NCBI RefSeq assembly: GCF_023525255.1
Contig: NZ_CP073355.1
Location: 2,046,001 to 2,110,000 of the forward strand
Source: Thermospira aquatica
GTDB taxonomy: Bacteria; Spirochaetota; Brevinematia; Brevinematales; Thermospiraceae
Direction: 5' to 3'
DNA length: 64,000 nt
Part shown: positions 1 through 64,000 of the stretch, piece after piece
Layout of the letters: each line of letters begins with the position of its first letter
How positions within the stretch are numbered: position 1 is the stretch's first letter
Position numbers and translations under genes: made by a program
The notes under the pieces: generated by a model
What the model saw: only the letters and a program-made list of their open reading frames with translations
Told to the model about the DNA's origin: nothing
The model's database searches: none

Positions 1-249
1 GTAGGGAAATCCTTCGGCATACTTGTCTGTCAAGAGATTGCCCATCGCGAGCTGAACAGAGAGAGAAGAAAAGTTTTCACTGGCAATAAGCTTGAGATGA
101 GTGCGCTGAGCCTCAAGCTCTGCTACAATCGAACGAGCAATTTCCGGGGTTACCATCGCCACCTGGCTCAAATTTGCCATATAAGCCACCATTCCACTTG
201 ATGGTTTTGTCGTACTGGTTAGATACTCTTGAATAACCTTTACAGACAT
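1..249 (-). CDS. glyA: Serine hydroxymethyltransferase, N-terminal part (runs off the window)
   Basis: Only the first 83 codons lie in the window. GlyA is the cytosolic PLP enzyme that interconverts serine plus tetrahydrofolate with glycine plus 5,10-methylene-THF. The translation contains the family signature [11 protein letters not shown] followed by [17 protein letters not shown], near residues 52-80. About 45 residues precede the usual N-terminal helix, as in the long GlyA form of chlamydiae and spirochaetes. The ATG at 247-249 follows AAGGAGGAAG (251-260) at close spacing. It is preceded directly by a ZTP riboswitch, which fits a one-carbon gene. Identity is secure from the motif; the C-terminal part and active-site lysine are outside the window. 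Confidence 0.93.
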
Positions 250-267
250 ACTTCCTCCTTCAAAAGT

Positions 268-342
268 ATCCCTGCCCAGGCGGACGACAGGGTTTTCCAG
301 GCTCCCCGATGGTTTATTCCATCCTCGCCAGTTGCCAGCGAT
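268..342 (-). promoter_or_regulatory. ZTP (pfl motif) riboswitch controlling glyA
   Basis: Read on the minus strand, this leader contains the hallmarks of the ZTP/pfl aptamer: ACTGGCGA near its 5' end, a short stem GATGG/CCATC, the GGGGAGC segment, a variable linker, and the highly conserved CCGCCTGGGCA at 273-283. ZTP riboswitches sense the purine intermediate ZMP/ZTP, which accumulates when 10-formyl-THF is short, and commonly control glyA. The aptamer ends about eight bases before the Shine-Dalgarno AAGGAGG, and no U-tract terminator sits between them. Translational control through ribosome-site access is therefore the likely mechanism (inference). Confidence 0.92.
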
Positions 343-344
343 AG

Positions 345-374
345 AGTATAACGCAAAAAGGAAATTCTTGCCAA
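345..374 (-). promoter_or_regulatory. Sigma70-type promoter of glyA riboswitch
   Basis: On the minus strand TTGGCA (369-374) is followed after 18 bp by TATACT (345-350). The predicted start lies just upstream of the ZTP aptamer, which fits a riboswitch leader. Confidence 0.7.
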
Positions 375-418
375 TTTTTGAATACTTTTTTACCCATGGT
401 TATTTAGTTTTGGAAACT

Positions 419-1246
419 TTATCTCTTGCTAGCTCCTTCAATTACTTCAAAGAGACGTTTGTCCTCATCGTTGAGAACGAGTTTAAACTTTTCAATTCCC
501 ATCATGTTTTTCAAACGAAGCAAGTAGATATCACTTAAAATCTTTTGTCGAACTGTATAAATCAATACAGGATTTTGGGATTGGGTGGCTTTTGCTGTTT
601 TGAGGTCTGAAAAGAAAGCTACAAGGGCATCACTATGATCGATAGCCATGAGAAACATCGAACGATCAATGAGAGGGGTGCGAAAGGAAGGATCAAGGTA
701 ATGGGTGTACAGGGGAAGTCCCTGACTTTCAAAAACATAATACGAAAAAATGCTTATCTTAATCCCATCTCTTAGCCTTTGATTCAAAAGAGAGAAAAAC
801 GGTGATAACCACTGGCCATCCTGAACGGAAATAAAAATCTCTTCGGTGGCTTTTTGTATAAGGGTAAGTATAGAGTTTTCAATATTTTTTTGACTTATAA
901 TGTTCCAGAAGAAATCTGTTTCATTCACACTCATGAAATTTCTTAACTGAGTATGAATAAGTTTTTTAGAATCAATAAAATCACTTTCAAGGTTACGGAG
1001 AAACTCTTCTATTTCTACAGGTACATACGTATCAGGATTGGACTTGATGATTCTTGCCCCTCCTTTATCCACAAGTCTGTTAAGCATTTCATAAACAACA
1101 GGACGAAGTATACCGCTATTTTTACTGAGTTGGTATCCTGTAATTGGATGGGTTTCCAAAAGAGCCAGGTATACCTTAGCTTCATTACTGCTCAGTCCAA
1201 GCCGCTCAAAATGTTTGATAAGGAGTTCTTCCTGTTCTATAGCCAA
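419..1246 (-). CDS. TrmB-family transcriptional regulator
   Basis: This 275-residue protein has an N-terminal winged helix (about residues 10-75, with LGLSSNEAKVYLALL and the recognition stretch SKNSGILRPVVYEMLNRL) typical of the TrmB family. A longer C-terminal effector domain (about 110-270) resembles the phospholipase-D-like sensor of bacterial TrmB proteins. Family members usually bind sugars or other small molecules; the ligand here is unknown. The start is TTG at 1244-1246, chosen because AAGGAG lies seven bases upstream and the HTH begins soon after. It follows lptA by 15 bp on the same strand, so it is probably the last gene of the lptC-lptA transcript, an unusual place for such a regulator. 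Confidence 0.8.
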   Translation of the reverse strand: MAIEQEELLIKHFERLGLSSNEAKVYLALLETHPITGYQLSKNSGILRPVVYEMLNRLVDKGGARIIKSNPDTYVPVEIEEFLRNLESDFIDSKKLIHTQLRNFMSVNETDFFWNIISQKNIENSILTLIQKATEEIFISVQDGQWLSPFFSLLNQRLRDGIKISIFSYYVFESQGLPLYTHYLDPSFRTPLIDRSMFLMAIDHSDALVAFFSDLKTAKATQSQNPVLIYTVRQKILSDIYLLRLKNMMGIEKFKLVLNDEDKRLFEVIEGASKR

Positions 1247-1261
1247 TCCTTTCTCCTTGTA

Positions 1262-2278
1262 CTATTGTCCCTGTAATCTCCCTTTTCCCCTACCCTCTAA
1301 GATAAGTTCCTGTTTATTCACATCAAACACCATAACCGTTGCCTCAAAACGGGAATTTCCATCTTCAAGCACAGGATTACCCGTCAAAACAATGCGTTTT
1401 TGTTTGATATAGTACTGCCCCCAACGAGCCGTAACGCGTTGATTTCCTTTGGTGATCTGAACATTTCCAAGAAGATTGGCCCTGTCTTCTTTTTGGTACA
1501 TATCAAGCACAAGACAGGAAACCTCTGCTTCTCCATTTTCATTGGTAAAATGGATACGTGGATCTTTCGTTACTCTCGTGTAACCAAGCAACTCATAATA
1601 GTCAAGTCTCCCTCCTGTGATGACATAGCCTTGTTTTTTATCGGATACTTTTACCTCCTCAGTGGCGGTATAACTTGAGATTTTACCATTTGCATAGGCA
1701 ATTTGCATCAAACGAGAGGAAATTGTGGTATCCTCTTGCTCAAGTCGCGCGTTTCCTTGAACAGAGAGCCTGCTGGAAGATTGGTAGAGCTGGGCCTGTT
1801 CTCCTGTTAGAAGATAGTTTTTTCCCTTTATTTTTACGTTATTGTAGAAGAAAAGATTATTTTTTTCTGGAAAGAATCGTATAACCCCTCCAGATGCCTC
1901 AACTCCATCTCCAGTGAGATAAAGACGCGGATTTTTAGTGGCAACGACTTCTTTAGTTCTTGTGTCATACGTTCCTTCACCAGCCAAAAGCTTTGCTCCT
2001 CGCTTGTTGTCTACAAAAGAGACGTTGCCAAAAGCATATCCTGTTTTTTTTTGTTCCTCATAAACAATAGTATCTGCCTTGAGAATACTTGCCCCTTGCT
2101 GGATGGTTGGAATCCTTTTCGCCTTGCCTTCAAGAAGAAGCTTTTGAATCTCCCATTGGAAAACACTTCTCTCGGCGGTTAGGGTTATAGGCTCATTGTT
2201 TTGAAAAATCTGAGCAAAACTCAGGGAAAAAGTCATTTGTGCCATCAGAAAGATAAATTTATTGCTGAATTTTTGCAT
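1262..2278 (-). CDS. lptA: LptA/OstA-like periplasmic LPS-transport protein
   Basis: A 338-residue exported protein with a signal peptide (MQKFSNKF start, hydrophobic to about residue 24) followed by beta-jellyroll OstA-type repeats recognisable as successive LxAD/xGxGxxD strand motifs, such as ILKADTIVYEE and LLAGEGTYD. LptA family proteins form the periplasmic bridge carrying lipopolysaccharide to the outer membrane. It is longer than E. coli LptA (about 185 residues) and could be a fused or extended form; OstA-like proteins of this length occur outside Proteobacteria. The start at 2276-2278 lies inside the end of lptC (20-bp overlap), supporting translational coupling. A start at 2323 would add 15 residues ahead of the signal peptide and is less likely. 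Confidence 0.75.
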   Translation of the reverse strand: MQKFSNKFIFLMAQMTFSLSFAQIFQNNEPITLTAERSVFQWEIQKLLLEGKAKRIPTIQQGASILKADTIVYEEQKKTGYAFGNVSFVDNKRGAKLLAGEGTYDTRTKEVVATKNPRLYLTGDGVEASGGVIRFFPEKNNLFFYNNVKIKGKNYLLTGEQAQLYQSSSRLSVQGNARLEQEDTTISSRLMQIAYANGKISSYTATEEVKVSDKKQGYVITGGRLDYYELLGYTRVTKDPRIHFTNENGEAEVSCLVLDMYQKEDRANLLGNVQITKGNQRVTARWGQYYIKQKRIVLTGNPVLEDGNSRFEATVMVFDVNKQELILEGRGKGRLQGQ

Positions 2279-2783
2279 CAATATTCTCCATACGTATTTC
2301 CTTGAGGGATGCATCAGCAACAAGATTGTACCCTATGAGTCTGGTTCCTCCCCGCTGAATAACGACGGGTATCCCTGCTTCTGAAAAAAAGAGCTTTTTT
2401 ATATTGTCCCACTGAATCCTCTCTGTTTCAAGGCTTGTCTCACTTGCGAGTATACGGACATTTCCCTCTGCAATTACGAGAAGACTTTTCTTATTGACCT
2501 GGCCCTTATTGGCGGTCAAAATACTATCCAGTATCTCCACGCCATTAGAAATCCGATAAAATGCCACTCTGAAGTTGTAAATAAATACGTCATCACTATT
2601 TTGATACATTACCGCTTCCGAAGCCTTTAGCTCCCATTCTTTTTGTCCCATGGTATTAATAGCTACATATTTAAAATCTGAAATAAGAAAATTTGGAAGT
2701 CCGAGAGACTTTTCTGCCTGAGCTTCTTTTAAGCCACAGCTGCTCACAAGAAAAGCAAAAACACAACCCCAAACATACCGCAT
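2259..2783 (-). CDS. lptC: LptC-like lipoprotein of the LPS export ABC system
   Basis: A 174-residue protein with a lipoprotein signal (charged MR, hydrophobic core, lipobox SSC at residue 16) followed by a beta-rich domain of the LptC type: a strand pattern after WELKASEAVMYQNSDDVFIYN and TANKGQVNKKSLLVIAEGNV. LptC normally sits at the inner membrane and passes LPS to LptA; here it seems to be lipid-anchored instead of having a transmembrane helix. It overlaps the downstream OstA-like gene by 20 bp, the canonical lptC-lptA pair. A good promoter lies 55-83 bp upstream. Assignment rests on fold pattern and context, so lptC is probable rather than certain. Confidence 0.72.
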   Translation of the reverse strand: MRYVWGCVFAFLVSSCGLKEAQAEKSLGLPNFLISDFKYVAINTMGQKEWELKASEAVMYQNSDDVFIYNFRVAFYRISNGVEILDSILTANKGQVNKKSLLVIAEGNVRILASETSLETERIQWDNIKKLFFSEAGIPVVIQRGGTRLIGYNLVADASLKEIRMENIDAKIQQ

Positions 2784-2837
2784 GTTTCTCTCCCCTTTCT
2801 TTATCGGCCAGTAGTAGTAAGAATTTTACTCACTAAT

Positions 2838-2866
2838 ATTATACATAAAAGAAAAAAGAAAATCAA
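2838..2866 (-). promoter_or_regulatory. Promoter of lptC-lptA-trmB
   Basis: On the minus strand TTGATT (2861-2866), 17 bp, TATAAT (2838-2843). The predicted 5' leader is about 48 nt. Confidence 0.75.
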
Positions 2867-2919
2867 ACAAAAGCTTGCTTTTTTACCAACATGTCCTATA
2901 CTAAAAATGATCAAAATCC

Positions 2920-2949
2920 TTGAGAGAATACAAAAAATACCGATAATGT
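2920..2949 (+). promoter_or_regulatory. Candidate promoter of the GHKL ATPase gene
   Basis: TTGAGA (2920-2925) followed by GATAAT (2942-2947, 16 bp spacer) or the overlapping TAATGT (18 bp). Weaker than other promoters in the window. Confidence 0.4.
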
Positions 2950-2971
2950 ATTAAAAAAGCAGGGGGTCTTT

Positions 2972-3640
2972 ATGGAAAAACCTCAGATTTCGTCCTCCCA
3001 AGATAAAACGATGATCTCTTTTTATACTCTGGATGATACGGTGAAAAATGCGGTTCAAGAGAAGTTACGGGAGATTATAAGAAAATACGATCATCCTCTC
3101 TCGCGTCAGGAAAATATCGATGTGATCTACACCTGTCTCAAAGAACTGATGATCAATGCCTCCAAAAGTAACATTAAAAAAACTTTCTTCATTGAAGCAC
3201 AGATCAACGAGCAGGATAAAGAGATCTATGAGAAAGCCAAATCCAGTTTCAAAAAACTCTTAACAGACAAATATTTCTCGTATCTTCGCGAAAAACTTCG
3301 TAAACATAACGCGTACGTTCAGGTGGAATTTGAAGAGAAAGAAACGGGTATTGTGCTCAAAGTGTATAATAATACACCCCTCTGGGAAGATGAAGAGAAA
3401 ACAATACGGGAATCTTTGAAAAAGGCAAGTGAAAGTGCGGATACGAATCTTACTCTTTATTACACCGAAAGTAATAATCACGAGGGAGCCGGACTTGGTC
3501 TTATGCTGATTATTCATCTCCTTCGTGAAGTAGGGATAGATCCCCGACTTTTTCGCATTGGGGTTGTTGAGGGTAAAACCATGGCACGGATTGAAATTCC
3601 CTTCTCTCCGGATTATGAGCCTATCAGAAAACATCCTTAA
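2972..3640 (+). CDS. Stand-alone GHKL (histidine-kinase-like) ATPase
   Basis: This 222-residue cytosolic protein consists mainly of a GHKL ATP-binding fold. The N box is visible as CLKELMINASKSN (about residues 55-67, Asn62) and the G2 box as HEGAGLGLMLI (about 170-180). There is no dimerisation/phosphoacceptor histidine domain and no membrane segment, and the usual DxGxG box is replaced by YNNTP. An ordinary sensor kinase is therefore unlikely. It could be an anti-sigma-type serine kinase or a kinase-like scaffold; similar stand-alone proteins are known to me from spirochaetes. It is monocistronic, with its stop overlapping the convergent hflX stop by 4 bp and no terminator between them. Confidence 0.65.
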   Translation: MEKPQISSSQDKTMISFYTLDDTVKNAVQEKLREIIRKYDHPLSRQENIDVIYTCLKELMINASKSNIKKTFFIEAQINEQDKEIYEKAKSSFKKLLTDKYFSYLREKLRKHNAYVQVEFEEKETGIVLKVYNNTPLWEDEEKTIRESLKKASESADTNLTLYYTESNNHEGAGLGLMLIIHLLREVGIDPRLFRIGVVEGKTMARIEIPFSPDYEPIRKHP

Positions 3641-4737
3641 ACAGAGGAATTGGATTTCTCTCTTTTTATAAAAAAGTTATAGATCGCCTCCCGTAAAATT
3701 GGGAGGTTTTCTTTTGTCGTAGCTGAAACAAAATAAGCCTTTGGAAAATTTTGTCTCAATTGAAGATAGAGCTCTGTGTCGAGCAGATCGATTTTGTTAA
3801 AACACAAAATCTGGGGTATATGTTCAGCGCCAATCTCCTGGAGGGTTTTTTGGACGGTTTCTATTTGCTGTACATAAGCGGGATGAACACTATTCACCAC
3901 ATGAATAATAAGTTCCGTATCAACAGCTTCAAGCAAGGTGGAACGAAAACTTTCAACAAGCGTATGGGGTAAATCCTGAATAAACCCAACAGTATCGGTA
4001 ATTACAACCTGGAGAGATTGGTTCCCGTCTGTCAACCACAATCGTCGAGATGTTGTGTCAAGGGTAGCGAAGAGTTTGTCTTCTATCAGTACGTCTGCGT
4101 GAGTAAGTGCTTGTAAGAGAGAGGACTTTCCTGCATTGGTATATCCCACGAGAGCAACACTATATTGGTGTTTACGACGTTTTTTTCTCCTTTCTTGCAT
4201 TCCTTTTTCTGCTTTCTTGAGTTGTTCTGTGAGGGTGTGGATTCTTTTTCGCAAAAGACGTCTATCTATTTCGAGTTGCTGTTCGCCGGGACCTCGCATC
4301 CCTATACCTCCACGGATACGTGACATCTCCTCTCCTTTGCCAACGAGACGGGAAAGCATATAGTTAAGCTGTGCAAGTTCTACCTGAATTTTTGCTATCT
4401 TTGTGCGAGCATGAAGAGCAAATATCTGAAGGATGAGTTCAGTTCGCGTCATCACTTTACAAAGAGCTTTTTCTTCTACCGATTTGATCTGGGAAGGACT
4501 CAACTCTTGTTGAATAATAATACCATCGAGTTCTTCCGTATGGTAAAAATCAACAAGTTCTTGCAATTTTCCTATTCCGAGATAGGTTTTGGGATCAATA
4601 GAGCGAATGAAGACGACGAGTTTATCCACCACTTCATAGCCTGCAGTTCGTGCCAGTTCTGACAATTCTTCAAGAGAAACCTGCTGAAGAAGAGGAGAAG
4701 ATCGGTGTTCGACTACACTAAGTAATAATACTTTCAT
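3637..4737 (-). CDS. hflX: GTPase HflX
   Basis: A 366-residue ribosome-associated GTPase that splits stalled ribosomes in known species. The N-terminal HflX domain ends in the glycine-rich helical linker (SRIRGGIGMRGPGEQQLE, about 139-156) that defines the family. The G domain shows Walker A GYTNAGKSS (198-206), the switch region TLDTTSRR, G3 DTVGFIQDLP (248-257) and NKID for guanine recognition. The ATG at 4735-4737 overlaps the stop of the upstream gene as ATGA, so it is translationally coupled at the end of a long operon. Length and motifs are those of a full, functional protein. Confidence 0.95.
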   Translation of the reverse strand: MKVLLLSVVEHRSSPLLQQVSLEELSELARTAGYEVVDKLVVFIRSIDPKTYLGIGKLQELVDFYHTEELDGIIIQQELSPSQIKSVEEKALCKVMTRTELILQIFALHARTKIAKIQVELAQLNYMLSRLVGKGEEMSRIRGGIGMRGPGEQQLEIDRRLLRKRIHTLTEQLKKAEKGMQERRKKRRKHQYSVALVGYTNAGKSSLLQALTHADVLIEDKLFATLDTTSRRLWLTDGNQSLQVVITDTVGFIQDLPHTLVESFRSTLLEAVDTELIIHVVNSVHPAYVQQIETVQKTLQEIGAEHIPQILCFNKIDLLDTELYLQLRQNFPKAYFVSATTKENLPILREAIYNFFIKREKSNSSV

Positions 4738-6539
4738 CAGAATGGTGTTTCCCTTAACATCTGAAGAATAGGTTCAAGCGATTGGAAAAGTTCCCACGTC
4801 TTTTTAAGACTTTCTTTGTAAAGTTGATTTTTTGATTGTCCTACACTACGAGCGTTGCGAAGGTATTTGGGAATAGGCTCTGTGGTATCGCTATAGAGTT
4901 TGGTAACAATATCCTTAAGTGAAAGATAGTGGCCGTAAAACTCCCGAAAAAGATCAGCAACTATTGAGTTCATGGAGATAATATGCTTTTCAAGGGATCG
5001 TTTATTCTCTTGTGTCTCTCGACGTTTAAAAAGAAGCAGAAATTTGCTACCTCTGTCGCCTTCTTGGTGAAAGGAATTTACTATTTCTTGAAGTTTTGTC
5101 TGGAATCTCTCCACTGCATAAAGCGTATCAGAAACACTTCGCTTAAAATACTCATCATTAAATATACCATTGATGGTTACGATATTGAGCAGAGGTTGTA
5201 TCCATTCTTTGTAGTAGATATCAAAGAAATGAATAAGTATAGCTAGAGTATAGGCATGAGAGAAAGTTGGAAATCCAAGGTTTTCCAGTTCTTTTGACCT
5301 GTCCATTGTATAAATCCCTACGGGTTTCAAATTTGGAAAATAGGCACGAATATTTTTTTCTACCTTTTCAAATTTCACCTGTCGCATGGCCTTTTCAAAT
5401 GACCATTTGAGCTTTTTTTCCATAATTTCGGTGTATTTCTGGACTAAATCAAATCGGATATGGACAAAAGAAGGAAAATATGAAGGGTTTTTCTTTATAA
5501 CTCTTATTAAAAGAGTACAATAGTTCCGGTAAAGAAGCTCCTGAAGAGTTGATTTGAGAGCATCTATCTGGGACAAAAAAGTGGTTTTTATCATTTCTTT
5601 CTCTGATTTCTCGTTAGCCTCATCTATCGAAGTCATTTCATCGTAGACACTAAACAAAGCCTGGAAGGGAACGAGAAAGTCAATGTTAAGATCAATCTGA
5701 AGCAAAGCTTCTTCCAGATTCGTAAGATAAAAAAGTAATGCTTCACCGGGAATATCAATAAAATGTGCTTCTTTTCCTACTTCATAGGAAGGATCAAAAC
5801 GTTTCAAAAGCCATTCAAATTCGTAAAAAACGAGGTTTTTCATATACATAAGGAAAGTGTAAGCTCGATTTGCTGTTTCTTTTTTCTCAGAAGACAAAGA
5901 AGCAAGATACTCTTCGGCTTCTTGTCGAATAGCTGCAATTGTTTGAGATGAAGGATTTTCTTGGAGACGTCGATAAATGCTTTCGTATCCAAAAATAGCA
6001 AAAACCTTTTCTTTATCAACCTGCATTAATGCTTCACAAAGACGTTCTATCCCTGTTTTTCCTTGCTCAGCAGTATCCCATTGAGGGGTCTCCATAATCT
6101 CAAACATTGGTTTGAAAAAGAGAAGTTTTAACTGAAGATCATGGATCTTGTAAGCGAAATAACGGGTTACTGTTCTCTGTTTCTTATTATAGATAGGGGG
6201 ACGAATGAGTGCCAGATCTTTATAAACCTGTCTTAAAGCTTTGTATTGGAGATAATTCTCCTGGACTTGCATGCCAAGCAATGCAAGAAAGAACATTACT
6301 ATCTTATCCCATAATGAGAGTTGGATATTTATTGGTATTTCTTCCTGGAGAGGGGCTGGGGATACTGGAGCTTGTTGAGGTTTTGCCTGTTCGGTAGAAT
6401 TGCTTTGAATTTTTGTTAATTCTTTTTTTAGGCGTTCTTTTTCCTCACTGTCAAGTTCGAGAGCTTTGGCATCGAATACCCCATTTTGAAAAAGACCTTT
6501 CGCTTTTGCGCGCTCGATATTCTCTTTATCATACGGCAT
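4737..6539 (-). CDS. Unknown 600-residue protein, spirochaete-type
   Basis: I do not recognise a function. The protein is 600 residues. It starts with a short charged region (PYDKENIERAKAKG) and a Pro/Gln-rich linker (about 45-70), then has one likely membrane-associated hydrophobic helix (WDKIVMFFLALLGMQV, about 77-92). The rest is long, helical and rich in aromatic and charged residues, with no catalytic motif I can see. It resembles conserved spirochaete proteins of unknown function (possibly DUF5312, from memory). It lies between ricT and hflX in one operon and overlaps hflX by ATGA, so a role linked to RNA or translation quality control is a contextual guess only. Confidence 0.6.
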   Translation of the reverse strand: MPYDKENIERAKAKGLFQNGVFDAKALELDSEEKERLKKELTKIQSNSTEQAKPQQAPVSPAPLQEEIPINIQLSLWDKIVMFFLALLGMQVQENYLQYKALRQVYKDLALIRPPIYNKKQRTVTRYFAYKIHDLQLKLLFFKPMFEIMETPQWDTAEQGKTGIERLCEALMQVDKEKVFAIFGYESIYRRLQENPSSQTIAAIRQEAEEYLASLSSEKKETANRAYTFLMYMKNLVFYEFEWLLKRFDPSYEVGKEAHFIDIPGEALLFYLTNLEEALLQIDLNIDFLVPFQALFSVYDEMTSIDEANEKSEKEMIKTTFLSQIDALKSTLQELLYRNYCTLLIRVIKKNPSYFPSFVHIRFDLVQKYTEIMEKKLKWSFEKAMRQVKFEKVEKNIRAYFPNLKPVGIYTMDRSKELENLGFPTFSHAYTLAILIHFFDIYYKEWIQPLLNIVTINGIFNDEYFKRSVSDTLYAVERFQTKLQEIVNSFHQEGDRGSKFLLLFKRRETQENKRSLEKHIISMNSIVADLFREFYGHYLSLKDIVTKLYSDTTEPIPKYLRNARSVGQSKNQLYKESLKKTWELFQSLEPILQMLRETPF

Positions 6540-6577
6540 ACAGTGTCTTTATTACCTCATTACTCCTATTGTCCCTC

Positions 6578-7543
6578 TTATTTTTTGTCGTCTCCGGTGC
6601 CAACTATTTGGTAAACAAACCCTTCTTTTCGGGGTATCTTTTTCAGCTCATGAGGTGAAACCTTTTGCATATGGTGATTTTCATCAACCAGGACAACTTC
6701 TCGTTTTAAAAGATTTATGGACATCACATGGTATTCGAGGTTTCCTACCAGTACTTTGGACCCAATCTCTGGATAGAAACCTCTCTCCTGTTGATAAAAA
6801 TCAACTTCATAGGCAAGACAACACAATAATCGACCACAAACCCCTGTAAGTTTACTCGAATTCACCAAAAAACCTTGATCTTTTGCCATTTTGAGATAGA
6901 TAGAACTCATGTGACAGTTAGAACGGGTACAACAGAGTTGTATTCCACAAATTCCACATCCTCCTTCTATTTTGGCAGCATCCCTTACTCCTATTTGACG
7001 CATTTCTATGCGAGTTTTAAAAATAGCAGCAAGTTGCTTTACCAGCTGACGAAAGTCTACACGGTTATCCGAAGTAAAATTAAATATTACTTTTTTTCTT
7101 CCAAGGAGAAAGTGAACATTGATAAGCTTCATGTCAAGCTGTAGAGATTTTATCTCTTTTAACGCAAGTTGATAGGCCTGATCTGACTCTTCTCTCATAT
7201 TTTGCCATTCTTGAAGTTCCTTCTCTGTGGCTTCTCGTATCACAAAAAGGTGTTCTATCTCCACAGGAGCGTGTTCTTGTTTGGCTTCAAGTATGCTTTT
7301 TTCATCAAGTTCAATCCCCTCTGCTTGTTGAGTAACGGGAGGGGGAGATTCCTGTTTGTGAAAATACCTCCGTAATTCTTCATCAGATATCTCTACAATA
7401 CCGGACATGCTTTGCGCTATATCCTCGCCGAATCGGGTATTGACCACATACCATTTGTTTTTTTCAATGGTTATATCTCTTTCACATCTATACGGAAGAA
7501 CCATATGATCAAAAAAAGTTTTCATGTAAGCTACTTTTTGCAT
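6578..7543 (-). CDS. ricT: PSP1-domain protein RicT (YaaT family)
   Basis: This 321-residue protein carries the PSP1 C-terminal domain with its cysteine clusters: GGCGICGIQLCCTRSNC (about residues 196-212) and GVCGRLLCCLAYE. In Bacillus subtilis the homologue RicT (YaaT) forms an Fe-S-containing complex that guides RNase Y and affects development and biofilm formation. The partners RicA and RicF are not in this window. Residues 60-140 form an extra charged insertion. The start ATG at 7541-7543 uses GAGGAGG, which is part of the last codons of acyP. Family assignment is firm; the RNase Y role is by analogy. Confidence 0.85.
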   Translation of the reverse strand: MQKVAYMKTFFDHMVLPYRCERDITIEKNKWYVVNTRFGEDIAQSMSGIVEISDEELRRYFHKQESPPPVTQQAEGIELDEKSILEAKQEHAPVEIEHLFVIREATEKELQEWQNMREESDQAYQLALKEIKSLQLDMKLINVHFLLGRKKVIFNFTSDNRVDFRQLVKQLAAIFKTRIEMRQIGVRDAAKIEGGCGICGIQLCCTRSNCHMSSIYLKMAKDQGFLVNSSKLTGVCGRLLCCLAYEVDFYQQERGFYPEIGSKVLVGNLEYHVMSINLLKREVVLVDENHHMQKVSPHELKKIPRKEGFVYQIVGTGDDKK

Positions 7544-7546
7544 GAA

Positions 7547-7843
7547 TTATGCCTCCTCTTCGCAACCATATCGTATATCGAAGTCGTTATAGGGATTCCA
7601 TTCACTTTCGGTTATGGTATGCTTTACATCTTCTACTTCTGCCATAGAAGGTCCTTGAGATAAAACCATCAAGAACTCGGCTATTTGCTCTTTTGTTCCT
7701 ACGGCAACTACTTTGACACTACCATTTGGCATATTACATACCCATCCGGTCACCTGAAGCATCATGGCCATCCGCTTGGCAAAAAAACGAAACCCCACTC
7801 CCTGCACCCTCCCCGAAATGATGGCTTCTAATTGGTAAAACAT
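7547..7843 (-). CDS. acyP: Acylphosphatase
   Basis: A 98-residue small enzyme that hydrolyses acyl phosphates to carboxylate and phosphate. The signature GRVQGVGFRFFA (residues 11-22) holds the phosphate-binding loop and catalytic arginine, and GWVCNMPNGSVKVVA (about 33-47) holds the catalytic asparagine. Length is typical (about 90-100). It sits between a small membrane protein and ricT, three bases apart from each, in the nfeD-hflX operon. Its last codons (GAG GAG GCA) provide the ribosome site of ricT. Confidence 0.95.
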   Translation of the reverse strand: MFYQLEAIISGRVQGVGFRFFAKRMAMMLQVTGWVCNMPNGSVKVVAVGTKEQIAEFLMVLSQGPSMAEVEDVKHTITESEWNPYNDFDIRYGCEEEA

Positions 7844-7845
7844 GT

Positions 7846-8349
7846 CTATTCCCCTACTTTGATTTCCAGTTTTGGTATGGATGGTCTTTCGCCATCATAG
7901 GCAAAAAACCATGCCACATAATCATTTGGAGCAATTTCAATAGTTGCATTGGTAAAGAAAAGCACAGTACTCGCTACTTTTAATTCAATCGTTTTCAATT
8001 TCCACACTTCTTTTGATTTGTTATCTATGAGAACATTCCAGCCTTTTTTTTGTTCGTTAGCTATCCATCGTACCTCTACAAACCTTGCATTTCCTATACG
8101 AAAAACGCGCTTGTCTTCCGCTTGACTCCGTATTGCCCACCAGAAAAACCAGAAAACAATGGCCAGAAAAACGTAAAAAATAAGCATTTGAAGGGTGGTG
8201 CGATTATTCCCCACCAAACGATAGTACCATTTTGTCGTTTGTTGTTCCTGTGAATTTCTGTTTCTTTTCATTCGTTCTGCCCTGGAGTAATGATAGGTAT
8301 GAGCGGGATTTTTGAGTTCATCAAAATTCAGATTAGGCTTTTTTTTCAT
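7846..8349 (-). CDS. Single-pass membrane protein of unknown function
   Basis: A 167-residue protein, not recognised. The N-terminal 45 residues are basic and hydrophilic (MKKKPNLNFDEL, RAERMKRNRN). A strong Trp/Phe-rich transmembrane helix follows (about residues 53-73, LIFYVFLAIVFWFFWWA). The remaining 90 residues look like a beta-rich domain, probably extracytoplasmic by the positive-inside rule. The start ATG at 8347-8349 is preferred to ATG 8355 because GGAGG lies seven bases upstream of it. It overlaps the end of metW by 17 bp, so it is coupled to the methionine genes. A late-competence or cell-division-like accessory role is possible but unsupported. Confidence 0.6.
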   Translation of the reverse strand: MKKKPNLNFDELKNPAHTYHYSRAERMKRNRNSQEQQTTKWYYRLVGNNRTTLQMLIFYVFLAIVFWFFWWAIRSQAEDKRVFRIGNARFVEVRWIANEQKKGWNVLIDNKSKEVWKLKTIELKVASTVLFFTNATIEIAPNDYVAWFFAYDGERPSIPKLEIKVGE

Positions 8350-8968
8350 ACTCATCCCTCCGGCTGATAAGAGCAAGACAACCACTGGCAAACCAGTTGG
8401 GAAGCAGCAACCATTTTCCTCCCCGGGTTTGCCAGAAGTAATACCATTGATGTACCGTAATTTGGTAACGGTGACAAAAATCCTGAAAATCCTTGATGGT
8501 CATCAGGTGAATATTAGGAGTATTGTACCACTCATAGGGGAGAGCTTTGGATTTTGGCATTCTCCCCGAAAAGAGAAGATTTAACCGAATTCGGTAATGC
8601 CCAAAATTTGGAAAGCTTACAATTACATAACGTCCAATCCTGAGACTTTCCAGGATCAAGAGATCAGGACGCTGAAGTTGTTGGACGGTTTGACTGATGA
8701 TAACATAATCAAATGACTGATCCTCCACATCCTTGAGAGAGAGGTTGATATCCCTTTGAATAACCGGAATCCCCTTTTCCACACAGGCAAGGAAACTCTC
8801 CTCATCAATTTCAACCCCTATACCCCTTACTTGTTTGTGATGGATAAGATAGGAAAGGAGTTCACCTCTTCCACAGCCGAGATCGAGAACTTTGCTCCCC
8901 TGGGCTATCCAATCTGCCATGACTCCTAGGTCAACACGCATACCCAGAGCTTCCTCAAGCCGCCTCAT
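8333..8968 (-). CDS. metW: Methionine biosynthesis methyltransferase-like protein MetW
   Basis: A 211-residue SAM-fold protein. Motif I is VLDLGCGRGELL and the family-specific pattern continues with GVEIDEESFLACVEKGIPVIQRDIN, SFDYVIISQTVQQLQRP and VSFPNFGHYRIRLNLLFSGRMP, characteristic of MetW. MetW acts with MetX in homoserine acetylation, and the two genes are usually adjacent, as here. The start ATG at 8966-8968 overlaps metX by 14 bp and has AGGAAG upstream. The longer reading frame to 9109 would add 47 residues inside metX with no family similarity. Predicted to act in the cytosol. Confidence 0.92.
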   Translation of the reverse strand: MRRLEEALGMRVDLGVMADWIAQGSKVLDLGCGRGELLSYLIHHKQVRGIGVEIDEESFLACVEKGIPVIQRDINLSLKDVEDQSFDYVIISQTVQQLQRPDLLILESLRIGRYVIVSFPNFGHYRIRLNLLFSGRMPKSKALPYEWYNTPNIHLMTIKDFQDFCHRYQITVHQWYYFWQTRGGKWLLLPNWFASGCLALISRRDEYEKKA

Positions 8969-10118
8969 ATCTATCTTCCTGCCAGAGTTTACTTGAGGAC
9001 TGCAAAAAACGCTGAATAAGGGATGTCTCTTTTTCAACTTCAAGAAGAAAAGCATCGTGACCATAAGAAGAATCGATATTGTAAAAGGTGACATCCTTAT
9101 GATTAGCAATCAAGGCATCAACCAGTTCCTGTGTCTGGGAGGGAGGAAAAAGCCAGTCAGAGGAAAATGAAAGGAGAAACATACGGGAAGAAATTTTTTG
9201 CATTGCCTTCTTGAGACTTCCCTGTCCGTATTTTGCAGCCACATCAAAATAGTCCATAGCTTTTGTTACGTAGAGGTATGTGTTTGCGTCAAATCTTTCG
9301 ACAAACTTTTGTCCCTGATGATGGAGATAACTCTCCACCGCAAACTCAGTGGAAAAATCAAAGCTAAATTCTTTCTTGTTTTGAAGTTTCCGACCAAACT
9401 TTTTTTCCATGGATATTTCGCTAAGATAGGTAATATGTCCAATCATTCTTGCAATAGAAAGCCCTTTTTCAGGGATAGCCTTCCCATAATATTCCCCATT
9501 CTGCCAGTTCGGATCGGAGATAATAGCGTTTCGCCCTACTGCATTGAAGGCAATACTTTGAGGAGAAAGCCTCCCTGTTGAAGCGATTACCATAGCGGAG
9601 TAAACATTTTCGGGATAGCGAAGTGCCCATTCGAGAGCCTGCATCCCCCCCATGGAACCTCCTGCTACACTAAGCCATTTTTCAATCCCAAGATGTTTCA
9701 TGAGATACCATTGAACCTGAACCATATCGCCAATGGTAATCACAGGAAAACTAAGAGCATAAGGTTTCCCTGTTCTCGGGTTAATGGAAGATGGGCCAGT
9801 TGTTCCCTGGCATCCTCCAAGGACATTCGAACACACGACAAAGTACCGATCAGTATCAAACGCTTTACCCGGGCCAATAGCATCATTCCACCACCCGGGT
9901 TTGTGTCCAATCTCTTTATGATACCCTGCAGCATGGGCATCACCAGAGAGGGCGTGACAAATCAGGATAGCATTACTTCTTGTTTCGTTAAGAGTCCCGT
10001 ACGTCTCATAGGCAACCGTGATAGGCCCAATCTTTGCTCCACTTTCAAGCGTGATTTCATGGACTCCCATGTCTGAGAGAAGAAGGTATTGTGTCTCAAC
10101 AACTCCTACATCGTTCAT
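8955..10118 (-). CDS. metX: Homoserine O-acetyltransferase
   Basis: This 387-residue alpha/beta-hydrolase-fold enzyme activates homoserine for methionine synthesis, usually with acetyl-CoA. The nucleophile elbow is GGSMGGMQ with Ser155, and the rest of the triad is Asp321 (SSDWLFPP) and His354 (YGHDAFLLE). Family landmarks HALSGDAHAAG and NVLGGCQGTTGP are present. Acyl-donor choice (acetyl versus succinyl) cannot be settled by eye. Its ATG overlaps the nfeD stop (ATGA) and its end overlaps metW, so the MetX-MetW pair is co-translated. Confidence 0.95.
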   Translation of the reverse strand: MNDVGVVETQYLLLSDMGVHEITLESGAKIGPITVAYETYGTLNETRSNAILICHALSGDAHAAGYHKEIGHKPGWWNDAIGPGKAFDTDRYFVVCSNVLGGCQGTTGPSSINPRTGKPYALSFPVITIGDMVQVQWYLMKHLGIEKWLSVAGGSMGGMQALEWALRYPENVYSAMVIASTGRLSPQSIAFNAVGRNAIISDPNWQNGEYYGKAIPEKGLSIARMIGHITYLSEISMEKKFGRKLQNKKEFSFDFSTEFAVESYLHHQGQKFVERFDANTYLYVTKAMDYFDVAAKYGQGSLKKAMQKISSRMFLLSFSSDWLFPPSQTQELVDALIANHKDVTFYNIDSSYGHDAFLLEVEKETSLIQRFLQSSSKLWQEDRYEAA

Positions 10119-10549
10119 TGTTTCTCTACTTCCTCCACAAATACCCGTATCCCCTCAATTTTTCGGATAATGACCTCTTTCCCTGCTGGAATGATAGTGC
10201 CATGCAAAGAAGTAGCAGGAAAATAATCCCCATAATACTTTACATACCCTTTGCCCGTTGTATTGTTAATCTCTTCTGTTACCCGTACCACCTTGTTTAT
10301 CATGGCGTCTTGATTCGTAGGAACGGAGTGGCTTTCCAGCGAGCGACGAATCCTGGGAAGAAAAAGCCATACAATCGCCACAGAAAAAATAGTAAAAATC
10401 AAAAGTTGGAGCCATAAGCTATGGATAAAAAGTGAGACCACCGCAACCAAGAGAGCGGCTATGCCTATCAAAGCGATAAAAAAACCTGCGGTAAAAATCT
10501 CAAGAATAAGAAGAATAACCCCTACAATCACCCATGCATACCAGCTCAT
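10115..10549 (-). CDS. NfeD-family membrane protein
   Basis: A 144-residue protein with two to three transmembrane helices (residues 4-22, 25-45 and 47-66) followed by a soluble OB-fold-like domain (about 80-140) containing GKGYVKYYGDYFPATS and PAGKEVIIRKIEGIRVFVE, typical of short NfeD (YbbK-like) proteins. These partner with SPFH/stomatin or membrane protease proteins in quality control. No SPFH gene is adjacent; instead metX follows with an ATGA overlap. It is the first gene of the operon that ends with hflX. Confidence 0.85.
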   Translation of the reverse strand: MSWYAWVIVGVILLILEIFTAGFFIALIGIAALLVAVVSLFIHSLWLQLLIFTIFSVAIVWLFLPRIRRSLESHSVPTNQDAMINKVVRVTEEINNTTGKGYVKYYGDYFPATSLHGTIIPAGKEVIIRKIEGIRVFVEEVEKQ

Positions 10550-10578
10550 AGCTTACTCCTTTTTTTTATAGGCGATAA

Positions 10579-10607
10579 ATTATAGATGGTTTTTCTTTTT
10601 CTGTCAA
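10579..10607 (-). promoter_or_regulatory. Promoter of the nfeD-metX-metW-...-hflX operon
   Basis: On the minus strand TTGACA (10602-10607), 17 bp, TATAAT (10579-10584): consensus boxes at optimal spacing. The leader is about 23 nt with AAGGAG before the nfeD start. No riboswitch or palindrome fits in so short a leader. Confidence 0.88.
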
Positions 10608-10689
10608 CATTTTGGTATCAGGAAAAGCAGAAACTGATCCACCTCTCAATTCCAAACAAAAAAATATTTTCTTAAAATAGCATTTTTAC

Positions 10690-10718
10690 TTGACAAAAAA
10701 TAATGCTGGGTTTATAAT
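10690..10718 (+). promoter_or_regulatory. Promoter of the TetR-RND operon
   Basis: TTGACA (10690-10695), 17 bp, TATAAT (10713-10718). A perfect consensus promoter followed directly by an operator-like palindrome. Confidence 0.9.
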
Positions 10719-10720
10719 TT

Positions 10721-10736
10721 AACTAAACAGTTAGTT
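10721..10736. promoter_or_regulatory. Candidate TetR operator
   Basis: The inverted repeat AACTAA-ACAG-TTAGTT begins two bases after the -10 box. It overlaps the expected transcription start, the usual site for an autoregulating TetR repressor. A second overlapping symmetry, TAAAC-N5-GTTTA (10724-10738), extends it. Confidence 0.7.
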
Positions 10737-10765
10737 TAAGTAAACGATAAGTTAATGGAGGAAGT

Positions 10766-11389
10766 ATGGGAAAAGCGCCTCTTGCTCCCAAAGAAAAAAT
10801 ACTCCAAACAGCTGTGGAACTCTTTGCCAAAAAAGGTTTTGATGGGACTTCGGTAGACGAGATTGCCCATCTTGCTCAGGTCAACAAGGCAATGATCTAT
10901 TATTACTTTTCCAGTAAAGATGAACTTCTCTCATTTATTATTCGAAAAAGTATTCACGACTTTAATAGCATTATCGATAGAATGGATCTGAAAAGCTGTC
11001 ATACTCTCCTGGAAATGATACGGAGATTTGTTTCTGCAGGTATCCAATACATAGACGAAAACACCCAGCTTATCAAAATCTTTCAACGAGAGAGCATGAA
11101 TAGTCAATCTCGGTGGGAGTTAAGCATCATTCACACGATTGGTACCATATTCGAACGAGTAGAACAGATTATTCGTCAACGATACCAAAACATTTGTGAC
11201 ATTGGTATGGTTGAACAAATTATTGTGATCAATCTTATCATAGGCTATCTCAATATCCGGGATAAACTCTCCAGCGAAGAAAGTCATGACCAGGAGATCA
11301 AAGAGATAGTAAAAGAACGATATATAGAAAAAGTCAGTCAAATGATCTATAGTATGATATCTCAAGGAGAGGGAAAAAACCATGAGTAA
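10766..11389 (+). CDS. TetR-family repressor of the RND operon
   Basis: A 207-residue regulator. The N-terminal TetR HTH is clear: ILQTAVELFAKKGFDGTSVDEIAH (about residues 13-36) followed by the recognition helix region NKAMIYYYFSSKDELLSF. The C-terminal ligand domain is all-helical with no recognisable ligand motif. The gene starts an operon with the RND exporter, LolA-like and barrel genes and overlaps the exporter by 8 bp. A consensus promoter with a palindromic operator lies just upstream, so negative autoregulation relieved by a hydrophobic effector is the likely circuit (inference). Confidence 0.92.
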   Translation: MGKAPLAPKEKILQTAVELFAKKGFDGTSVDEIAHLAQVNKAMIYYYFSSKDELLSFIIRKSIHDFNSIIDRMDLKSCHTLLEMIRRFVSAGIQYIDENTQLIKIFQRESMNSQSRWELSIIHTIGTIFERVEQIIRQRYQNICDIGMVEQIIVINLIIGYLNIRDKLSSEESHDQEIKEIVKERYIEKVSQMIYSMISQGEGKNHE

Positions 11390-13961
11390 ACTCTGGCGAT
11401 GGATAATTCTTCATCCAGGCTGGATGATTGGGATATCTTTGTTGTTGTTTACGGTTTTGGCGATGGGTATAGCGAAGGTTTATCTGGATAACGATATTCT
11501 CCACTGGTTTTCTCCTCAGAGTAAGATTGGAAATCTCAACTACCATGTAAACGAAATATTTGAAAACAGTAATCCTCTTATAATCATGCTCGAGCTTCCC
11601 TCCCCTGTTCTTTTGAAAGAAAACCTGGTACATATTCGAGAACTTTCCTTGTTAGGCAAACAAGAGGAAGGTATCTCAAGTGTATACAGTATCACCGAAA
11701 TTGAAGATATTCAGGGGAGTGAAGATGAAATGATAATTTCACGTCTTTTCCCGGACGACATACTCTCTATGCCCTCCTATGATACAACTACCAACATCAT
11801 CTTAAGTCGGGAAAGTTTTCGGAGCCTACTCTCGAAAGATGGGTATGCAACAGCAATTATTCTTGCGATTGAACCTTCAGTTCGTGCTGATATTGTATCG
11901 CGGCGTGTCAAAAAACTTGTCAATGACTATCTTGCCAACCATTGCCCGGATTGGAAGATCTATCATGGTGGTACCCCGAACATGCTCAACTCTATCTCTC
12001 AAATGGTGATAAAAGATCTTTCTTTTCTTGTTCCTCTGGTGAGTGTGGTTGTGTTGGTTGTTCTCCTGGTATCCTTTCGCAGTCTCAAGGGAACATTTCT
12101 CCCTCTTTCCACAGTTCTTATAGCCACAGGCTCAGCCATGGGAATCATGGGTTATCTTGGAATGCCTCTTACGACTTTTGGTGTTGCTATCCCTGTTGTT
12201 TTGATCGCTGTGGGAAATGCTTATGGGATCCATGTAGTAAACGAATATTATGAAAAAGTTAGGATTTTACCACCGTCTGAGGCTTTGTATGAAGCTTTAC
12301 GACGGACATTTCTTCCTGTTTTGATGAGTGCGATTACTACTTTTGGAGGATTTCTCTCTATAGCCTTTGCAAATGAGATGCTTGCAGCTAAGAATTTTGG
12401 TATAATTTCGGCGTTTGGGGTTCTTTTATCCTTGATATTTACTTTTCTCTGGCTACCAGCATGGATATGTATTTTCCCTAAAGGAAAGGCAAATCTTGGT
12501 AATTTAAACCATGAGAACGAAGAAGGCATTTTTTCGAGTGTGGCCGAGTTGGTTTTTCGGTATCGTATTCCTGTTCTTGGCATCTTTATTGTTATAGGTA
12601 TCGTTGCTCTGTACTTTCTCTTCAAAGTAGAGATCAAAGTTGACTATCTTGCTTATTTTGATAAAAAAGCTGAGGTTTCCCAGATTACTGCAAAAATTAA
12701 TCACACTTTTGATGGTTCTTTTGAACTCAAGCTGTATGCACAATCTGATGCTACAGATCCAGTGACTTTACGAGCTCTCCAGATTATAGAAGAAACCATA
12801 CGCTTCAAAGCTGGAGGAAACACAAGACCTAACTCTCTCGTAAATATTATTGCTTCACTTAACAATGGAATGGTACAATTTCCAGCTATCCCGGAGAGCC
12901 AAGCAGAGGTAGAGAATCTCTTTTTTTTCATTGAAGGAAATGAAATGGTAAAGGCTATCGTCAATGAAGAAAAGGATCAACTTCTTATTTCTTTCTTGCT
13001 TCCATCTATCGAATCTCGTGATCGTTATCGTTTAATTGATGAGGCTACACAATTGCTTTCGTCGTATGCCTCTGTAAACATCGTACCTGCTTCTAAGACA
13101 AAAGAAACTCTTCTCTCTCTTTCGGCCATGATGCTTTATAATCGTTTGGTGCGGGCAGGGCATCCTCTTCCTTTGGAAGACATTAACGAGGCTCTTGTTC
13201 CATCTCTTGCATATACGAACGTGGAAACGTATGAGGAGCAACTCCAGTTCCTCTCCAGGGCAATGAACATTCTTGAGCAGCGTTTCCAAATCTCTTCTTT
13301 TCTTTCGAAGTATGACATTTTTTATGCTCTTTCTCCCCTCCTCTGGAAGGAAGTCCCTATACCAGGAAACGAGATCCAACTTTTTAAAAAGCATGGTGTT
13401 ACGGGGCTTACCAAACTCTTTACCGATGTTGAAAAATCAATTTTGAGAAACCAACTTGTAAGCCTGGGGCTTATAGTCCTTATTGTGGTAATTTTGAACA
13501 CAATAACCTTTCATTCTCTGCTCGAGGGATTGCTTTCTCTTCTTCCGATAATTTTTACGATTCTGGTCAATTTTGCCATTATGGGAGCATTTCGTATACC
13601 CATGGACTTTATTACGGTAACAATTGCTGCTATAGCCGTAGGTGCCGGGATAGACTATACGATTCATTTCCTCTCACGCTATCTCCATGAGATTCGACAG
13701 GGCAAAAACTATGAGGAAGCCTTTTACGACACTTTTCGAACAACAGGTAAGGGTATCATTTTTAACTCGCTTTCGGTGGGACTGGGATTTGCGGTTTTGA
13801 TGTTCTCAAGTATTGTTCCACTGCGAAGCTTTGGCCTGCTTATGGCTGTAACGATGCTGGTAAGTGCCTCCTCAGCCTTGACCCTGTTACCTGTTTCTCT
13901 TCTGTTATTACGAAAAGCGCTCAAACTTGATCATTATTGTGATATACAAAATACACACTAA
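11382..13961 (+). CDS. RND-superfamily exporter, HAE3/MMPL-like
   Basis: An 859-residue inner-membrane protein with the duplicated RND layout: TM1 (about 11-33), a periplasmic loop, a five-helix bundle (about 205-360), then a second TM (about 397-415), loop and bundle (about 685-850). Hallmarks are GNAYGIHVVNEYYE in the first half and AVGAGIDYTIHFLSRYLHE in the second, as in hydrophobe/amphiphile exporters of the HAE3 (HpnN-like) group. It is shorter than tripartite AcrB-type pumps, and no membrane-fusion protein is encoded beside it. Together with the following LolA-like and beta-barrel genes it probably extracts a lipid or hydrophobic compound from the inner membrane toward the outer membrane. 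The substrate is unknown. Confidence 0.88.
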   Translation: MSKLWRWIILHPGWMIGISLLLFTVLAMGIAKVYLDNDILHWFSPQSKIGNLNYHVNEIFENSNPLIIMLELPSPVLLKENLVHIRELSLLGKQEEGISSVYSITEIEDIQGSEDEMIISRLFPDDILSMPSYDTTTNIILSRESFRSLLSKDGYATAIILAIEPSVRADIVSRRVKKLVNDYLANHCPDWKIYHGGTPNMLNSISQMVIKDLSFLVPLVSVVVLVVLLVSFRSLKGTFLPLSTVLIATGSAMGIMGYLGMPLTTFGVAIPVVLIAVGNAYGIHVVNEYYEKVRILPPSEALYEALRRTFLPVLMSAITTFGGFLSIAFANEMLAAKNFGIISAFGVLLSLIFTFLWLPAWICIFPKGKANLGNLNHENEEGIFSSVAELVFRYRIPVLGIFIVIGIVALYFLFKVEIKVDYLAYFDKKAEVSQITAKINHTFDGSFELKLYAQSDATDPVTLRALQIIEETIRFKAGGNTRPNSLVNIIASLNNGMVQFPAIPESQAEVENLFFFIEGNEMVKAIVNEEKDQLLISFLLPSIESRDRYRLIDEATQLLSSYASVNIVPASKTKETLLSLSAMMLYNRLVRAGHPLPLEDINEALVPSLAYTNVETYEEQLQFLSRAMNILEQRFQISSFLSKYDIFYALSPLLWKEVPIPGNEIQLFKKHGVTGLTKLFTDVEKSILRNQLVSLGLIVLIVVILNTITFHSLLEGLLSLLPIIFTILVNFAIMGAFRIPMDFITVTIAAIAVGAGIDYTIHFLSRYLHEIRQGKNYEEAFYDTFRTTGKGIIFNSLSVGLGFAVLMFSSIVPLRSFGLLMAVTMLVSASSALTLLPVSLLLLRKALKLDHYCDIQNTH

Positions 13962-13973
13962 AGGAGGAATACC

Positions 13974-14708
13974 ATGACGAAGAAGACAGGGATTTTTCTT
14001 ATGTTGATGGTATGGACAGAATGTGCTCTGTCGCTCACTGGTCAGGAAGTCCTGGACAAAATTGAAGCTAATCTCTCTGCCCCCGTAGATCAAACAGCTC
14101 TCTGTGAGATTACGCTTGGGAAGATAGGTGGTAATTTGGAAGAGAAGCGAACCATGCGTATCTGGAGTGCAGGAAAGGAAAAGCGAGTAATCCGTTTCCT
14201 CTCCCCCTCATCAGTAAAAAACATCACTTTGTTGGTTCGAGGAAGTGATTCAATGTACATTTATCTCCCGGCTTACAAAAAGATTCGTCGTATTCAGGGT
14301 ACTACACGGGATCAGAATTTTCAAGGGACGGATTTTTCGTACAGGGAGATAGGAAGCTATGAATATTCCAAAGATTACCACAGTAGTGTGAAACAAGAGT
14401 CTGAAAACGAAATTCTTCTGGAACTGGTAAGAAAACAAGATAGCGATGCTCCTTACACAAGGATTCTGATGACTGTTGACAAAACAGTCTATCTCCCGGT
14501 AAAGCTACAGATGTATGATGCCCAGGGGCTCAAGAAAGTACTCACCATTTTGCAACGAGAGAAAAAAGAGTACTGGATTCTCTCAAAAGTTCGTATGGAA
14601 GATGTAAAACGCCACCATTATACCGAAATCACTCTCAAGGAAGTAGTATTCAATAGTGGCTTGGAAAAGAAAAACATCTTCACCGAGCGCTTCATCCAGG
14701 CGGAATAA
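13974..14708 (+). CDS. LolA-like periplasmic lipid/lipoprotein carrier
   Basis: A 244-residue exported protein with a cleavable signal (hydrophobic to about residue 22). The mature domain matches the outer-membrane lipoprotein-sorting (LolA_like) family: RVIRFLSPSSVKNITLLV, SMYIYLPAYKKIRRI and the signature QGTDFSYREIGSYEY (about 121-135). These proteins have a half-open beta barrel that holds lipid chains. The gene lies 12 bp after the RND exporter and 17 bp before a barrel gene. This subfamily is regularly found next to RND exporters, so it is likely the periplasmic shuttle of that system rather than the general LolA. Confidence 0.82.
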   Translation: MTKKTGIFLMLMVWTECALSLTGQEVLDKIEANLSAPVDQTALCEITLGKIGGNLEEKRTMRIWSAGKEKRVIRFLSPSSVKNITLLVRGSDSMYIYLPAYKKIRRIQGTTRDQNFQGTDFSYREIGSYEYSKDYHSSVKQESENEILLELVRKQDSDAPYTRILMTVDKTVYLPVKLQMYDAQGLKKVLTILQREKKEYWILSKVRMEDVKRHHYTEITLKEVVFNSGLEKKNIFTERFIQAE

Positions 14709-14725
14709 AGAAAAGGAGGGAAAGT

Positions 14726-16135
14726 ATGAAAAGGTTTTTGGTTTATGTAGGGATGGGTTTGCCTCTTCTGGTTTTTGGTACTACGGACATCTCACTCGAT
14801 GTAGAGGCTATGTTGGCAACAGGCGTTACCAACGGAAATATATACCTTATGCCTCTTAAAAATCGTCTTGGACTTCACAATAAACTCGGTGAAAACATAC
14901 ATGCTGTCGCCGGTATCAACTTTTTATACAATCCCCTTGAGGAAAAATCGACAATGACTAACAAGGAGAGTGTTTTTCCTTTTACCTGGCATATTGATGA
15001 AGCATACCTCAAGATAAACCATTTTCTTTGGGAGCCTATTGATCTTGTTGCGGGAAAACAGCGAATAAGCTGGGGCAAGGCTGACAAGATAAACCCCACT
15101 GATCTCTGGAATCCAGTCGTTCTCCAGAATCCTCTCGATCTTGCCCAGAAAGAGGCGAGTCTTGCTCTCAATCTTATCTGCTATCTTCCGTGGGGAGAAA
15201 GCACGGCCTTGAACTTCATCTGGGAGCCTGTTGTCTCTCGATCGGTTCTGCCTTCTTTCCTCTACGAAAAGCGTCTCGACACGATGATAAACCAGAGTGT
15301 TTCAAACGTGAGTTCTTTTACTATAGAAGCTCCGTGGGAGGTTTCTCTTCAACTTCCAGCTTATCATCTTTCCAACAGTAGTTTTGGAGGAAGATTCCAA
15401 ACCTCTCTTATTGGTTTTGATATGTCAACTTCTCTGGTATATCGATATAACGATGTACCATATATCCAAGAAATCTTTCTCTCAAGCACAGTAACCGGAT
15501 TTCCTTTGCAAACCAATTTGACTATGGAAAGCCGTAGTTATAAGATGGGATACTATCGGGAAGCAATATGGGGTTTTGATGTAGCCAAGGATTTTGGTTT
15601 TGTAAACAGTTGGTTCGAAGCGACTATAACCTGGCCAGAAACACAACAAACCATTGTTTACGATTCTCGCACTATCAGTATCGGAATAACTACGGTTACT
15701 ACCAATAGCACCAATGTTCTGGAAAAAGCGTATATCAAATATGTCTTGGGAATGGAGAAAAACTTCTCAAGCGGATGGTATATCAACCTTCAGTATGCCA
15801 AAGGGCTCCTCGCTGAACGTGGAGAAGACATGGAACATCCTCAGGATTACCTCATCTCGAGAGTGGAGAAGACGCTCTTGAATGATGCATGGAAGATTGC
15901 CATAACTAGTATTTTTAATACAGAAGATTTTGGTAAAAGCCTTGGAGAACAAAATATCTGGAAATCCCTTGCCGATACCTCGGCATGGGCACTTCAAGGG
16001 GAGGTTTCCTTTTCTCCGATAGTTGGTGTAACCCTCTCGACAGGAATATCTCTCATCGACGGAAAGGGAAATTCAACCCTCTCACTCTTTGAAGACATGG
16101 ATATGGTCTACTTCCAGTTCAAAACAAGCTTTTAA
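14726..16135 (+). CDS. Outer-membrane beta-barrel partner of the RND exporter
   Basis: A 469-residue protein with a signal peptide (to about residue 18) and alternating beta strands throughout, ending in the outer-membrane signature FQFKTSF (C-terminal Phe). The segment DLVAGKQRISWGKADKINPTDLWNP (given here as two parts: residues about 109-117 and SWGKADKINPTDLWNP) resembles DUF1302-like barrels found with RND/LolA-like genes. It is last in the operon and followed at once by a strong terminator. A pore or lipid acceptor in the outer membrane is the likely role; nothing in the sequence fixes the substrate. Confidence 0.75.
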   Translation: MKRFLVYVGMGLPLLVFGTTDISLDVEAMLATGVTNGNIYLMPLKNRLGLHNKLGENIHAVAGINFLYNPLEEKSTMTNKESVFPFTWHIDEAYLKINHFLWEPIDLVAGKQRISWGKADKINPTDLWNPVVLQNPLDLAQKEASLALNLICYLPWGESTALNFIWEPVVSRSVLPSFLYEKRLDTMINQSVSNVSSFTIEAPWEVSLQLPAYHLSNSSFGGRFQTSLIGFDMSTSLVYRYNDVPYIQEIFLSSTVTGFPLQTNLTMESRSYKMGYYREAIWGFDVAKDFGFVNSWFEATITWPETQQTIVYDSRTISIGITTVTTNSTNVLEKAYIKYVLGMEKNFSSGWYINLQYAKGLLAERGEDMEHPQDYLISRVEKTLLNDAWKIAITSIFNTEDFGKSLGEQNIWKSLADTSAWALQGEVSFSPIVGVTLSTGISLIDGKGNSTLSLFEDMDMVYFQFKTSF

Positions 16136-16144
16136 ATATGCTAT

Positions 16145-16174
16145 GGGGTACTGCTAAGCAGTGCCCCTTTTTTT
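16145..16174 (+). terminator. Rho-independent terminator of the RND operon
   Basis: A 10-bp stem (GGGGTACTGC/GCAGTGCCCC with one G-T pair) and a TAA loop, followed by seven T residues. Six bases later the insertion sequence begins. Confidence 0.93.
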
Positions 16175-16180
16175 GGCCCG

Positions 16181-16243
16181 TTGCGTCAAATAAAAAAGTA
16201 CTCGAAATTCGAATCATTGCCTCATAAAAAAAAGTACTCAAAA
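16181..16243 (+). repeat. Left terminal repeat pair of the IS
   Basis: Two direct copies, TTGCGTCAAATAAAAAAGT... at 16181-16207 and TTGCCTCATAAAAAAAAGT... at 16217-16243, 36 bp apart. They match the right end in inverted orientation. Confidence 0.85.
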
Positions 16244-16371
16244 ATTCCATACAGTTTCCTCCAACTTTTTGTTTTCTGCCTTTTTTTTCTTTTGAAGGCT
16301 GTAAAGTTTTCTCTGGCAAGCTGTAATTTTTTGTCTTAGGTGAAACAAATCGAGAGCCTTATAAAGCCTTG

Positions 16372-17385
16372 TTAGCTCTTTTGTGCCTCACTTACATAAG
16401 AGCTTTCTAAAAGCCGCTGGTAGGGAGTTTTAATATCATCATGCTTCTTTTGCAACTTGCTTCCGATTCTCTTTTTCTCTGTCATTTTCATAACCGGTTG
16501 AAAAAAGTTGGCATAAAGCCTGAGATACGCATAGAGTCGGTTCAAGTAGTAGACTTCTTCCTCGGTATCGTAGCGGAAGTATCCAACATTCTGGCGGACT
16601 ATGGAATAGTTTTTCTGCTCAACGTAGCAGTTATCATTGGAACGGGAGTTTCTCCCCTTGTAAATTTTATCTGGTGCTTCTCACACCAATCCGCAGAGGA
16701 TGATTAATAAATTCAGCACGGTATCAGAATCAATTCCCCGTAACTCAAAGGAAGTCTTCTTTGGACTTTTTCTATGGCTTCTCTTACCCATTTTGAAGCT
16801 TTGTTTTGATTGCCACAAGCTCTGTCCAACCGCTCCAAACATCCACCATATTTAATGTTTGAGCAAAATCTCCCAACTATTTCCTCCCTCATGGGCAACC
16901 AGATCAATCTCCATAAAACCAGGGCAATTTTCATCCCACTCTGCCCACGTGCGTATAGCTATTTGTTGCTTTAACAACGTTCCAGGCTTTGTACCTTTTC
17001 GTCCTTTTATCTCAAGCTTTTTACGCTCATGTTTCAAAAGTCGGTCAATACTTGAAGCACTTATATGGCGCAAGTTTTCTATAGCCTGTGGAGAACCGTG
17101 GAGATGTCCGTTTGCTAAGAGATTATCTAAAACTTCATTTAAAATTGGCTTTAAACGTTTGCCACACATGTAGTTTTCAATTTCCCAGACCTGTTTTAGC
17201 ATTTTTAGTTCCTCTTCGCCGAATTTTTTCTTTCTGCCAGGTCTTTTGCCCTTCTTGGCTATGTCGGCTTTAAGGTAATTTTTCTTGCCTACATAGATGG
17301 TTTTTCCGTGCTGCCTCAAGAGCCTGGCGGCATAGTTTCGGTTTTTTAAACCTGTTATCCTCACAAAGTAATCCAGTATCTCCAT
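16372..17385 (-). pseudogene. DDE (rve-type) transposase, frameshifted
   Basis: The reading frame from ATG 17383-17385 to TAA 16372-16374 is broken by six apparent single-base losses: near 16872, 16804-16807, 16747-16749, 16717-16720, 16687-16690 and 16654-16657. Adding one base at each restores a continuous protein of about 339 residues. It has an N-terminal helical DNA-binding region and all three catalytic acidic residues: Asp in GFMEIDLVAHEGG, Asp in GIDSDTGAEFINHP and Glu in SNDNCYVEQKNYS. All six lesions are deletions, most in short homopolymers, with no nonsense substitution. Either the copy is recently dead or the bases were lost in assembly. Confidence 0.88.
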
Positions 17386-17416
17386 TTTTTCCTTTTTGCT
17401 GGCTTTTTGATACTCT

Positions 17417-17540
17417 GCTTCGACAAGCTCAGCATATCATTTCGCCGTTTCCCTGTAAATAGGTCTTTTTTCAGACCTCGTTAACCCAATTCCTGTTGGC
17501 GAGCCTGTCGAGCCACGGTTGGCGAGCTTGTCGAGCTATG
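17417..17540. repeat. Three copies of a GAGC-TGTCGA repeat inside the IS
   Basis: Two tandem 23-bp copies, GTTGGCGAGCCTGTCGAGC at 17495-17517 and GTTGGCGAGCTTGTCGAGC at 17518-17540, plus an inverted relative GCTTCGACAAGCTCAGC at 17417-17433. The stretch is GC-richer than its surroundings and non-coding. Similar TTCGACAAGCTCAG repeats occur in many bacterial genomes. Confidence 0.75.
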
Positions 17541-17566
17541 AACTGGATTATTTTACACAAATTTAA

Positions 17567-17623
17567 AGTACTTTTTTATTTTGAAGCAACGTTCCCTTTT
17601 CGAGTACTTTTATTATGAAGCAA
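17567..17623 (-). repeat. Right terminal repeat pair of the IS
   Basis: Inverted copies of the end motif, with TTGC at 17586-17589 and 17620-17623 on the minus strand, 34 bp apart. Both contain AAAAGTACT. Confidence 0.85.
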
Positions 17624-17632
17624 TTCGTTTGG

Positions 17633-17661
17633 TTGACTTTTTCGAAAACCTCCATTATAAT
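17633..17661 (+). promoter_or_regulatory. Promoter of the lipoprotein esterase (leaderless)
   Basis: TTGACT (17633-17638), 17 bp, TATAAT (17656-17661). Only seven bases separate the -10 box from the ATG at 17669, so the transcript would start at or next to the start codon. It lies 10 bp outside the IS end. Confidence 0.8.
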
Positions 17662-17668
17662 ACTTTGT

Positions 17669-19333
17669 ATGCTTCGGAAAAAGATTGTCTGTAGCTGGCT
17701 AACTTTTTTTCTGTTAGCTACTTGTCAACATTCCACCCTACCCCCATCCGAATACAGGGGATGGGGAAACTCTCCTCTTGTTCTTGTGAGAGAGGGGTGG
17801 CTGCGAGGGAAAGTCGAACCCTCAGGGGTTTATAGTTTTAAGGGGATACCGTATGCCTCTCCCCCTCTCAAAAACCTTCGGTGGAAAGCCCCCCGTCCCC
17901 ATCCAGGATGGGAAGGCATCTATGAGGCAGAGAGCTTTCGAGGAACTTCTCCCCAATTTCTTCCCTTGCTCGGATGGATAATTGGAGACGAGGATTGTCT
18001 CTATCTCAACATCTGGCGACCTGCGACACCGGATACCAATCTCCCTGTGTACGTGTGGATCCATGGTGGGGGAAATTCTATAGGAAGCGCCCACTATGTG
18101 CCAGACTATTATGGGGAAAACCTGGCGAAAAAGGGGAACCTTATCTTTGTTTCTCTCAATTATCGCTTGGGTCCTTTTGGATGGTTTACCCATCCTGCGC
18201 TAAGAAAGGGGACAAACCACCTCGATAACTCTGGAAACTATGGGACACTCGATATTCTTTTTGCACTCCACTGGATTCAATCCAACATTATCGCTTTTGG
18301 TGGAAACCCATCAGCGGTTACCATCGCAGGAGAGTCTGCAGGTGGTCTTAATGTTCTTTCTCTCTTGATTTCTCCCCTCTCCTCGGGACTCTTTCACAGG
18401 GCGATGGTCCAGAGTGGTTATACCGCCATGATATCCCTTGAGCAGGCTGATGAAAATGCCTCTAAAATCATAGCAAAGCTTCTAGTAAAAAAACACAAAG
18501 CCCGTTCAGAAACAGAAGCCAGAAAGCTTCTATCAACTCTTTCTGCAGAAGAAATCGAGAGTTTTCTTCGCAAGTTATCGCATAGAGAGATTCTCTCTGT
18601 TTTTAAAGGAGGGACTCTTGGTATGACAGGAGAAGCCAATCTCATAGCTGATGGCACGGTTTTTCCTCCTGGCGGCTTTGACGCGTTAAAAGAAGGAAAA
18701 ATATTCTCTATCCCGATTATTCTGGGAAGTAACAAAGAGGAAAGCAAAATCTTTCTTTCTTTTTCTCGCAAAGACTGGAGATCTCTCTCCTATCAAGCAG
18801 AGGCTCGCTTTACAAGCCTGCGCTGGAAAGTGCTCTACGTGGATACCATTGCTGAGGCACTCTCTTCCAACTCCTCTGTGTATGTCTATCGTTTTGATTG
18901 GGGAGCTGAAGACACCAATCATGTCAGTCCTCTCGGAGAAAAGGAAGGAAAACGTCTCGGCGCCTTCCATAGTTTAGAAATCCCCTTCTGGCTAGGGAAT
19001 GACACAATTCAGGGTATATTTTTTACCCCTAGAATATTCACCAAAGCCAATGAAAAAGGCCGCACAGCACTTTCTACCCTCATGATGAATTACCTTATTC
19101 AATTTGTTCGTACAGGCAATCCTAACACAGAAAACCTGCCTCCCTGGCCTTCCTGGAGAAGCGATCCACAGAGGTTAGGGATTCTTTTTGATGCGGATAG
19201 GGAGAATTTACGTATCCACTGGCAAACAGAAGTCGTTACGATGGAAAGGATTGCGCAGATGATAAAACAAGAGCTTCCCCCTGAGCTTCAAACACCTCTT
19301 CTGCAGAAACTTGGTTTAACAAATGGATTTTAA
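17669..19333 (+). CDS. Type-B carboxylesterase, probable lipoprotein
   Basis: A 554-residue alpha/beta-hydrolase of the carboxylesterase/cholinesterase family. Landmarks are EDCLYLN (108-114), the oxyanion loop WIHGGGN, the nucleophile elbow GESAGG with Ser223, an acidic residue in GSNKEES (about 357-358) and His434 in GAFHSLE. The N-terminus is a signal with a possible lipobox LATC (Cys19), suggesting envelope anchoring. The start ATG 17669 lies directly after a consensus promoter with no Shine-Dalgarno, so translation is probably leaderless; the in-frame ATG at 17615 lies within the IS end and upstream of that promoter. Substrate unknown. Confidence 0.88.
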   Translation: MLRKKIVCSWLTFFLLATCQHSTLPPSEYRGWGNSPLVLVREGWLRGKVEPSGVYSFKGIPYASPPLKNLRWKAPRPHPGWEGIYEAESFRGTSPQFLPLLGWIIGDEDCLYLNIWRPATPDTNLPVYVWIHGGGNSIGSAHYVPDYYGENLAKKGNLIFVSLNYRLGPFGWFTHPALRKGTNHLDNSGNYGTLDILFALHWIQSNIIAFGGNPSAVTIAGESAGGLNVLSLLISPLSSGLFHRAMVQSGYTAMISLEQADENASKIIAKLLVKKHKARSETEARKLLSTLSAEEIESFLRKLSHREILSVFKGGTLGMTGEANLIADGTVFPPGGFDALKEGKIFSIPIILGSNKEESKIFLSFSRKDWRSLSYQAEARFTSLRWKVLYVDTIAEALSSNSSVYVYRFDWGAEDTNHVSPLGEKEGKRLGAFHSLEIPFWLGNDTIQGIFFTPRIFTKANEKGRTALSTLMMNYLIQFVRTGNPNTENLPPWPSWRSDPQRLGILFDADRENLRIHWQTEVVTMERIAQMIKQELPPELQTPLLQKLGLTNGF

Positions 19334-19355
19334 CATTTCTCTTTTTATAGAGATT

Positions 19356-20114
19356 TTAAAACGACAAAGGTTTTCCCATCGTATTCACCAAGGGCTCCAA
19401 TCCCTCTATCTCCACAGAAACCCTATCTCCCCCTTGCATGGGTCCAATACCTGATGGGGTACCAGTGGCAATCACATCACCGGGATAAAGTGTCATCACC
19501 CTACTTATGAAACTTACCAGTTCCTCCACAGAAAAAATCATCGTTCCCAGCACATCATCCTGACAGATTTTGCCGTTTTTGTAGAGCCGTATAGCAGTTG
19601 AAGACTCGGGCCACCATTGTGTATCGATCACTGGTCCCAGAGGTGCAAAGGTATCAAAACTCTTTGCTCGTGTCCACTGCCCATCTTTTCGTTGAAGATC
19701 CCTCGCGGTAACATCATTAAAAGCCGTAAATCCCAAGATACATGCTCGGGCTTCTTTAACAGAAACGTTTTTGGTTTCTTTTCCAATAACAATGGCCAGC
19801 TCTGCTTCATAATCTATCTGCTTACTCTGAGGTGTCCAGACAATTGTCCCAAGATGAGGTAAAAGCGCTGAAGGGGGTTTGAGAAAAATTACCGGTTCTT
19901 CCGGTATAGGCATGTTCATCTCTTCTGCATGTCTACGGTAATTCAGGCCCACAGCCACAATTTTAGTAGGTTTACGCGGAACATCCCATACTATTTTTTC
20001 CCGGGGGAGTTCTTTCAAAACTTCACCTTCAGGATTCAAAACTCTCACGTAATCCTTTTCCAATATGCCCTGAAAATACTGATTCTTTTCGTCACGAATA
20101 CCAATGATTTTCAT
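19356..20114 (-). CDS. Fumarylacetoacetate-hydrolase-family protein
   Basis: A 252-residue FAH-fold enzyme. The metal site is recognisable in DYEAELAIVIGK, the downstream TARDLQRKDGQWTRAKSFDTF and the closing VIATGTPSGIGPM motif. Family members hydrolyse or decarboxylate beta-dicarbonyl acids such as acylpyruvates or oxaloacetate; the precise substrate cannot be told. The start ATG 20112-20114 has AGAGGAAA upstream and overlaps the GGDEF gene by 23 bp. The upstream in-frame ATG at 20204 would add 30 residues unlike the family. Confidence 0.9.
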   Translation of the reverse strand: MKIIGIRDEKNQYFQGILEKDYVRVLNPEGEVLKELPREKIVWDVPRKPTKIVAVGLNYRRHAEEMNMPIPEEPVIFLKPPSALLPHLGTIVWTPQSKQIDYEAELAIVIGKETKNVSVKEARACILGFTAFNDVTARDLQRKDGQWTRAKSFDTFAPLGPVIDTQWWPESSTAIRLYKNGKICQDDVLGTMIFSVEELVSFISRVMTLYPGDVIATGTPSGIGPMQGGDRVSVEIEGLEPLVNTMGKPLSF

Positions 20115-21219
20115 GGTGTTTCCTCTTTTGTTCGTACATGTGTCTATCTGCTTTTTCAAAAACCTCCACCCAATTTTCCGCATTTTTTTCAATAGCCCAC
20201 CCAAAACTCACGGTGATAGGTTCTTTGACTATATTTGGTTTGTGTTGGTCATAGTTTTTCACCGCTTCGTAAATACGATCACTATACACACGAATCTCTT
20301 CTATACTGGGGATATCTGAAAACAAAACACAAAATTCATCTCCCCCTATACGAAAAAGATAATCCGACTTTCGGGATTGCTGCATCATAAGTTCTGCTAT
20401 ATCCTTCAAAATAATATCCCCTACATGATGCCCATAAGAATCATTAATATGTTTGAAATTGTCAATATCCAGAATAGCCAGGGCAAAAGGATGTTCTTTT
20501 CTCTTGGATAATGAAAAAAGTTTTTCTGCCATCAAGACAAATTGACGTTTATTAAGCATCCCGGTGAGAGGATCGGTAATCGATTGTTGACGAAGATTCC
20601 ACAAAAGAAGAACTCGTGAAAAAGCCACATTCAAAAGAGGCATAATCTTTTGAAGTCGTTTCGCATTTTTATACCCAAAAAGATGGTGACTCTCTGCCTC
20701 TAAAACAATTAGACCTGCTATTTCTTTGTCGTAAATTGGAATAATAAGGAACAAATACTCCCCATTTTTGTAATCTTGAAAACGCTGAAAAAGAGCTAGC
20801 GATTCAAGAGAAACCTCTTTTGTAGAACCTAATACCCTGGAAGCAAAGATATTTTTTGTAAGAGAAATGCACTGAAGGAGAAATTGGTACATTTCACTTC
20901 GACTCAGAGAGGAAAAAAAATGGTAGATTTTTCCTTCTTCTAATTTTGTTGGATAGAGGATACGAAGCTGAGTTTCTTCTGCGATAGTTACGAGAGCATG
21001 AGCCACAGGTATCTGGAGGACTTTATACATCAGAGAAAGAATTTCTGAGAGAATGTAACCAATATCTTCACTCGCATTGATAGCTGTGAGGATTACCTTT
21101 TGGTTTTCAATTTGTTGACGAAGGCGAAAATACCCAATCCCTAAACAAAACAAGACTCCCGTCAAAACAACGACCAGTCCTCCAAAAAGCCACAACAGAA
21201 ACTCTGATGTCATCATCAT
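20092..21219 (-). CDS. Membrane-anchored diguanylate cyclase (GGDEF)
   Basis: A 375-residue protein with one N-terminal membrane helix (about residues 7-30), a GAF-like sensor region (about 45-200) and a C-terminal GGDEF domain. The active site GGDEF is intact (292-296) and the inhibitory I-site RKSD (283-286) sits five residues before it, so an active, product-inhibited c-di-GMP synthase is likely. The start of the domain, DPLTGMLNKR, is canonical. The gene follows a PilZ receptor gene with no gap, suggesting that the two act together. Confidence 0.93.
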   Translation of the reverse strand: MMMTSEFLLWLFGGLVVVLTGVLFCLGIGYFRLRQQIENQKVILTAINASEDIGYILSEILSLMYKVLQIPVAHALVTIAEETQLRILYPTKLEEGKIYHFFSSLSRSEMYQFLLQCISLTKNIFASRVLGSTKEVSLESLALFQRFQDYKNGEYLFLIIPIYDKEIAGLIVLEAESHHLFGYKNAKRLQKIMPLLNVAFSRVLLLWNLRQQSITDPLTGMLNKRQFVLMAEKLFSLSKRKEHPFALAILDIDNFKHINDSYGHHVGDIILKDIAELMMQQSRKSDYLFRIGGDEFCVLFSDIPSIEEIRVYSDRIYEAVKNYDQHKPNIVKEPITVSFGWAIEKNAENWVEVFEKADRHMYEQKRKHHENHWYS

Positions 21220-21591
21220 TTAACCTTCGTAAGACTCTCTTTCAGGCAACCCCTTTTGAGCAAGAAGCGAGGTAACATACTTATCAATCTTTTCAAGGTT
21301 CTCGTTAGAGACCTCTTCAAACTTGATCCCCAACAAAGTACCATTCACCGACCGAACAATACCCCATGTGTCGATCTCGGTGGAACTCACTCCCTCAAGG
21401 CGAAAACGTATCCGCAAAAGATCCCCCGGTACAAAAATCTGCTTTACCTCCATGGCCAGTCCGCCTGTAGAAATATCTACAATTGTCCCTTCACCTTCAC
21501 ATCCTTTGTAATTATAAACTGCACGAATAGATACCTTGATACGTGTTGGTCTCAAGGGCATACCTGCCTCCTCGAGTTTATTAAAAGCCAT
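21220..21591 (-). CDS. PilZ-domain protein
   Basis: A 123-residue PilZ protein, a c-di-GMP receptor fold. The RxxxR-like segment RPTRIKVSIR and the second motif DISTGGLAME are recognisable. Residue spacing in the first motif is not textbook, so ligand binding is probable but unproven. The ATG at 21589-21591 is chosen because GGAGAG lies eight bases upstream. The gene overlaps the end of xseB by 11 bp and abuts the diguanylate cyclase gene. Confidence 0.85.
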   Translation of the reverse strand: MAFNKLEEAGMPLRPTRIKVSIRAVYNYKGCEGEGTIVDISTGGLAMEVKQIFVPGDLLRIRFRLEGVSSTEIDTWGIVRSVNGTLLGIKFEEVSNENLEKIDKYVTSLLAQKGLPERESYEG

Positions 21592-21883
21592 AATCACTCT
21601 CTCCTTCATCAACATCTGTTTTCTCAGCCTTAGAAGGGAAAAGCTCCAGATCAGGTGAAGTTTCTTTTCCTTCTGCTAACGCCTTCAGATTTTTCACCTC
21701 ATAGATTTTTCTTTCAAGCTTGGACAACCTCTCACTCAGCTCGGTGTACAGTTTCATGCCCTGAGCACAGAGATCTATGGCCTTTTCAAGAGGACAAGCT
21801 GGATCCTCTATCTGGGAAACCAGATCTTCCAGTTGACGAAGTTTGTCCTCAAAACTTTCATTCTCTTGAGTTTTACGAGCCAT
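21581..21883 (-). CDS. xseB: Exodeoxyribonuclease VII small subunit
   Basis: A 100-residue protein. The first 65 residues are the XseB helical hairpin, with SFEDKLRQLEDLVSQIED and PLEKAIDLCAQGMKLYTELSERL. The remaining 35 residues form an acidic tail. It partners with XseA in degrading single-stranded DNA. xseA is not in this window. It is first in an operon with PilZ, GGDEF and FAH genes and has its own promoter. Confidence 0.93.
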   Translation of the reverse strand: MARKTQENESFEDKLRQLEDLVSQIEDPACPLEKAIDLCAQGMKLYTELSERLSKLERKIYEVKNLKALAEGKETSPDLELFPSKAEKTDVDEGESDYGF

Positions 21884-21900
21884 CTCTTCTCCCTATTCAT

Positions 21901-21929
21901 ATTGTACCACAAGTCTCTCAAAAACGCAA
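21901..21929 (-). promoter_or_regulatory. Promoter of xseB-PilZ-GGDEF-FAH
   Basis: On the minus strand TTGCGT (21924-21929), 17 bp, TACAAT (21901-21906), followed by GGGAGAAG before xseB. Confidence 0.65.
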
Positions 21930-21942
21930 AAATATTCCTCGT

Positions 21943-23230
21943 CTACCTCCCCAAAAAAAACAGAGCAAATCCCTCAAAACGTTTTGCCCACGCAACCTCA
22001 TTGTGATCAGCAGAGAGATCTTCAATGTAGAGGTAATTTGTTCCTTCTTTCCATCCTTTTTGGAGAAGATCTTGATGGAGACGCCTTGCTGCTTCTACAA
22101 AAATCACATCAATTCCTCTTCCACCACAGTCCAGATATATTTTTGGTTTTTTGGTAAGAGGCAGATGATCGGAGAGATAGGGCTGCACCTGAGGCACACG
22201 ACGGATCCCTCGGTTAACATCATCAGACTTGTAGTTCCCAAAAGAAAATGCTCCTACTCCCCAGAAAACATCTGGATGGGAGAAAGCGAGATACAATGAA
22301 ACTCCTGCTCCAAAACTGGAACCTGCTACTATACGCTTTTCAGGAAGTACCCTGTATTGCTTTTCTACCCATGGGATGAGTTCCTTTACCACAAAATCAC
22401 GGTACCGTTCAGCATAGGAGATTACCTTTGCCTGCTCATTGGTAGGATACGGTTCTTTCCATTGGTAGTAGGCAGAGAAACCTACATAGGTAGTAGGCAG
22501 AGAAACCTACATACTCTTCCGCTCGTGCTGAGGAGTTTTCTATACCTACCACAATCACCGGATCTATTTTCCCCTGAGCTATAAGACGATCCAGCGTTGT
22601 ATCTACCTTCCACCCGCCAAAATTGGCTTGAGGGCTGTCCCACAGGTTCTGCCCATCCTGCATGTAAATCACAGGATACCGATTGGTTGTCAGATTATAA
22701 TCCGAGGGAAGATAGATAAATATCCTGCGGGCTGCAAGGCCATTTTGCGGTTCTATACGAGAAATAATAAGCTGTCCTTTTTTTACCCCTGGCATGATCA
22801 CACGACTCCTTATTGGTTTCGTATACGCAATGAAAGGATGATGCGGATCCTGGATGCGTCGACCATTTGGAGATTGACTACCAAACCTGATAAAACTGTA
22901 ATCCACAATCTCTTCATTTGCAAGGGCAAGAGAAACATAAAATAAGCCGGTATTCTTGTAACGCTTCATCTGGAGCTTTTTGTCTTTATTCTTCACAAGC
23001 GGAGATTCGAGAATCACTTTTTCTGCCTTTTCATCCCAGAGGACAAAGGTGATTTTCCCCTTTTCTATCAATGGGAGCTGTTGTGCAGAAGCCCAGGACT
23101 GGTAGACAGAAACCTTACTTCCTTCACTATCCAGGTTACGAAAAAGTTCTGTAAGTTTGTCAGAAGTCTCCTCTCTTACCTCACATCCAAATAGCACCAA
23201 TATCCCCAAAAAAACAACCATTTTCCGCAT
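21943..23230 (-). pseudogene. Lipoprotein esterase (esterase-D/enterochelin-esterase type) broken by a 25-bp duplication
   Basis: The gene starts at ATG 23228-23230 (AAGGAGAAG upstream) with a lipobox FGC at residue 16. An E-set-like N-terminal domain follows, then an alpha/beta-hydrolase domain (PVIYMQDGQNLWD, nucleophile GSSFGAG, His in SADHNE). The frame is lost at an exact 25-bp tandem duplication, 22464-22488 and 22489-22513. Deleting one copy joins ...YVGFSAYYQWKEPYPTN to ...RDFVVKELIPWVEKQYR in one frame, giving about 420 residues. Only the insertion breaks it; both halves are otherwise well preserved, so the event is recent or reversible. Confidence 0.9.
22464..22513. repeat. 25-bp exact tandem duplication
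   Basis: Two perfect adjacent copies beginning GGTAGTAGGCAGAGAAACC, at 22464-22488 and 22489-22513. Because 25 is not a multiple of three, it shifts the reading frame of the esterase gene. Confidence 0.97.
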
Positions 23231-23298
23231 ATTCTTCTCCTTTTCTGGTTTTTTCTATACCATACCCTCTTGTATTGTAAAGAAAAAAAATATTTTTC

Positions 23299-23865
23299 TC
23301 AAAAAATGCCCGGCAAAAATCGTTTCGTGCGTCTCGCATACGAATGGTACGCATCCTGAAAGGTTTCCTCAAGATACCCTTCTTCAAGAGGGAGGCGCCA
23401 TAACACCAGAGAAAGCAAAATAAGTTCTCCCAAAAGCGCCATCAACCACCATCCTGTCATCAGATCAACTGCCAAAAAAAGTCCAATATATCCCACATAA
23501 ATGGGATGACGAATATACCGGTAGGGACCTTCTTGCACAAGACGATAAGCCTTTCCAAGAGAAGGGCTGAAATTTTCTCCCAGAGCGGCATGAGCCCAAA
23601 AAATAAGACCAATCGCAAAACAACTCATTCCTATTCCCAGCCACTCCGTCAATGGTACAACAGGATGAGTCATCCATAGCAAACTCCATTCAAACAGATA
23701 CATGACTGTCACGATAGCTTGTAAAAGACCTAACAGGATACGATACAAAACGAGCAAAAAAGGTTCTTTGCCCTTATAACTATCAAAAATAGAATGACTT
23801 TTTACTTTGAAGTACCATCTTCCCATGACCAATACAGAAAAAAGTCCCACAATTATCCACTTCAT
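23299..23865 (-). CDS. Isoprenylcysteine/phospholipid methyltransferase-family membrane protein
   Basis: A 188-residue integral membrane protein with about five hydrophobic helices. The C-terminal half carries the ICMT/PEMT SAM-binding signature GPYRYIRHPIYVGYI (about residues 113-127) and the closing EEGYLEETF...YHSYARRTKRFLP. Such enzymes methylate phospholipids, isoprenoid-linked thiols or other membrane substrates; no specific substrate can be named. It lies two bases after the HD-GYP gene and is probably the last gene of the lnt operon. Confidence 0.85.
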   Translation of the reverse strand: MKWIIVGLFSVLVMGRWYFKVKSHSIFDSYKGKEPFLLVLYRILLGLLQAIVTVMYLFEWSLLWMTHPVVPLTEWLGIGMSCFAIGLIFWAHAALGENFSPSLGKAYRLVQEGPYRYIRHPIYVGYIGLFLAVDLMTGWWLMALLGELILLSLVLWRLPLEEGYLEETFQDAYHSYARRTKRFLPGIF

Positions 23866-23867
23866 GG

Positions 23868-25433
23868 TTATCTCACATTCTCAGCGAGGAGGTTTCGCTT
23901 TTTAAGTGTCTGAACAAAAGCCTCATAGACGCGTTGTTCAAAAGTAATCCCAATCTCTTCTCTCAAAATTGCAAGAGCCTCTTCATATGAGAGGGGTTGG
24001 CGATAGGGTCTTTCACTCGTAAGAGCATCAAACATGTCTGCGAGGGTGACGAGAGTGGTTTCCCAGGGAAACTCACCTGCACGCTTACCATAATAGCCAG
24101 ACCCATCAAGTTTCTCATGGTGATAATGAACATACTCTCTGGCTTCTTTCAAAAAATCGACATTGGCCAGAATATGATCCCCTATTTCCGGGTGATGCTT
24201 GATCTGGTCGTATTCTTCCTCGGTGAGTTTACTTTTTTTGCGTATGATATACTCATCAATACCAATTTTACCTATATCATGGAGCAAAGCGGCAAATTGA
24301 AGATTACGGAGTGTAGTTTTGGAGAGCTGAAGCTCTTCAGCAATCCATGTTACATACTGTAAAACCCTTTCTGAATGTCCCCGCGTATAGCTATCTTTTG
24401 CCTCTAGTGCCTGAGTAAGAGCCTTGATAGTATCAAAGTAGTTATGTTCAAGACGCTCATAGTAAAACTTACTTGCTAAAACAGTGACAAGGATCTGGGA
24501 TAAAATTCTTCCCAGATAGAGATGATCAGAAGAAAAAGCACCGTATTCTCCATCATAACGAGCAAATGACAGCACACCCCACATTTTTTCATCCTGAATC
24601 AGGGGTAAAACCATGATCGCATCACGAAGAAACTGTTCACGTTCCTGTTTTTCTACCAAAAACGGCTGATGAACCACATCATTCACAAGAAGCGGTTTTT
24701 TTTTCTCCAGTACAAACCACGATATACCCTCACCTTTCATGAGCTCTTTGACCTCTTGTACTCCCAGAGCTGCTACAGGGAACAGCACCTGACGAAACTC
24801 ATCATACTGGTAGAAAACACCAGCAGAAACAGGCAACAAACTCTCCAAAAGCTCAAAAAAACGACGATAAACCTCTGGAACATTAGCACAGCGAGACAAC
24901 TCACTTGTAAAATAGTTTAACCCGAGCATTTCCTGGAGTCGTCTCTCCATAATAATTCCAGTATAGACATACTGTTTCAAAGTATCCTGCAACAATCGAC
25001 AAAACTTTTTTTCCTCGGGGGTAAAAGCCCTGTCATCTTCCTTAAAAGCGACAAAACCAAGCAGCGTATACTGATGAACTATTGACAAAAGATAATAAAT
25101 CTTTTCCGTTTCAAACAAAGTCCTAAGCTCTGGTGCCTCTTCAAAAAATGCTTTTACTCTCTTTTCTCTTGTAGAAATAAGTCGATTCTCAAGTGCAAGA
25201 TACGTTACTATCGGATTCTCCCTTGAGATTACCATCACATCTTCACGTTCCCAATCCCGGTAAACATCAAGATGATCAACCCACAAAAAAATCTCTGCCT
25301 CTCTCTGAAGTTGTTGTTTCACCACCTGTCGCACAAGCTGAGAAAGATGAACGAGATCCCGAAACTTTCCCAGAACATCGAGTCCATAACTATCACCAAG
25401 CGCAGCCTTTGAAAGATGGCTATGATTTGCCAT
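23868..25433 (-). CDS. GAF/HD-GYP-type phosphodiesterase with variant GYP motif
   Basis: A 521-residue cytosolic protein. Two GAF-like sensor regions (about 50-160 and 175-320) precede an HD-GYP domain (about 330-520). The catalytic HD (385-386), the upstream GHSERV and the HHE (438-440) are present, but the GYP triplet of the canonical HHExxxGxGYP motif reads GSGYYG (444-449), so Pro is replaced by Tyr. It may still hydrolyse c-di-GMP or have altered specificity. It lies nine bases after purA, in a housekeeping operon rather than next to the GGDEF/PilZ genes four kilobases away. Confidence 0.88.
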   Translation of the reverse strand: MANHSHLSKAALGDSYGLDVLGKFRDLVHLSQLVRQVVKQQLQREAEIFLWVDHLDVYRDWEREDVMVISRENPIVTYLALENRLISTREKRVKAFFEEAPELRTLFETEKIYYLLSIVHQYTLLGFVAFKEDDRAFTPEEKKFCRLLQDTLKQYVYTGIIMERRLQEMLGLNYFTSELSRCANVPEVYRRFFELLESLLPVSAGVFYQYDEFRQVLFPVAALGVQEVKELMKGEGISWFVLEKKKPLLVNDVVHQPFLVEKQEREQFLRDAIMVLPLIQDEKMWGVLSFARYDGEYGAFSSDHLYLGRILSQILVTVLASKFYYERLEHNYFDTIKALTQALEAKDSYTRGHSERVLQYVTWIAEELQLSKTTLRNLQFAALLHDIGKIGIDEYIIRKKSKLTEEEYDQIKHHPEIGDHILANVDFLKEAREYVHYHHEKLDGSGYYGKRAGEFPWETTLVTLADMFDALTSERPYRQPLSYEEALAILREEIGITFEQRVYEAFVQTLKKRNLLAENVR

Positions 25434-25441
25434 CGCACCCC

Positions 25442-27696
<2,255 letters not shown>

Positions 27697-27710
<14 letters not shown>

Positions 27711-29253
27711 ACCACAAGCCTCCTCCAAGCATAACTATCATCACAAAAAACACAAAGTAAGGGAAAAGATATCCCACCTTGACATACGAAGTCTGAAGAG
27801 ATGCAGGCGGAATCTCTACCCTGCCAACATAATATCCTGCCTCATAGTCACCAATATTTCCTTCCCATCGCCCATTGATATGAATAATCCCTGTTACCCC
27901 TGTATTGGCAGCCCGTGCAATGGGGCGCCGAACACTTACCGCGGTGAGAAGCGAAGCCGCAAAATGTTGCCAATGGGCAGGATTAAGACCAAGCTGATAA
28001 GCCCATCCATCATTGGTAGTATTGACAAAAAACTGAGCCCCCATTTTTACAAAAAACCTTGCCAGAAAACCAAAAACATCTTCAAAACAAATAAGCACAC
28101 GAAAAAGCCCTTTACGACTTCGAAGAAGAGATCTTTCCTCTGAGGGAGCAAAAAAACCAGCCCCTTCGGCTTCCATGATCTTTTTGACAAAAGGAATACG
28201 ATCGTATCCCCTCATCCACTCTCCAAATGGAGCCAGATGAATCTTGCTGTTTCTTCCGTGGTAATCAGGCATTTCAGGATCAATAAGATCAGCAGAATTA
28301 AAATCTTTGCCGTTTTCCCATGTTGGACTGGTGATCAGCATAGGAACAGACATCTCATAAGGCCAATTCAAAACACGAAGATTAATCTGGTTATACCACA
28401 CATTGGTAGGTTTTGTTTCAAGATAATACCAGAGATAATGACGGATCATCGTTTCAGACCAGATGATCATATCGGGTTTCTGGAGAGCAGCCTCCGCATT
28501 GAGACGCCACATTAACCCAATGTAGTCGTAAAGATTTTCCCACCAGGGATCACGACTACCAATATTCGGTTGAATCATTCCGATTTTTTCAGAAGGCAAC
28601 ATCTTTGCATAACGGTCATAACGTGCCAGCTGGATACTACCATAGCCCAATACAACTACAAAAATACTGACGAGCAACCCTGAAAAAAACCTTTTCTCCA
28701 AAAAAAATGAAAAAATTTCTCCATTTTCTTTTATGTACACAACCCATTCTGTGAGAAGAGCATTTACCAGCATAATTACAAAACTCAGTCCATACACTCC
28801 CCACAGATCTGCTGTTTGTACAAGAATAGGTATATGCCACTGCGTATGTCCTAAAAGATTCCAGGGAAACCCATGAAAACCCACGCTACGAAAAAGCTCA
28901 AAACCAACCCAAATAACCGGGGTAGAGAGCCATCGCCATCGAGGATAACGATGGCCCATCCACCCAATGAGATAGAAAGCTACTGCCAGAATACAGGCAT
29001 AAAAGAAAGGTACCACAACAATAGCCGGTGCCCAAAAGCCAGAAAGCCAAAACAAACTCAAGACAAAAAAAAGAAGGCTATACCAAAAAGCTACAACCAA
29101 TTGAGCACGAAAATGCGTATAGAGAAGCACCAAGACAGGAACAAATACCACCCATGCTATATACCCTAAATGAAAGGGAGGAAAACACAAAGTAAACGCC
29201 ACACTCCAGCCCAACCATACCAGATGTGAAAAAAGCCTCATCTGACGGGACAT
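27697..29253 (-). CDS. lnt: Apolipoprotein N-acyltransferase
   Basis: A 518-residue inner-membrane enzyme that N-acylates lipoproteins, completing maturation. There are about seven hydrophobic helices in the first 230 residues, then a nitrilase-type catalytic domain and a last helix near the C-terminus. The Glu-Lys-Cys triad is visible in MIIWSE, NSKIHLAPFGEW and VLICFEDVFG. FHGFPWNLLGH before the domain is typical. The start ATG 29251-29253 lies behind AAAGGTGG; the longer start at 29283 lies at the -10 box. Its presence agrees with the many lipoproteins in this window. hisZ overlaps its end by 14 bp. Confidence 0.95.
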
Positions 29254-29281
29254 TCTACCACCTTTCTCCAACTTCCCTTTC

Positions 29282-29310
29282 ATTATAAAGATAAAAAACT
29301 TTTTTTACAA
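29282..29310 (-). promoter_or_regulatory. Promoter of lnt-hisZ-purA-HD-GYP
   Basis: On the minus strand TTGTAA (29305-29310), 17 bp, TATAAT (29282-29287), about 22 nt before the lnt ATG. Confidence 0.75.
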
Positions 29311-29365
29311 TACCCTGGACAAAGAAAAGTGCAAAAGAGAGCTTAGAAATACTGGCTTCACTTTG

Positions 29366-29746
29366 TCACTTTCTCAGGATGTAGGTGGCTGAGTTAGTAG
29401 CGGACGTTTGCAACCCTTCTTTCTCAGCGTAGGCAGAGAGAACTATCCGAACGGCAACATACGTACTATTGGTCCGGAAGGTTAAGGGACCGGTGTATTC
29501 TGTCCATTCATCGGTAACTGTAACCGCAGGGGGAAGACTGAGGTTTGCATTGCTATAAAAATTTACCGACCGGTTGATGTAAATGATCGCATCCGGTGTA
29601 TCACATGAAACCGTTACCGTCACACTATTTGTGTATTCACCAGACCCTGGGGAAAAAGTCGGAGTAGCTACCGTCTTAAAAAGAAGAGCACACCCCAAAG
29701 TCACCATAACCAAACCAAACAGAACCAGTCCTACAATTCTTTTCAT
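29366..29746 (-). CDS. Small lipoprotein with chitobiase/CHB_HEX-like domain
   Basis: A 126-residue exported protein. The signal ends in a lipobox LGC (Cys19). The mature part resembles the small beta-sandwich repeat called CHB_HEX_C_1: PTFSPGSGEYTNSVTVTVSC, TPDAIIYINRS, WTEYTGPLTF and TYVAVRIVLSAYAEKEG. Such domains are tacked onto larger envelope proteins; here it stands alone, so it is a surface lipoprotein of unknown role. The ribosome site AAGGAGG precedes ATG 29744-29746. It is followed by lnt on the same strand after a gap of about 110 bp. Confidence 0.75.
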   Translation of the reverse strand: MKRIVGLVLFGLVMVTLGCALLFKTVATPTFSPGSGEYTNSVTVTVSCDTPDAIIYINRSVNFYSNANLSLPPAVTVTDEWTEYTGPLTFRTNSTYVAVRIVLSAYAEKEGLQTSATNSATYILRK

Positions 29747-29830
29747 AGAAACCTCCTTAATTCTGTTGTTAAAATGATAACCCCATTTAAGGCAGTGTAT
29801 ACTTAATTGTGTCTGGTAGGAAAAAGATAA

Positions 29831-29867
29831 CCTCCTGTGATAATATAAATAAAACTATCACAGGAGG
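29831..29867 (+). promoter_or_regulatory. Hairpin masking the transposase ribosome-binding site
   Basis: CCTCCTGTGATA (29831-29842) and TATCACAGGAGG (29856-29867) form a perfect 12-bp stem with a 13-base A/T loop. The AGGAGG in its 3' arm is the Shine-Dalgarno of the transposase. Read-through transcripts from outside would fold it and silence translation, as known for other IS elements. Confidence 0.8.
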
Positions 29868-29873
29868 CCAGAT

Positions 29874-31031
29874 ATGATTGAGACGAAGAATATTTTAGAG
29901 CTATTCAAACCAATTGTCAAGGAAGTATTAGAGAGTATGTTAAAAGAGGAAAGAGAGATTTACCTGGAAAACAATCCACCCACAAAGGCAATGGCTTTTA
30001 CGAAAGTTTAAAGACAGCTTTTGGCGAGCTTACAGCCATACGTGTTCCAAGAACAAGGGATAATGGATTTAAAAGTGCCCTTCTTCCCTATCGCAAGCGC
30101 ATCACAGAAGACTTAGATGCATTAATCAGGGCTATGTTGATATCAGGAATGTCAACAAGGAAGATAGCAGAAGTTTTAAAAGAGCTTTATGAAATAAAGA
30201 TTTCTTATGCTAACATCTCAGGATAAAACAGGTAGGCATAGAAGAGATTCAGAAGTGGCGTAGTCGCCCTCTCATGGAAGAATATGCCGTGGTATTTCTG
30301 GATGCTATGGTGTTTCCTATCAAGAGAGATAGGGTAGAAAATGAATCAATATATGTAGCTATAGGCATTACACCTGAGGGAAGACGGGAGATTTTAGGAT
30401 ACTACCTGCCAGGAGGCATGGAAAGTGCTTATAACTGGCGGGAAATTTTGCTAGATATAAGAGAAAGAGGTGTCAAACAGATTCATTTTATTGTCTCTGA
30501 TGGCTTAAGTGGTATGAAAAACGTCATAACAGAGATATATCCCCACACAAAGTATCAGCCCTGTGTAGTCCATGTCATGAGAAACATACTGGCTAAAGTG
30601 AGAGTTCAACACAGAAATATCATTGCCACTGAAATAAAGAGGTATTTCATGCCAAAGACAAACAGGAGGCAGAACAATTGTTTATGAAATTTACACAAAA
30701 ATGGAAAAATATCTATCCCAACTTAATGAATAACCTCTTGACAATAAGAGAGAATATATTCACTTACATGGAATTACCTGAAGAAATACGAAGCATGGTG
30801 TATACAAACAATGCCCTGGAAAGACTCTTTAAAGAACTTAAAAGGAGATTAAAAACAATGGAAATGTGTCAAAGCGAGGCTTCAGCTGAGAAATATCTTT
30901 ACCTGTTATTAAGATACCAAAATGAGAAGTTCTTAAAAAGAAAGTTAAAAAATTGGGAGTATTACTTTCAACTCTATCGTGAGCAACACTCATACACCAA
31001 AGAAAATATTCACAGCGAGGTTATCCTATGA
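29874..31031 (+). pseudogene. IS256-family (mutator-type) transposase, frameshifted
   Basis: Three single-base losses break the frame: in AAA at 29984-29986, near 30219-30221 (TCAGG) and in TTT at 30645-30647. Restoring one base at each gives a continuous protein of about 386 residues, the family's normal length. It has YRKRITEDLDALIRAMLISGMSTRKIAEVL in the N-terminal half (as two segments), the catalytic Asp in FLDAMVFPIK, the second Asp in IVSDGLSGMKN, and the C-terminal Glu region TNNALERLFKELKRR. No nonsense substitution occurs, only deletions. This copy is inactive as read. Confidence 0.9.
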
Positions 31032-31046
31032 CTAGACACAATTTTC

Positions 31047-31075
31047 TTGACACAATGTATCTCTCTTTTCATATT
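31047..31075 (+). promoter_or_regulatory. Candidate promoter of rlpA at the IS256 border
   Basis: A perfect TTGACA (31047-31052) begins two bases beyond the IS right end; 17 bp later is CATATT (31070-31075), a 4/6 match. The leader to the ATG at 31135 is about 53 nt. Confidence 0.5.
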
Positions 31076-31134
31076 AACTTTTCAAAAAAACTGCCGATAC
31101 CATTAGCAAAAGTATATGCTTCGAGGGTAAAGGT

Positions 31135-32184
31135 ATGAAAAGTCGGCTTTTTGTCATCTTGAGTATGATAGTCAGTATAACCTGGGGACAACAGTTTCCC
31201 AAATACCTTTATGGAGTTGCCTCCTGGTACGGAGAAGAGTTTGCCGGTAAAAAAACTGCCAGTGGTGCAACATATGATCCCGAACAGTATACCGCTGCAC
31301 ATAGAACACTCCCCTTTGGTACGCTCATTGAGGTGGAAAATCTCGAAAACGGGAAAAAAGTACAGGTGACCGTTAATGACAGGGGTCCTTTTGTTGACGA
31401 CCGTATCCTTGATGTTTCGAAAAAAGCAGCTGAAGATCTGGGGTTTGTTCAAAAAGGCACTGCCTACGTCAAAGTAACCATTATTCGCTTAGGAGACGAG
31501 CAGCCAACCAATACTTCTCTACCAACCAACACCACAAATAGTTCCTATCCCCAACCAACCTCAATGCTTATTATAACTAACTATGTTACCAATCAGGTCT
31601 TGACAACAAATTACACGAATCTTGCTGTTGAGAAGGCAATTGTTGTTCCCTATGAAGAGAAACCTGTAACTACTCCCATAGCAAATCCCTCGTTCATTCT
31701 AGATGAACCTGAGGAGATTTTTGTGCCTGCTTTGAGACAAAAAACATCAAACATATCTTCTGGCCCTTCTTCACTCAAAACCCAAACAAACACCCCCTCA
31801 GAGCCACAGATTATCTTCAGTGATATTCTTCTTCCTGAAGAAAGGGTTATCCCCCTCGAAACAAAACCTGTAGTTGCAAAAACAAACGAGGTTTCTCCCT
31901 CTTTCAAGGAAGAACTCCGTGTTTCTCCTCAGGAAAAACTCAAACCAGGTGAAAGATACGTTATTCAAGTAGGGGCATTTACCAGACAAGATAACGCTAT
32001 CAAACTCTATCAGAAACTGAGAGATATGGGTCTGCCTGCCTTCACTTCGGAGGTAGAAGTCCATATGACTCGCTACATCCGGGTGCGAGTAGGATACTAT
32101 AACTCTCGTGAAGAGGCTCAACGAGTCCTCAACCGTCTCTATGCAGAAAACCTTAATCCTCTTCTCATTAAAGTTTCACAATAA
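31135..32184 (+). CDS. rlpA: RlpA-family septal protein with C-terminal SPOR domain
   Basis: A 349-residue exported protein. After the signal (to about residue 19) comes the RlpA double-psi beta-barrel: GVASWYGEEFAGKKTASG, AAHRTLPFGTLIEVEN and VTVNDRGPFVDDRILDVS (about 24-110). A long Thr/Asn/Pro-rich linker (about 120-260) leads to a SPOR domain at the end (RYVIQVGAFTRQDNAIKLYQ...RVRVGYYNSREEAQ). SPOR domains bind denuded peptidoglycan at division septa, and RlpA proteins can be lytic transglycosylases; the catalytic Asp in NDRGPF is present. A second SPOR protein lies at 36190. Confidence 0.93.
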   Translation: MKSRLFVILSMIVSITWGQQFPKYLYGVASWYGEEFAGKKTASGATYDPEQYTAAHRTLPFGTLIEVENLENGKKVQVTVNDRGPFVDDRILDVSKKAAEDLGFVQKGTAYVKVTIIRLGDEQPTNTSLPTNTTNSSYPQPTSMLIITNYVTNQVLTTNYTNLAVEKAIVVPYEEKPVTTPIANPSFILDEPEEIFVPALRQKTSNISSGPSSLKTQTNTPSEPQIIFSDILLPEERVIPLETKPVVAKTNEVSPSFKEELRVSPQEKLKPGERYVIQVGAFTRQDNAIKLYQKLRDMGLPAFTSEVEVHMTRYIRVRVGYYNSREEAQRVLNRLYAENLNPLLIKVSQ

Positions 32185-32208
32185 TTTTTACGATTCAGGA
32201 AAATACCG

Positions 32209-32643
32209 ATGAGAGTACTTTTTGAGCTTCTCCACAATAAAGTTCTTCTTCCGGCGCTTTGTGCTCAGCTATCATCCCAGCTCTTTAAAATCATACGGAC
32301 ATGGATAAAGGCAAAAGAGATTCGCTTGGATCATATTGCACAGTATGGAGACTTTCCTTCAGCCCACACAGCTTTCATTGTTTCCGGGACTCTCATGGCT
32401 GGTCTGGTAGAGGGGTGGCAATCTGCCGTATTTGCCCTTGGGGTAATATTTTCTTCGATTGTCATTTCAGATGCTCTTGTCCAGCGAAAGGCTCTCGAAA
32501 AAACCCAAGAGGCAGTGGAAAGTCTTGCAGGCAAAAAGATATTTAACCCTCCATTTCGGGGTCACACAGGAAAAGAAATCCTTGCTGGGGCAGTTATTGG
32601 TATCATCTGGGTGGTGTTCTTTTCCATCATCTGGCAAGTTTAA
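32209..32643 (+). CDS. DUF212 divergent-PAP2-family membrane protein
   Basis: A 144-residue integral membrane protein of the DUF212 (divergent PAP2) family. Landmarks are GDFPSAHTAFIVSGTLMAGL (about 47-66) and FRGHTGKEILAGAVIG near the end, with four hydrophobic stretches. The SAH and HTG pairs correspond to phosphatase motifs of PAP2 proteins, but the family lacks proven activity as far as I know. The gene lies 24 bp after rlpA. AGGAAAA serves as ribosome site. Confidence 0.88.
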   Translation: MRVLFELLHNKVLLPALCAQLSSQLFKIIRTWIKAKEIRLDHIAQYGDFPSAHTAFIVSGTLMAGLVEGWQSAVFALGVIFSSIVISDALVQRKALEKTQEAVESLAGKKIFNPPFRGHTGKEILAGAVIGIIWVVFFSIIWQV

Positions 32644-33923
32644 AGTCTTCTTGGAAAAATAAAATAATACCCTTTCCCGGGTTTCTCAACAGCAATCAGA
32701 AGCTCTCCCACATAATCTATAACTTCCAGAAGAGTTCCATTGCCATCAGAAGCATGGATTTTATCTATCGCTTTATAACGATAGCTCTCCTCAAGTTGAG
32801 AGGTTAATAAAAAAATCGTGGGAATCTTGGCAAAATTTTTCTGGATCAAAACCCCCTCCAGGGTAAATCCGATAAATTCTGTCACGGGATTTTCACCAGA
32901 AAACTCTGGAATAAGCTTTTTTCTTCGCAAGTCATACATATGACCGCCAGCACTATCCACATAAAAATTGAGCGTCTGATCACTATTCCAGTCAAAACTT
33001 CGAAAATCTGTTACTTCCCAGTTTGTTTCCCCCACTCTTCCCCGATAAATTTTTTTCTCAGCAAGAATATAGATATTTGTTGCCACTATACGAAAAGAGG
33101 AAACGTTTTTTACCCCCTTGGGAAGCAGGAGAGCTTCTCCATCAACACTTCCTGAATTGGAGAGCCACGTGGAAAGATCACTGATAACGATGGTATCTTT
33201 GGTTCTAAAAATGATCTGGTTCGTCCCATACCACTGAGGTTGAGAAACGTTGGTCACCCAGCTAACCCAGCGAAACGCAGAGAGATCCAATACGTGTGTC
33301 ACTATATGGTTTTTTCCTCGAATCCTCACAAGGGCGTATCGATGATCGGGAGAAACAAGAAAACCCTCAAAAGAGGTTTTTTTATCATCAAAAATACCTA
33401 ACTGGATTTTTTTCTTACTCCGAATGTCATATACCCACATATCACTTATCATAGTGGGTTTCTCTTTCATTGGATCAAAATAAGAAATAGTATACACCAG
33501 CCATCGTTGGCGATAAAGACCCAATATCTCAGAAATGTCATCAAATGCTTCTTTACGAACAACCTTTCGCGCATCAATATCAAACCACCAGAGCTGTTTT
33601 TTATACCACCAGAGAGCGAGAGTATTTTCGTCAAGAAAGATGGCCGGGCAAACAACAAGCTCCTGGGATTGGGTTATCTTCCACTCTGAAGAAATTGTCA
33701 CAACCTCCCCTCGTGTCCATCCTTTGAGTCCTCTCCCCTCTATGTATTTCCAATTTTCAGAAACTCCCTTCATCTGGACAACAGTCCCTGGGGGCAAAAA
33801 CCCCATTGAATTGCTTTCTCCTGGCTGAGGAAATACGAGTCCAAACTCTGCGAGAGTTCCTACCTGGGCAATTCCCCCAGTCAAACAAAGAAACAGGCTC
33901 AGACTAACGAACGTCTTCTTCAT
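32640..33923 (-). CDS. Exported SH3-like/beta-propeller-like protein of unknown function
   Basis: A 427-residue secreted protein. The signal peptide (to about residue 19) is followed by an SH3-like fold (about 35-75: PPGTVVQMKGVSENWKYIEG, LKGWTRGEVV). Tryptophan-rich repeats then resemble beta-propeller blades (ALWWYKKQLWWFDID, WVYDIRSKKKIQLG, LSAFRWVSWVTNVSQP). No catalytic motif is seen. The start ATG 33921-33923 is preferred over GTG 33929 for its ribosome-site spacing. It overlaps the end of topA by 20 bp, so it is expressed with topoisomerase I. Its last four bases overlap the convergent DUF212 gene. Confidence 0.6.
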   Translation of the reverse strand: MKKTFVSLSLFLCLTGGIAQVGTLAEFGLVFPQPGESNSMGFLPPGTVVQMKGVSENWKYIEGRGLKGWTRGEVVTISSEWKITQSQELVVCPAIFLDENTLALWWYKKQLWWFDIDARKVVRKEAFDDISEILGLYRQRWLVYTISYFDPMKEKPTMISDMWVYDIRSKKKIQLGIFDDKKTSFEGFLVSPDHRYALVRIRGKNHIVTHVLDLSAFRWVSWVTNVSQPQWYGTNQIIFRTKDTIVISDLSTWLSNSGSVDGEALLLPKGVKNVSSFRIVATNIYILAEKKIYRGRVGETNWEVTDFRSFDWNSDQTLNFYVDSAGGHMYDLRRKKLIPEFSGENPVTEFIGFTLEGVLIQKNFAKIPTIFLLTSQLEESYRYKAIDKIHASDGNGTLLEVIDYVGELLIAVEKPGKGYYFIFPRRL

Positions 33924-36051
33924 ATCCACATCCCTCTTTCAAACACACGAAAAGCATTTTTTTGTTTTCTGTTTTCTGGAAAAGAAGTGCTCCACAACGA
34001 GGACAGGACACATACTGTCCATCTCTGATGGCGGGTTTTAAAAAGGTAGCAAAATCACACTCTGGATAACGGTTACAGGCATAAAAGACCCGTTTTCCCC
34101 GCGACTTTTTCTCTACAACAAGACCAGTTTCACACCGGGGACATTTTCCGAGGGGAAGAGACTTGGCGTTTTTACATTCGGGCCAACCACTACACGCCAA
34201 AAAATACCCGTATCTTCCAAGTTTTTTAACCATGGGTTTCCCACAAATCTCACACACATAGGGAGTTGGTTCATCCATAGTCCCTTTGATACTTTCAATA
34301 TTGGCATAAGCGCTTTCCAAAATCTGAGAAAAAGGAAGATAAAAATCTCGAACAACCTCTTTCCAGGGTTTTTCTCCCGTTTCCACCTCATCCAATTCTG
34401 TTTCCATATGAGCGGTAAAAGAAATGTCTACAAGCTTGTTAAAATGGTTGACCAGCATCTCATTGACCTTTTGTCCGAGAAGGGTGGGTACAAGACTTTT
34501 TCCCTCTTTTTTGATGTAATGTCTCTCAAAAAGGGTTCGAATCGTTGGAGCATAGGTGGAAGGTCGTCCAATCCCCTTCTCTTCCATTTCTTTTACTAAC
34601 GAAGCTTCTGTATAACGAGGAGGAGGCGTGGTAAACTTTTGTTCAGGATTGACAGAAACAAACTCTACTTTATCTCCTTCTTGTAGATGTGGTAGAGATT
34701 TGGTATTTTCTTCTCTTTCTGCCTTGCTCATATCGTAGATTCTTTGATACCCATCAAAAATCTGTTTGGAAGAGCTAGCCTGGAGTGTTAAGCCACTTGC
34801 GTCAATCTCAACCGAAACCTGCTCGTATTGGCTTGCTGTCATCTGAGAGGCCACGAAGCGCTTCCAGATAAGAGTATAAATTTTGAGTTGCTCAGGAGTA
34901 AGATACTTGGCTATACTTTCAGGGGTATATTCCACGTTCGTCGGACGAATAGCCTCGTGAGCGTCTTGAGCATTTTGTTTATTAGAAAAAACACGAGGGT
35001 GCTCTGGTAGATAATCTTTTCCCAAGTTTTTTTCGATATAGGCTCTTGCCTGAGCTATTCCCACAGGAGAAATGCGTGTGGAATCTGTTCTCATATAGGT
35101 AATGAGACCTGTGCGGGTAGAACCAATATCGATACCTTCGTATAACTGTTGAGCTATCTGCATGGTTTTGGCTGTAGAATATCCATAAAAGGTATTGGCC
35201 GCCTGTTGAAGGGTGCTGGTGATAAAAGGAGGTTGAGATTGACGGCTGGCTATTTTTTTCTTGACTTCTCTGACTACATATGTGGCTTTTTTCAGCCTTT
35301 CCACGAGGGCCATAGCATCTGTTTCGGTATGAATCTCGGCTTTTTTTCCATCAATGCGGGTAAGCATGGCAGAAAATTTTGTTTTTTCTTTTTTGAGCGA
35401 AACTTCGATTTCCCAGTATTCTTGGGGGATAAATTTCTGGATCTCATCCTCTCGCTCGCAGATCAGTCTCAAAGCCACAGACTGAACACGACCTGCCGAG
35501 AGCCCTGATTTGATCTTTTTCCACAAGAGAGGGGAAAGCTGATATCCAAAGATCCTGTCAATCACTCTTCTGCCCTGCTGGGCCTGAACAAGTTTTTCGT
35601 TGATTTCTTCGGGAGATTTGATCTTTTCTTCGATTTCATTTTTTGTGATTTCATTAAATTTTACCCTCTGGATGGGAATAGAACGACCGTATTTCTTGAG
35701 AATATTCTTGGTCAAATCATTTCGGATATGCCAGGCAATAGCCTCTCCCTCTCTATCAGGATCGGAGGCAAGATACACCACTTCTGCTTCTTTCGCTGCC
35801 TCTCGTAATTTTTTAAGAACCTGGGACTTATCACGCATCACAATGTACTCAGGTTCAAAATTTTCAAGATTTACTCCCATACGGGATTTTGGAAGATCTA
35901 TCACGTGACCCACCGACGAGAGGACCTCGTACTCCTTGCCTAAATACTTTTTAATAGTGCTGGCCTTAGAAGGAGACTCAACTACCACAAGTTTCTTGAG
36001 TTGTTTTGGTTCCACCTTCTTTTCGGCTGAAGATTTACGTCCACGAGCCAT
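33904..36051 (-). CDS. topA: DNA topoisomerase I
   Basis: A 715-residue type IA topoisomerase that relaxes negative supercoils. The Toprim domain holds VVVESPSKA and SDPDREGEAIAWH. The active-site tyrosine lies in ITYMRTDSTRIS (about residue 319). Three C-terminal zinc ribbons close the protein: CEICGKPM...C.GWPEC, CPRCETG...CNRYPEC and CPRCGAL...CLKEGC. The start ATG 36049-36051 follows AAGGAG. The upstream frame to 36120 runs into the -35 box of its promoter and is excluded. Confidence 0.97.
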   Translation of the reverse strand: MARGRKSSAEKKVEPKQLKKLVVVESPSKASTIKKYLGKEYEVLSSVGHVIDLPKSRMGVNLENFEPEYIVMRDKSQVLKKLREAAKEAEVVYLASDPDREGEAIAWHIRNDLTKNILKKYGRSIPIQRVKFNEITKNEIEEKIKSPEEINEKLVQAQQGRRVIDRIFGYQLSPLLWKKIKSGLSAGRVQSVALRLICEREDEIQKFIPQEYWEIEVSLKKEKTKFSAMLTRIDGKKAEIHTETDAMALVERLKKATYVVREVKKKIASRQSQPPFITSTLQQAANTFYGYSTAKTMQIAQQLYEGIDIGSTRTGLITYMRTDSTRISPVGIAQARAYIEKNLGKDYLPEHPRVFSNKQNAQDAHEAIRPTNVEYTPESIAKYLTPEQLKIYTLIWKRFVASQMTASQYEQVSVEIDASGLTLQASSSKQIFDGYQRIYDMSKAEREENTKSLPHLQEGDKVEFVSVNPEQKFTTPPPRYTEASLVKEMEEKGIGRPSTYAPTIRTLFERHYIKKEGKSLVPTLLGQKVNEMLVNHFNKLVDISFTAHMETELDEVETGEKPWKEVVRDFYLPFSQILESAYANIESIKGTMDEPTPYVCEICGKPMVKKLGRYGYFLACSGWPECKNAKSLPLGKCPRCETGLVVEKKSRGKRVFYACNRYPECDFATFLKPAIRDGQYVSCPRCGALLFQKTENKKMLFVCLKEGCGYEEDVR

Positions 36052-36091
36052 TAAGATACTCCTTGTTTTTCTAAAACAGCGTAAGTAAAAT

Positions 36092-36120
36092 AGTATAAAA
36101 CAAAAAAAAGAAAAAGTCAA
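36092..36120 (-). promoter_or_regulatory. Promoter of topA
   Basis: On the minus strand TTGACT (36115-36120), 17 bp of T-rich spacer, TATACT (36092-36097). The leader is about 33 nt. Confidence 0.82.
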
Positions 36121-36189
36121 AAGGTAAAAGTATTAGGGAATTTGTTTTCTTGCCGATAAATAAATAAACACTTTAAAGGTGGTGGAGGT

Positions 36190-37725
36190 ATGCGTCGACT
36201 TTTTGTTGTAGGGGGAATAATTCTTGTGTCTCTTGGGTGGGGGCAAAAACTCATATGGCAAACCAATCTCAATACCCTGGTGGTAGCAACCCCTACAGCG
36301 TATAATGGGAATATATATGTCACCACCTATAGTAAGGAGATTCTTGGATTCTCTCCTGAAGGGGAGCTTTTATTCCGTGTGACGGGAAACGCGCCTTTTA
36401 CCTCTTCTCCTCTTGTTCTTTCAAACTATCTCTATGTTACTGGGCTGGACGGAACTCTCTACACCATCGACAGCGAGAATGGTACTATTCTCTGGAAATC
36501 TACTCTTCCCCAGAGTTTTTCCAGTCCTTTGAGTAGTGCCAATAACATCCTTTATACGGGAAGTCTCAGTAATACCCTGTATGCATTGAATGCAAACAGT
36601 GGTATCATACGATGGCAAGCCTCTCTCAAAGGGCCGGTATACGCTCGGGTACTGGTGAATGAAGACTCCCTGTATGTGGGGGATTTTTCGGGAAATATAA
36701 GCCGCTTTGATCTCGACGGGAAAGTTCTGTGGGAAACAAATCTCGGTGGAAAAATCTTTTCTTCTCCTGTAAAATGGCAAAACCTCATTTTTTTTGGTTC
36801 CTCGACGGGGAATTTTTATGCCATGAATACCAATGGTACAGTGGTGTGGAGAATAAGTAATACCAAACCAATCTCTGCAAGTCCAGTTCTTTATGAGAAG
36901 AGTGTCATTGTTGGAGGATACGACGGCTATCTCTCAGCTATTGAGGGAGAAACAGGAAAAATCCTCTGGCAAACCAAACTCTCCAACATTATAGAGGCTT
37001 CTCCGGTAATAGGTAACGGTAAAGTCTACGTGGCAGACTATTCTGGTCGTCTCTTTGCTATTGATGCAACCGATGGTACCATCCTCTGGGAATACCAGGT
37101 AGGAAATGCTGTTCGTTCAAGCCCCATACTTGTGAACGGAAGAATTGTGCTCATAACCATAAACGGTCTTCTCTCAGTGATTGAGGTCGATGATAAGACC
37201 GTCACCGCTGGACCCTCCTTGAATCCTTACCTCACAGGAAAAGAAATCCCATCTCCAACAAACGACCTTCTTCAAGAAGAAAACCCTGCCGAGACAAATC
37301 TCACCAATGAAGAGATCAAACCTCAGGTAACTCCTTCAGCGACTGAAACAGTAACACTTCCGGAGATTGTAGCAACCAACATCATCACAGTAACCAATGT
37401 GGAAACCATCACAGAGGTAATAACCAATGTTGTTTTCCTCACCAATACGATAACGATATCCAATGCCGTAGAAAAATGGCTTCCAACCACAAAAGGAACC
37501 TATGTGATCCAGGTAGGAGCATTCCGGAGTAGAAGCAACAGCCAGGCTCTTATTAAACGCTTGAAACAACAGGGATGGTATGCCTATGAAGCCAGAATAA
37601 AAATACGGGGAAAAACCTACTATCGTGTTCGAGTGGGTTATTTCACTACTCGACAAGAAGCCTACAACGCTGAGAAACAACTTCAGAAACAGGGTCTTCC
37701 AACAATCGTAATTCGTGGGAAATAG
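36190..37725 (+). CDS. PQQ-type beta-propeller (BamB-like) fused to a SPOR domain
   Basis: A 511-residue exported protein. A signal peptide (to about residue 18) precedes seven or eight propeller blades with the recurring pattern NxxLYALNxxxGxIxWxxxL (about 20-340, e.g. LYTIDSENGTILWKSTL, LYALNANSGIIRWQASL, LFAIDATDGTILWEYQV). A Thr/Asn-rich linker with repeated TN/VTN units (about 345-430) joins it to a SPOR domain at the end (GTYVIQVGAFRSRSNSQALI...RVRVGYFTTRQEA). BamB helps insert outer-membrane proteins; SPOR targets septal glycan. I know of no standard protein with this order, so the function is open: a septal scaffold or barrel-assembly targeting factor. Confidence 0.85.
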   Translation: MRRLFVVGGIILVSLGWGQKLIWQTNLNTLVVATPTAYNGNIYVTTYSKEILGFSPEGELLFRVTGNAPFTSSPLVLSNYLYVTGLDGTLYTIDSENGTILWKSTLPQSFSSPLSSANNILYTGSLSNTLYALNANSGIIRWQASLKGPVYARVLVNEDSLYVGDFSGNISRFDLDGKVLWETNLGGKIFSSPVKWQNLIFFGSSTGNFYAMNTNGTVVWRISNTKPISASPVLYEKSVIVGGYDGYLSAIEGETGKILWQTKLSNIIEASPVIGNGKVYVADYSGRLFAIDATDGTILWEYQVGNAVRSSPILVNGRIVLITINGLLSVIEVDDKTVTAGPSLNPYLTGKEIPSPTNDLLQEENPAETNLTNEEIKPQVTPSATETVTLPEIVATNIITVTNVETITEVITNVVFLTNTITISNAVEKWLPTTKGTYVIQVGAFRSRSNSQALIKRLKQQGWYAYEARIKIRGKTYYRVRVGYFTTRQEAYNAEKQLQKQGLPTIVIRGK

Positions 37726-37730
37726 GAAGA

Positions 37731-37759
37731 AAAAAGCCAGTCTTTTGACTGGCTTTTTT
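37731..37759. terminator. Bidirectional terminator between the propeller-SPOR gene and rpoD
   Basis: Stem GCCAGTC/GACTGGC (37736-37742, 37747-37753), loop TTTT, with five A upstream and six T downstream. It can stop both convergent transcripts; rpoD ends two bases later. Confidence 0.93.
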
Positions 37760-37760
37760 C

Positions 37761-39461
37761 TTAAGAATCCAAAAGCTTTTTCACATTTTTGGGGTTACGG
37801 AGCTTGCGAAGAGATTTCGCTTCAATCTGTCTCACACGCTCTCTGGTCACTCCGAGGGTATACCCAACCTCTTCCAGAGTATGAGGACAGCCATCTTCGA
37901 GTCCAAAACGAAGGATAAGAACCCGCTGTTCGCGGTAAGGTAACTGGTTGATAATTTCAAAGAGCTGTTCCCGCAACATGTTAGACATAGTGGAATTTAA
38001 TGGGCTAGTAGCACGATTATCCTCAATAAAATCCCCTAGCAATGAGTCTTCGTCCCTACCTACAGGGGTTTCAAGGGAAACAGGATCGTTGGCTACTACT
38101 TTAATTTTGCGAACCTTGTCAGGGGAGCACCCCATACGTTGAGCTATCTCCTCAATAGAAGGAAAAGCGCCTAATTCTTGTGTGAGATCCATTTCTATCT
38201 TTTTGATCTTGTTAATCTGTTCAATCATGTGAATAGGAATACGAATGGTTCGAGACTGTTCAGAGATAGAACGAGTGATGGCTTGCCTTATCCACCAGGT
38301 TGCATAGGTGGAAAATTTGTATCCCTTGTTATGGTCAAACTTTTCAACAGCACGCAAAAGCCCCATATTTCCTTCCTGGATAAGATCAAAGAGATGGACA
38401 CCACGGTTAATATAACGCTTGGCAATAGAGACAACCAGACGAAGATTGGCATTTACCAGTTCCTGTTTATGCTTATCGACAATCTCCTGACCAATAGTCA
38501 CCTCCTCTCCCCAATGAATAAGTTCAGGGATAGTAGCCGTATACATAGGTTCGTAACTTTTGAGTTTCTGTTGTATTCTTTCGATGTTGGCTATCACGTT
38601 TTGAAGCTGAATGTTATCAGGATACTTTTCTTTGAGGGCGAGAATCTCTTCAATAGTCATGTTGTTATTTTCTTCAATAATACGCAGCGTATCCTGCATT
38701 TCTTTGATTTCCTTATAGATAGTACGTAATTTTGCTGCAGCATTTTCCGTAAGCTTGGGATTAAGGTCTATATTTTGCACAAACATCAGAAAGGCATTGT
38801 TAAACTCATTGATCTGTTTTTTGATGGCTTTTTTTTCTTCTGGAGAGGCAACCAACCAGGCTCCCTTTAAAGGATCAACATGAGCATGATAATTTTTTAG
38901 AAATTCCCCTACTTTCTCGACGATTTTCATGCGCTCCTGCTTCTCTTTTCGATTCATGTTGTAAATCTTGGGGAGGTTAAAAAAGTCATACAGTTTGCCG
39001 GTATATTTTCCTTCATTTCGAGGATCCAGCAGACGAGAAGTTATCTCTTCAACTTCGGGAATAAATATACCAGAATCATGAACTGCTGTTCGTATCTTGA
39101 GTTGACCTTCTTCGATCTTACGAGCTATCTCAATCTCCTGCTCAGGAGAGAGAAGTGGAACCCTCCCAATCTTTTTTAGATAAACACGAAGAGGGTTGTC
39201 TGTTTGATCCTCTTCGGATTCAATGATAAAGCTTTCCAGATCTTCATCATCAAAAAAGTCCTCAAACTCGTCAAACATGTTTTCGGTGAGTGTAATGTCA
39301 TTTTCCTCAAGAATACGCACAACGTATTCTACTTTCTCCTGTGAGGACACAATATCATCCGGTAACCTTTGCAAAAGTTCATCGTAGGTAAGGATACCCT
39401 TTTCCTTACCATACTTGATCAAAGGCATCAAGGCTTCCATATCGATACCTTCGAATTCCAT
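37761..39461 (-). CDS. rpoD: Primary sigma factor RpoD (sigma70)
   Basis: A 566-residue vegetative sigma factor. An acidic region 1 is followed by region 1.2 ([22 protein letters not shown]), a non-conserved stretch, region 2 ([35 protein letters not shown]..., [17 protein letters not shown]), region 3 and region 4 ([45 protein letters not shown]). It is preceded by dnaG at 19 bp, the widespread dnaG-rpoD order. The ATG 39459-39461 follows AGGAGG. It should recognise the many TTGACA/TATAAT promoters found here. Confidence 0.97.
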
Positions 39462-39480
39462 TGATCTATCCTCCTTTTTT

Positions 39481-41268
39481 CTACTGCCATACTTGCTGGT
39501 GAAGTTCATCCAGAATCTGTCGTACCTTTTGAAGTTCTTCTTCTAGATGAGTTTTTTCGGTGTACAAGGTTTTCAACCAATCTGCATCAGCCTGCTGTTT
39601 TTGGGCTTGCTGAAGTTTCAAGGTACACTCTTGACTTTTTCTTTTGACATAATAAGCATAAAAGGTATATATAAGTTCCATGAATTTCTCTGGGGTTACA
39701 TTCTCTTCTCCGGGTTCCGCAATTTTCTTGCAAAGCGCATCGTCTTCGGCTACCTTTTCATACATAATAGCCATTGTTGGCTTATTTTCTATGAGATAAT
39801 AAAACCACTCTCGATAACGTTCATTTGTAAACATTTCGGGAGTAATCATGCTTTCTATCATTTCAAGGGCTGTTTTATCCGGAAACTTAATAAGCATCGC
39901 AAGGAGTGTACGTTCATATTCCTCTGCCACACTCTCTTGCTGAAGAGCCACGAGAGTATCCTTTTGCTCTGAAGAGCCGCGGAAATTTTTTCTTTTTTGA
40001 AGATATCGACGAAAATCTTCGTATAAGATATTTGGGTTCAGGTTCACTAAAGCAGCGAGAGACACAATAGCCTCATGCTGGGCTACTGGTTGTGAAATTT
40101 TAGACAAAAATTGAAACATTTCCTCAAGATGTTTGTTGAGAGGCTGCTCTTTTAGCTGATATTCGCGGATATACATCCATTTAAATTGAAGAGGACTTTG
40201 GATTTCGTGTTCCAGAAATTGTAAAAACGCATCTTTCCCTTTTTCTAAAATCATTTCATCTGGATCCATATTCTGTGGAAGAATCACCACCCCACTCTCC
40301 ATATTGGTTTCTATGAGGATATCAAGAGATCGTGAAGCAGCCTGTAACCCTGCACTATCCCCATCAAATAAAAGTATTACTTTATCGACATAACGCTGCA
40401 GCAACTGAAGATGTGCCTCCGTAAGAGCTGTTCCGAGAGGAGCTACGGCTGATGTAATACCCGCCTGATGGAGACTCAGAACATCCATATACCCTTCCAC
40501 AAGGATTGCCTTTTTTTCTTTTACAAGGGTGTCTTTTGCATGAAAAAAACCATACAAGACATCACTTTTTTTAAACCATGGGGTTTCTGGACTATTGAGA
40601 TACTTAACACCTTCTGTTGTTCCAAAAATTCTCCCTCCAAAAGCAATGGGATATCCTTCGCGATCATAGATAGGAAAAAGAATCCTCCCCGCAAATCTAT
40701 CGCGATGCTCGTATGATCCAAGGAGCCCCCATTTCACCATCTGGGCATACGAAAATCCACGGCTGTGAAGATATTCTCCGATCTCACGTGGATCACTACT
40801 ATACCCCATTCGAAACTTTTTGATGGTTTCCTCGTTTAAACCTCGAGAAAACAGGTACTCTCGTGCCTTTTCTCCTTTGGAAGACCAGAGATTTTTAGCG
40901 TAAAAATCCACTGCCTGCTGATAAAACGAAATATAATCCTGTCGTCTTTCTTCTGATTTTGTGCCTCCAGAAAGATAAAGGCTTATATCCTCGTTGGCTA
41001 ATCTTGCCAGATACTCCATCGCTTCGATAAAAGACAAATGCTTATATTCTTTGAGAAAAGTAATAGCATTTCCTTTGGCATGACAACCAAAACAGTAATA
41101 CACTCCCTCCTCATTATTAACAGAAAAAGAAGGGGTACGCTCCTTATGAAAAGGACACAATGCCATATATTGGCGTCCTTTTCTCACAAATTGAATGCCT
41201 TCTCGTTCCATGATATCTACAAGTGAAACCTTTGAAAGAATTTTATCCTTTATATGATCAGGAATCAT
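39481..41268 (-). CDS. dnaG: DNA primase
   Basis: A 595-residue primase. The CHC2 zinc finger is [13 protein letters not shown]...[12 protein letters not shown] (about 36-66), followed by the catalytic core with [20 protein letters not shown] and the Toprim residues in [15 protein letters not shown] and LLFDGDSAG. The C-terminal helicase-binding part is diverged, as usual. It begins at ATG 41266-41268 after AAGGA. It is co-transcribed with rpoD. A 62-bp gap to pgeF contains an A/T palindrome, so an internal promoter is possible. Confidence 0.97.
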
Positions 41269-41290
41269 AGATCCTTCTTTTCCACCTTTA

Positions 41291-41312
41291 CATACGTATA
41301 TATAATATACGC
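41291..41312. promoter_or_regulatory. A/T palindrome upstream of dnaG
   Basis: CGTATA-N5-TATACG (minus strand, 41295-41311) sits 27 bases before the dnaG start in the only non-coding gap (62 bp) of this operon. It includes TATATT, a possible -10, but no good -35 was found. It may be a regulator site or a weak promoter. Confidence 0.35.
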
Positions 41313-41330
41313 ATATTGAAAAGAAAAATC

Positions 41331-42056
41331 CTAATTTTTTTTCTCTTTTTTTTGTCCGATGAAATGAAGGTGACGACAATGTCTATCACCTCTACGATAC
41401 GAATACCAGAGGCTAGGATCACTGCAAAAAGTACAAATAGGTATACTCTCCCCCCGTTTGACACCCATATTCTGAAGATCATTGATCACTTTTTTTTCAA
41501 GATCAAGATACCAGCCATTGTTTTTTTGAATAGCATAGGTGAAAGAAAACTCTTGAGCAACATCCTCTCCCACCTGGTAGCAACACTGCCGTATATGGGG
41601 ACCTATCAAAAATTGAAAACGAGAAATATCATACCCCGCCTTCATCACCTCTTCTACGAACACTTTATGGATTTCCTTTTGGATGCCACGTCTTCCTGCA
41701 TGAACTATGCCAACCACGTCTTCTGACCAGAAAAACAACGGAAGACAATCAGCGGTAAATACGCCTAACAAAATATCAGGAAGCGTTGTCCAGAGTCCAT
41801 CTCCTTCTATCAAAGGATTTTGAAGAAAATACCAGAGATTTTCCTCTGATACTCGATGAACTATAGAAGAATGAGTCTGATGAAGGGTTACCAGATGAGG
41901 AAAACCTAATCTTTGACAGAGTTCATTTCTTGAAGAGGTAACAGGGGGATAATCCTCTTCTTTTTCCAGCGTATGATAGGCATATTGTGATGCCCCTCGA
42001 AGAGTGGAACCCATGAGTGGTTTATGATGGTAAAGGGTAAAGAGATGGTTCGTCAT
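41331..42056 (-). CDS. pgeF: Laccase-domain protein (PgeF/YfiH family)
   Basis: A 241-residue protein of the YfiH/multicopper polyphenol oxidase domain family. The conserved zinc-site residues are visible in LHQTHSSIVH, FTADCLPLFFW and GIVHAGRRGI. In E. coli PgeF corrects L-Ser mis-incorporation in cell-wall precursors; other members act as purine nucleoside phosphorylases, so activity is undecided. It lies three bases after the GAF-phosphatase gene and upstream of dnaG in the same operon. Confidence 0.88.
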   Translation of the reverse strand: MTNHLFTLYHHKPLMGSTLRGASQYAYHTLEKEEDYPPVTSSRNELCQRLGFPHLVTLHQTHSSIVHRVSEENLWYFLQNPLIEGDGLWTTLPDILLGVFTADCLPLFFWSEDVVGIVHAGRRGIQKEIHKVFVEEVMKAGYDISRFQFLIGPHIRQCCYQVGEDVAQEFSFTYAIQKNNGWYLDLEKKVINDLQNMGVKRGESIPICTFCSDPSLWYSYRRGDRHCRHLHFIGQKKEKKN

Positions 42057-42059
42057 AGA

Positions 42060-43811
42060 TTAAGCCAACTTAAACGCCAGCACGGTAATATCATCCCAGG
42101 GCAAAACCCCTTCACTCCATTTTTCCACCTCTCGAATCAACGCCTGAACAAAGGCTGAAGCACTCATGTTTCCATACGTTTCAACAACTTTCTTGAGGTT
42201 TTGAAACCCAAATTCTACGCCATTCGCATTATTTGCCTCAATAACCCCGTCTGTTACCAGGAATACAAGATCATAAGGATTGAGCATGATTGACTGAGAC
42301 TCATATTCAGTTTTTGGTTGAATTCCGAGTGGTATGCCTTTTCCTGTAAGAAGATGTATCTGATTCGTCTGTCCACGATAGACATACTGCATATTGTGTC
42401 CGGCATTTGCATAGCGTAATTCAGAGGTTTCAAGATTCAGTACCCCATAGAAAACAGTAACAAACATCCCTACCCGGGAATCATCATAGAGAATGTTATT
42501 AGCTTTCTCCAGAACCTTATCCGGTTCCTGTAATTGATAAGCATAAGCTTTCAAAACACTTCGAGAAACAGCCATAAAAAGAGAAGCCGGCAATCCCTTT
42601 CCAGAAACATCCCCTATAACAAACCCTATATGATTTTTGTCCAGTTCAAATACATCGTAGAAGTCTCCACCTACTACTTCAGCAGGGATCATTTGAGCCC
42701 CTAGAGAAAGTTTAGAAAAATGGGTAAAGTCTTTAATAAGAAGAGCATTTTGAAGCATACGAAGAATATCTATTTCTTTACGAAGTTTTTCGTGTTCAAT
42801 TCGCTCTTGATAAATATTCAGTGCTTCATACGTATACCCTACCTGCGACGCAATAGTCTGGAGAAGTTTTACCTTTTCTATAGAATAGGAAACATTCTCA
42901 TGCGGTTCACTTACACTAAGAACACCTATAGGAATATTTTTACTCCGTATAGGAACAGCCATAAAAGCACCCTTTTGATAACGTAAACGTTTATTTTTTA
43001 TTCCTTGCTGTTCAATATTGTTAGTAAAAAAAGCCCTGTTTTTTTTCATCACCATGGCAGAAATACGATCCGAATCAAGGGGAATCTGAATCTTTTCCGT
43101 AAGGTCTTTATCCATCCCTGTTCCAGCAAAAAGAATTAAGGCATTCTTTTTTTCATCATGAAACATTATGGATACTCTTTCAGACTCAAAAACCTCTTGA
43201 ATAAGCGACACGATTTGATCAAAAACCTCTCTCTGGTTAAAAGATGACGTCGTGAGGTTACTAATCCTGTAAAGATACTCCATCTCTTTGGCTCTGTCTT
43301 TTATCTCCTGATAAAGAAAAGAGTTCCATATAGCAATAGCTGCCTGGTTGGCAAAACTTTGCAGAAGCAATACATCTTCTTCATCGAAGCCCCCATCTCT
43401 TGCATTTACTACCTCAAGTACCCCAATGACAATATCGTTTCTTAGCAAGGGAACCGCTACCAGGTTACGCGTTTGAGTCTGGGTAAGCCTATCCACACCA
43501 CTATAAAAATCCTTTTCCTGACTGGTATCGTTCACAATCCGGTAGGTTTTTGTCTGGGCTACCTGTCCGGCTATACCCTTGCCGCGAGGAACAACAATTG
43601 ACAAAAGTTTATCGAAACTAAGCCCAAAAGCCACCTCAAAATGAAGATCACCTGTCTCCTGATCAACTAAAAGAACAGAAGCCCCTTCTGCATTCAGAAG
43701 TTTGGTGGCATACAAAGCAATATCCTGTAAAATATCTTTTGGTCTTGCAAGAGAGTTGATCTTTTGACTGATATCGAGAATAGCCTCAAGATCCTGAATA
43801 CCCAAAGCCAT
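42060..43811 (-). CDS. GAF-GAF-PP2C (SpoIIE/RsbU-type) serine phosphatase
   Basis: A 583-residue cytosolic signalling protein. Two GAF sensor domains (about residues 20-165 and 195-335), each ending in an AVPLL/VGV-type core (LVAVPLLRNDIVIGVLEVV; FMAVPIRSKNIPIGVLSVS), are joined by a helical linker to a SpoIIE-type PP2C domain (about 370-580). Metal-binding aspartates lie in EVVGGDFYDVF, VIGDVSGKGLPAS and the closing PWDDITVLAFK. Such enzymes dephosphorylate anti-anti-sigma factors in partner switches. No STAS antagonist or RsbW pair is adjacent; the lone GHKL protein at 2972 is a speculative partner. Confidence 0.92.
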   Translation of the reverse strand: MALGIQDLEAILDISQKINSLARPKDILQDIALYATKLLNAEGASVLLVDQETGDLHFEVAFGLSFDKLLSIVVPRGKGIAGQVAQTKTYRIVNDTSQEKDFYSGVDRLTQTQTRNLVAVPLLRNDIVIGVLEVVNARDGGFDEEDVLLLQSFANQAAIAIWNSFLYQEIKDRAKEMEYLYRISNLTTSSFNQREVFDQIVSLIQEVFESERVSIMFHDEKKNALILFAGTGMDKDLTEKIQIPLDSDRISAMVMKKNRAFFTNNIEQQGIKNKRLRYQKGAFMAVPIRSKNIPIGVLSVSEPHENVSYSIEKVKLLQTIASQVGYTYEALNIYQERIEHEKLRKEIDILRMLQNALLIKDFTHFSKLSLGAQMIPAEVVGGDFYDVFELDKNHIGFVIGDVSGKGLPASLFMAVSRSVLKAYAYQLQEPDKVLEKANNILYDDSRVGMFVTVFYGVLNLETSELRYANAGHNMQYVYRGQTNQIHLLTGKGIPLGIQPKTEYESQSIMLNPYDLVFLVTDGVIEANNANGVEFGFQNLKKVVETYGNMSASAFVQALIREVEKWSEGVLPWDDITVLAFKLA

Positions 43812-43822
43812 AATATTCTCCT

Positions 43823-44965
43823 TTAATAGGCTGCGGAATAGATTTCAACGAGCTCATTTTTACTGGCTGGTCGTGGGATATACGTGAGAAATTCATATTG
43901 ACCAGCAACACGAGCAGCTGCCTCTAAACGATCCTGTTCTACATTGTACTCTGAAAGTCTCTGAGGAATATGAAGATCAAGCATGATGCGGCGCATGGCT
44001 TCCACGGCCATAATAGCTGCCTCAATCACCGAAATATCGGTAACCTTCTCACCAAGAGCAGCGGCAATTTGAATAAATTTATTGGCCGCTGCTGTAAGAT
44101 TAAACTCCATCACATGGGGAAGAATCACTGATGCACCAACAGACTGGGATATGTTTGTCTGTGATTCTAATCCCATTGCTGTAGCCGCGCATGTACCAAG
44201 AGAAGATCCATAAATAGCCAAGGAAGCCAACAAACTTCCCATGCTAAGATTACCCTTAATCTTTGTGTTAGCCGTTTCCACTGCCAGACGTTTAAGATTG
44301 ACACTTAAGTATTCTATCGCTCTCAAACTAAAGGCATCAGAAATTGGATTTGCCTTTTTACAAATATACGCATCAAAAGAGTAAGCAATAGCTTCCAGAC
44401 TAGAATAGATAATATCATTTAAAGGGACATCTTCACTCAACGTTGGATCAATAATAACACTATGGGCTACAGATTCCTTATCGATGTATGGTTTTTTTAT
44501 CTTGTCAGTATCATCCGTAATATAGGTCATGGGTAAAAGTCCCCAACATATGGTTTGAAGTGTAGGAATCTCTATATAGCGTACCTTTTTCACAAAAAGT
44601 TTTTTGTGACTCTTTACCTCTTCCTGCTGAAACTCGTGAGTACTAAATTGAGCAATGATCTTGGCAATCGAGAGAACCGTAGCATCCCCTACTCCTATCA
44701 CGACATCAGCCCGAGCATGTTTTGTGATATTCACTCCCTCAAAGAGATCCTGGGAGTTATAACGCTTCATTTCGTAAAGAATAACTCCATAGGCATACCC
44801 TTCTATCATCTGCTTTATCTTGTGAGCGACGGAAGAGTTATGAGGTTTTTTGTCGGTTACTATGACCACTTTTTCAGAATTGGGGGTTGCAAGCTCTGGC
44901 AACCTAATCAATGAATCAGTTCCATAGACAATCAAGGTAGGAATCTGGAACTCAAGAAAAGCCAT
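43823..44965 (-). CDS. Iron-alcohol-dehydrogenase-like protein lacking metal ligands
   Basis: A 380-residue protein with the overall Fe-ADH/dehydroquinate-synthase fold: an N-terminal dinucleotide half and a C-terminal helical half ending each motif in place (ADVVIGVGDATVLSIAK; SVGASVILPHVMEFN). Compared with E. coli FucO the metal site is lost: Asp becomes Glu191, the first His Tyr195, the second His Ala260 and the third His Gln274; the catalytic His is Met264. The GGGS nucleotide loop reads GVGD (about 91-94). It is therefore probably not a metal-dependent alcohol dehydrogenase, but a pseudoenzyme or one with new chemistry. It is well kept in an operon with dnaG and rpoD. Confidence 0.75.
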   Translation of the reverse strand: MAFLEFQIPTLIVYGTDSLIRLPELATPNSEKVVIVTDKKPHNSSVAHKIKQMIEGYAYGVILYEMKRYNSQDLFEGVNITKHARADVVIGVGDATVLSIAKIIAQFSTHEFQQEEVKSHKKLFVKKVRYIEIPTLQTICWGLLPMTYITDDTDKIKKPYIDKESVAHSVIIDPTLSEDVPLNDIIYSSLEAIAYSFDAYICKKANPISDAFSLRAIEYLSVNLKRLAVETANTKIKGNLSMGSLLASLAIYGSSLGTCAATAMGLESQTNISQSVGASVILPHVMEFNLTAAANKFIQIAAALGEKVTDISVIEAAIMAVEAMRRIMLDLHIPQRLSEYNVEQDRLEAAARVAGQYEFLTYIPRPASKNELVEIYSAAY

Positions 44966-45040
44966 GGTTTTCTCCTTGCCTATTTCCTTAATGATATTTT
45001 CGGACTTTTTTTCTAAAAACTATGCATTTTCTCTATTTTC

Positions 45041-45961
45041 TTAAAAAAAAACCCGCTGAAGAAGACTAATCCATACCGTCAGGGTAACCGTGCTAAGCAA
45101 AATCGAAATAAAAACAATCTCGCTTGCAAGATCAGCTTTTCCCCCATAATGAGAAGTAAGAATTGCTGTGTATACCGCTGATGGCATGGCAACCTGCAAA
45201 AGTCCTGCATTGAAGTACATCTTTTTGACCCCAAAAAGTCCAAAAAAGAGTATGGCCACGAAAGGAACGATAACAAGTTTTACCAGAGCTACCGCAAGAC
45301 TAAAAAAACTTTGTTTTCCGAACCGCACGGAAGCTAGTTGAAGTCCAACCTGGATAAGATTGAGAGGAATTGCACTGAGTCCCACCATCTGAATAGGTTT
45401 AAAAATAGGCTCAGGGATGGTTATACGAAACCAGACTGCAAAAAGAGCTAACAAAATCGCATAAAAAACGGGTACACCCGCCATAGAACGCAGAGCATCT
45501 TTCCAGTGGAATTTTTCTCTTGCGGCCAAAAATACACCAAAACTATGAGTGTAAAAAGAATAAATAACAAGTAGAAGAGACGCCACAGCAAGACCTTCTC
45601 CACCAAAGGCAGCTTCTGTAATAGGGAGACCAAAGTTTCCCGTATTCGCTAACGTAACTGTCAAAACCACCACCCGGGTAATCCGCTCATCCCAGCCAAA
45701 GAACCGAGAAACAAGAAGAACCAGACCAAAAGAAAGAGCGATAACACAAGTAACTGCTAAAAACAAGCGAAGAAAATAGGCATTGATCACTTCTGGATGA
45801 CTATAAATTGCCTGAAAGATCAGAGCAGGCGTTAATAAGTACAAAGAAAGAGTGGAGAGGGTTTGATGATGCCAGTGAAAAATTCTGCCTAAAACATATC
45901 CTGCACCAAAAATCAGGATAACAGGAAAAACAATCGTATAAAATATCTCAAACCAACCCAT
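45041..45961 (-). CDS. AEC-family (auxin-efflux-carrier-like) permease
   Basis: A 306-residue inner-membrane transporter with about ten hydrophobic helices in two five-helix halves. The helix-break motif NTGNFGLPI in the first half and the matching MPSAVYTAIL in the second are typical of AEC transporters (malonate, malate and similar carboxylates, or unknown substrates in bacteria). It follows the GalT-like gene by one base and precedes the Fe-ADH-like gene by 75 bp. The substrate cannot be inferred. Confidence 0.9.
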   Translation of the reverse strand: MGWFEIFYTIVFPVILIFGAGYVLGRIFHWHHQTLSTLSLYLLTPALIFQAIYSHPEVINAYFLRLFLAVTCVIALSFGLVLLVSRFFGWDERITRVVVLTVTLANTGNFGLPITEAAFGGEGLAVASLLLVIYSFYTHSFGVFLAAREKFHWKDALRSMAGVPVFYAILLALFAVWFRITIPEPIFKPIQMVGLSAIPLNLIQVGLQLASVRFGKQSFFSLAVALVKLVIVPFVAILFFGLFGVKKMYFNAGLLQVAMPSAVYTAILTSHYGGKADLASEIVFISILLSTVTLTVWISLLQRVFF

Positions 45962-45962
45962 A

Positions 45963-47282
45963 TCACCTCCGACAGTAAAGAAGCGGATTTGGTTCCCGGC
46001 TTACCTCATCCCCTATCCGTATCCCTGAAGCAATACTTCCATTCTCTCTTACTTTATAGAGTTTTTCAAGTATAATTTCCGTAAGCTGATGAGGGGCTAT
46101 AGGATTAATGTAGATCTTCGTATTTCCTTCAAACCCAGCTGGAACATTAAAACGAAGTTTTATAAGAATTCTCCACGGCAAAACATAAATAGAATCAAAA
46201 GGAGTATAATACCACTCCTCATTACAGGTGATCTCTGAGGTTAAAGCCACGTGGATAGCATGGACCAAGTCACTCATGCCACGAATTTCCTGCGGATTTT
46301 GTTCAAGTGGGGTACCACAGTGACTCTTTGAATAAATCGCTATCGTTGGATAACGATGTCCTATCTCCACATACCCAATGGCAAACTCGTTTTCAAGGAG
46401 AAGAAAAGAATTATAGAGAGCAAAATTCACACCAAATTCATTGTAGAGGTTGGGATTTTTGACAACTTCTCGAATCTCTCGCTCAAGCTGCACTCCCCAT
46501 TCATCGAGTCCCACAAGCTGCCGATGAATATGATCAAACGACGCCCCCGCCGGTTTAAGCCAGTTTTGAAAGATAGAAACATAACGAATAAAAGGATTCT
46601 GTTCACGAAGATTGCGAAGAGTTTCAATAGTAAAGAGAGTATAATGGAAGTGCTCCTCAGGAGTAAAGTCACCAGCAGAAAAGAGGTCCGAGGTATAGTG
46701 AGCATTTGGCTTATAGTGACGCTGCCCAAGAATCAACTCATGACACCCTCCAAAAAAGGCATCGATTCGCTCAAGCTTATCCTCAAAACTCCAATCCTTT
46801 ATGTCTACACCTAATTTGTCATATTTGAGAGACAGTACTCCCATAACATGTTTCATTCCCTCTGGATCAGAAAGATATTCGTCTCTCCATTTGCGGACCG
46901 GTTGAGACATCTTGTAATTGTAGTTTTTTACCCAGTAATTGTATCCGACAATTTCAAAGAGATTTCCTACTCGACGAAACTGAACTCCATATTTTTCTTT
47001 TACCTGATCAGGCATCAAGTAGTATTCTGTTTTCCATTCGTGTCCATCAAAAAAATGGCGGGCTTTTTGTGGGGTAACATACTCCCAGTTTTTCTCGCAA
47101 AAATGACAATAGTCTTCTGGATCATGAAGGGGTTCTTTTAACTCTTCCCGGGGTTGACCGTTAGGAAAAAACGCTTTGTAGCCTCGTTCGGAAACAGACC
47201 ACACTTCCGTCTGGTTAAATGGATTAATCTGTTTCACCGTTCCATCGGGCATTCGGTGATAATACTTATCATACGAGCCCAT
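45963..47282 (-). CDS. GalT/HIT-like protein (DUF4921 type)
   Basis: A 439-residue protein related to galactose-1-phosphate uridylyltransferase. Key points are a CxxC near DYCHFCEKNWEY (about 59-70), FQNWLKPAGASFDHIHRQLVG (as two parts) with the HxHxQ-like DHIHRQ active motif, and a long C-terminal domain. It probably matches DUF4921, from memory. The His triad suggests nucleotidyl transfer or hydrolysis, but the sugar substrate is unknown. It opens the operon with AEC permease, Fe-ADH-like protein, phosphatase, pgeF, dnaG and rpoD; GAGGAG precedes its ATG. Confidence 0.7.
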   Translation of the reverse strand: MGSYDKYYHRMPDGTVKQINPFNQTEVWSVSERGYKAFFPNGQPREELKEPLHDPEDYCHFCEKNWEYVTPQKARHFFDGHEWKTEYYLMPDQVKEKYGVQFRRVGNLFEIVGYNYWVKNYNYKMSQPVRKWRDEYLSDPEGMKHVMGVLSLKYDKLGVDIKDWSFEDKLERIDAFFGGCHELILGQRHYKPNAHYTSDLFSAGDFTPEEHFHYTLFTIETLRNLREQNPFIRYVSIFQNWLKPAGASFDHIHRQLVGLDEWGVQLEREIREVVKNPNLYNEFGVNFALYNSFLLLENEFAIGYVEIGHRYPTIAIYSKSHCGTPLEQNPQEIRGMSDLVHAIHVALTSEITCNEEWYYTPFDSIYVLPWRILIKLRFNVPAGFEGNTKIYINPIAPHQLTEIILEKLYKVRENGSIASGIRIGDEVSREPNPLLYCRR

Positions 47283-47313
47283 AATAACTCCTCGAACTCT
47301 CTCTTTAACTTAT

Positions 47314-47342
47314 ATTATATGCTCAGTTTTAAAAAAAAGCAA
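47314..47342 (-). promoter_or_regulatory. Promoter of the GalT-like ... dnaG-rpoD operon
   Basis: On the minus strand TTGCTT (47337-47342), 17 bp, TATAAT (47314-47319), 31 bp before the start codon. Confidence 0.7.
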
Positions 47343-47383
47343 AAGAAAAAAGCATAACCTCTTTTTATCAATTTAAGTATTTT

Positions 47384-47412
47384 TTGCATTCTTGCTCTCA
47401 TGGCTTTATAAT
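47384..47412 (+). promoter_or_regulatory. Promoter of the SulP transporter gene
   Basis: TTGCAT (47384-47389), 17 bp, TATAAT (47407-47412). The leader is about 28 nt and no clear Shine-Dalgarno precedes the ATG at 47447. Confidence 0.7.
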
Positions 47413-47446
47413 AAAACTTAAAAAAATAGTGAGTATAAGTTGATTT

Positions 47447-49102
47447 ATGTCGAAACTTGAACCAAAGTTGTGGACAGTATTGAAAGAAGGGTATAGCAAA
47501 CAAATGTTTTTCCAGGATCTGTCTGCAGGTGTTCTGGTAGGTATTGTTGCTTTGCCACTTGCTATTGCCTTTGCTATTGCTTCAGGGGTAAAACCTGAAC
47601 AGGGGCTTTATACAGCTATTGTTGCCGGTTTTCTCATTTCGTTTTTGGGGGGAAGCCGGGTTCAGATTGGCGGACCAACAGGGGCTTTTGTGGTGATCGT
47701 TGCAGGTATTATGCAGCAGTATGGATATGATGGGCTTGCTGTGGCTACTTTTATGGCAGGATTTTTTCTTATCCTTATGGGTCTTTTACGGCTTGGAAGT
47801 GTGATACGATTTATTCCTCACCCGGTAACGGTAGGTTTTACCAGTGGTATAGCCGTCATTATCTTTACTTCGCAGATCAAAGATTTTTTGGGACTTCAGA
47901 TAGAAAATTTTCCCGCTGAATTTTTTGGGAAAATAGAGGCATACATTCACTCTCTTCATACTATTAATCCATGGGCTTTAGGTATTGGGGTTCTTTCGTT
48001 TCTGATCATTGTTTTCTGGCCAAAGGTTTCGCGAAAGATTCCTGGCTCTCTGGTAGCTATCCTGGCAACTACCATTATTGTTCAATTGTTTCAACTTCCT
48101 GTGGAAACAATTGGCCAACGTTTTGGACATGTGCCAAATACACTTCCCGTGCCTCGACTTCCCCACATCTCGTGGGAGATTATCCAAAAAATGTTCTCAC
48201 CGGCAGTGACAATCGCTTTGCTTGCTGGAATAGAAAGTCTCTTGTCTGCTGTGGTGGCAGATGGTATGATGGGTACCCGTCACCGTTCAAACATGGAACT
48301 GATAGCCCAGGGAATAGCGAATATTGCTTCACCCCTGTTTCAAGGCATTCCGGCTACGGGGGCCATCGCCCGCACCGCAACAAATATCAAAAACGGTGGA
48401 CGTACCCCCGTCGCAGGCATGATTCATGCTCTTACACTTCTTCTTATTCTTCTGTTTTTTGGGAAATGGGCAGAACTTATTCCTCTTGCTACCCTGGCGG
48501 CTGTGCTCATGAAAGTTGCTATCAATATGAGTGAATATGAAGTTTTTCTCTCTATTTTCAAGACGACAAAATCTGATATTAGTGTGCTTCTTACGACATT
48601 TTTGCTTACGGTGTTTATTGATCTCACGGTGGCTATAGAAGTGGGAATTGTCCTTGCTGCTCTTCTTTTCATGTATCGTATGGCTCATGTAACCGAGGTA
48701 TCCCATCTCACAGAAGAAATCTCTGAAGAAGAGCTCCAGAACGACACAAAATCTATTCTTCTTCGTGATGTTCCGAAAGGAGTTGAGGTCTTTGAAATTC
48801 AGGGTTCCCTCTTTTTTGGTGCTGCTGAAACCTTCAAAAGTCGTATACGAAATATACAAAAAACTCCCAAAGTGCTTGTTCTTCGTATGAGACATGTTTA
48901 TTCTCTTGATGCAACAGGACTAGCGGTTTTGGAAGACCTCTGGGAAAAATGCTCACGTGAAAAGATAAAACTTATCTTTTCAGGAGTCCATGCCCAGCCT
49001 CTAGATCTTTTTATCCGAAGTGGCCTCGCTGATAAAATTGGCAGAGATAATCTCTATAAAGACATCGATGATGCTCTTGCCAAGGCTAAAACCATGATAT
49101 AA
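47447..49102 (+). CDS. SulP (SLC26) anion transporter with STAS domain
   Basis: A 551-residue inner-membrane protein. The first 420 residues hold 12-14 hydrophobic spans with family motifs ALPLAIAFAIASGVKPEQGLY, GGPTGAFVVIVAGI and QGIANIASPLFQGIPATGAIARTATN (each within the membrane core). The C-terminal STAS domain (about 440-550) includes LVLRMRHVYSLDATGLAVLEDL. SulP proteins carry sulfate, bicarbonate or dicarboxylates; the residue set does not fix which. Monocistronic, ended by a strong terminator. Confidence 0.95.
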   Translation: MSKLEPKLWTVLKEGYSKQMFFQDLSAGVLVGIVALPLAIAFAIASGVKPEQGLYTAIVAGFLISFLGGSRVQIGGPTGAFVVIVAGIMQQYGYDGLAVATFMAGFFLILMGLLRLGSVIRFIPHPVTVGFTSGIAVIIFTSQIKDFLGLQIENFPAEFFGKIEAYIHSLHTINPWALGIGVLSFLIIVFWPKVSRKIPGSLVAILATTIIVQLFQLPVETIGQRFGHVPNTLPVPRLPHISWEIIQKMFSPAVTIALLAGIESLLSAVVADGMMGTRHRSNMELIAQGIANIASPLFQGIPATGAIARTATNIKNGGRTPVAGMIHALTLLLILLFFGKWAELIPLATLAAVLMKVAINMSEYEVFLSIFKTTKSDISVLLTTFLLTVFIDLTVAIEVGIVLAALLFMYRMAHVTEVSHLTEEISEEELQNDTKSILLRDVPKGVEVFEIQGSLFFGAAETFKSRIRNIQKTPKVLVLRMRHVYSLDATGLAVLEDLWEKCSREKIKLIFSGVHAQPLDLFIRSGLADKIGRDNLYKDIDDALAKAKTMI

Positions 49103-49110
49103 CACATAAG

Positions 49111-49148
49111 AAGAAAACCCTCTTTTTTGAAAAAAAGAGGGTTTTCTT
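49111..49148. terminator. Long-stem terminator after the SulP gene, overlapping the tatD promoter
   Basis: AAGAAAACCCTC with T-run, short loop GAAA, and the matching GAGGGTTTTCTT make a stem of about 17 bp. The loop and 3' arm also provide TTGAAA, the -35 box of the following gene. Confidence 0.92.
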
Positions 49149-49155
49149 GTATACT
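49127..49155 (+). promoter_or_regulatory. tatD promoter nested in a terminator (leaderless)
   Basis: TTGAAA (49127-49132), 17 bp, TATACT (49150-49155). The ATG at 49161 is five bases past the -10 box, so the transcript should start at the start codon. Confidence 0.75.
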
Positions 49156-49160
49156 ATGGT

Positions 49161-49940
49161 ATGTTGTGGGATGCACACTGTCACCTCCATGATGAGCGCA
49201 TCACTGATCGAGAGCAGCAAATCCAGGAAGCTCTTTCACTCGGAATCAAGAGATGGGTCGTGTGTTCAACAGGCCCGGATGATTGGAGTGTGGTAAATAG
49301 CCTTTGTCGCGAGAAACAGTTTTTTATAGCTGCCTATGGAGTTCACCCGTGGTATCTTGACAATCTTCCCCACCAATGGGAAGAAAAACTCTACACGCTT
49401 GTAAAAAATACCCCCTCGCTGATTGGGGAATGTGGTCTGGACTTCGAGCGAGAGGACCAAAAACTTCAAGAAGAAGTATTTCAAACACAAATCATCATCG
49501 CAGCTGAGCTTCAACGGCCTCTCAATATTCACTGTCGAAAGGCATGGCATCGCCTTTTCCCCATTCTTCAACCGTATCTCTCAAAGATTCCCTTTTTCAT
49601 TATTCATGCCTTTTCTCACAACCTGCATATAGCTCGTGAAGTTTTAAAACGAGGCGGCTATCTCTCTTTTGCTTCTTCCATACTTCGACCATGGAATCAG
49701 GAACGCTTTTCTAAGCTGTTTCAAGAGATTCCCCTTTCCGGCATACTGGTTGAGACAGACGCTCCAGATATACCTCTGTATAGCCCGGAAACAGGATTAT
49801 CAGGACTTTCACGACTTTCTCATCTAGAGCTCGTAGCCTCCCAAATCTGTGAGTGGAAGTCTATTGAAAGAGAAAAGCTTGAAGCATACCTTGAAAAGCA
49901 GTGGATGCAGATTCTTTCACTTTTCCAAACACCATCATAA
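49161..49940 (+). CDS. tatD: TatD-family metal-dependent nuclease
   Basis: A 259-residue TIM-barrel hydrolase. Metal ligands can be read in order: HxH in DAHCHLH (residues 4-10), Glu in IGECGLDF (about 89-96), His in NIHCRKAW, His in IIHAFSHN and Asp in VETDAPDIPL. TatD proteins are 3'-5' DNA exonucleases or related quality-control hydrolases. HxH lies only five residues from the start, so ATG 49161 must be correct even though it has no Shine-Dalgarno. The gene is probably translated leaderless. It is slightly diverged (AFSHN in place of CFSG). Confidence 0.92.
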   Translation: MLWDAHCHLHDERITDREQQIQEALSLGIKRWVVCSTGPDDWSVVNSLCREKQFFIAAYGVHPWYLDNLPHQWEEKLYTLVKNTPSLIGECGLDFEREDQKLQEEVFQTQIIIAAELQRPLNIHCRKAWHRLFPILQPYLSKIPFFIIHAFSHNLHIAREVLKRGGYLSFASSILRPWNQERFSKLFQEIPLSGILVETDAPDIPLYSPETGLSGLSRLSHLELVASQICEWKSIEREKLEAYLEKQWMQILSLFQTPS

Positions 49941-49941
49941 T

Positions 49942-49970
49942 TTGAATTTTCCCTCTTTTTCCTTTACAAT
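49942..49970 (+). promoter_or_regulatory. Promoter of the DegT aminotransferase operon
   Basis: TTGAAT (49942-49947), 17 bp, TACAAT (49965-49970), followed by AAGGAG before the GTG start at 50013. Confidence 0.68.
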
Positions 49971-50012
49971 AAATATCATACAAGAAAAAACAAACCCCAA
50001 AAGGAGAAATCT

Positions 50013-51107
50013 GTGGATTTTATTGATTTGAAAACTCAGTACCAGAGAGACAAACAGGCCATCTGGGAACGACTTTCTCGCAATATGGAAAATGCCTCGT
50101 TTATTCTTGGCCCTGATGTGGCCGAGCTCGAAAAAACTCTTGCACATTACGTCGGAGTAAAACATGCTATCGGTGTGGCTTCAGGAACCGATGCTTTGTT
50201 GATTCCCCTCCTTGCGTACGGCATAGGACCAGGAGATGAAGTCATTACAACACCTTTTACGTTTGTAGCCACCGTGGAAGTTATTGCTCTGTTAGGTGCC
50301 AAACCTGTTTTTGTAGACATTGATCCAAAAACCTATCTCATAGATATTCATCAGGTAGAAAAAGCCATTACTCCGAGAACGAAGGGTATTATCTCTGTTT
50401 CTCTTTATGGCCAGACACCGGATATGGATGCACTTAATAGCATTGCAAAAAAGCACAATCTCTGGGTAATGGAAGATGCAGCCCAGTCCTTTGGGGCTAT
50501 CTACAAGGACAAAAAGTCGTGTAACCTCAGTGATGTTGCCGCCACCTCGTTTTTTCCCTCAAAACCCCTTGGATGCTATGGAGATGGTGGTATGATCTTT
50601 ACCAATGATGACGAACTTGCTTTGAAAATGCGACAGATCGCGAATCATGGGCAACATGTTCGGTATCAGCATTGTTATGTCGGTATAAATGCGCGTCTGG
50701 ATACCCTTCAGGCCGCTGTCTTGCTTGCAAAATGGCCTCACTTTGAAGAAGAGGCAAACTCTCGTCATCACATCGGTCAGCGCTACACAGAGCTTTTGAA
50801 AAACACCGTCGTCACCCCTGTTCTGGAAAAAAATACCACCAGAAGTGTCTACGCTCAATATACTATCCGTGTTCAGAACCGCGACAGTGTTATAAACTTT
50901 TTAAAAGACAAAGGCATTCCCACCGCTGTCCACTACCCGATCCCTCTTCATCTCCAGGAAGCGTATCGTTCTCTCGGTTACAAAGAAGGGGATTTTCCCC
51001 ATGCAGAAAAGGCTGCACAAGAGGTAATGAGTCTCCCCATGCATCCTTTTCTCACCGAGGAAACCATGCAATACATTGTGGATAATGTTAAACAAGCCGT
51101 TCGCTAA
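50013..51107 (+). CDS. DegT/DnrJ/EryC1-family sugar aminotransferase
   Basis: A 364-residue PLP enzyme, fold type I. VASGTDALLIPLLAYGIGPGDEV, TTPFTFVATVEVI, EDAAQSFGA and the PLP-lysine in SFFPSKPLGCYGDGG (Lys184) are intact. Family members transaminate keto-sugars for surface polysaccharides, such as UDP-amino sugars of LPS. The start is GTG with AAGGAG seven bases upstream. The gene overlaps the first CNNM gene by one base (TAATG). No sugar dehydratase or reductase is adjacent, so the exact pathway is open. Confidence 0.93.
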   Translation: MDFIDLKTQYQRDKQAIWERLSRNMENASFILGPDVAELEKTLAHYVGVKHAIGVASGTDALLIPLLAYGIGPGDEVITTPFTFVATVEVIALLGAKPVFVDIDPKTYLIDIHQVEKAITPRTKGIISVSLYGQTPDMDALNSIAKKHNLWVMEDAAQSFGAIYKDKKSCNLSDVAATSFFPSKPLGCYGDGGMIFTNDDELALKMRQIANHGQHVRYQHCYVGINARLDTLQAAVLLAKWPHFEEEANSRHHIGQRYTELLKNTVVTPVLEKNTTRSVYAQYTIRVQNRDSVINFLKDKGIPTAVHYPIPLHLQEAYRSLGYKEGDFPHAEKAAQEVMSLPMHPFLTEETMQYIVDNVKQAVR

Positions 51108-52354
51108 TGGGAACTCAAGGTTTCTATCTTGTCTTCTCTGTGATGCTTTTTATTTTGTCTGCTATGTTTTCCTCAAGTGAAACGGTTTTTATCGGGTTAG
51201 ATGAAACCCAGATCCGCACCAGTAAATACAGCCGCATCAGAAAACAGCTCCGCCACATTACCAAGAGGGGTGGAGCTGTGCTGGTGATTGTGCTTCTTTT
51301 TAACAACATGGTTAATATCCTGCTCTCCTCTATTCTTTCCCAGCAATTCTCTATCCAGAATCCTTTTCTTTCCTCTTTAGTTATCACAGGGCTTATTCTT
51401 TTTATAAGTGAAATGTTTCCCAAAACACTCTCGCTCTTTAAGCCTGATGCCCTTATCAGATTTAATATTATATGGTTTTATCCTCTTTTTAGGGTATTTG
51501 AACCCCTAGGACAACTTACCTACAAGGGTATAGAACGTTTCATCAACTTCTTACGAAAAATCCACAAAAACACCCCGGATACTGCCCACGATGTGAAAAT
51601 TGAGACTCTGCTTAGTATTGTCTCCCGCGAAAACATCTTTTCTAAAGAAGAAAAAGATATGATCGAATCAGTCCTTAACTTTGCCAAGCGTGAAGTCTGG
51701 AATATTATGACACCGCGTATTCGAGTCGTAAGTGTTTCCGCAGACACACCTATTCCCGAGATACTCAAGATTTGTGAAAAAAGCCACTATTCGAAAATCC
51801 CTGTGTATGAGGATACCGAAGATAACCTGATTGGTGTCGTCTACATCCAGGATCTTTTGGAATATGTTCACAGGGAGAAAAAACAATCAAAAACAGCAAG
51901 GGATATCATGAAACCACTTTACTATGTCCCGGAAACCAAAAAGCTCTCAGATATGCTTGAGGATTTTAAACACAAAAAACTCCGTCTTGCTGCAGTAGTA
52001 GATGAGTACGGACTTGCCGTGGGGATTGTGACTATCGCGGATGTTCTGGGTGATATTGCTGGAGAAGTGATGGACGAAACGTTTGGTCTGCATAAAAAGA
52101 TCATTAAGCTTTCTTCCACCCGGTTTCAGGTAAGTGGAGATGTAAGTCTCATGGATTTCAATGACTACTTTGATGCTCATCTTCAGAGTGATACCTATGA
52201 AACTATTGCTGGTTACCTCATTGAAAAGTATGGAGATATTCCAGAGAAAGGAACGATTATCCAGACTGAACACTTTATTTTCACCATCCAAAAATCAACA
52301 GATAAACAGATTGAAGCCATACTCGTTGACATCAAAAAAAGGAAGCGCCCATGA
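51107..52354 (+). CDS. CNNM/CBS-pair (CorC/HlyC-like) membrane protein, copy 1
   Basis: A 415-residue protein. An N-terminal CNNM (DUF21) membrane domain of three to four helices (SAMFSSSETVFIGLDETQ; NNMVNILLSSILSQQF) precedes two CBS domains (IMTPRIRVVSVSADTPIPEI...; DIMKPLYYVPETKKLSDML...) and a C-terminal CorC_HlyC domain. Such proteins take part in magnesium/cobalt efflux or resistance. The following gene is a paralogue overlapping by 4 bp (ATGA). Confidence 0.92.
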   Translation: MGTQGFYLVFSVMLFILSAMFSSSETVFIGLDETQIRTSKYSRIRKQLRHITKRGGAVLVIVLLFNNMVNILLSSILSQQFSIQNPFLSSLVITGLILFISEMFPKTLSLFKPDALIRFNIIWFYPLFRVFEPLGQLTYKGIERFINFLRKIHKNTPDTAHDVKIETLLSIVSRENIFSKEEKDMIESVLNFAKREVWNIMTPRIRVVSVSADTPIPEILKICEKSHYSKIPVYEDTEDNLIGVVYIQDLLEYVHREKKQSKTARDIMKPLYYVPETKKLSDMLEDFKHKKLRLAAVVDEYGLAVGIVTIADVLGDIAGEVMDETFGLHKKIIKLSSTRFQVSGDVSLMDFNDYFDAHLQSDTYETIAGYLIEKYGDIPEKGTIIQTEHFIFTIQKSTDKQIEAILVDIKKRKRP

Positions 52355-53592
52355 TCATGGCTATTGTGGGATTATTTTTTCTCTCAGCATTTTTCAGTAG
52401 CAGTGAAACAGCCCTCCTCTCCATTAACAGGCTTAAAATTTATGCAAAACTTGAACAAAACCAAAAACATGAAAAACTCCTTTTCTTCCTATTAAAAAAT
52501 CTGGACAATGTTATCGGGAGTCTTCTCATAGGAAACAATCTCGTCAATATTCTCCTCGCTGTGATGTTTACAAATCTCTTTGCCAGGTGGTGGACAGATC
52601 CCATTGTAATATCTACTATCACCATGGGTGTGCTTACCCCACTTCTCCTCTTTTTTGGAGAAATCGTCCCAAAAGTGCTTGCTAAGGAGTTCGCGGAAAC
52701 CTTTTTAAAAATTTTTGCGTGGCTTATTCTTCTGATCTTTTTTATTTTCTTCCCCATACAATTTCTTTTTCAAAGGGTTATCATAGGCATTCTATGGGTA
52801 TTTGGAATAAAACGCAAACGGGGTGTATTCAGTCAGGATGAGTTCGAAGCTTTGATTCAGATGGCTGAAAACACCGGAGAACTCAGAAAAAGCGAAAAAG
52901 AATTTATCGAAAGTGTGGTCAATTTCAAAAATGTAAAAGTACGAGAAGTCATGGTTCCCCTTATACGAATGAGTTGTGTAGAAGAGAACGATAGTGTTCA
53001 GCTTGCCGCAGCCCTTATGATTACTACCAAACACTCCCGTATCCCCGTTTTTAGAATGCGTGTGGATAATATGGTAGGGTACCTCGATCACAAGGATATT
53101 CTCAATAAACCAAGTGAAGATTCAGTTAAAAAATATATCAAAAAAGCAATCTTTGTACCGGAAACAGTGCCCATCACAAAAGCTCTTCTTGAAATGCAGC
53201 ACCATGGAGTTCAGATGCTTTTTGTAGTTGATGAGTATGGCGGTGTCGTCGGTGCTGTAACGAATAGCGATATTATCGGTGAAATTGTCGGAAACTGGAT
53301 TGATAACCGCGAGGAAATCTTTAAATATGAGAATGGTTTTTGGCATGTCAGTGGTATGGCTAATATCGATGATGTGAACGAAATCGTTGGCACACGGATA
53401 GAGAAACAGGATTTTGAAACACTCGCCGGTTACCTTTTGCATGTTTTTCAGAGAATTCCTGGCATAGGTGAAGTGTATGAATCCAATGCTTTTGTCTTTG
53501 AAATAGAACATGCTACCCCCACCCGTATTGTCAAGGTAAAAATCAGCCACAAAAAGGGGAGCAAAAAACCAAAAAAGGAGAAACCTGCGTGA
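52351..53592 (+). CDS. CNNM/CBS-pair membrane protein, copy 2
   Basis: A 413-residue paralogue of the preceding protein with the same order: CNNM domain (LSAFFSSSETALLSINRLK; GNNLVNILLAVMFTNLF), CBS pair (VMVPLIRMSCVEENDSVQL; FVPETVPITKALLEM) and CorC_HlyC domain. The membrane part includes a more hydrophobic helix at about residues 125-150. The two copies are clearly diverged, so they are an old tandem duplication and may form a heteromer. The stop overlaps the GTG of the next gene (GTGA). Confidence 0.92.
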   Translation: MIMAIVGLFFLSAFFSSSETALLSINRLKIYAKLEQNQKHEKLLFFLLKNLDNVIGSLLIGNNLVNILLAVMFTNLFARWWTDPIVISTITMGVLTPLLLFFGEIVPKVLAKEFAETFLKIFAWLILLIFFIFFPIQFLFQRVIIGILWVFGIKRKRGVFSQDEFEALIQMAENTGELRKSEKEFIESVVNFKNVKVREVMVPLIRMSCVEENDSVQLAAALMITTKHSRIPVFRMRVDNMVGYLDHKDILNKPSEDSVKKYIKKAIFVPETVPITKALLEMQHHGVQMLFVVDEYGGVVGAVTNSDIIGEIVGNWIDNREEIFKYENGFWHVSGMANIDDVNEIVGTRIEKQDFETLAGYLLHVFQRIPGIGEVYESNAFVFEIEHATPTRIVKVKISHKKGSKKPKKEKPA

Positions 53593-54824
53593 AACCAGTA
53601 CCGTCTGTTGAGGAGATCAATCCCAGAAAAAGCAAAATTGCCGATCGAGAAACTCTTCTCCGTGTCGATCGTTATGCTGGAGAGGGAATGTGTATTGCCT
53701 ACGAAGAAGGACAGGATGAAAAAAAGATCGTTTTTGCTCGATATGTTCTTCCCGGGGAACGTATCAGAGCAAAGATCTACCGCGAGACGAAAGACTATGC
53801 CATGGCGGATCCCCTGGAGTGGCTGGAAATCTCACCCGAAAGACAATCTCCACCATGTCCTTATTTTGCCTTTTGTGGCGGTTGTGATTATCAGATGCTT
53901 GACTACAAAAAACAGCTCGAGGTCAAAAAAAACCTCGTTCTTGAAACCTTCGCACGGGTGGGCAAATTTCATGATATCCAGCTTACCGGTATCATTGAAA
54001 GCCCGGAACCCTTTTTCTACCGCAATACCGAAACCTTTAAAGTCAATGAACGCAAGCATCTCATAGGATTTTTCCGCAAGGATACAAAATTTATTGTCGA
54101 CATTGAAAAATGCATGCTCGCTATGCCTGGCATCAACGAGGCTTTAGAGAAACTTCGCCACCAGGATCCCTTCCCGCCACATAACTTTAAAGTACGTACA
54201 ACCATTCCTGGTGAAACGGTCGTACATTGGGTAAAATCTCCTTATTATGAAGACAAACCTGTCTACGAAGTGGTAAAGGCCGCAGGCAAGGAGTTTAAGT
54301 TCAAAATATCCAAAGATAGCTTTTTTCAAGTCAACAGTTATGTTATTCCTCTCTGGTTAGAGAAAATTATCAGCTTTCTTGCTGAAGATAGGCACGAGCG
54401 AATTTTTGACCTTTACTGTGGTATAGGTCTTATTACCCTTTTTGTGGGAGAATTTGCCCGGGAAACCATCGGTGTTGAGGTACAAAAGGCTTCTGTGGAG
54501 GATGCCTGGCACAATCTTGAGATCAACCATATCCAGAGCAAGATTGAGTTTATTCAAGCTTCTGTCGACGATACACTGGAGACACTGGGGTATGCAGATG
54601 TGATGATCATCGACCCTCCTCGCAAGGGTATGGATCCTCATGTCATTGAGGTACTTAGACAAATGCAACCAGAAAAAATCATCTACTCTTCCTGTAAACC
54701 TGCGACGATGGCACGCGATATCCGTTCCCTTGCTGATATCTACAACATTGAACAGCTCTGGATGGTAGATATGTTTCCTCAAACCCATCACATAGAGATG
54801 CTTGCCCTTCTGCGCAAGAAATAA
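53589..54824 (+). CDS. RNA (uracil-5-)-methyltransferase, RumA/TrmA family
   Basis: A 411-residue SAM-dependent enzyme. An N-terminal TRAM-like OB domain (about 18-85) precedes the Fe-S cysteines of the RlmD/RumA type (CPYFAFCGGCDYQ, then Cys in IEKCML). The SAM motif is FDLYCGIGLITLF, with IDPPRKGMD and the catalytic Cys in YSSCKPATMARD. Target is probably 23S rRNA, but tRNA U54 is not excluded. Start is GTG at 53589, coupled to the upstream CNNM gene. Confidence 0.9.
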   Translation: MKPVPSVEEINPRKSKIADRETLLRVDRYAGEGMCIAYEEGQDEKKIVFARYVLPGERIRAKIYRETKDYAMADPLEWLEISPERQSPPCPYFAFCGGCDYQMLDYKKQLEVKKNLVLETFARVGKFHDIQLTGIIESPEPFFYRNTETFKVNERKHLIGFFRKDTKFIVDIEKCMLAMPGINEALEKLRHQDPFPPHNFKVRTTIPGETVVHWVKSPYYEDKPVYEVVKAAGKEFKFKISKDSFFQVNSYVIPLWLEKIISFLAEDRHERIFDLYCGIGLITLFVGEFARETIGVEVQKASVEDAWHNLEINHIQSKIEFIQASVDDTLETLGYADVMIIDPPRKGMDPHVIEVLRQMQPEKIIYSSCKPATMARDIRSLADIYNIEQLWMVDMFPQTHHIEMLALLRKK

Positions 54825-54879
54825 AAGACAAACCAGGACGTTTTTTGTTTGTATCCAAATTTTCTTTTATTTCATTCCC

Positions 54880-55317
54880 TCAAGGAAGGGTAAAGGAAAT
54901 TTGTGCACTTGAATGGGTAACCTCCATCCGGTCGTTATAGGCCCATACAGCCCAGTAATAAGTACCCGAAGAAAGGCTTGGAGGGGGCGAAGAAAAAGAA
55001 GGATACGCCTTGAAATCACTGTAGGAAACATTTCCAGCCTGACCGGGCATCCCGCTTGTCCACATTGCAATACAATCGTTCGTATTGACAATCTTTTTAC
55101 CTTCAACCCTGATGGTGTTTGTAAAAACAGCTACTACCTGATAATAAATACGTTCAGGAGATGACCAGGTAAAGGTTAAAGGAACAGAGACCGTCCCTTT
55201 TGGAGACGCAGTGATGATGAGTGAAGTCCCCTCAAAAAGAGGGTTTTTCTCTCCTACCACACTACAGCCTACAAATATTCCCCAAAAAACCAAAAAAGAA
55301 ACGTTCCTCTTCATCAT
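54880..55317 (-). CDS. Small lipoprotein with Fn3-like fold
   Basis: A 145-residue protein. The signal has a lipobox VGC (Cys18). The mature domain looks like one fibronectin-type-III/immunoglobulin-like sandwich: VPLTFTWSSPERIYYQVVAVF and the final SSGTYYWAVWAYNDRMEVTHSS are typical of domain strands F and G. Function unknown; a surface or periplasmic lipoprotein. GAGGGGAGG precedes the start. It lies 12 bp after the CsgG-PEGA gene and is probably co-transcribed with it. Confidence 0.7.
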   Translation of the reverse strand: MMKRNVSFLVFWGIFVGCSVVGEKNPLFEGTSLIITASPKGTVSVPLTFTWSSPERIYYQVVAVFTNTIRVEGKKIVNTNDCIAMWTSGMPGQAGNVSYSDFKAYPSFSSPPPSLSSGTYYWAVWAYNDRMEVTHSSAQISFTLP

Positions 55318-55329
55318 TCACCTCCCCTC

Positions 55330-56580
55330 TTAATAAGCAATTTGCAATCCGACACCAAGAGAAAGATCTCGCATCGTCACAGACATCTCGGCCACATTAT
55401 AATCACCAAAGAGGTTTACCACCCGATAACGAATGGTGGTAACTGATGGAGTAGTAGTAAAATAGCACAACTCCAGATAAGGGGAAATAAAACTCGTCGG
55501 GAAAATGGTCACCCCTGCCAGTATCTTGCTGTAGAAACGCACGTCCCCAAAATCTATTCCTTTGTCAATAGCAAATATCGCACCAATTCCTCCTCCCACA
55601 TAAGGGGAAAAATAACGACTCTGATAAAAAAAGGCATACTTGGCAAGAAGATCCAGACGATGGTAATAGAGGCTCCTGATTTCTTCAAATGTTTTATTTC
55701 CCGGGAGATTGGTACTATACGTATGAACAATCAGGTTGCCACCATATTCAAAACCAAAGATAAACCCTTTGTTTAAATACTCAATCAATCCAGCATTAAA
55801 AAAAGGCTGATAAGTATTATAAGAAAGGAGCGGAACAAAATGGATGCCAAACGTGCTTCTCAGTGGTCGCACTTCTCCCATCTGTTTGGTCAGTGTACAT
55901 CTTACTACCGTTGTTTCATTGGTTTTAATAGTCACCATAGAACGATACACGTCGTATCCCTTTAATGTAACAGTAAGTTCATATTTTCCTGGGGTTACTA
56001 TCCTCCTGGAGAGAGGGGTATAACCAAGAATATCATTTCCTATCCGTACTTCTGCCCCTGATGGAGTTGTTTCCAGAGAAAGGTATCCGACCGCACTTTC
56101 TGAGATTGTGAGATTCATTTTTTCTGCCATCTCCTGGACAGCGGCAAACAACTGATCTCCCAGAGGTGCCTGTGTCTTCTCCGCTACCAGTATAACTCCA
56201 GAAGAAACATCTACCAACCTTGCATTTACTTCTACCCTATCTTTGACAACCGTATAGCTTCCTACTAAAAGATACTGGGCAGCAACCAACTCGCCGATAC
56301 GAAGAGAGTTTGAAACATCGGCCTCGACCAACCCTGTGAGCACAAGTTTATGCTCTTGAATCACTGAACGAAGTTGCTGACGTTCGACCAGTTTAAGTGC
56401 AGGATTTTTTGAGAAAACGGCCACAAAACTCTCCGCCAGACTCGAAGAGAGAAAGTCGTATCCCGTCTGTGGGGAAAGATTTTTGAGATCAAGAATGGCT
56501 AGTGTTTTTTGATTGGCAGAAAAACCCAAGGTCAAACAAGCAAATGCTATCCATACCCATAATAATACTTTCCTTCGCAT
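55330..56580 (-). CDS. CsgG-like/PEGA/beta-barrel envelope protein
   Basis: A 416-residue exported protein. A signal peptide (to about residue 21) precedes a CsgG/FlgO-like domain (about 24-155: KTLAILDLKNLSPQTG, VERQQLRSVIQEHKL, AQYLLVGSYTVV). A PEGA domain follows (about 168-235: GYLSLETTPSGAEVRIGNDILGYTPL, given in parts). The last 170 residues are amphipathic strands with GGGIGAIF and the end SLGVGLQIAY, like an eight-stranded outer-membrane barrel. The order suggests a protein that anchors a peptidoglycan or secretion module in the outer membrane. The start ATG 56578-56580 follows AAAGGAG. Confidence 0.75.
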   Translation of the reverse strand: MRRKVLLWVWIAFACLTLGFSANQKTLAILDLKNLSPQTGYDFLSSSLAESFVAVFSKNPALKLVERQQLRSVIQEHKLVLTGLVEADVSNSLRIGELVAAQYLLVGSYTVVKDRVEVNARLVDVSSGVILVAEKTQAPLGDQLFAAVQEMAEKMNLTISESAVGYLSLETTPSGAEVRIGNDILGYTPLSRRIVTPGKYELTVTLKGYDVYRSMVTIKTNETTVVRCTLTKQMGEVRPLRSTFGIHFVPLLSYNTYQPFFNAGLIEYLNKGFIFGFEYGGNLIVHTYSTNLPGNKTFEEIRSLYYHRLDLLAKYAFFYQSRYFSPYVGGGIGAIFAIDKGIDFGDVRFYSKILAGVTIFPTSFISPYLELCYFTTTPSVTTIRYRVVNLFGDYNVAEMSVTMRDLSLGVGLQIAY

Positions 56581-56598
56581 AAAAACTCCTTTTTTTAC

Positions 56599-56626
56599 AA
56601 TATACACCCATACGCAAAAAAATCAA
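56599..56626 (-). promoter_or_regulatory. Promoter of the CsgG-PEGA gene
   Basis: On the minus strand TTGATT (56621-56626), 16 bp, TATATT (56599-56604), about 19 bp before the start codon. Confidence 0.55.
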
Positions 56627-56689
56627 CTTTTCTCAGGTTTTGCAAAAACTATTCTTAGAAATTTTTTTTGTTTTTTTGCTTCATTTTTA

Positions 56690-56723
56690 TTGACTAATTT
56701 TTATAAATACAGTAAAATATAAT
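56690..56723 (+). promoter_or_regulatory. Promoter of rpsT
   Basis: TTGACT (56690-56695), 17 bp, TAAAAT (56713-56718). A second TATAAT overlaps at 56718-56723. The preceding 50 bases are A/T-rich, like an UP element. Confidence 0.72.
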
Positions 56724-56753
56724 ACTAAATTTTTGGAAGGCAAGGAGGTTTTT

Positions 56754-57032
56754 GTGCCTATAATCAAATCCGCTAAAAAACAGATGCGCAAAGCAGAGAA
56801 GCGTCGTGCTAGAAACAGAGCCCTCAAAACTGCTCTCAAAAATCTGCGCAAGGAGACTCTTCAGCTTCTTCAGGATCCCAAGACAACACTTGCTCAAGCC
56901 CAGGAGGCTCTGAACACCTTTAAGTCCAAGATTGATAATGCATGGGCTAAAGGAATCTACAAGAGAAATAAATCTTCTCGACTCATTTCTCGAATGGAAC
57001 AGATATTTAATCAAAAATTTGGCCAGAAATAA
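56754..57032 (+). CDS. rpsT: 30S ribosomal protein S20
   Basis: A 92-residue, very basic helical protein: SAKKQMRKAEKRRARNRALK (residues 5-24), then long helices and a basic end (KRNKSSRLISRMEQ). S20 binds 16S rRNA in the small subunit. The start is GTG (56754-56756) preceded by AAGGAGG; the in-frame ATG-type start further upstream would add seven residues and run through the ribosome site. A GTG or TTG start on rpsT is also known in E. coli. Confidence 0.95.
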   Translation: MPIIKSAKKQMRKAEKRRARNRALKTALKNLRKETLQLLQDPKTTLAQAQEALNTFKSKIDNAWAKGIYKRNKSSRLISRMEQIFNQKFGQK

Positions 57033-57079
57033 AACAAGGTTATGATAACTAAAAAGTAATATATATGAGGAGGATAAAT

Positions 57080-57391
57080 ATGGCTCGAGAAAAACTTACA
57101 AAGGCTCATCTGGTCGATAAAGTGTACCAGGATCCTGCAGTGGATGAGTTGAAACTGACACGAAAGCAAATCATGACGGTGGTCTCTGTTTTTGTCGAGA
57201 AATTACGTGAGTCTATCGAAGGTCTTGGTGAGGATGATCGCATTGAACTCAGGGGTTTTGGTACTTTTGGTGTTAAAAAACGAAAAGCCAGAGTTGCCAG
57301 AAATCCTAAAACAGGCGAAGAGGTTAAAGTCCCATCTAGAAAGACTCCATTTTTCAAACCTGGAAAAGAGCTTAAGAACTCTGTGAAGTAG
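57080..57391 (+). CDS. HU/IHF-family DNA-binding protein
   Basis: A 103-residue histone-like protein. HU landmarks are LTKAHLVDKVYQ at the N-terminus, IELRGFGTFGVKKRKARVARNP (about 56-77, with the DNA-intercalating RNP of the beta arm) and PFFKPGKELK at the end. It is slightly longer than E. coli HU (90), with a few extra residues near the first helices. AGGAGG lies just upstream of ATG 57080, 47 bp after rpsT, so read-through from rpsT is possible. Confidence 0.93.
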   Translation: MAREKLTKAHLVDKVYQDPAVDELKLTRKQIMTVVSVFVEKLRESIEGLGEDDRIELRGFGTFGVKKRKARVARNPKTGEEVKVPSRKTPFFKPGKELKNSVK

Positions 57392-57437
57392 GTCGAGGAG
57401 TTCAAAAAATAGAAAAGAATTCAGCAAGGAGGCCTTT

Positions 57438-57836
57438 ATGGCAAAAGACAATCTTGGACCCAATATTGACGAAAGCATGGTTGATACTGTTTTAGCTGAT
57501 GATATTGATTTTCAGGGTACCATGCGTTTCAATAAGTCTCTCATGATCAAGGGACGCTTTGAAGGCAAAATTGAAGCTACCGGTCATCTCATTGTAGGAC
57601 CAAAAGCTGTTATCAACGCTGACGTAAAAGCTGGTGTGGTAACAAACTATGGCCAGATTAACGGAAATGTAGAAGGTCTCGAGCGTGTAGAATTGCTTCA
57701 CAATGCCAAACTCACCGGGGATATCAAGACTCCCGATCTCATCATCGAGACAGGGTGTTCTTTTAATGGAAACTGTACCATGGTTCCAAAACAGCCCTCC
57801 CAAACTCCTCAAAATCAACAGACTGTCAAAAAGTAA
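57438..57836 (+). CDS. Bactofilin
   Basis: A 132-residue bactofilin (DUF583), a self-polymerising cytoskeletal protein. The core (about 25-110) shows the right-handed beta-helix pattern with regular hydrophobic repeats: LMIKGRFEGKIEATGHLIVG, AVINADVKAGVVTNYGQING and NVEGLERVELLHNAKLTGDI. Short hydrophilic tails flank it, the C-terminal one Gln/Pro-rich. Bactofilins are implicated in spirochaete cell shape and in placing peptidoglycan enzymes. It ends at a bidirectional terminator. Confidence 0.95.
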   Translation: MAKDNLGPNIDESMVDTVLADDIDFQGTMRFNKSLMIKGRFEGKIEATGHLIVGPKAVINADVKAGVVTNYGQINGNVEGLERVELLHNAKLTGDIKTPDLIIETGCSFNGNCTMVPKQPSQTPQNQQTVKK

Positions 57837-57837
57837 C

Positions 57838-57867
57838 AAAAAAGGCTGCTTTTTAGCAGCCTTTTTT
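57838..57867. terminator. Bidirectional terminator between bactofilin and mutS2
   Basis: Stem GGCTGCT/AGCAGCC (57844-57850, 57855-57861), loop TTTT, with six A upstream and six T downstream. The mutS2 stop codon overlaps it. Confidence 0.93.
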
Positions 57868-60211
57868 ATCGTATTCGCACAATAGTTTTTCCCCTTCCTC
57901 CTTCGTTCTGAGGAGCAAATTCATAGGAAGCGACGTTTTTCTGTTGTCTCAGAAAGTCATGAATCGCTCGCTGCAAGATGCCTCCTCCCATCCCATGGAT
58001 AATGTACACTACTGCTGCCCCCTCAAGAAGAGCTTTATCAAGAGTCTTTTCTACCTCTCGTAAAGCTTCATCCACTGTTTTTCCTCGTACATCAAGAGAG
58101 AGGTTCGACGTTTTCATATGTTGAGAAAAAGAAAAAGTCTCACGAGGAGATGGCTGTGGAGAAGAAGGCACGTCTTGTTCTGATGTATAAATCTCCTCAA
58201 GACTCACAATAAACGAGATACCACCCACGCGAACCTTGGCTTTGTCACGCTGAATAGATTCAATAACCCCGCTTGCCTGAAATGAGGGAAGAAAAACAGT
58301 TTGTCCTACCTGGGGGACTCTTATAGGTTGATAAAAGGATTTCTGACTTTGCTGAATACGCTTTTCGATAATGTCTGCTTGTTTTTCTAAATCTTTGGGT
58401 GAAAGTTGGGATTTTTTTACCATTTCATGAAGACGATTAATCTCTTCTCTCAGGGTGGACAATTCTTCGCTCATTTTTTCTAGTTGTTTCTCTTTTAAAG
58501 TTTTCTCGCGGACCTCGAGTTCCTTTAATTTCTTCTGGTAGGAAAGCTCCATCTGAAATACCTCTGCCATTCGTTTCTCAAGCTTTTGTTGTTTAGCAAC
58601 CAGGAGCTGTTTTTGTTTCTCCACCTCTTGAAGCAGTTTTTCTGTCGGAGAAAGCATCTCTTCAAGATAACGAGACGCAGCATTGATAATACTTTTTTCT
58701 AAACCATGACGACGAGCAATATCCAGTGCGAAACTCATAGAAGATTCCCCGTACTGAAGCTTATACAACGGAAGAAGACGTTCACTATCAAACATTACCG
58801 AAGCATTCTGGATACGTCGATCCTCATAAGCCATTTGTTTTAATCCATTGTAATGAGTGGTAATGATGACCATAGCACCTTTTGCCAGAAGGGCCTGAAG
58901 ATAGGCTTTGGCCAGGGCTTCCCCTTCTCTCGGGTCAGTGTTATTTGCTATCTCGTCAATAAGAACAAGAGTAGTACTATCGGCATTTTCCCAGATGGTT
59001 TGAAGAGAAACTATCTGAGCTGTGAAGCTCGAAAGTGCCCTTTCCAGGTTTTGCTCATCTCCTATTTCAGCATAAACTTTATGAAAAACCCCTAAACGTG
59101 CTTCTGTGGCAGGTAATGGGATGCCACACATCCCCATGAGTACCAAAAGCCCAGCAGTTTTAAGAGAGACTGTCTTTCCTCCAGCATTTGGTCCACTAAT
59201 GATAAGTGATTGATATCCCTCAAGAAGAATATCTACCGGCACCGCCTTCTCTCTCAGAAAAGGATGACGCGCCTCACGAATATGTATATGGGGGGTTTCA
59301 CTTACCTGAGGAAGCGTTCCCTGCACACTTTTCCAGTAAAGAAAACGAAGGTGGAGCCATTCCCAGATTGGACAAACCTCATAGACTATTTTTAATCCCA
59401 CTTGAATCTGGCGAAGAAGACCGGTAATTTCACCCATCAAACGCCACATCTCCTGGAGTTCAAGTTCATCAATCTCGAGAATCTCATTATTGGCATCAAT
59501 GATAAATGCCGGTTCCATATAAACCGTTTCACCTGTCTTAGAATAGGAATGAAGAATAGCTTGATATTCCCGTTGAAAGACGTTTTTCATGGAGGTTTTA
59601 ATAGGAAGAACAAATCTCCCCTCTTTGACAGTGACAAACGTATCCTGGAGATATCCCTGAACCGTTTCATCAGCAATAAACGTCTCGAGTTTTTGCTGAA
59701 TATTTTTTCGCAAATTGCGTTTTTTTTCCCGTATCTCGATTAAATGGGGACTTGCATTTTCAAAGATCTCTCCCTCAGGGGAAAGAATACCATCTATGGT
59801 TCGTCTCATTTCAGGATAATCTTCCAGTGTAGCACACAAACTGTAGAGATGGGGATAAACCTCCTGGTTTCTCTGAACCTCTTGGAAAAGCTGGATATTA
59901 TTTTCAAGCAACGTCAAAAGCCTGCGAAAGAGGAGTGTTTCCTCAGGAGAGAGAATTGCTCCTTCCAGTGCCAGCTTACGAAACATCTCTTCCATATCCA
60001 CCAGTTCCTCAGAAGCAAAGGTAAAACCCTTGTGTGCAAGAGTAATATACTCAGAAAGTGTCTCAAAATCATCCTGAAGAGAAGAAACATACCCATAAGG
60101 AACTAGAGAGAGGATCTTTTGTTTTGTGGTTTCACATCGGGCAGAACGAGCAAATTCTTCGAGAAGTTCGTGAAAACCAAGGGCCCGGGCATCAAAGTGT
60201 CTTTCTGCCAT
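57866..60211 (-). CDS. mutS2: Endonuclease MutS2
   Basis: A 781-residue MutS-family protein. There is no mismatch-binding N-terminal domain. The MutS core and ATPase carry Walker A SGPNAGGKTVSLKTAG (339-354), Walker B in TLVLIDEIANNTDPREG (the DEI) and the conserved ALSSFTAQI. A coiled-coil follows (about 515-625), and a C-terminal Smr nuclease domain has LDVRGKTVDEAL and HGMGGGILQ. MutS2 suppresses recombination or rescues collided ribosomes. The start overlaps the end of the glycosyltransferase gene by 20 bp. Confidence 0.96.
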   Translation of the reverse strand: MAERHFDARALGFHELLEEFARSARCETTKQKILSLVPYGYVSSLQDDFETLSEYITLAHKGFTFASEELVDMEEMFRKLALEGAILSPEETLLFRRLLTLLENNIQLFQEVQRNQEVYPHLYSLCATLEDYPEMRRTIDGILSPEGEIFENASPHLIEIREKKRNLRKNIQQKLETFIADETVQGYLQDTFVTVKEGRFVLPIKTSMKNVFQREYQAILHSYSKTGETVYMEPAFIIDANNEILEIDELELQEMWRLMGEITGLLRQIQVGLKIVYEVCPIWEWLHLRFLYWKSVQGTLPQVSETPHIHIREARHPFLREKAVPVDILLEGYQSLIISGPNAGGKTVSLKTAGLLVLMGMCGIPLPATEARLGVFHKVYAEIGDEQNLERALSSFTAQIVSLQTIWENADSTTLVLIDEIANNTDPREGEALAKAYLQALLAKGAMVIITTHYNGLKQMAYEDRRIQNASVMFDSERLLPLYKLQYGESSMSFALDIARRHGLEKSIINAASRYLEEMLSPTEKLLQEVEKQKQLLVAKQQKLEKRMAEVFQMELSYQKKLKELEVREKTLKEKQLEKMSEELSTLREEINRLHEMVKKSQLSPKDLEKQADIIEKRIQQSQKSFYQPIRVPQVGQTVFLPSFQASGVIESIQRDKAKVRVGGISFIVSLEEIYTSEQDVPSSPQPSPRETFSFSQHMKTSNLSLDVRGKTVDEALREVEKTLDKALLEGAAVVYIIHGMGGGILQRAIHDFLRQQKNVASYEFAPQNEGGRGKTIVRIR

Positions 60212-61322
60212 GAAATTCCTCCACTATTTCACCTATCCGAGCATAAAAATCCCGTGCCATCTCATCCCAATGAAAGCGAGCAGCCCATTCTAGAGCTTTT
60301 TTTGAAAATTCTTCCCACAGAGAAGATTCCTCAAGAAGCTTTTCAACCGCTTTAACCAGAGCTTCAATAGAGCCATTCTCCACAAGTAACCCTGTGTTTC
60401 CATGCTGAATAGAATCCTTTAGTCCAGGAATTTCATAAGCCACAACAGGGGTACCAAGAGCATTCGCCTCGATCACCACTATTCCCCATCCTTCCTTCTC
60501 AGAGGGTAGAACCATCACCCAGGCCCTTCGAAGAAGGGCTTGTTTGGCTTCTTCATCAATAAAACCGTAAAACTCAACACATCCCTCAAGCCCGAGATCC
60601 TTTGAAAGTTTTTCCAATTTTTCCCTCTCTTCTCCCTGACCAGCGATGACAAATTTCACCTGAGGATGAGAAGCATGAATCCTGTGAGCCATTCTGAGAA
60701 AATGATCCACCCGTTTATACGACTTTAACCGTCCGAGATACACTACCAAGGGGACTTTCTCCCTTTCAGCTATTTTTGTCTCAAAAGAAATAGGAGCAAG
60801 GGATACTCCATTGTAAACCACGGAAAGCTTCTGATAAGGATACAGCTTTTGCAATTCTCTGGTGGTACTTGGAGAAACTGCCAGAAGAGGTGTACGAACA
60901 TACGCCCTTAGAAAAAATCGCTCCATCAAAAAAACATAGGTAGCAAGATACCAGGGAAGAATGGTATAGAGACTTTTACCATGAATATGGTGCATAAGAG
61001 CCACCACAGGCACCTCTTTAATATACCACGGCGTCGCAAGAGGAATCTTTGAAATATCGTCGATAACCAGATCATACGACTTTTGTTTACCCTGTGTTTG
61101 CCACCACCAAAAAAAAGAAAAGTTTAAAAAGAAATTTGAAAATAGACGATAAATTGTATACCACGGTGTCTTTTCAAGAGTTTGACAACCGTGAAACCTC
61201 GCACTAAGAAAGTCCACTTCCCAATCGGGGGGTTTTCTTTTCAAAAGCTCATGGATATGTACCTCTGCTCCCCCTGCCTCCGGGTGAAAAATATCTCTCC
61301 AGTTAACAACCAGCACTTTCAT
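60192..61322 (-). CDS. Glycosyltransferase family 4
   Basis: A 376-residue GT-B enzyme. The acceptor half begins MKVLVVNWRDIFHPEAGGAEVHI, and the donor half carries VVYLGRLKSYKRVDHFLRMA and the EX7E motif EKEGWGIVVIEANALGTPVVA. A hydrophobic stretch around residues 58-75 may associate with the membrane. The product is likely a surface glycan or glycolipid. ATG 61320-61322 is preferred; a TTG two codons upstream is also possible. It is second in an operon with the preceding small protein and mutS2. Confidence 0.9.
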   Translation of the reverse strand: MKVLVVNWRDIFHPEAGGAEVHIHELLKRKPPDWEVDFLSARFHGCQTLEKTPWYTIYRLFSNFFLNFSFFWWWQTQGKQKSYDLVIDDISKIPLATPWYIKEVPVVALMHHIHGKSLYTILPWYLATYVFLMERFFLRAYVRTPLLAVSPSTTRELQKLYPYQKLSVVYNGVSLAPISFETKIAEREKVPLVVYLGRLKSYKRVDHFLRMAHRIHASHPQVKFVIAGQGEEREKLEKLSKDLGLEGCVEFYGFIDEEAKQALLRRAWVMVLPSEKEGWGIVVIEANALGTPVVAYEIPGLKDSIQHGNTGLLVENGSIEALVKAVEKLLEESSLWEEFSKKALEWAARFHWDEMARDFYARIGEIVEEFHGRKTL

Positions 61323-61324
61323 AG

Positions 61325-61777
61325 TCAAAACTCTGTCTGATAGAGAGGGATCGTCAACTGAAATTTTTGAAAAGAGCCCTGGTACTGACGATAATGAACC
61401 TGATCATAATACGCTGCAAAAAGGGGAATCAAAAAAGTAGAGAGATAGATATAATTCCAATCAGTATCTGAGAGAAAAGCTCCTTCTTGTTGATAGAAAT
61501 ATGCGTTCTTAATCATAAGAACATTCATAATAAGATAAAATGAAATAGGAATGGCCACAAAAAACACCACGTCATACCGCCGCCAGGTACTTTCAGTAAA
61601 AGGCAGGGTATTTGTCCCTTTGATCAGATAGGTGTTAGGCAATTCAGGAGGATGTGATACCCTTATACGAGGGAGAATCTCCCCCTCCACAAGGGAAACA
61701 TTCGTCTCCATAAGCGGAGCATCATCCAGTCCCCACACAGAGACAAAGAACAAAAAAAATATCCCGAGGTATTTCAT
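61325..61777 (-). CDS. Small exported/membrane protein of unknown function
   Basis: A 150-residue protein, not recognised. A signal-like hydrophobic segment (MKYLGIFFLFFVSVWG) is followed by a loop (about 20-65) and two more hydrophobic helices (YDVVFFVAIPISFYLIMNVL and YIYLSTFLIPLFAAYY). The C-terminal tail has RQYQGSFQKFQLTIPLYQ, which looks like a beta edge. The layout resembles short membrane proteins sometimes found with lipoprotein or secretion genes. Start ATG 61775-61777 lies seven bases after a consensus -10 box and has no Shine-Dalgarno, so it is likely leaderless. It leads the glycosyltransferase-mutS2 operon. Confidence 0.65.
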   Translation of the reverse strand: MKYLGIFFLFFVSVWGLDDAPLMETNVSLVEGEILPRIRVSHPPELPNTYLIKGTNTLPFTESTWRRYDVVFFVAIPISFYLIMNVLMIKNAYFYQQEGAFLSDTDWNYIYLSTFLIPLFAAYYDQVHYRQYQGSFQKFQLTIPLYQTEF

Positions 61778-61784
61778 GATGAGT

Positions 61785-61813
61785 ATTATAGGAGAGAAAT
61801 CCAAATTCGTCAA
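61785..61813 (-). promoter_or_regulatory. Leaderless promoter of the small membrane protein-GT4-mutS2 operon
   Basis: On the minus strand TTGACG (61808-61813), 17 bp, TATAAT (61785-61790), then seven bases to the ATG. Confidence 0.85.
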
Positions 61814-61912
61814 ATAAAAAATATTTTTTTCAAAAACCAACCTATGATCGAGCTAGAAAATTTTATTTTCTCTACTCATCAACCGATAAAAATAAAAAAA
61901 CAAGGAAAGTAT

Positions 61913-62263
61913 ATGAATCGAGCGATGTCTCTTTTATGCGCTCTTTTACTTCTCGTAAGTTGTGAGATGAATAAACAAACTCGCTCTACTCCCCAGGTTA
62001 AAACAAAAACAAAAACCACCACCGCCGTCCAACAAGAGAAAGCCACGTCGTCGGCCAAAACATCAACCACTGCACCATCTATCATGGAACAGGTAAGAAA
62101 ATTTTTTACTCCTCAAGAAACAAAAAAATCCTCTAAAACCTCTCCCATTTCCTTTTGGCAAATTCCTTTTGCATTGCAAAACATCAAACCAACTACGATA
62201 GTGTTTACCGTAACAGGAGGTGCGCTTTTTCTCCATTTTCTCCTCAAAGCTTTGAAAAAATAA
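61913..62263 (+). CDS. Small lipoprotein with C-terminal membrane helix
   Basis: A 116-residue protein, not recognised. The N-terminus is a lipoprotein signal (MNRAMSLLCALLLLVSC, Cys17 lipobox VSC). The middle is Thr/Lys/Ser-rich and disordered (about 20-75). A hydrophobic helix near the end (TTIVFTVTGGALFLHFLLKAL, about 92-112) closes with two lysines. One end is therefore lipid-anchored and the other is membrane-inserted. The start ATG 61913 follows AAGGAAAG; the upstream frame from 61844 would add 23 residues. The gene converges with ftsW, one base apart. Confidence 0.7.
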   Translation: MNRAMSLLCALLLLVSCEMNKQTRSTPQVKTKTKTTTAVQQEKATSSAKTSTTAPSIMEQVRKFFTPQETKKSSKTSPISFWQIPFALQNIKPTTIVFTVTGGALFLHFLLKALKK

Positions 62264-62264
62264 G

Positions 62265-63407
62265 CTAATCGAATGCCTCGTCAAAATTTCGTTGCACTTC
62301 CTTTACTGTTGCATGTACCTCATCTCCGTGAGCACTCAGGTTTAAAAGAATCCCCATCGCACAGGAAAACATAAGAAGCGAAGATCCACCATAGCTTACA
62401 AATGGCAAACTCACCCCTGTTGGAGGGAAAAGTCCCGTGGTTACCCCTATATTGAGCAGGACATGGAAACCAAAAAGTGAGGCAATTCCATACCCAAGAA
62501 GCTGACCAAAGGGGTCCTTGATACGCTTGGCGATAAGAAAAGCCCGAAGAAAAATAAAAAGATACACACCAAGAAGTAAAAGTGCCACCACAAGCCCCAT
62601 CTCTTCGGTGATAATCGCATAAATAAAATCGGTATGCGGTGTAGGAAGAGCCCCTATCTTTTGAGTGGAGTTTCCCAAACCCTTTCCAAACCAGCCAGCA
62701 TTAGCAAAAGCCCGATACGACTGGATAAGATGATAGCCCTTGCCATAAGGGTCGTTCCAGGGATTGAGAAACGAAAGAACTCTCGCCTTGCGATAGGCTA
62801 CTTTCACCACAAAAGCTACCAGAACAGGGAGGCTGAGAAGTGATACACTCAAAAGATGTTTAAGAGAGGCTCCTCCCACAAAAAACATCACCATCCCCAC
62901 CATAAGCAAAAGAACCGCAATAGAAAATCCGGATTGCATCAAAATGATAAAAAACATCGCTGTCACAATCAAAAGAGGAGGAAGGAATCCAAAAGTAAAA
63001 TCCCCTAATTTGCGCTGTTTCTTTGTCAGAATAAAAGAAAGATAAATCACCACAACAAGTTTTGCAAACTCTGCAGGATTCATATCAAAAAAACCCAAAC
63101 TGATCCAGCGCCTCGCCCCTCCCCTGACACTCCCAAGCCCCGGCACAAACACCAACAAAAGAAGAAAAAACGTCAAAAATACGATGGGTTTTATCCATCG
63201 ACGAAGCTCAGTGTATTCATACCGAGCCATAAAGATCATAACTCCAAACCCTAAAAGCACAAAAAACATCTGCTTCATCGCGTACGTATAGATATTACCC
63301 GTATAACGGAGGGAAAAATAGGAACTCGAGCTAAAGACAAACAGTATTCCCAGTACCATTAAAAAAAGAACAGCATACAAAAGTGACCTGTCTATCCTTG
63401 AGAGCAA
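62265..63407 (-). CDS. ftsW: FtsW/RodA/SpoVE-family peptidoglycan glycosyltransferase
   Basis: A 380-residue SEDS protein with ten hydrophobic helices. The family motifs are GARRWISLGFFDMNPAEFAKL (in two parts), QSYRAFANAGWFGKGLGNSTQKIGALPTPHTDFIYAIITEE (key residues HTDFI and EE) and FPPTGVSLPFVSYGGSSLL (Asp/Gly-rich end). GxG-P-HTDF spacing is more like FtsW than RodA. The start is TTG at 63405-63407 after GGGGGGAG; the spacing is short. It lies nine bases after a barrel gene, so the two are probably one transcript. FtsW builds septal peptidoglycan with its class-B PBP. Confidence 0.9.
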   Translation of the reverse strand: MLSRIDRSLLYAVLFLMVLGILFVFSSSSYFSLRYTGNIYTYAMKQMFFVLLGFGVMIFMARYEYTELRRWIKPIVFLTFFLLLLVFVPGLGSVRGGARRWISLGFFDMNPAEFAKLVVVIYLSFILTKKQRKLGDFTFGFLPPLLIVTAMFFIILMQSGFSIAVLLLMVGMVMFFVGGASLKHLLSVSLLSLPVLVAFVVKVAYRKARVLSFLNPWNDPYGKGYHLIQSYRAFANAGWFGKGLGNSTQKIGALPTPHTDFIYAIITEEMGLVVALLLLGVYLFIFLRAFLIAKRIKDPFGQLLGYGIASLFGFHVLLNIGVTTGLFPPTGVSLPFVSYGGSSLLMFSCAMGILLNLSAHGDEVHATVKEVQRNFDEAFD

Positions 63408-63416
63408 ATCTCCCCC

Positions 63417-64000
63417 CTAAAAACTATAAGCATAACTCAACGCTACACGATAAGGCTTAATAAGAGTTTCTCTGTACTGCCAGGAAGTAAAGTGTCCATC
63501 CTTACTCTCAAACTGAGGTTCGGTATACCACTGAAAAAGAAGTGTCAAACCATGTTGCCCAAACTCCATATACGCCAGAGGACCGAAAACCCATTCAGTA
63601 AAATCAGAAGCCCAGCCTTTATCCTTCATAGGAGAAACATCTTTTTTCGTGATTCGAGAAGTTGTCGACGCCAGAAAACCGACATTCTTTAACCAGAGAG
63701 GCATTTGATAAGCAAGAACCGTTGTAGTGAGATATTTCCAACCATTGTAATTCTGCCCTTTGTCAGCCTCATACAACCAGGGGGTTTCATCATCAGCACT
63801 ACTGAGCATACGATAATTGAGCTTTTGCTCCGCATACACAAGTACATGACTCCAATCGCCAGGAATAATAGCTCCTGTATCAAACTGGAAAGCCCCCGAT
63901 ATCCAACCCTCCGCCACAACTCCACCAAAAGGCGTGGGAGTCTGGATATGATTGGTGTTCGTAAGCGGATTGAGCGCAAGTCCAACAAAATTTAAGAGTG
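63417..64000 (-). CDS. Outer-membrane beta-barrel protein, C-terminal part (runs off the window)
   Basis: The frame is open from the window edge to a stop at 63417, giving about 194 residues. Alternating short amphipathic strands are separated by polar turns (GAFQFDTGAII, WKYLTTTVLAYQMPLW, VFGPLAYMEFGQHGLTLLFQW), and the last residues ALSYAYSF end in Phe, the usual recognition signal of the barrel-assembly machinery. I cannot name the protein. The segment LALNPLTNTNHIQTPTPFGG at the start of the visible part has no recognised motif. The gene is upstream of ftsW by nine bases. N-terminus and signal peptide are outside the window. Confidence 0.75.
   Translation of the reverse strand, partial: LLNFVGLALNPLTNTNHIQTPTPFGGVVAEGWISGAFQFDTGAIIPGDWSHVLVYAEQKLNYRMLSSADDETPWLYEADKGQNYNGWKYLTTTVLAYQMPLWLKNVGFLASTTSRITKKDVSPMKDKGWASDFTEWVFGPLAYMEFGQHGLTLLFQWYTEPQFESKDGHFTSWQYRETLIKPYRVALSYAYSF

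Follow-up and report, generated by a model that had tools for sequence, protein, structure and literature searches.

Background

An iron-containing alcohol dehydrogenase (Fe-ADH) that takes part in regulation has been described before. In Pseudomonas, a signalling cascade depends on the Fe-ADH known as ErcA/YiaY, whose gene lies in one operon with that of a sensor kinase (PMC12997753). Flagellar sigma-28 control has likewise been followed in spirochaetes. FlgM of Treponema denticola (TDE0201), an antagonist of FliA, is reported to behave unusually and to stabilise FliA (PMC12655853 citing Kurniyati 2023; PMC9481697), and sigma-28 is stated to be absent in B. burgdorferi (PMC10802407). The Fe-ADH fold and the regulatory Fe-ADH precedent are thus already known; the main new finding that we report here is the linkage of a spirochaete Fe-ADH-like protein to flgM. 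Our search of the open-access literature returned no description of a pseudoenzyme of the Fe-ADH family or of a link between FlgM and an ADH in spirochaetes, while a passing mention in the primary T. denticola FlgM paper is possible.

The starting point is a stretch of 64,000 nucleotides of Thermospira aquatica (contig NZ_CP073355.1, positions 2,046,001 to 2,110,000 of the forward strand), which we call the window. A gene at 43823-44965 had been proposed from the letters alone to encode an Fe-ADH homologue in which every metal ligand is replaced. The reading frame is real and lies on the minus strand, a detail that the proposal did not give. It encodes 380 amino acids, begins with ATG, ends with a stop at 43823-43825, and has a Shine-Dalgarno-like AAGGAG just 5' of the start.

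Loss of the catalytic site

Membership of the protein in the Fe-ADH superfamily is clear from Pfam, since it passes the cut-offs of both PF25137 (105 bits against 27) and PF00465 (72 bits against 31.3). One very divergent member of the clade described below scores under the C-terminal Pfam cut-off. The NCBIfam equivalog models for lactaldehyde reductase, ErcA and other enzymes match the window protein far under their cut-offs; orthology with ErcA (NF041833) is ruled out by score, 140.6 bits against a cut-off of 550. The nearest solved structures, at 22-26% identity, are those of methanol dehydrogenase, 1,3-propanediol oxidoreductase and FucO.

Our reference for the active site is FucO of E. 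coli MG1655, numbered from Met1, with metal ligands D195, H199, H262 and H276 and catalytic H266; the PDB numbering is one higher. Alignment with FucO gives exactly the replacements that had been claimed. The ligand Asp is represented by E191 (codon 44393-44395, minus strand, as for all codons here), the three ligand His by Y195 (44381-44383; FucO H199), A260 (44186-44188; H262) and Q274 (44144-44146; H276), and the catalytic His by M264 (44174-44176). The phmmer alignments of the window protein to 8zrl and 3bfj agree with these columns. The nucleotide loop, described in the original prediction as GVGD, is indeed degenerate: residues 93-99 (44669-44689, minus strand) read GDATVLS where FucO has GGGSPQD, and with the preceding residues the stretch is GVGDATVLS.

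It could be argued that a better alignment would bring His residues back to the metal site. The same columns, however, yield complete ligand sets in catalytic paralogues and in outgroups, so that an artefact of alignment is ruled out: Thermospira's own second Fe-ADH has the full DHHH there, and the other catalytic Fe-ADH paralogues of spirochaete genomes have DHHH or DQHH.

The search for relatives with similar substitutions led to a whole clade, which we refer to as pseudo-ADH. Among the 151 distinct members in which all four ligand columns could be read, 119 keep none of the metal ligands, 31 keep one and a single member keeps two. A complete Asp-His-His-His site was found in none of the 151 (the window protein reads EYAQ), and in none is the GGGSxxD cofactor loop intact, with G97, S98 and D101 together. 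At the catalytic position most members have Leu or Met, and a lone His occurs in 3 of the 151. By these criteria of sequence, the metal site and the loop, the window protein fails as a catalytic Fe-ADH.

The fold has been retained, as had been expected from the intact motifs. AlphaFold2 models of two distant members have a pLDDT of 93.5 (window protein) and 91.2 (a Treponema-type member). The predicted structure of the window protein has the two-domain fold of the dehydroquinate synthase type and superimposes on FucO and on Bacillus methanol dehydrogenase with Z about 48 and an rmsd of 2.2-2.5 A over about 365 residues. The gene is under strong purifying selection: comparisons inside the window's genus give a dN/dS of 0.009-0.023, with dS near saturation. 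A decaying pseudogene is ruled out by a dN/dS of about 0.02 together with the single open frames. With all 151 members broken at that dN/dS, the state of the active site is far beyond chance.

G93, P134, D173, P283 and L337 are structural positions kept in the clade, and T291, E306, E322, R325 and R336, all in the C-terminal domain, are enriched in it. G93 (the first Gly of the loop), P134 and D173 are invariant, while the second Gly of the loop is kept in 80% and K102 in 82%. The positions that bind cofactor and metal in the enzymes are free to vary: G97, S98 and D101 of the cofactor loop are not conserved, nor are T139, T140, G142, T143 and K161, and the ligand positions change freely from family to family, all four being small or nonpolar in 67 of the 151 members. 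No conserved substitute set of polar residues was found at the old active site across the 151.

These observations bear on two alternatives. The original prediction left room for a new activity, which would make the protein a metal-independent enzyme on the Fe-ADH fold. A fully intact predicted fold and strong purifying selection are what one would expect of such an enzyme. However, the most conserved residues do not come together as a new polar cluster where the old site was, and the ligand positions vary freely between families, with small or nonpolar residues at all four in 67 of the 151 members. In our opinion the idea finds no support here and is very improbable. The other alternative is a non-catalytic sensor, whose remodelled cleft would still bind a nucleotide or small metabolite, so that the flagellar switch or, in the window's taxonomic order (Brevinematales), a neighbouring SpoIIE phosphatase could be informed of the state of metabolism. 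The invariant G93, P134 and D173 and the largely kept second Gly of the loop and K102 speak for it, as do the case of ErcA/YiaY, where an Fe-ADH is able to act in signalling, and the presence of that phosphatase gene in Brevinematales. On the other side stand the lack of conservation at G97, S98 and D101 of the cofactor loop and at T139, T140, G142, T143 and K161, and the lack of any polar set at the old active site common to the clade. We regard a sensor of this kind as unlikely.

Distribution and origin

Relatives of the window protein gave a match in all 31 Spirochaetota genomes first searched. A profile built from 26 of these relatives was then run on 247 Spirochaetota genomes and matched 223 of them, a count that still includes catalytic Fe-ADHs. 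Once the genomes with a catalytic match only are set aside, pseudo-ADH is present in about 207 of the 247 and in 153 of the 182 good ones; for the members that were fetched we inspected the ligands themselves, and for the remainder of the approximately 207 the assignment is inferred from score. Judging by these matches, nearly every sequenced spirochaete appears to have the gene, the Lyme-type and the non-motile ones excepted. An oddity of one genome is ruled out by such a spread.

Named genomes of bacteria and archaea were scanned with short peptide patterns, of which the best 80 matches were kept (so that rare members elsewhere are possible). Here the metal-less matches carried spirochaete or unassigned names with the exception of one contig, and matches from other phyla kept DHHH. 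The exception is labelled Caldithrix (L243, contig DYKF01000091.1). It is probably mis-binned, because its pseudo-ADH, its FlgM and the gap between them nearly match those of a contig of Turneriella (L244), which likewise came from a cave sample of similar kind.

In the maximum-likelihood tree, where the root of the drawing is arbitrary, one branch with 100/100 support splits 52 pseudo rows from 24 catalytic ones, and the window protein groups with flgM-linked members on the pseudo side. Since one branch parts the two, a single loss of catalysis explains all cases. Pseudo-ADH is thus one ancient clade, restricted to Spirochaetota in the searches made, and a recent horizontal acquisition is unsupported, the clade being monophyletic and phylum-wide. 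The conserved pseudoenzyme of the original prediction is in this way strongly supported: a phylum-wide single clade, no complete metal site, purifying selection and an intact fold.

Gene order in the window and in other spirochaetes

The gene had been placed in a dnaG-rpoD operon. Indeed, the window has a same-strand run, a putative operon, in the order of a DUF4921 gene, Mem_trans, pseudo-ADH, a GAF-GAF-SpoIIE phosphatase, a YfiH-like laccase-domain gene, dnaG and rpoD. The Mem_trans gene (45041-45961, minus strand; Pfam) encodes an auxin-efflux-carrier-like transporter and lies 75 nt upstream of pseudo-ADH; the same neighbour (cluster c7) occurs in related Brevinematales. The RsbU-like phosphatase gene (42060-43811, minus strand; Pfam) lies 11 nt downstream, and its cluster, c12, occupies the next position after pseudo-ADH in 6 Brevinematales loci (among L032-L038). 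Two genes were identified from their translations: dnaG, encoding primase, in an ORF at 39481-41379 (minus strand) whose true start is probably internal (MIPDHIKD...), and rpoD, encoding the primary sigma factor, at 37761-39509 (minus strand; RpoD-level match G000:C1:2083794-2084411).

As a general functional clue this context does not hold. The gene order of the window around pseudo-ADH is common to its closest relatives only, and in the loci sampled no genus but that of the window has pseudo-ADH near dnaG and rpoD, so that these genes are ruled out as a general functional context. The SpoIIE phosphatase beside pseudo-ADH in Brevinematales is, as a separate observation, a second link to sigma-factor control. 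Elsewhere in the window a ZMP/ZTP riboswitch is found at 267-345 on the minus strand (Rfam RF01750, 50.9 bits).

Outside the window's class the usual order is rsmI-flgM-pseudoADH. In most other families pseudo-ADH is preceded by a gene for a TP_methylase-domain protein, which reads as RsmI, and by one for a protein of about 100 amino acids. The latter is FlgM, the anti-sigma-28 factor, with PF04316 above cut-off in all five proteins tested. Of the 103 genomes for which the ADH was the sole basis of selection, 72 have flgM, by the FlgM profile, as the immediate upstream neighbour in the same orientation. The figure is 84 of 115 when 12 loci fetched by FlgM position are added; overall the adjacency is seen in 36 of 44 families, against a rough chance expectation of 0.0007 per genome. 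The gap between the two genes is 4 to 177 nt, with a median of about 75 nt, in the 38 loci where both were called cleanly. Highly divergent pseudo-ADHs, which score about 100 bits with the profile, were recovered in the slot next to flgM. In at least 9 loci from several families (L040, L133 and others) pseudo-ADH is followed by an AIR-carboxylase-domain (LarB-like) gene.

That pseudo-ADH stands behind flgM in most spirochaetes points to a function other than the one suggested by dnaG and rpoD. In Thermospira rsmI and flgM lie together at about 457.4-458.4 kb of the contig (G000:C1), with pseudo-ADH far off at 2089.8 kb; in the window's taxonomic order the gene has left flgM and now lies with dnaG and rpoD. 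The place behind the rsmI-flgM pair is taken by a TrpR/YerC-like gene and a small ORF resembling a J domain (L175 2398-4109; G000:C1 about 457.4-459.1 kb).

The linkage is missing in the window's class (families f1-f5) and in families f14, f32 and f43. These breaks count against a role with FlgM, and operon adjacency can be a matter of positional inertia. One may then suppose that pseudo-ADH merely travels with an old rsmI-flgM operon as a passenger and has an unrelated role, neither flagellar nor catalytic, for example as a scaffold of another complex. It fits this view that rsmI, a gene without obvious flagellar link, shares the operon, that several lineages lost the linkage and kept the gene, and that FlgM persists without pseudo-ADH in some genomes. 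It does not fit that the flgM-pseudoADH adjacency extends across 36 families and holds also where rsmI goes undetected upstream, nor that pseudo-ADH is absent where FlgM and FliA are absent. We doubt that the gene is such a passenger.

Co-occurrence with FlgM and FliA

We used FliG as the marker of flagella, FliA as that of the sigma factor and FlgM as that of its brake. Among the 182 good genomes, 151 have both pseudo-ADH and FlgM, 22 have neither, 2 have pseudo-ADH without FlgM and 7 have FlgM without pseudo-ADH (Fisher p 3e-20 before correction for shared ancestry, a value that overstates independence because the absences go back to a small number of evolutionary events, mainly in two lineages). 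One of these lineages, the non-flagellated family f49, is without FliG, FliA, FlgM and pseudo-ADH. The other, the Borreliaceae-like family f36 with genomes of about 1 Mb, keeps FliG and lacks both FlgM and pseudo-ADH, with FliA absent in all four genomes tested. Such family names follow from the size of the genomes and the genes that they contain.

The discordant genomes are few. Of the two that seem to have pseudo-ADH without FlgM, one has an FlgM-like ORF found by the family profile and missed by a shorter profile, and in the other the gene is cut at a contig end. The seven with FlgM only, one of which is a Treponema-family genome of 1.14 Mb, indicate that pseudo-ADH is not indispensable for FlgM.

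Proposed role

We propose, at roughly even chances, that pseudo-ADH is a non-catalytic regulatory or binding partner in the FlgM/FliA (anti-sigma-28/sigma-28) switch for late flagellar genes, and that the catalytically dead form was fixed in the common ancestor of spirochaetes; the estimate is for the two statements jointly. The regulatory reading is plausible given the ErcA/YiaY signalling precedent and the unusual FlgM of T. denticola. Most likely the protein would use its conserved C-terminal domain to bind cytoplasmic FlgM, alone or paired with FliA, and would thereby determine what share of FlgM is free, what share is protected and what share is passed on for flagellar export. Binding to FlgM or FliA would in turn be expected to affect sigma-28 output. 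Unlinked copies, such as that of Thermospira, would presumably keep the ancestral role.

A more far-reaching version, to which we commit ourselves only tentatively, is that the phylum as a whole has made a metabolic enzyme into a dedicated partner of the anti-sigma factor, so that the FlgM/sigma-28 checkpoint of the flagellum would have pseudo-ADH as its third component. Such a component is unknown in the E. coli / Salmonella model. A partner role might help explain the unusual T. denticola FlgM.

Implications

On the score of the family models the protein would be labelled lactaldehyde reductase or iron-containing alcohol dehydrogenase. Hundreds of spirochaete genomes, among them relatives of Treponema and Leptospira, would almost certainly be given a wrong annotation in this way, and metabolic models built on it will be misled. 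Should the link to FlgM prove functional, pseudo-ADH would be an unrecognised flagellar regulator in a phylum in which several diseases depend on motility. It would also be a clean natural example of an enzyme that became a regulator, datable to the base of the phylum. It also makes testable why the spirochaete FlgM behaves unlike the Salmonella protein.

Comparison with known systems

With the Fe-ADH enzymes (FucO, Bacillus methanolicus methanol dehydrogenase, 1,3-propanediol oxidoreductase) pseudo-ADH shares the whole-length fold, homologous sequence and both Pfam domains. It differs in having lost the four metal ligands, the catalytic His and the GGGSxxD loop, and the split between the two groups has 100/100 support. 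With ErcA/YiaY, an Fe-ADH-fold protein that acts in regulation and is encoded in an operon with a signalling gene (PMC12997753), it shares the fold and, on the proposed reading, the regulatory role. However, ErcA/YiaY is described as an Fe2+-dependent dehydrogenase (PMC12997753), and it belongs to another phylum, with another partner and another pathway.

The FlgM of T. denticola offers the closest comparison for the proposed partner. The literature that our search returned deals with FlgM by itself, and no mention of the pseudo-ADH downstream was found (PMC9481697; PMC12655853 citing Kurniyati 2023). In our data most genomes of family f22, which is Treponema-like, have a Treponema-type flgM directly upstream of pseudo-ADH.
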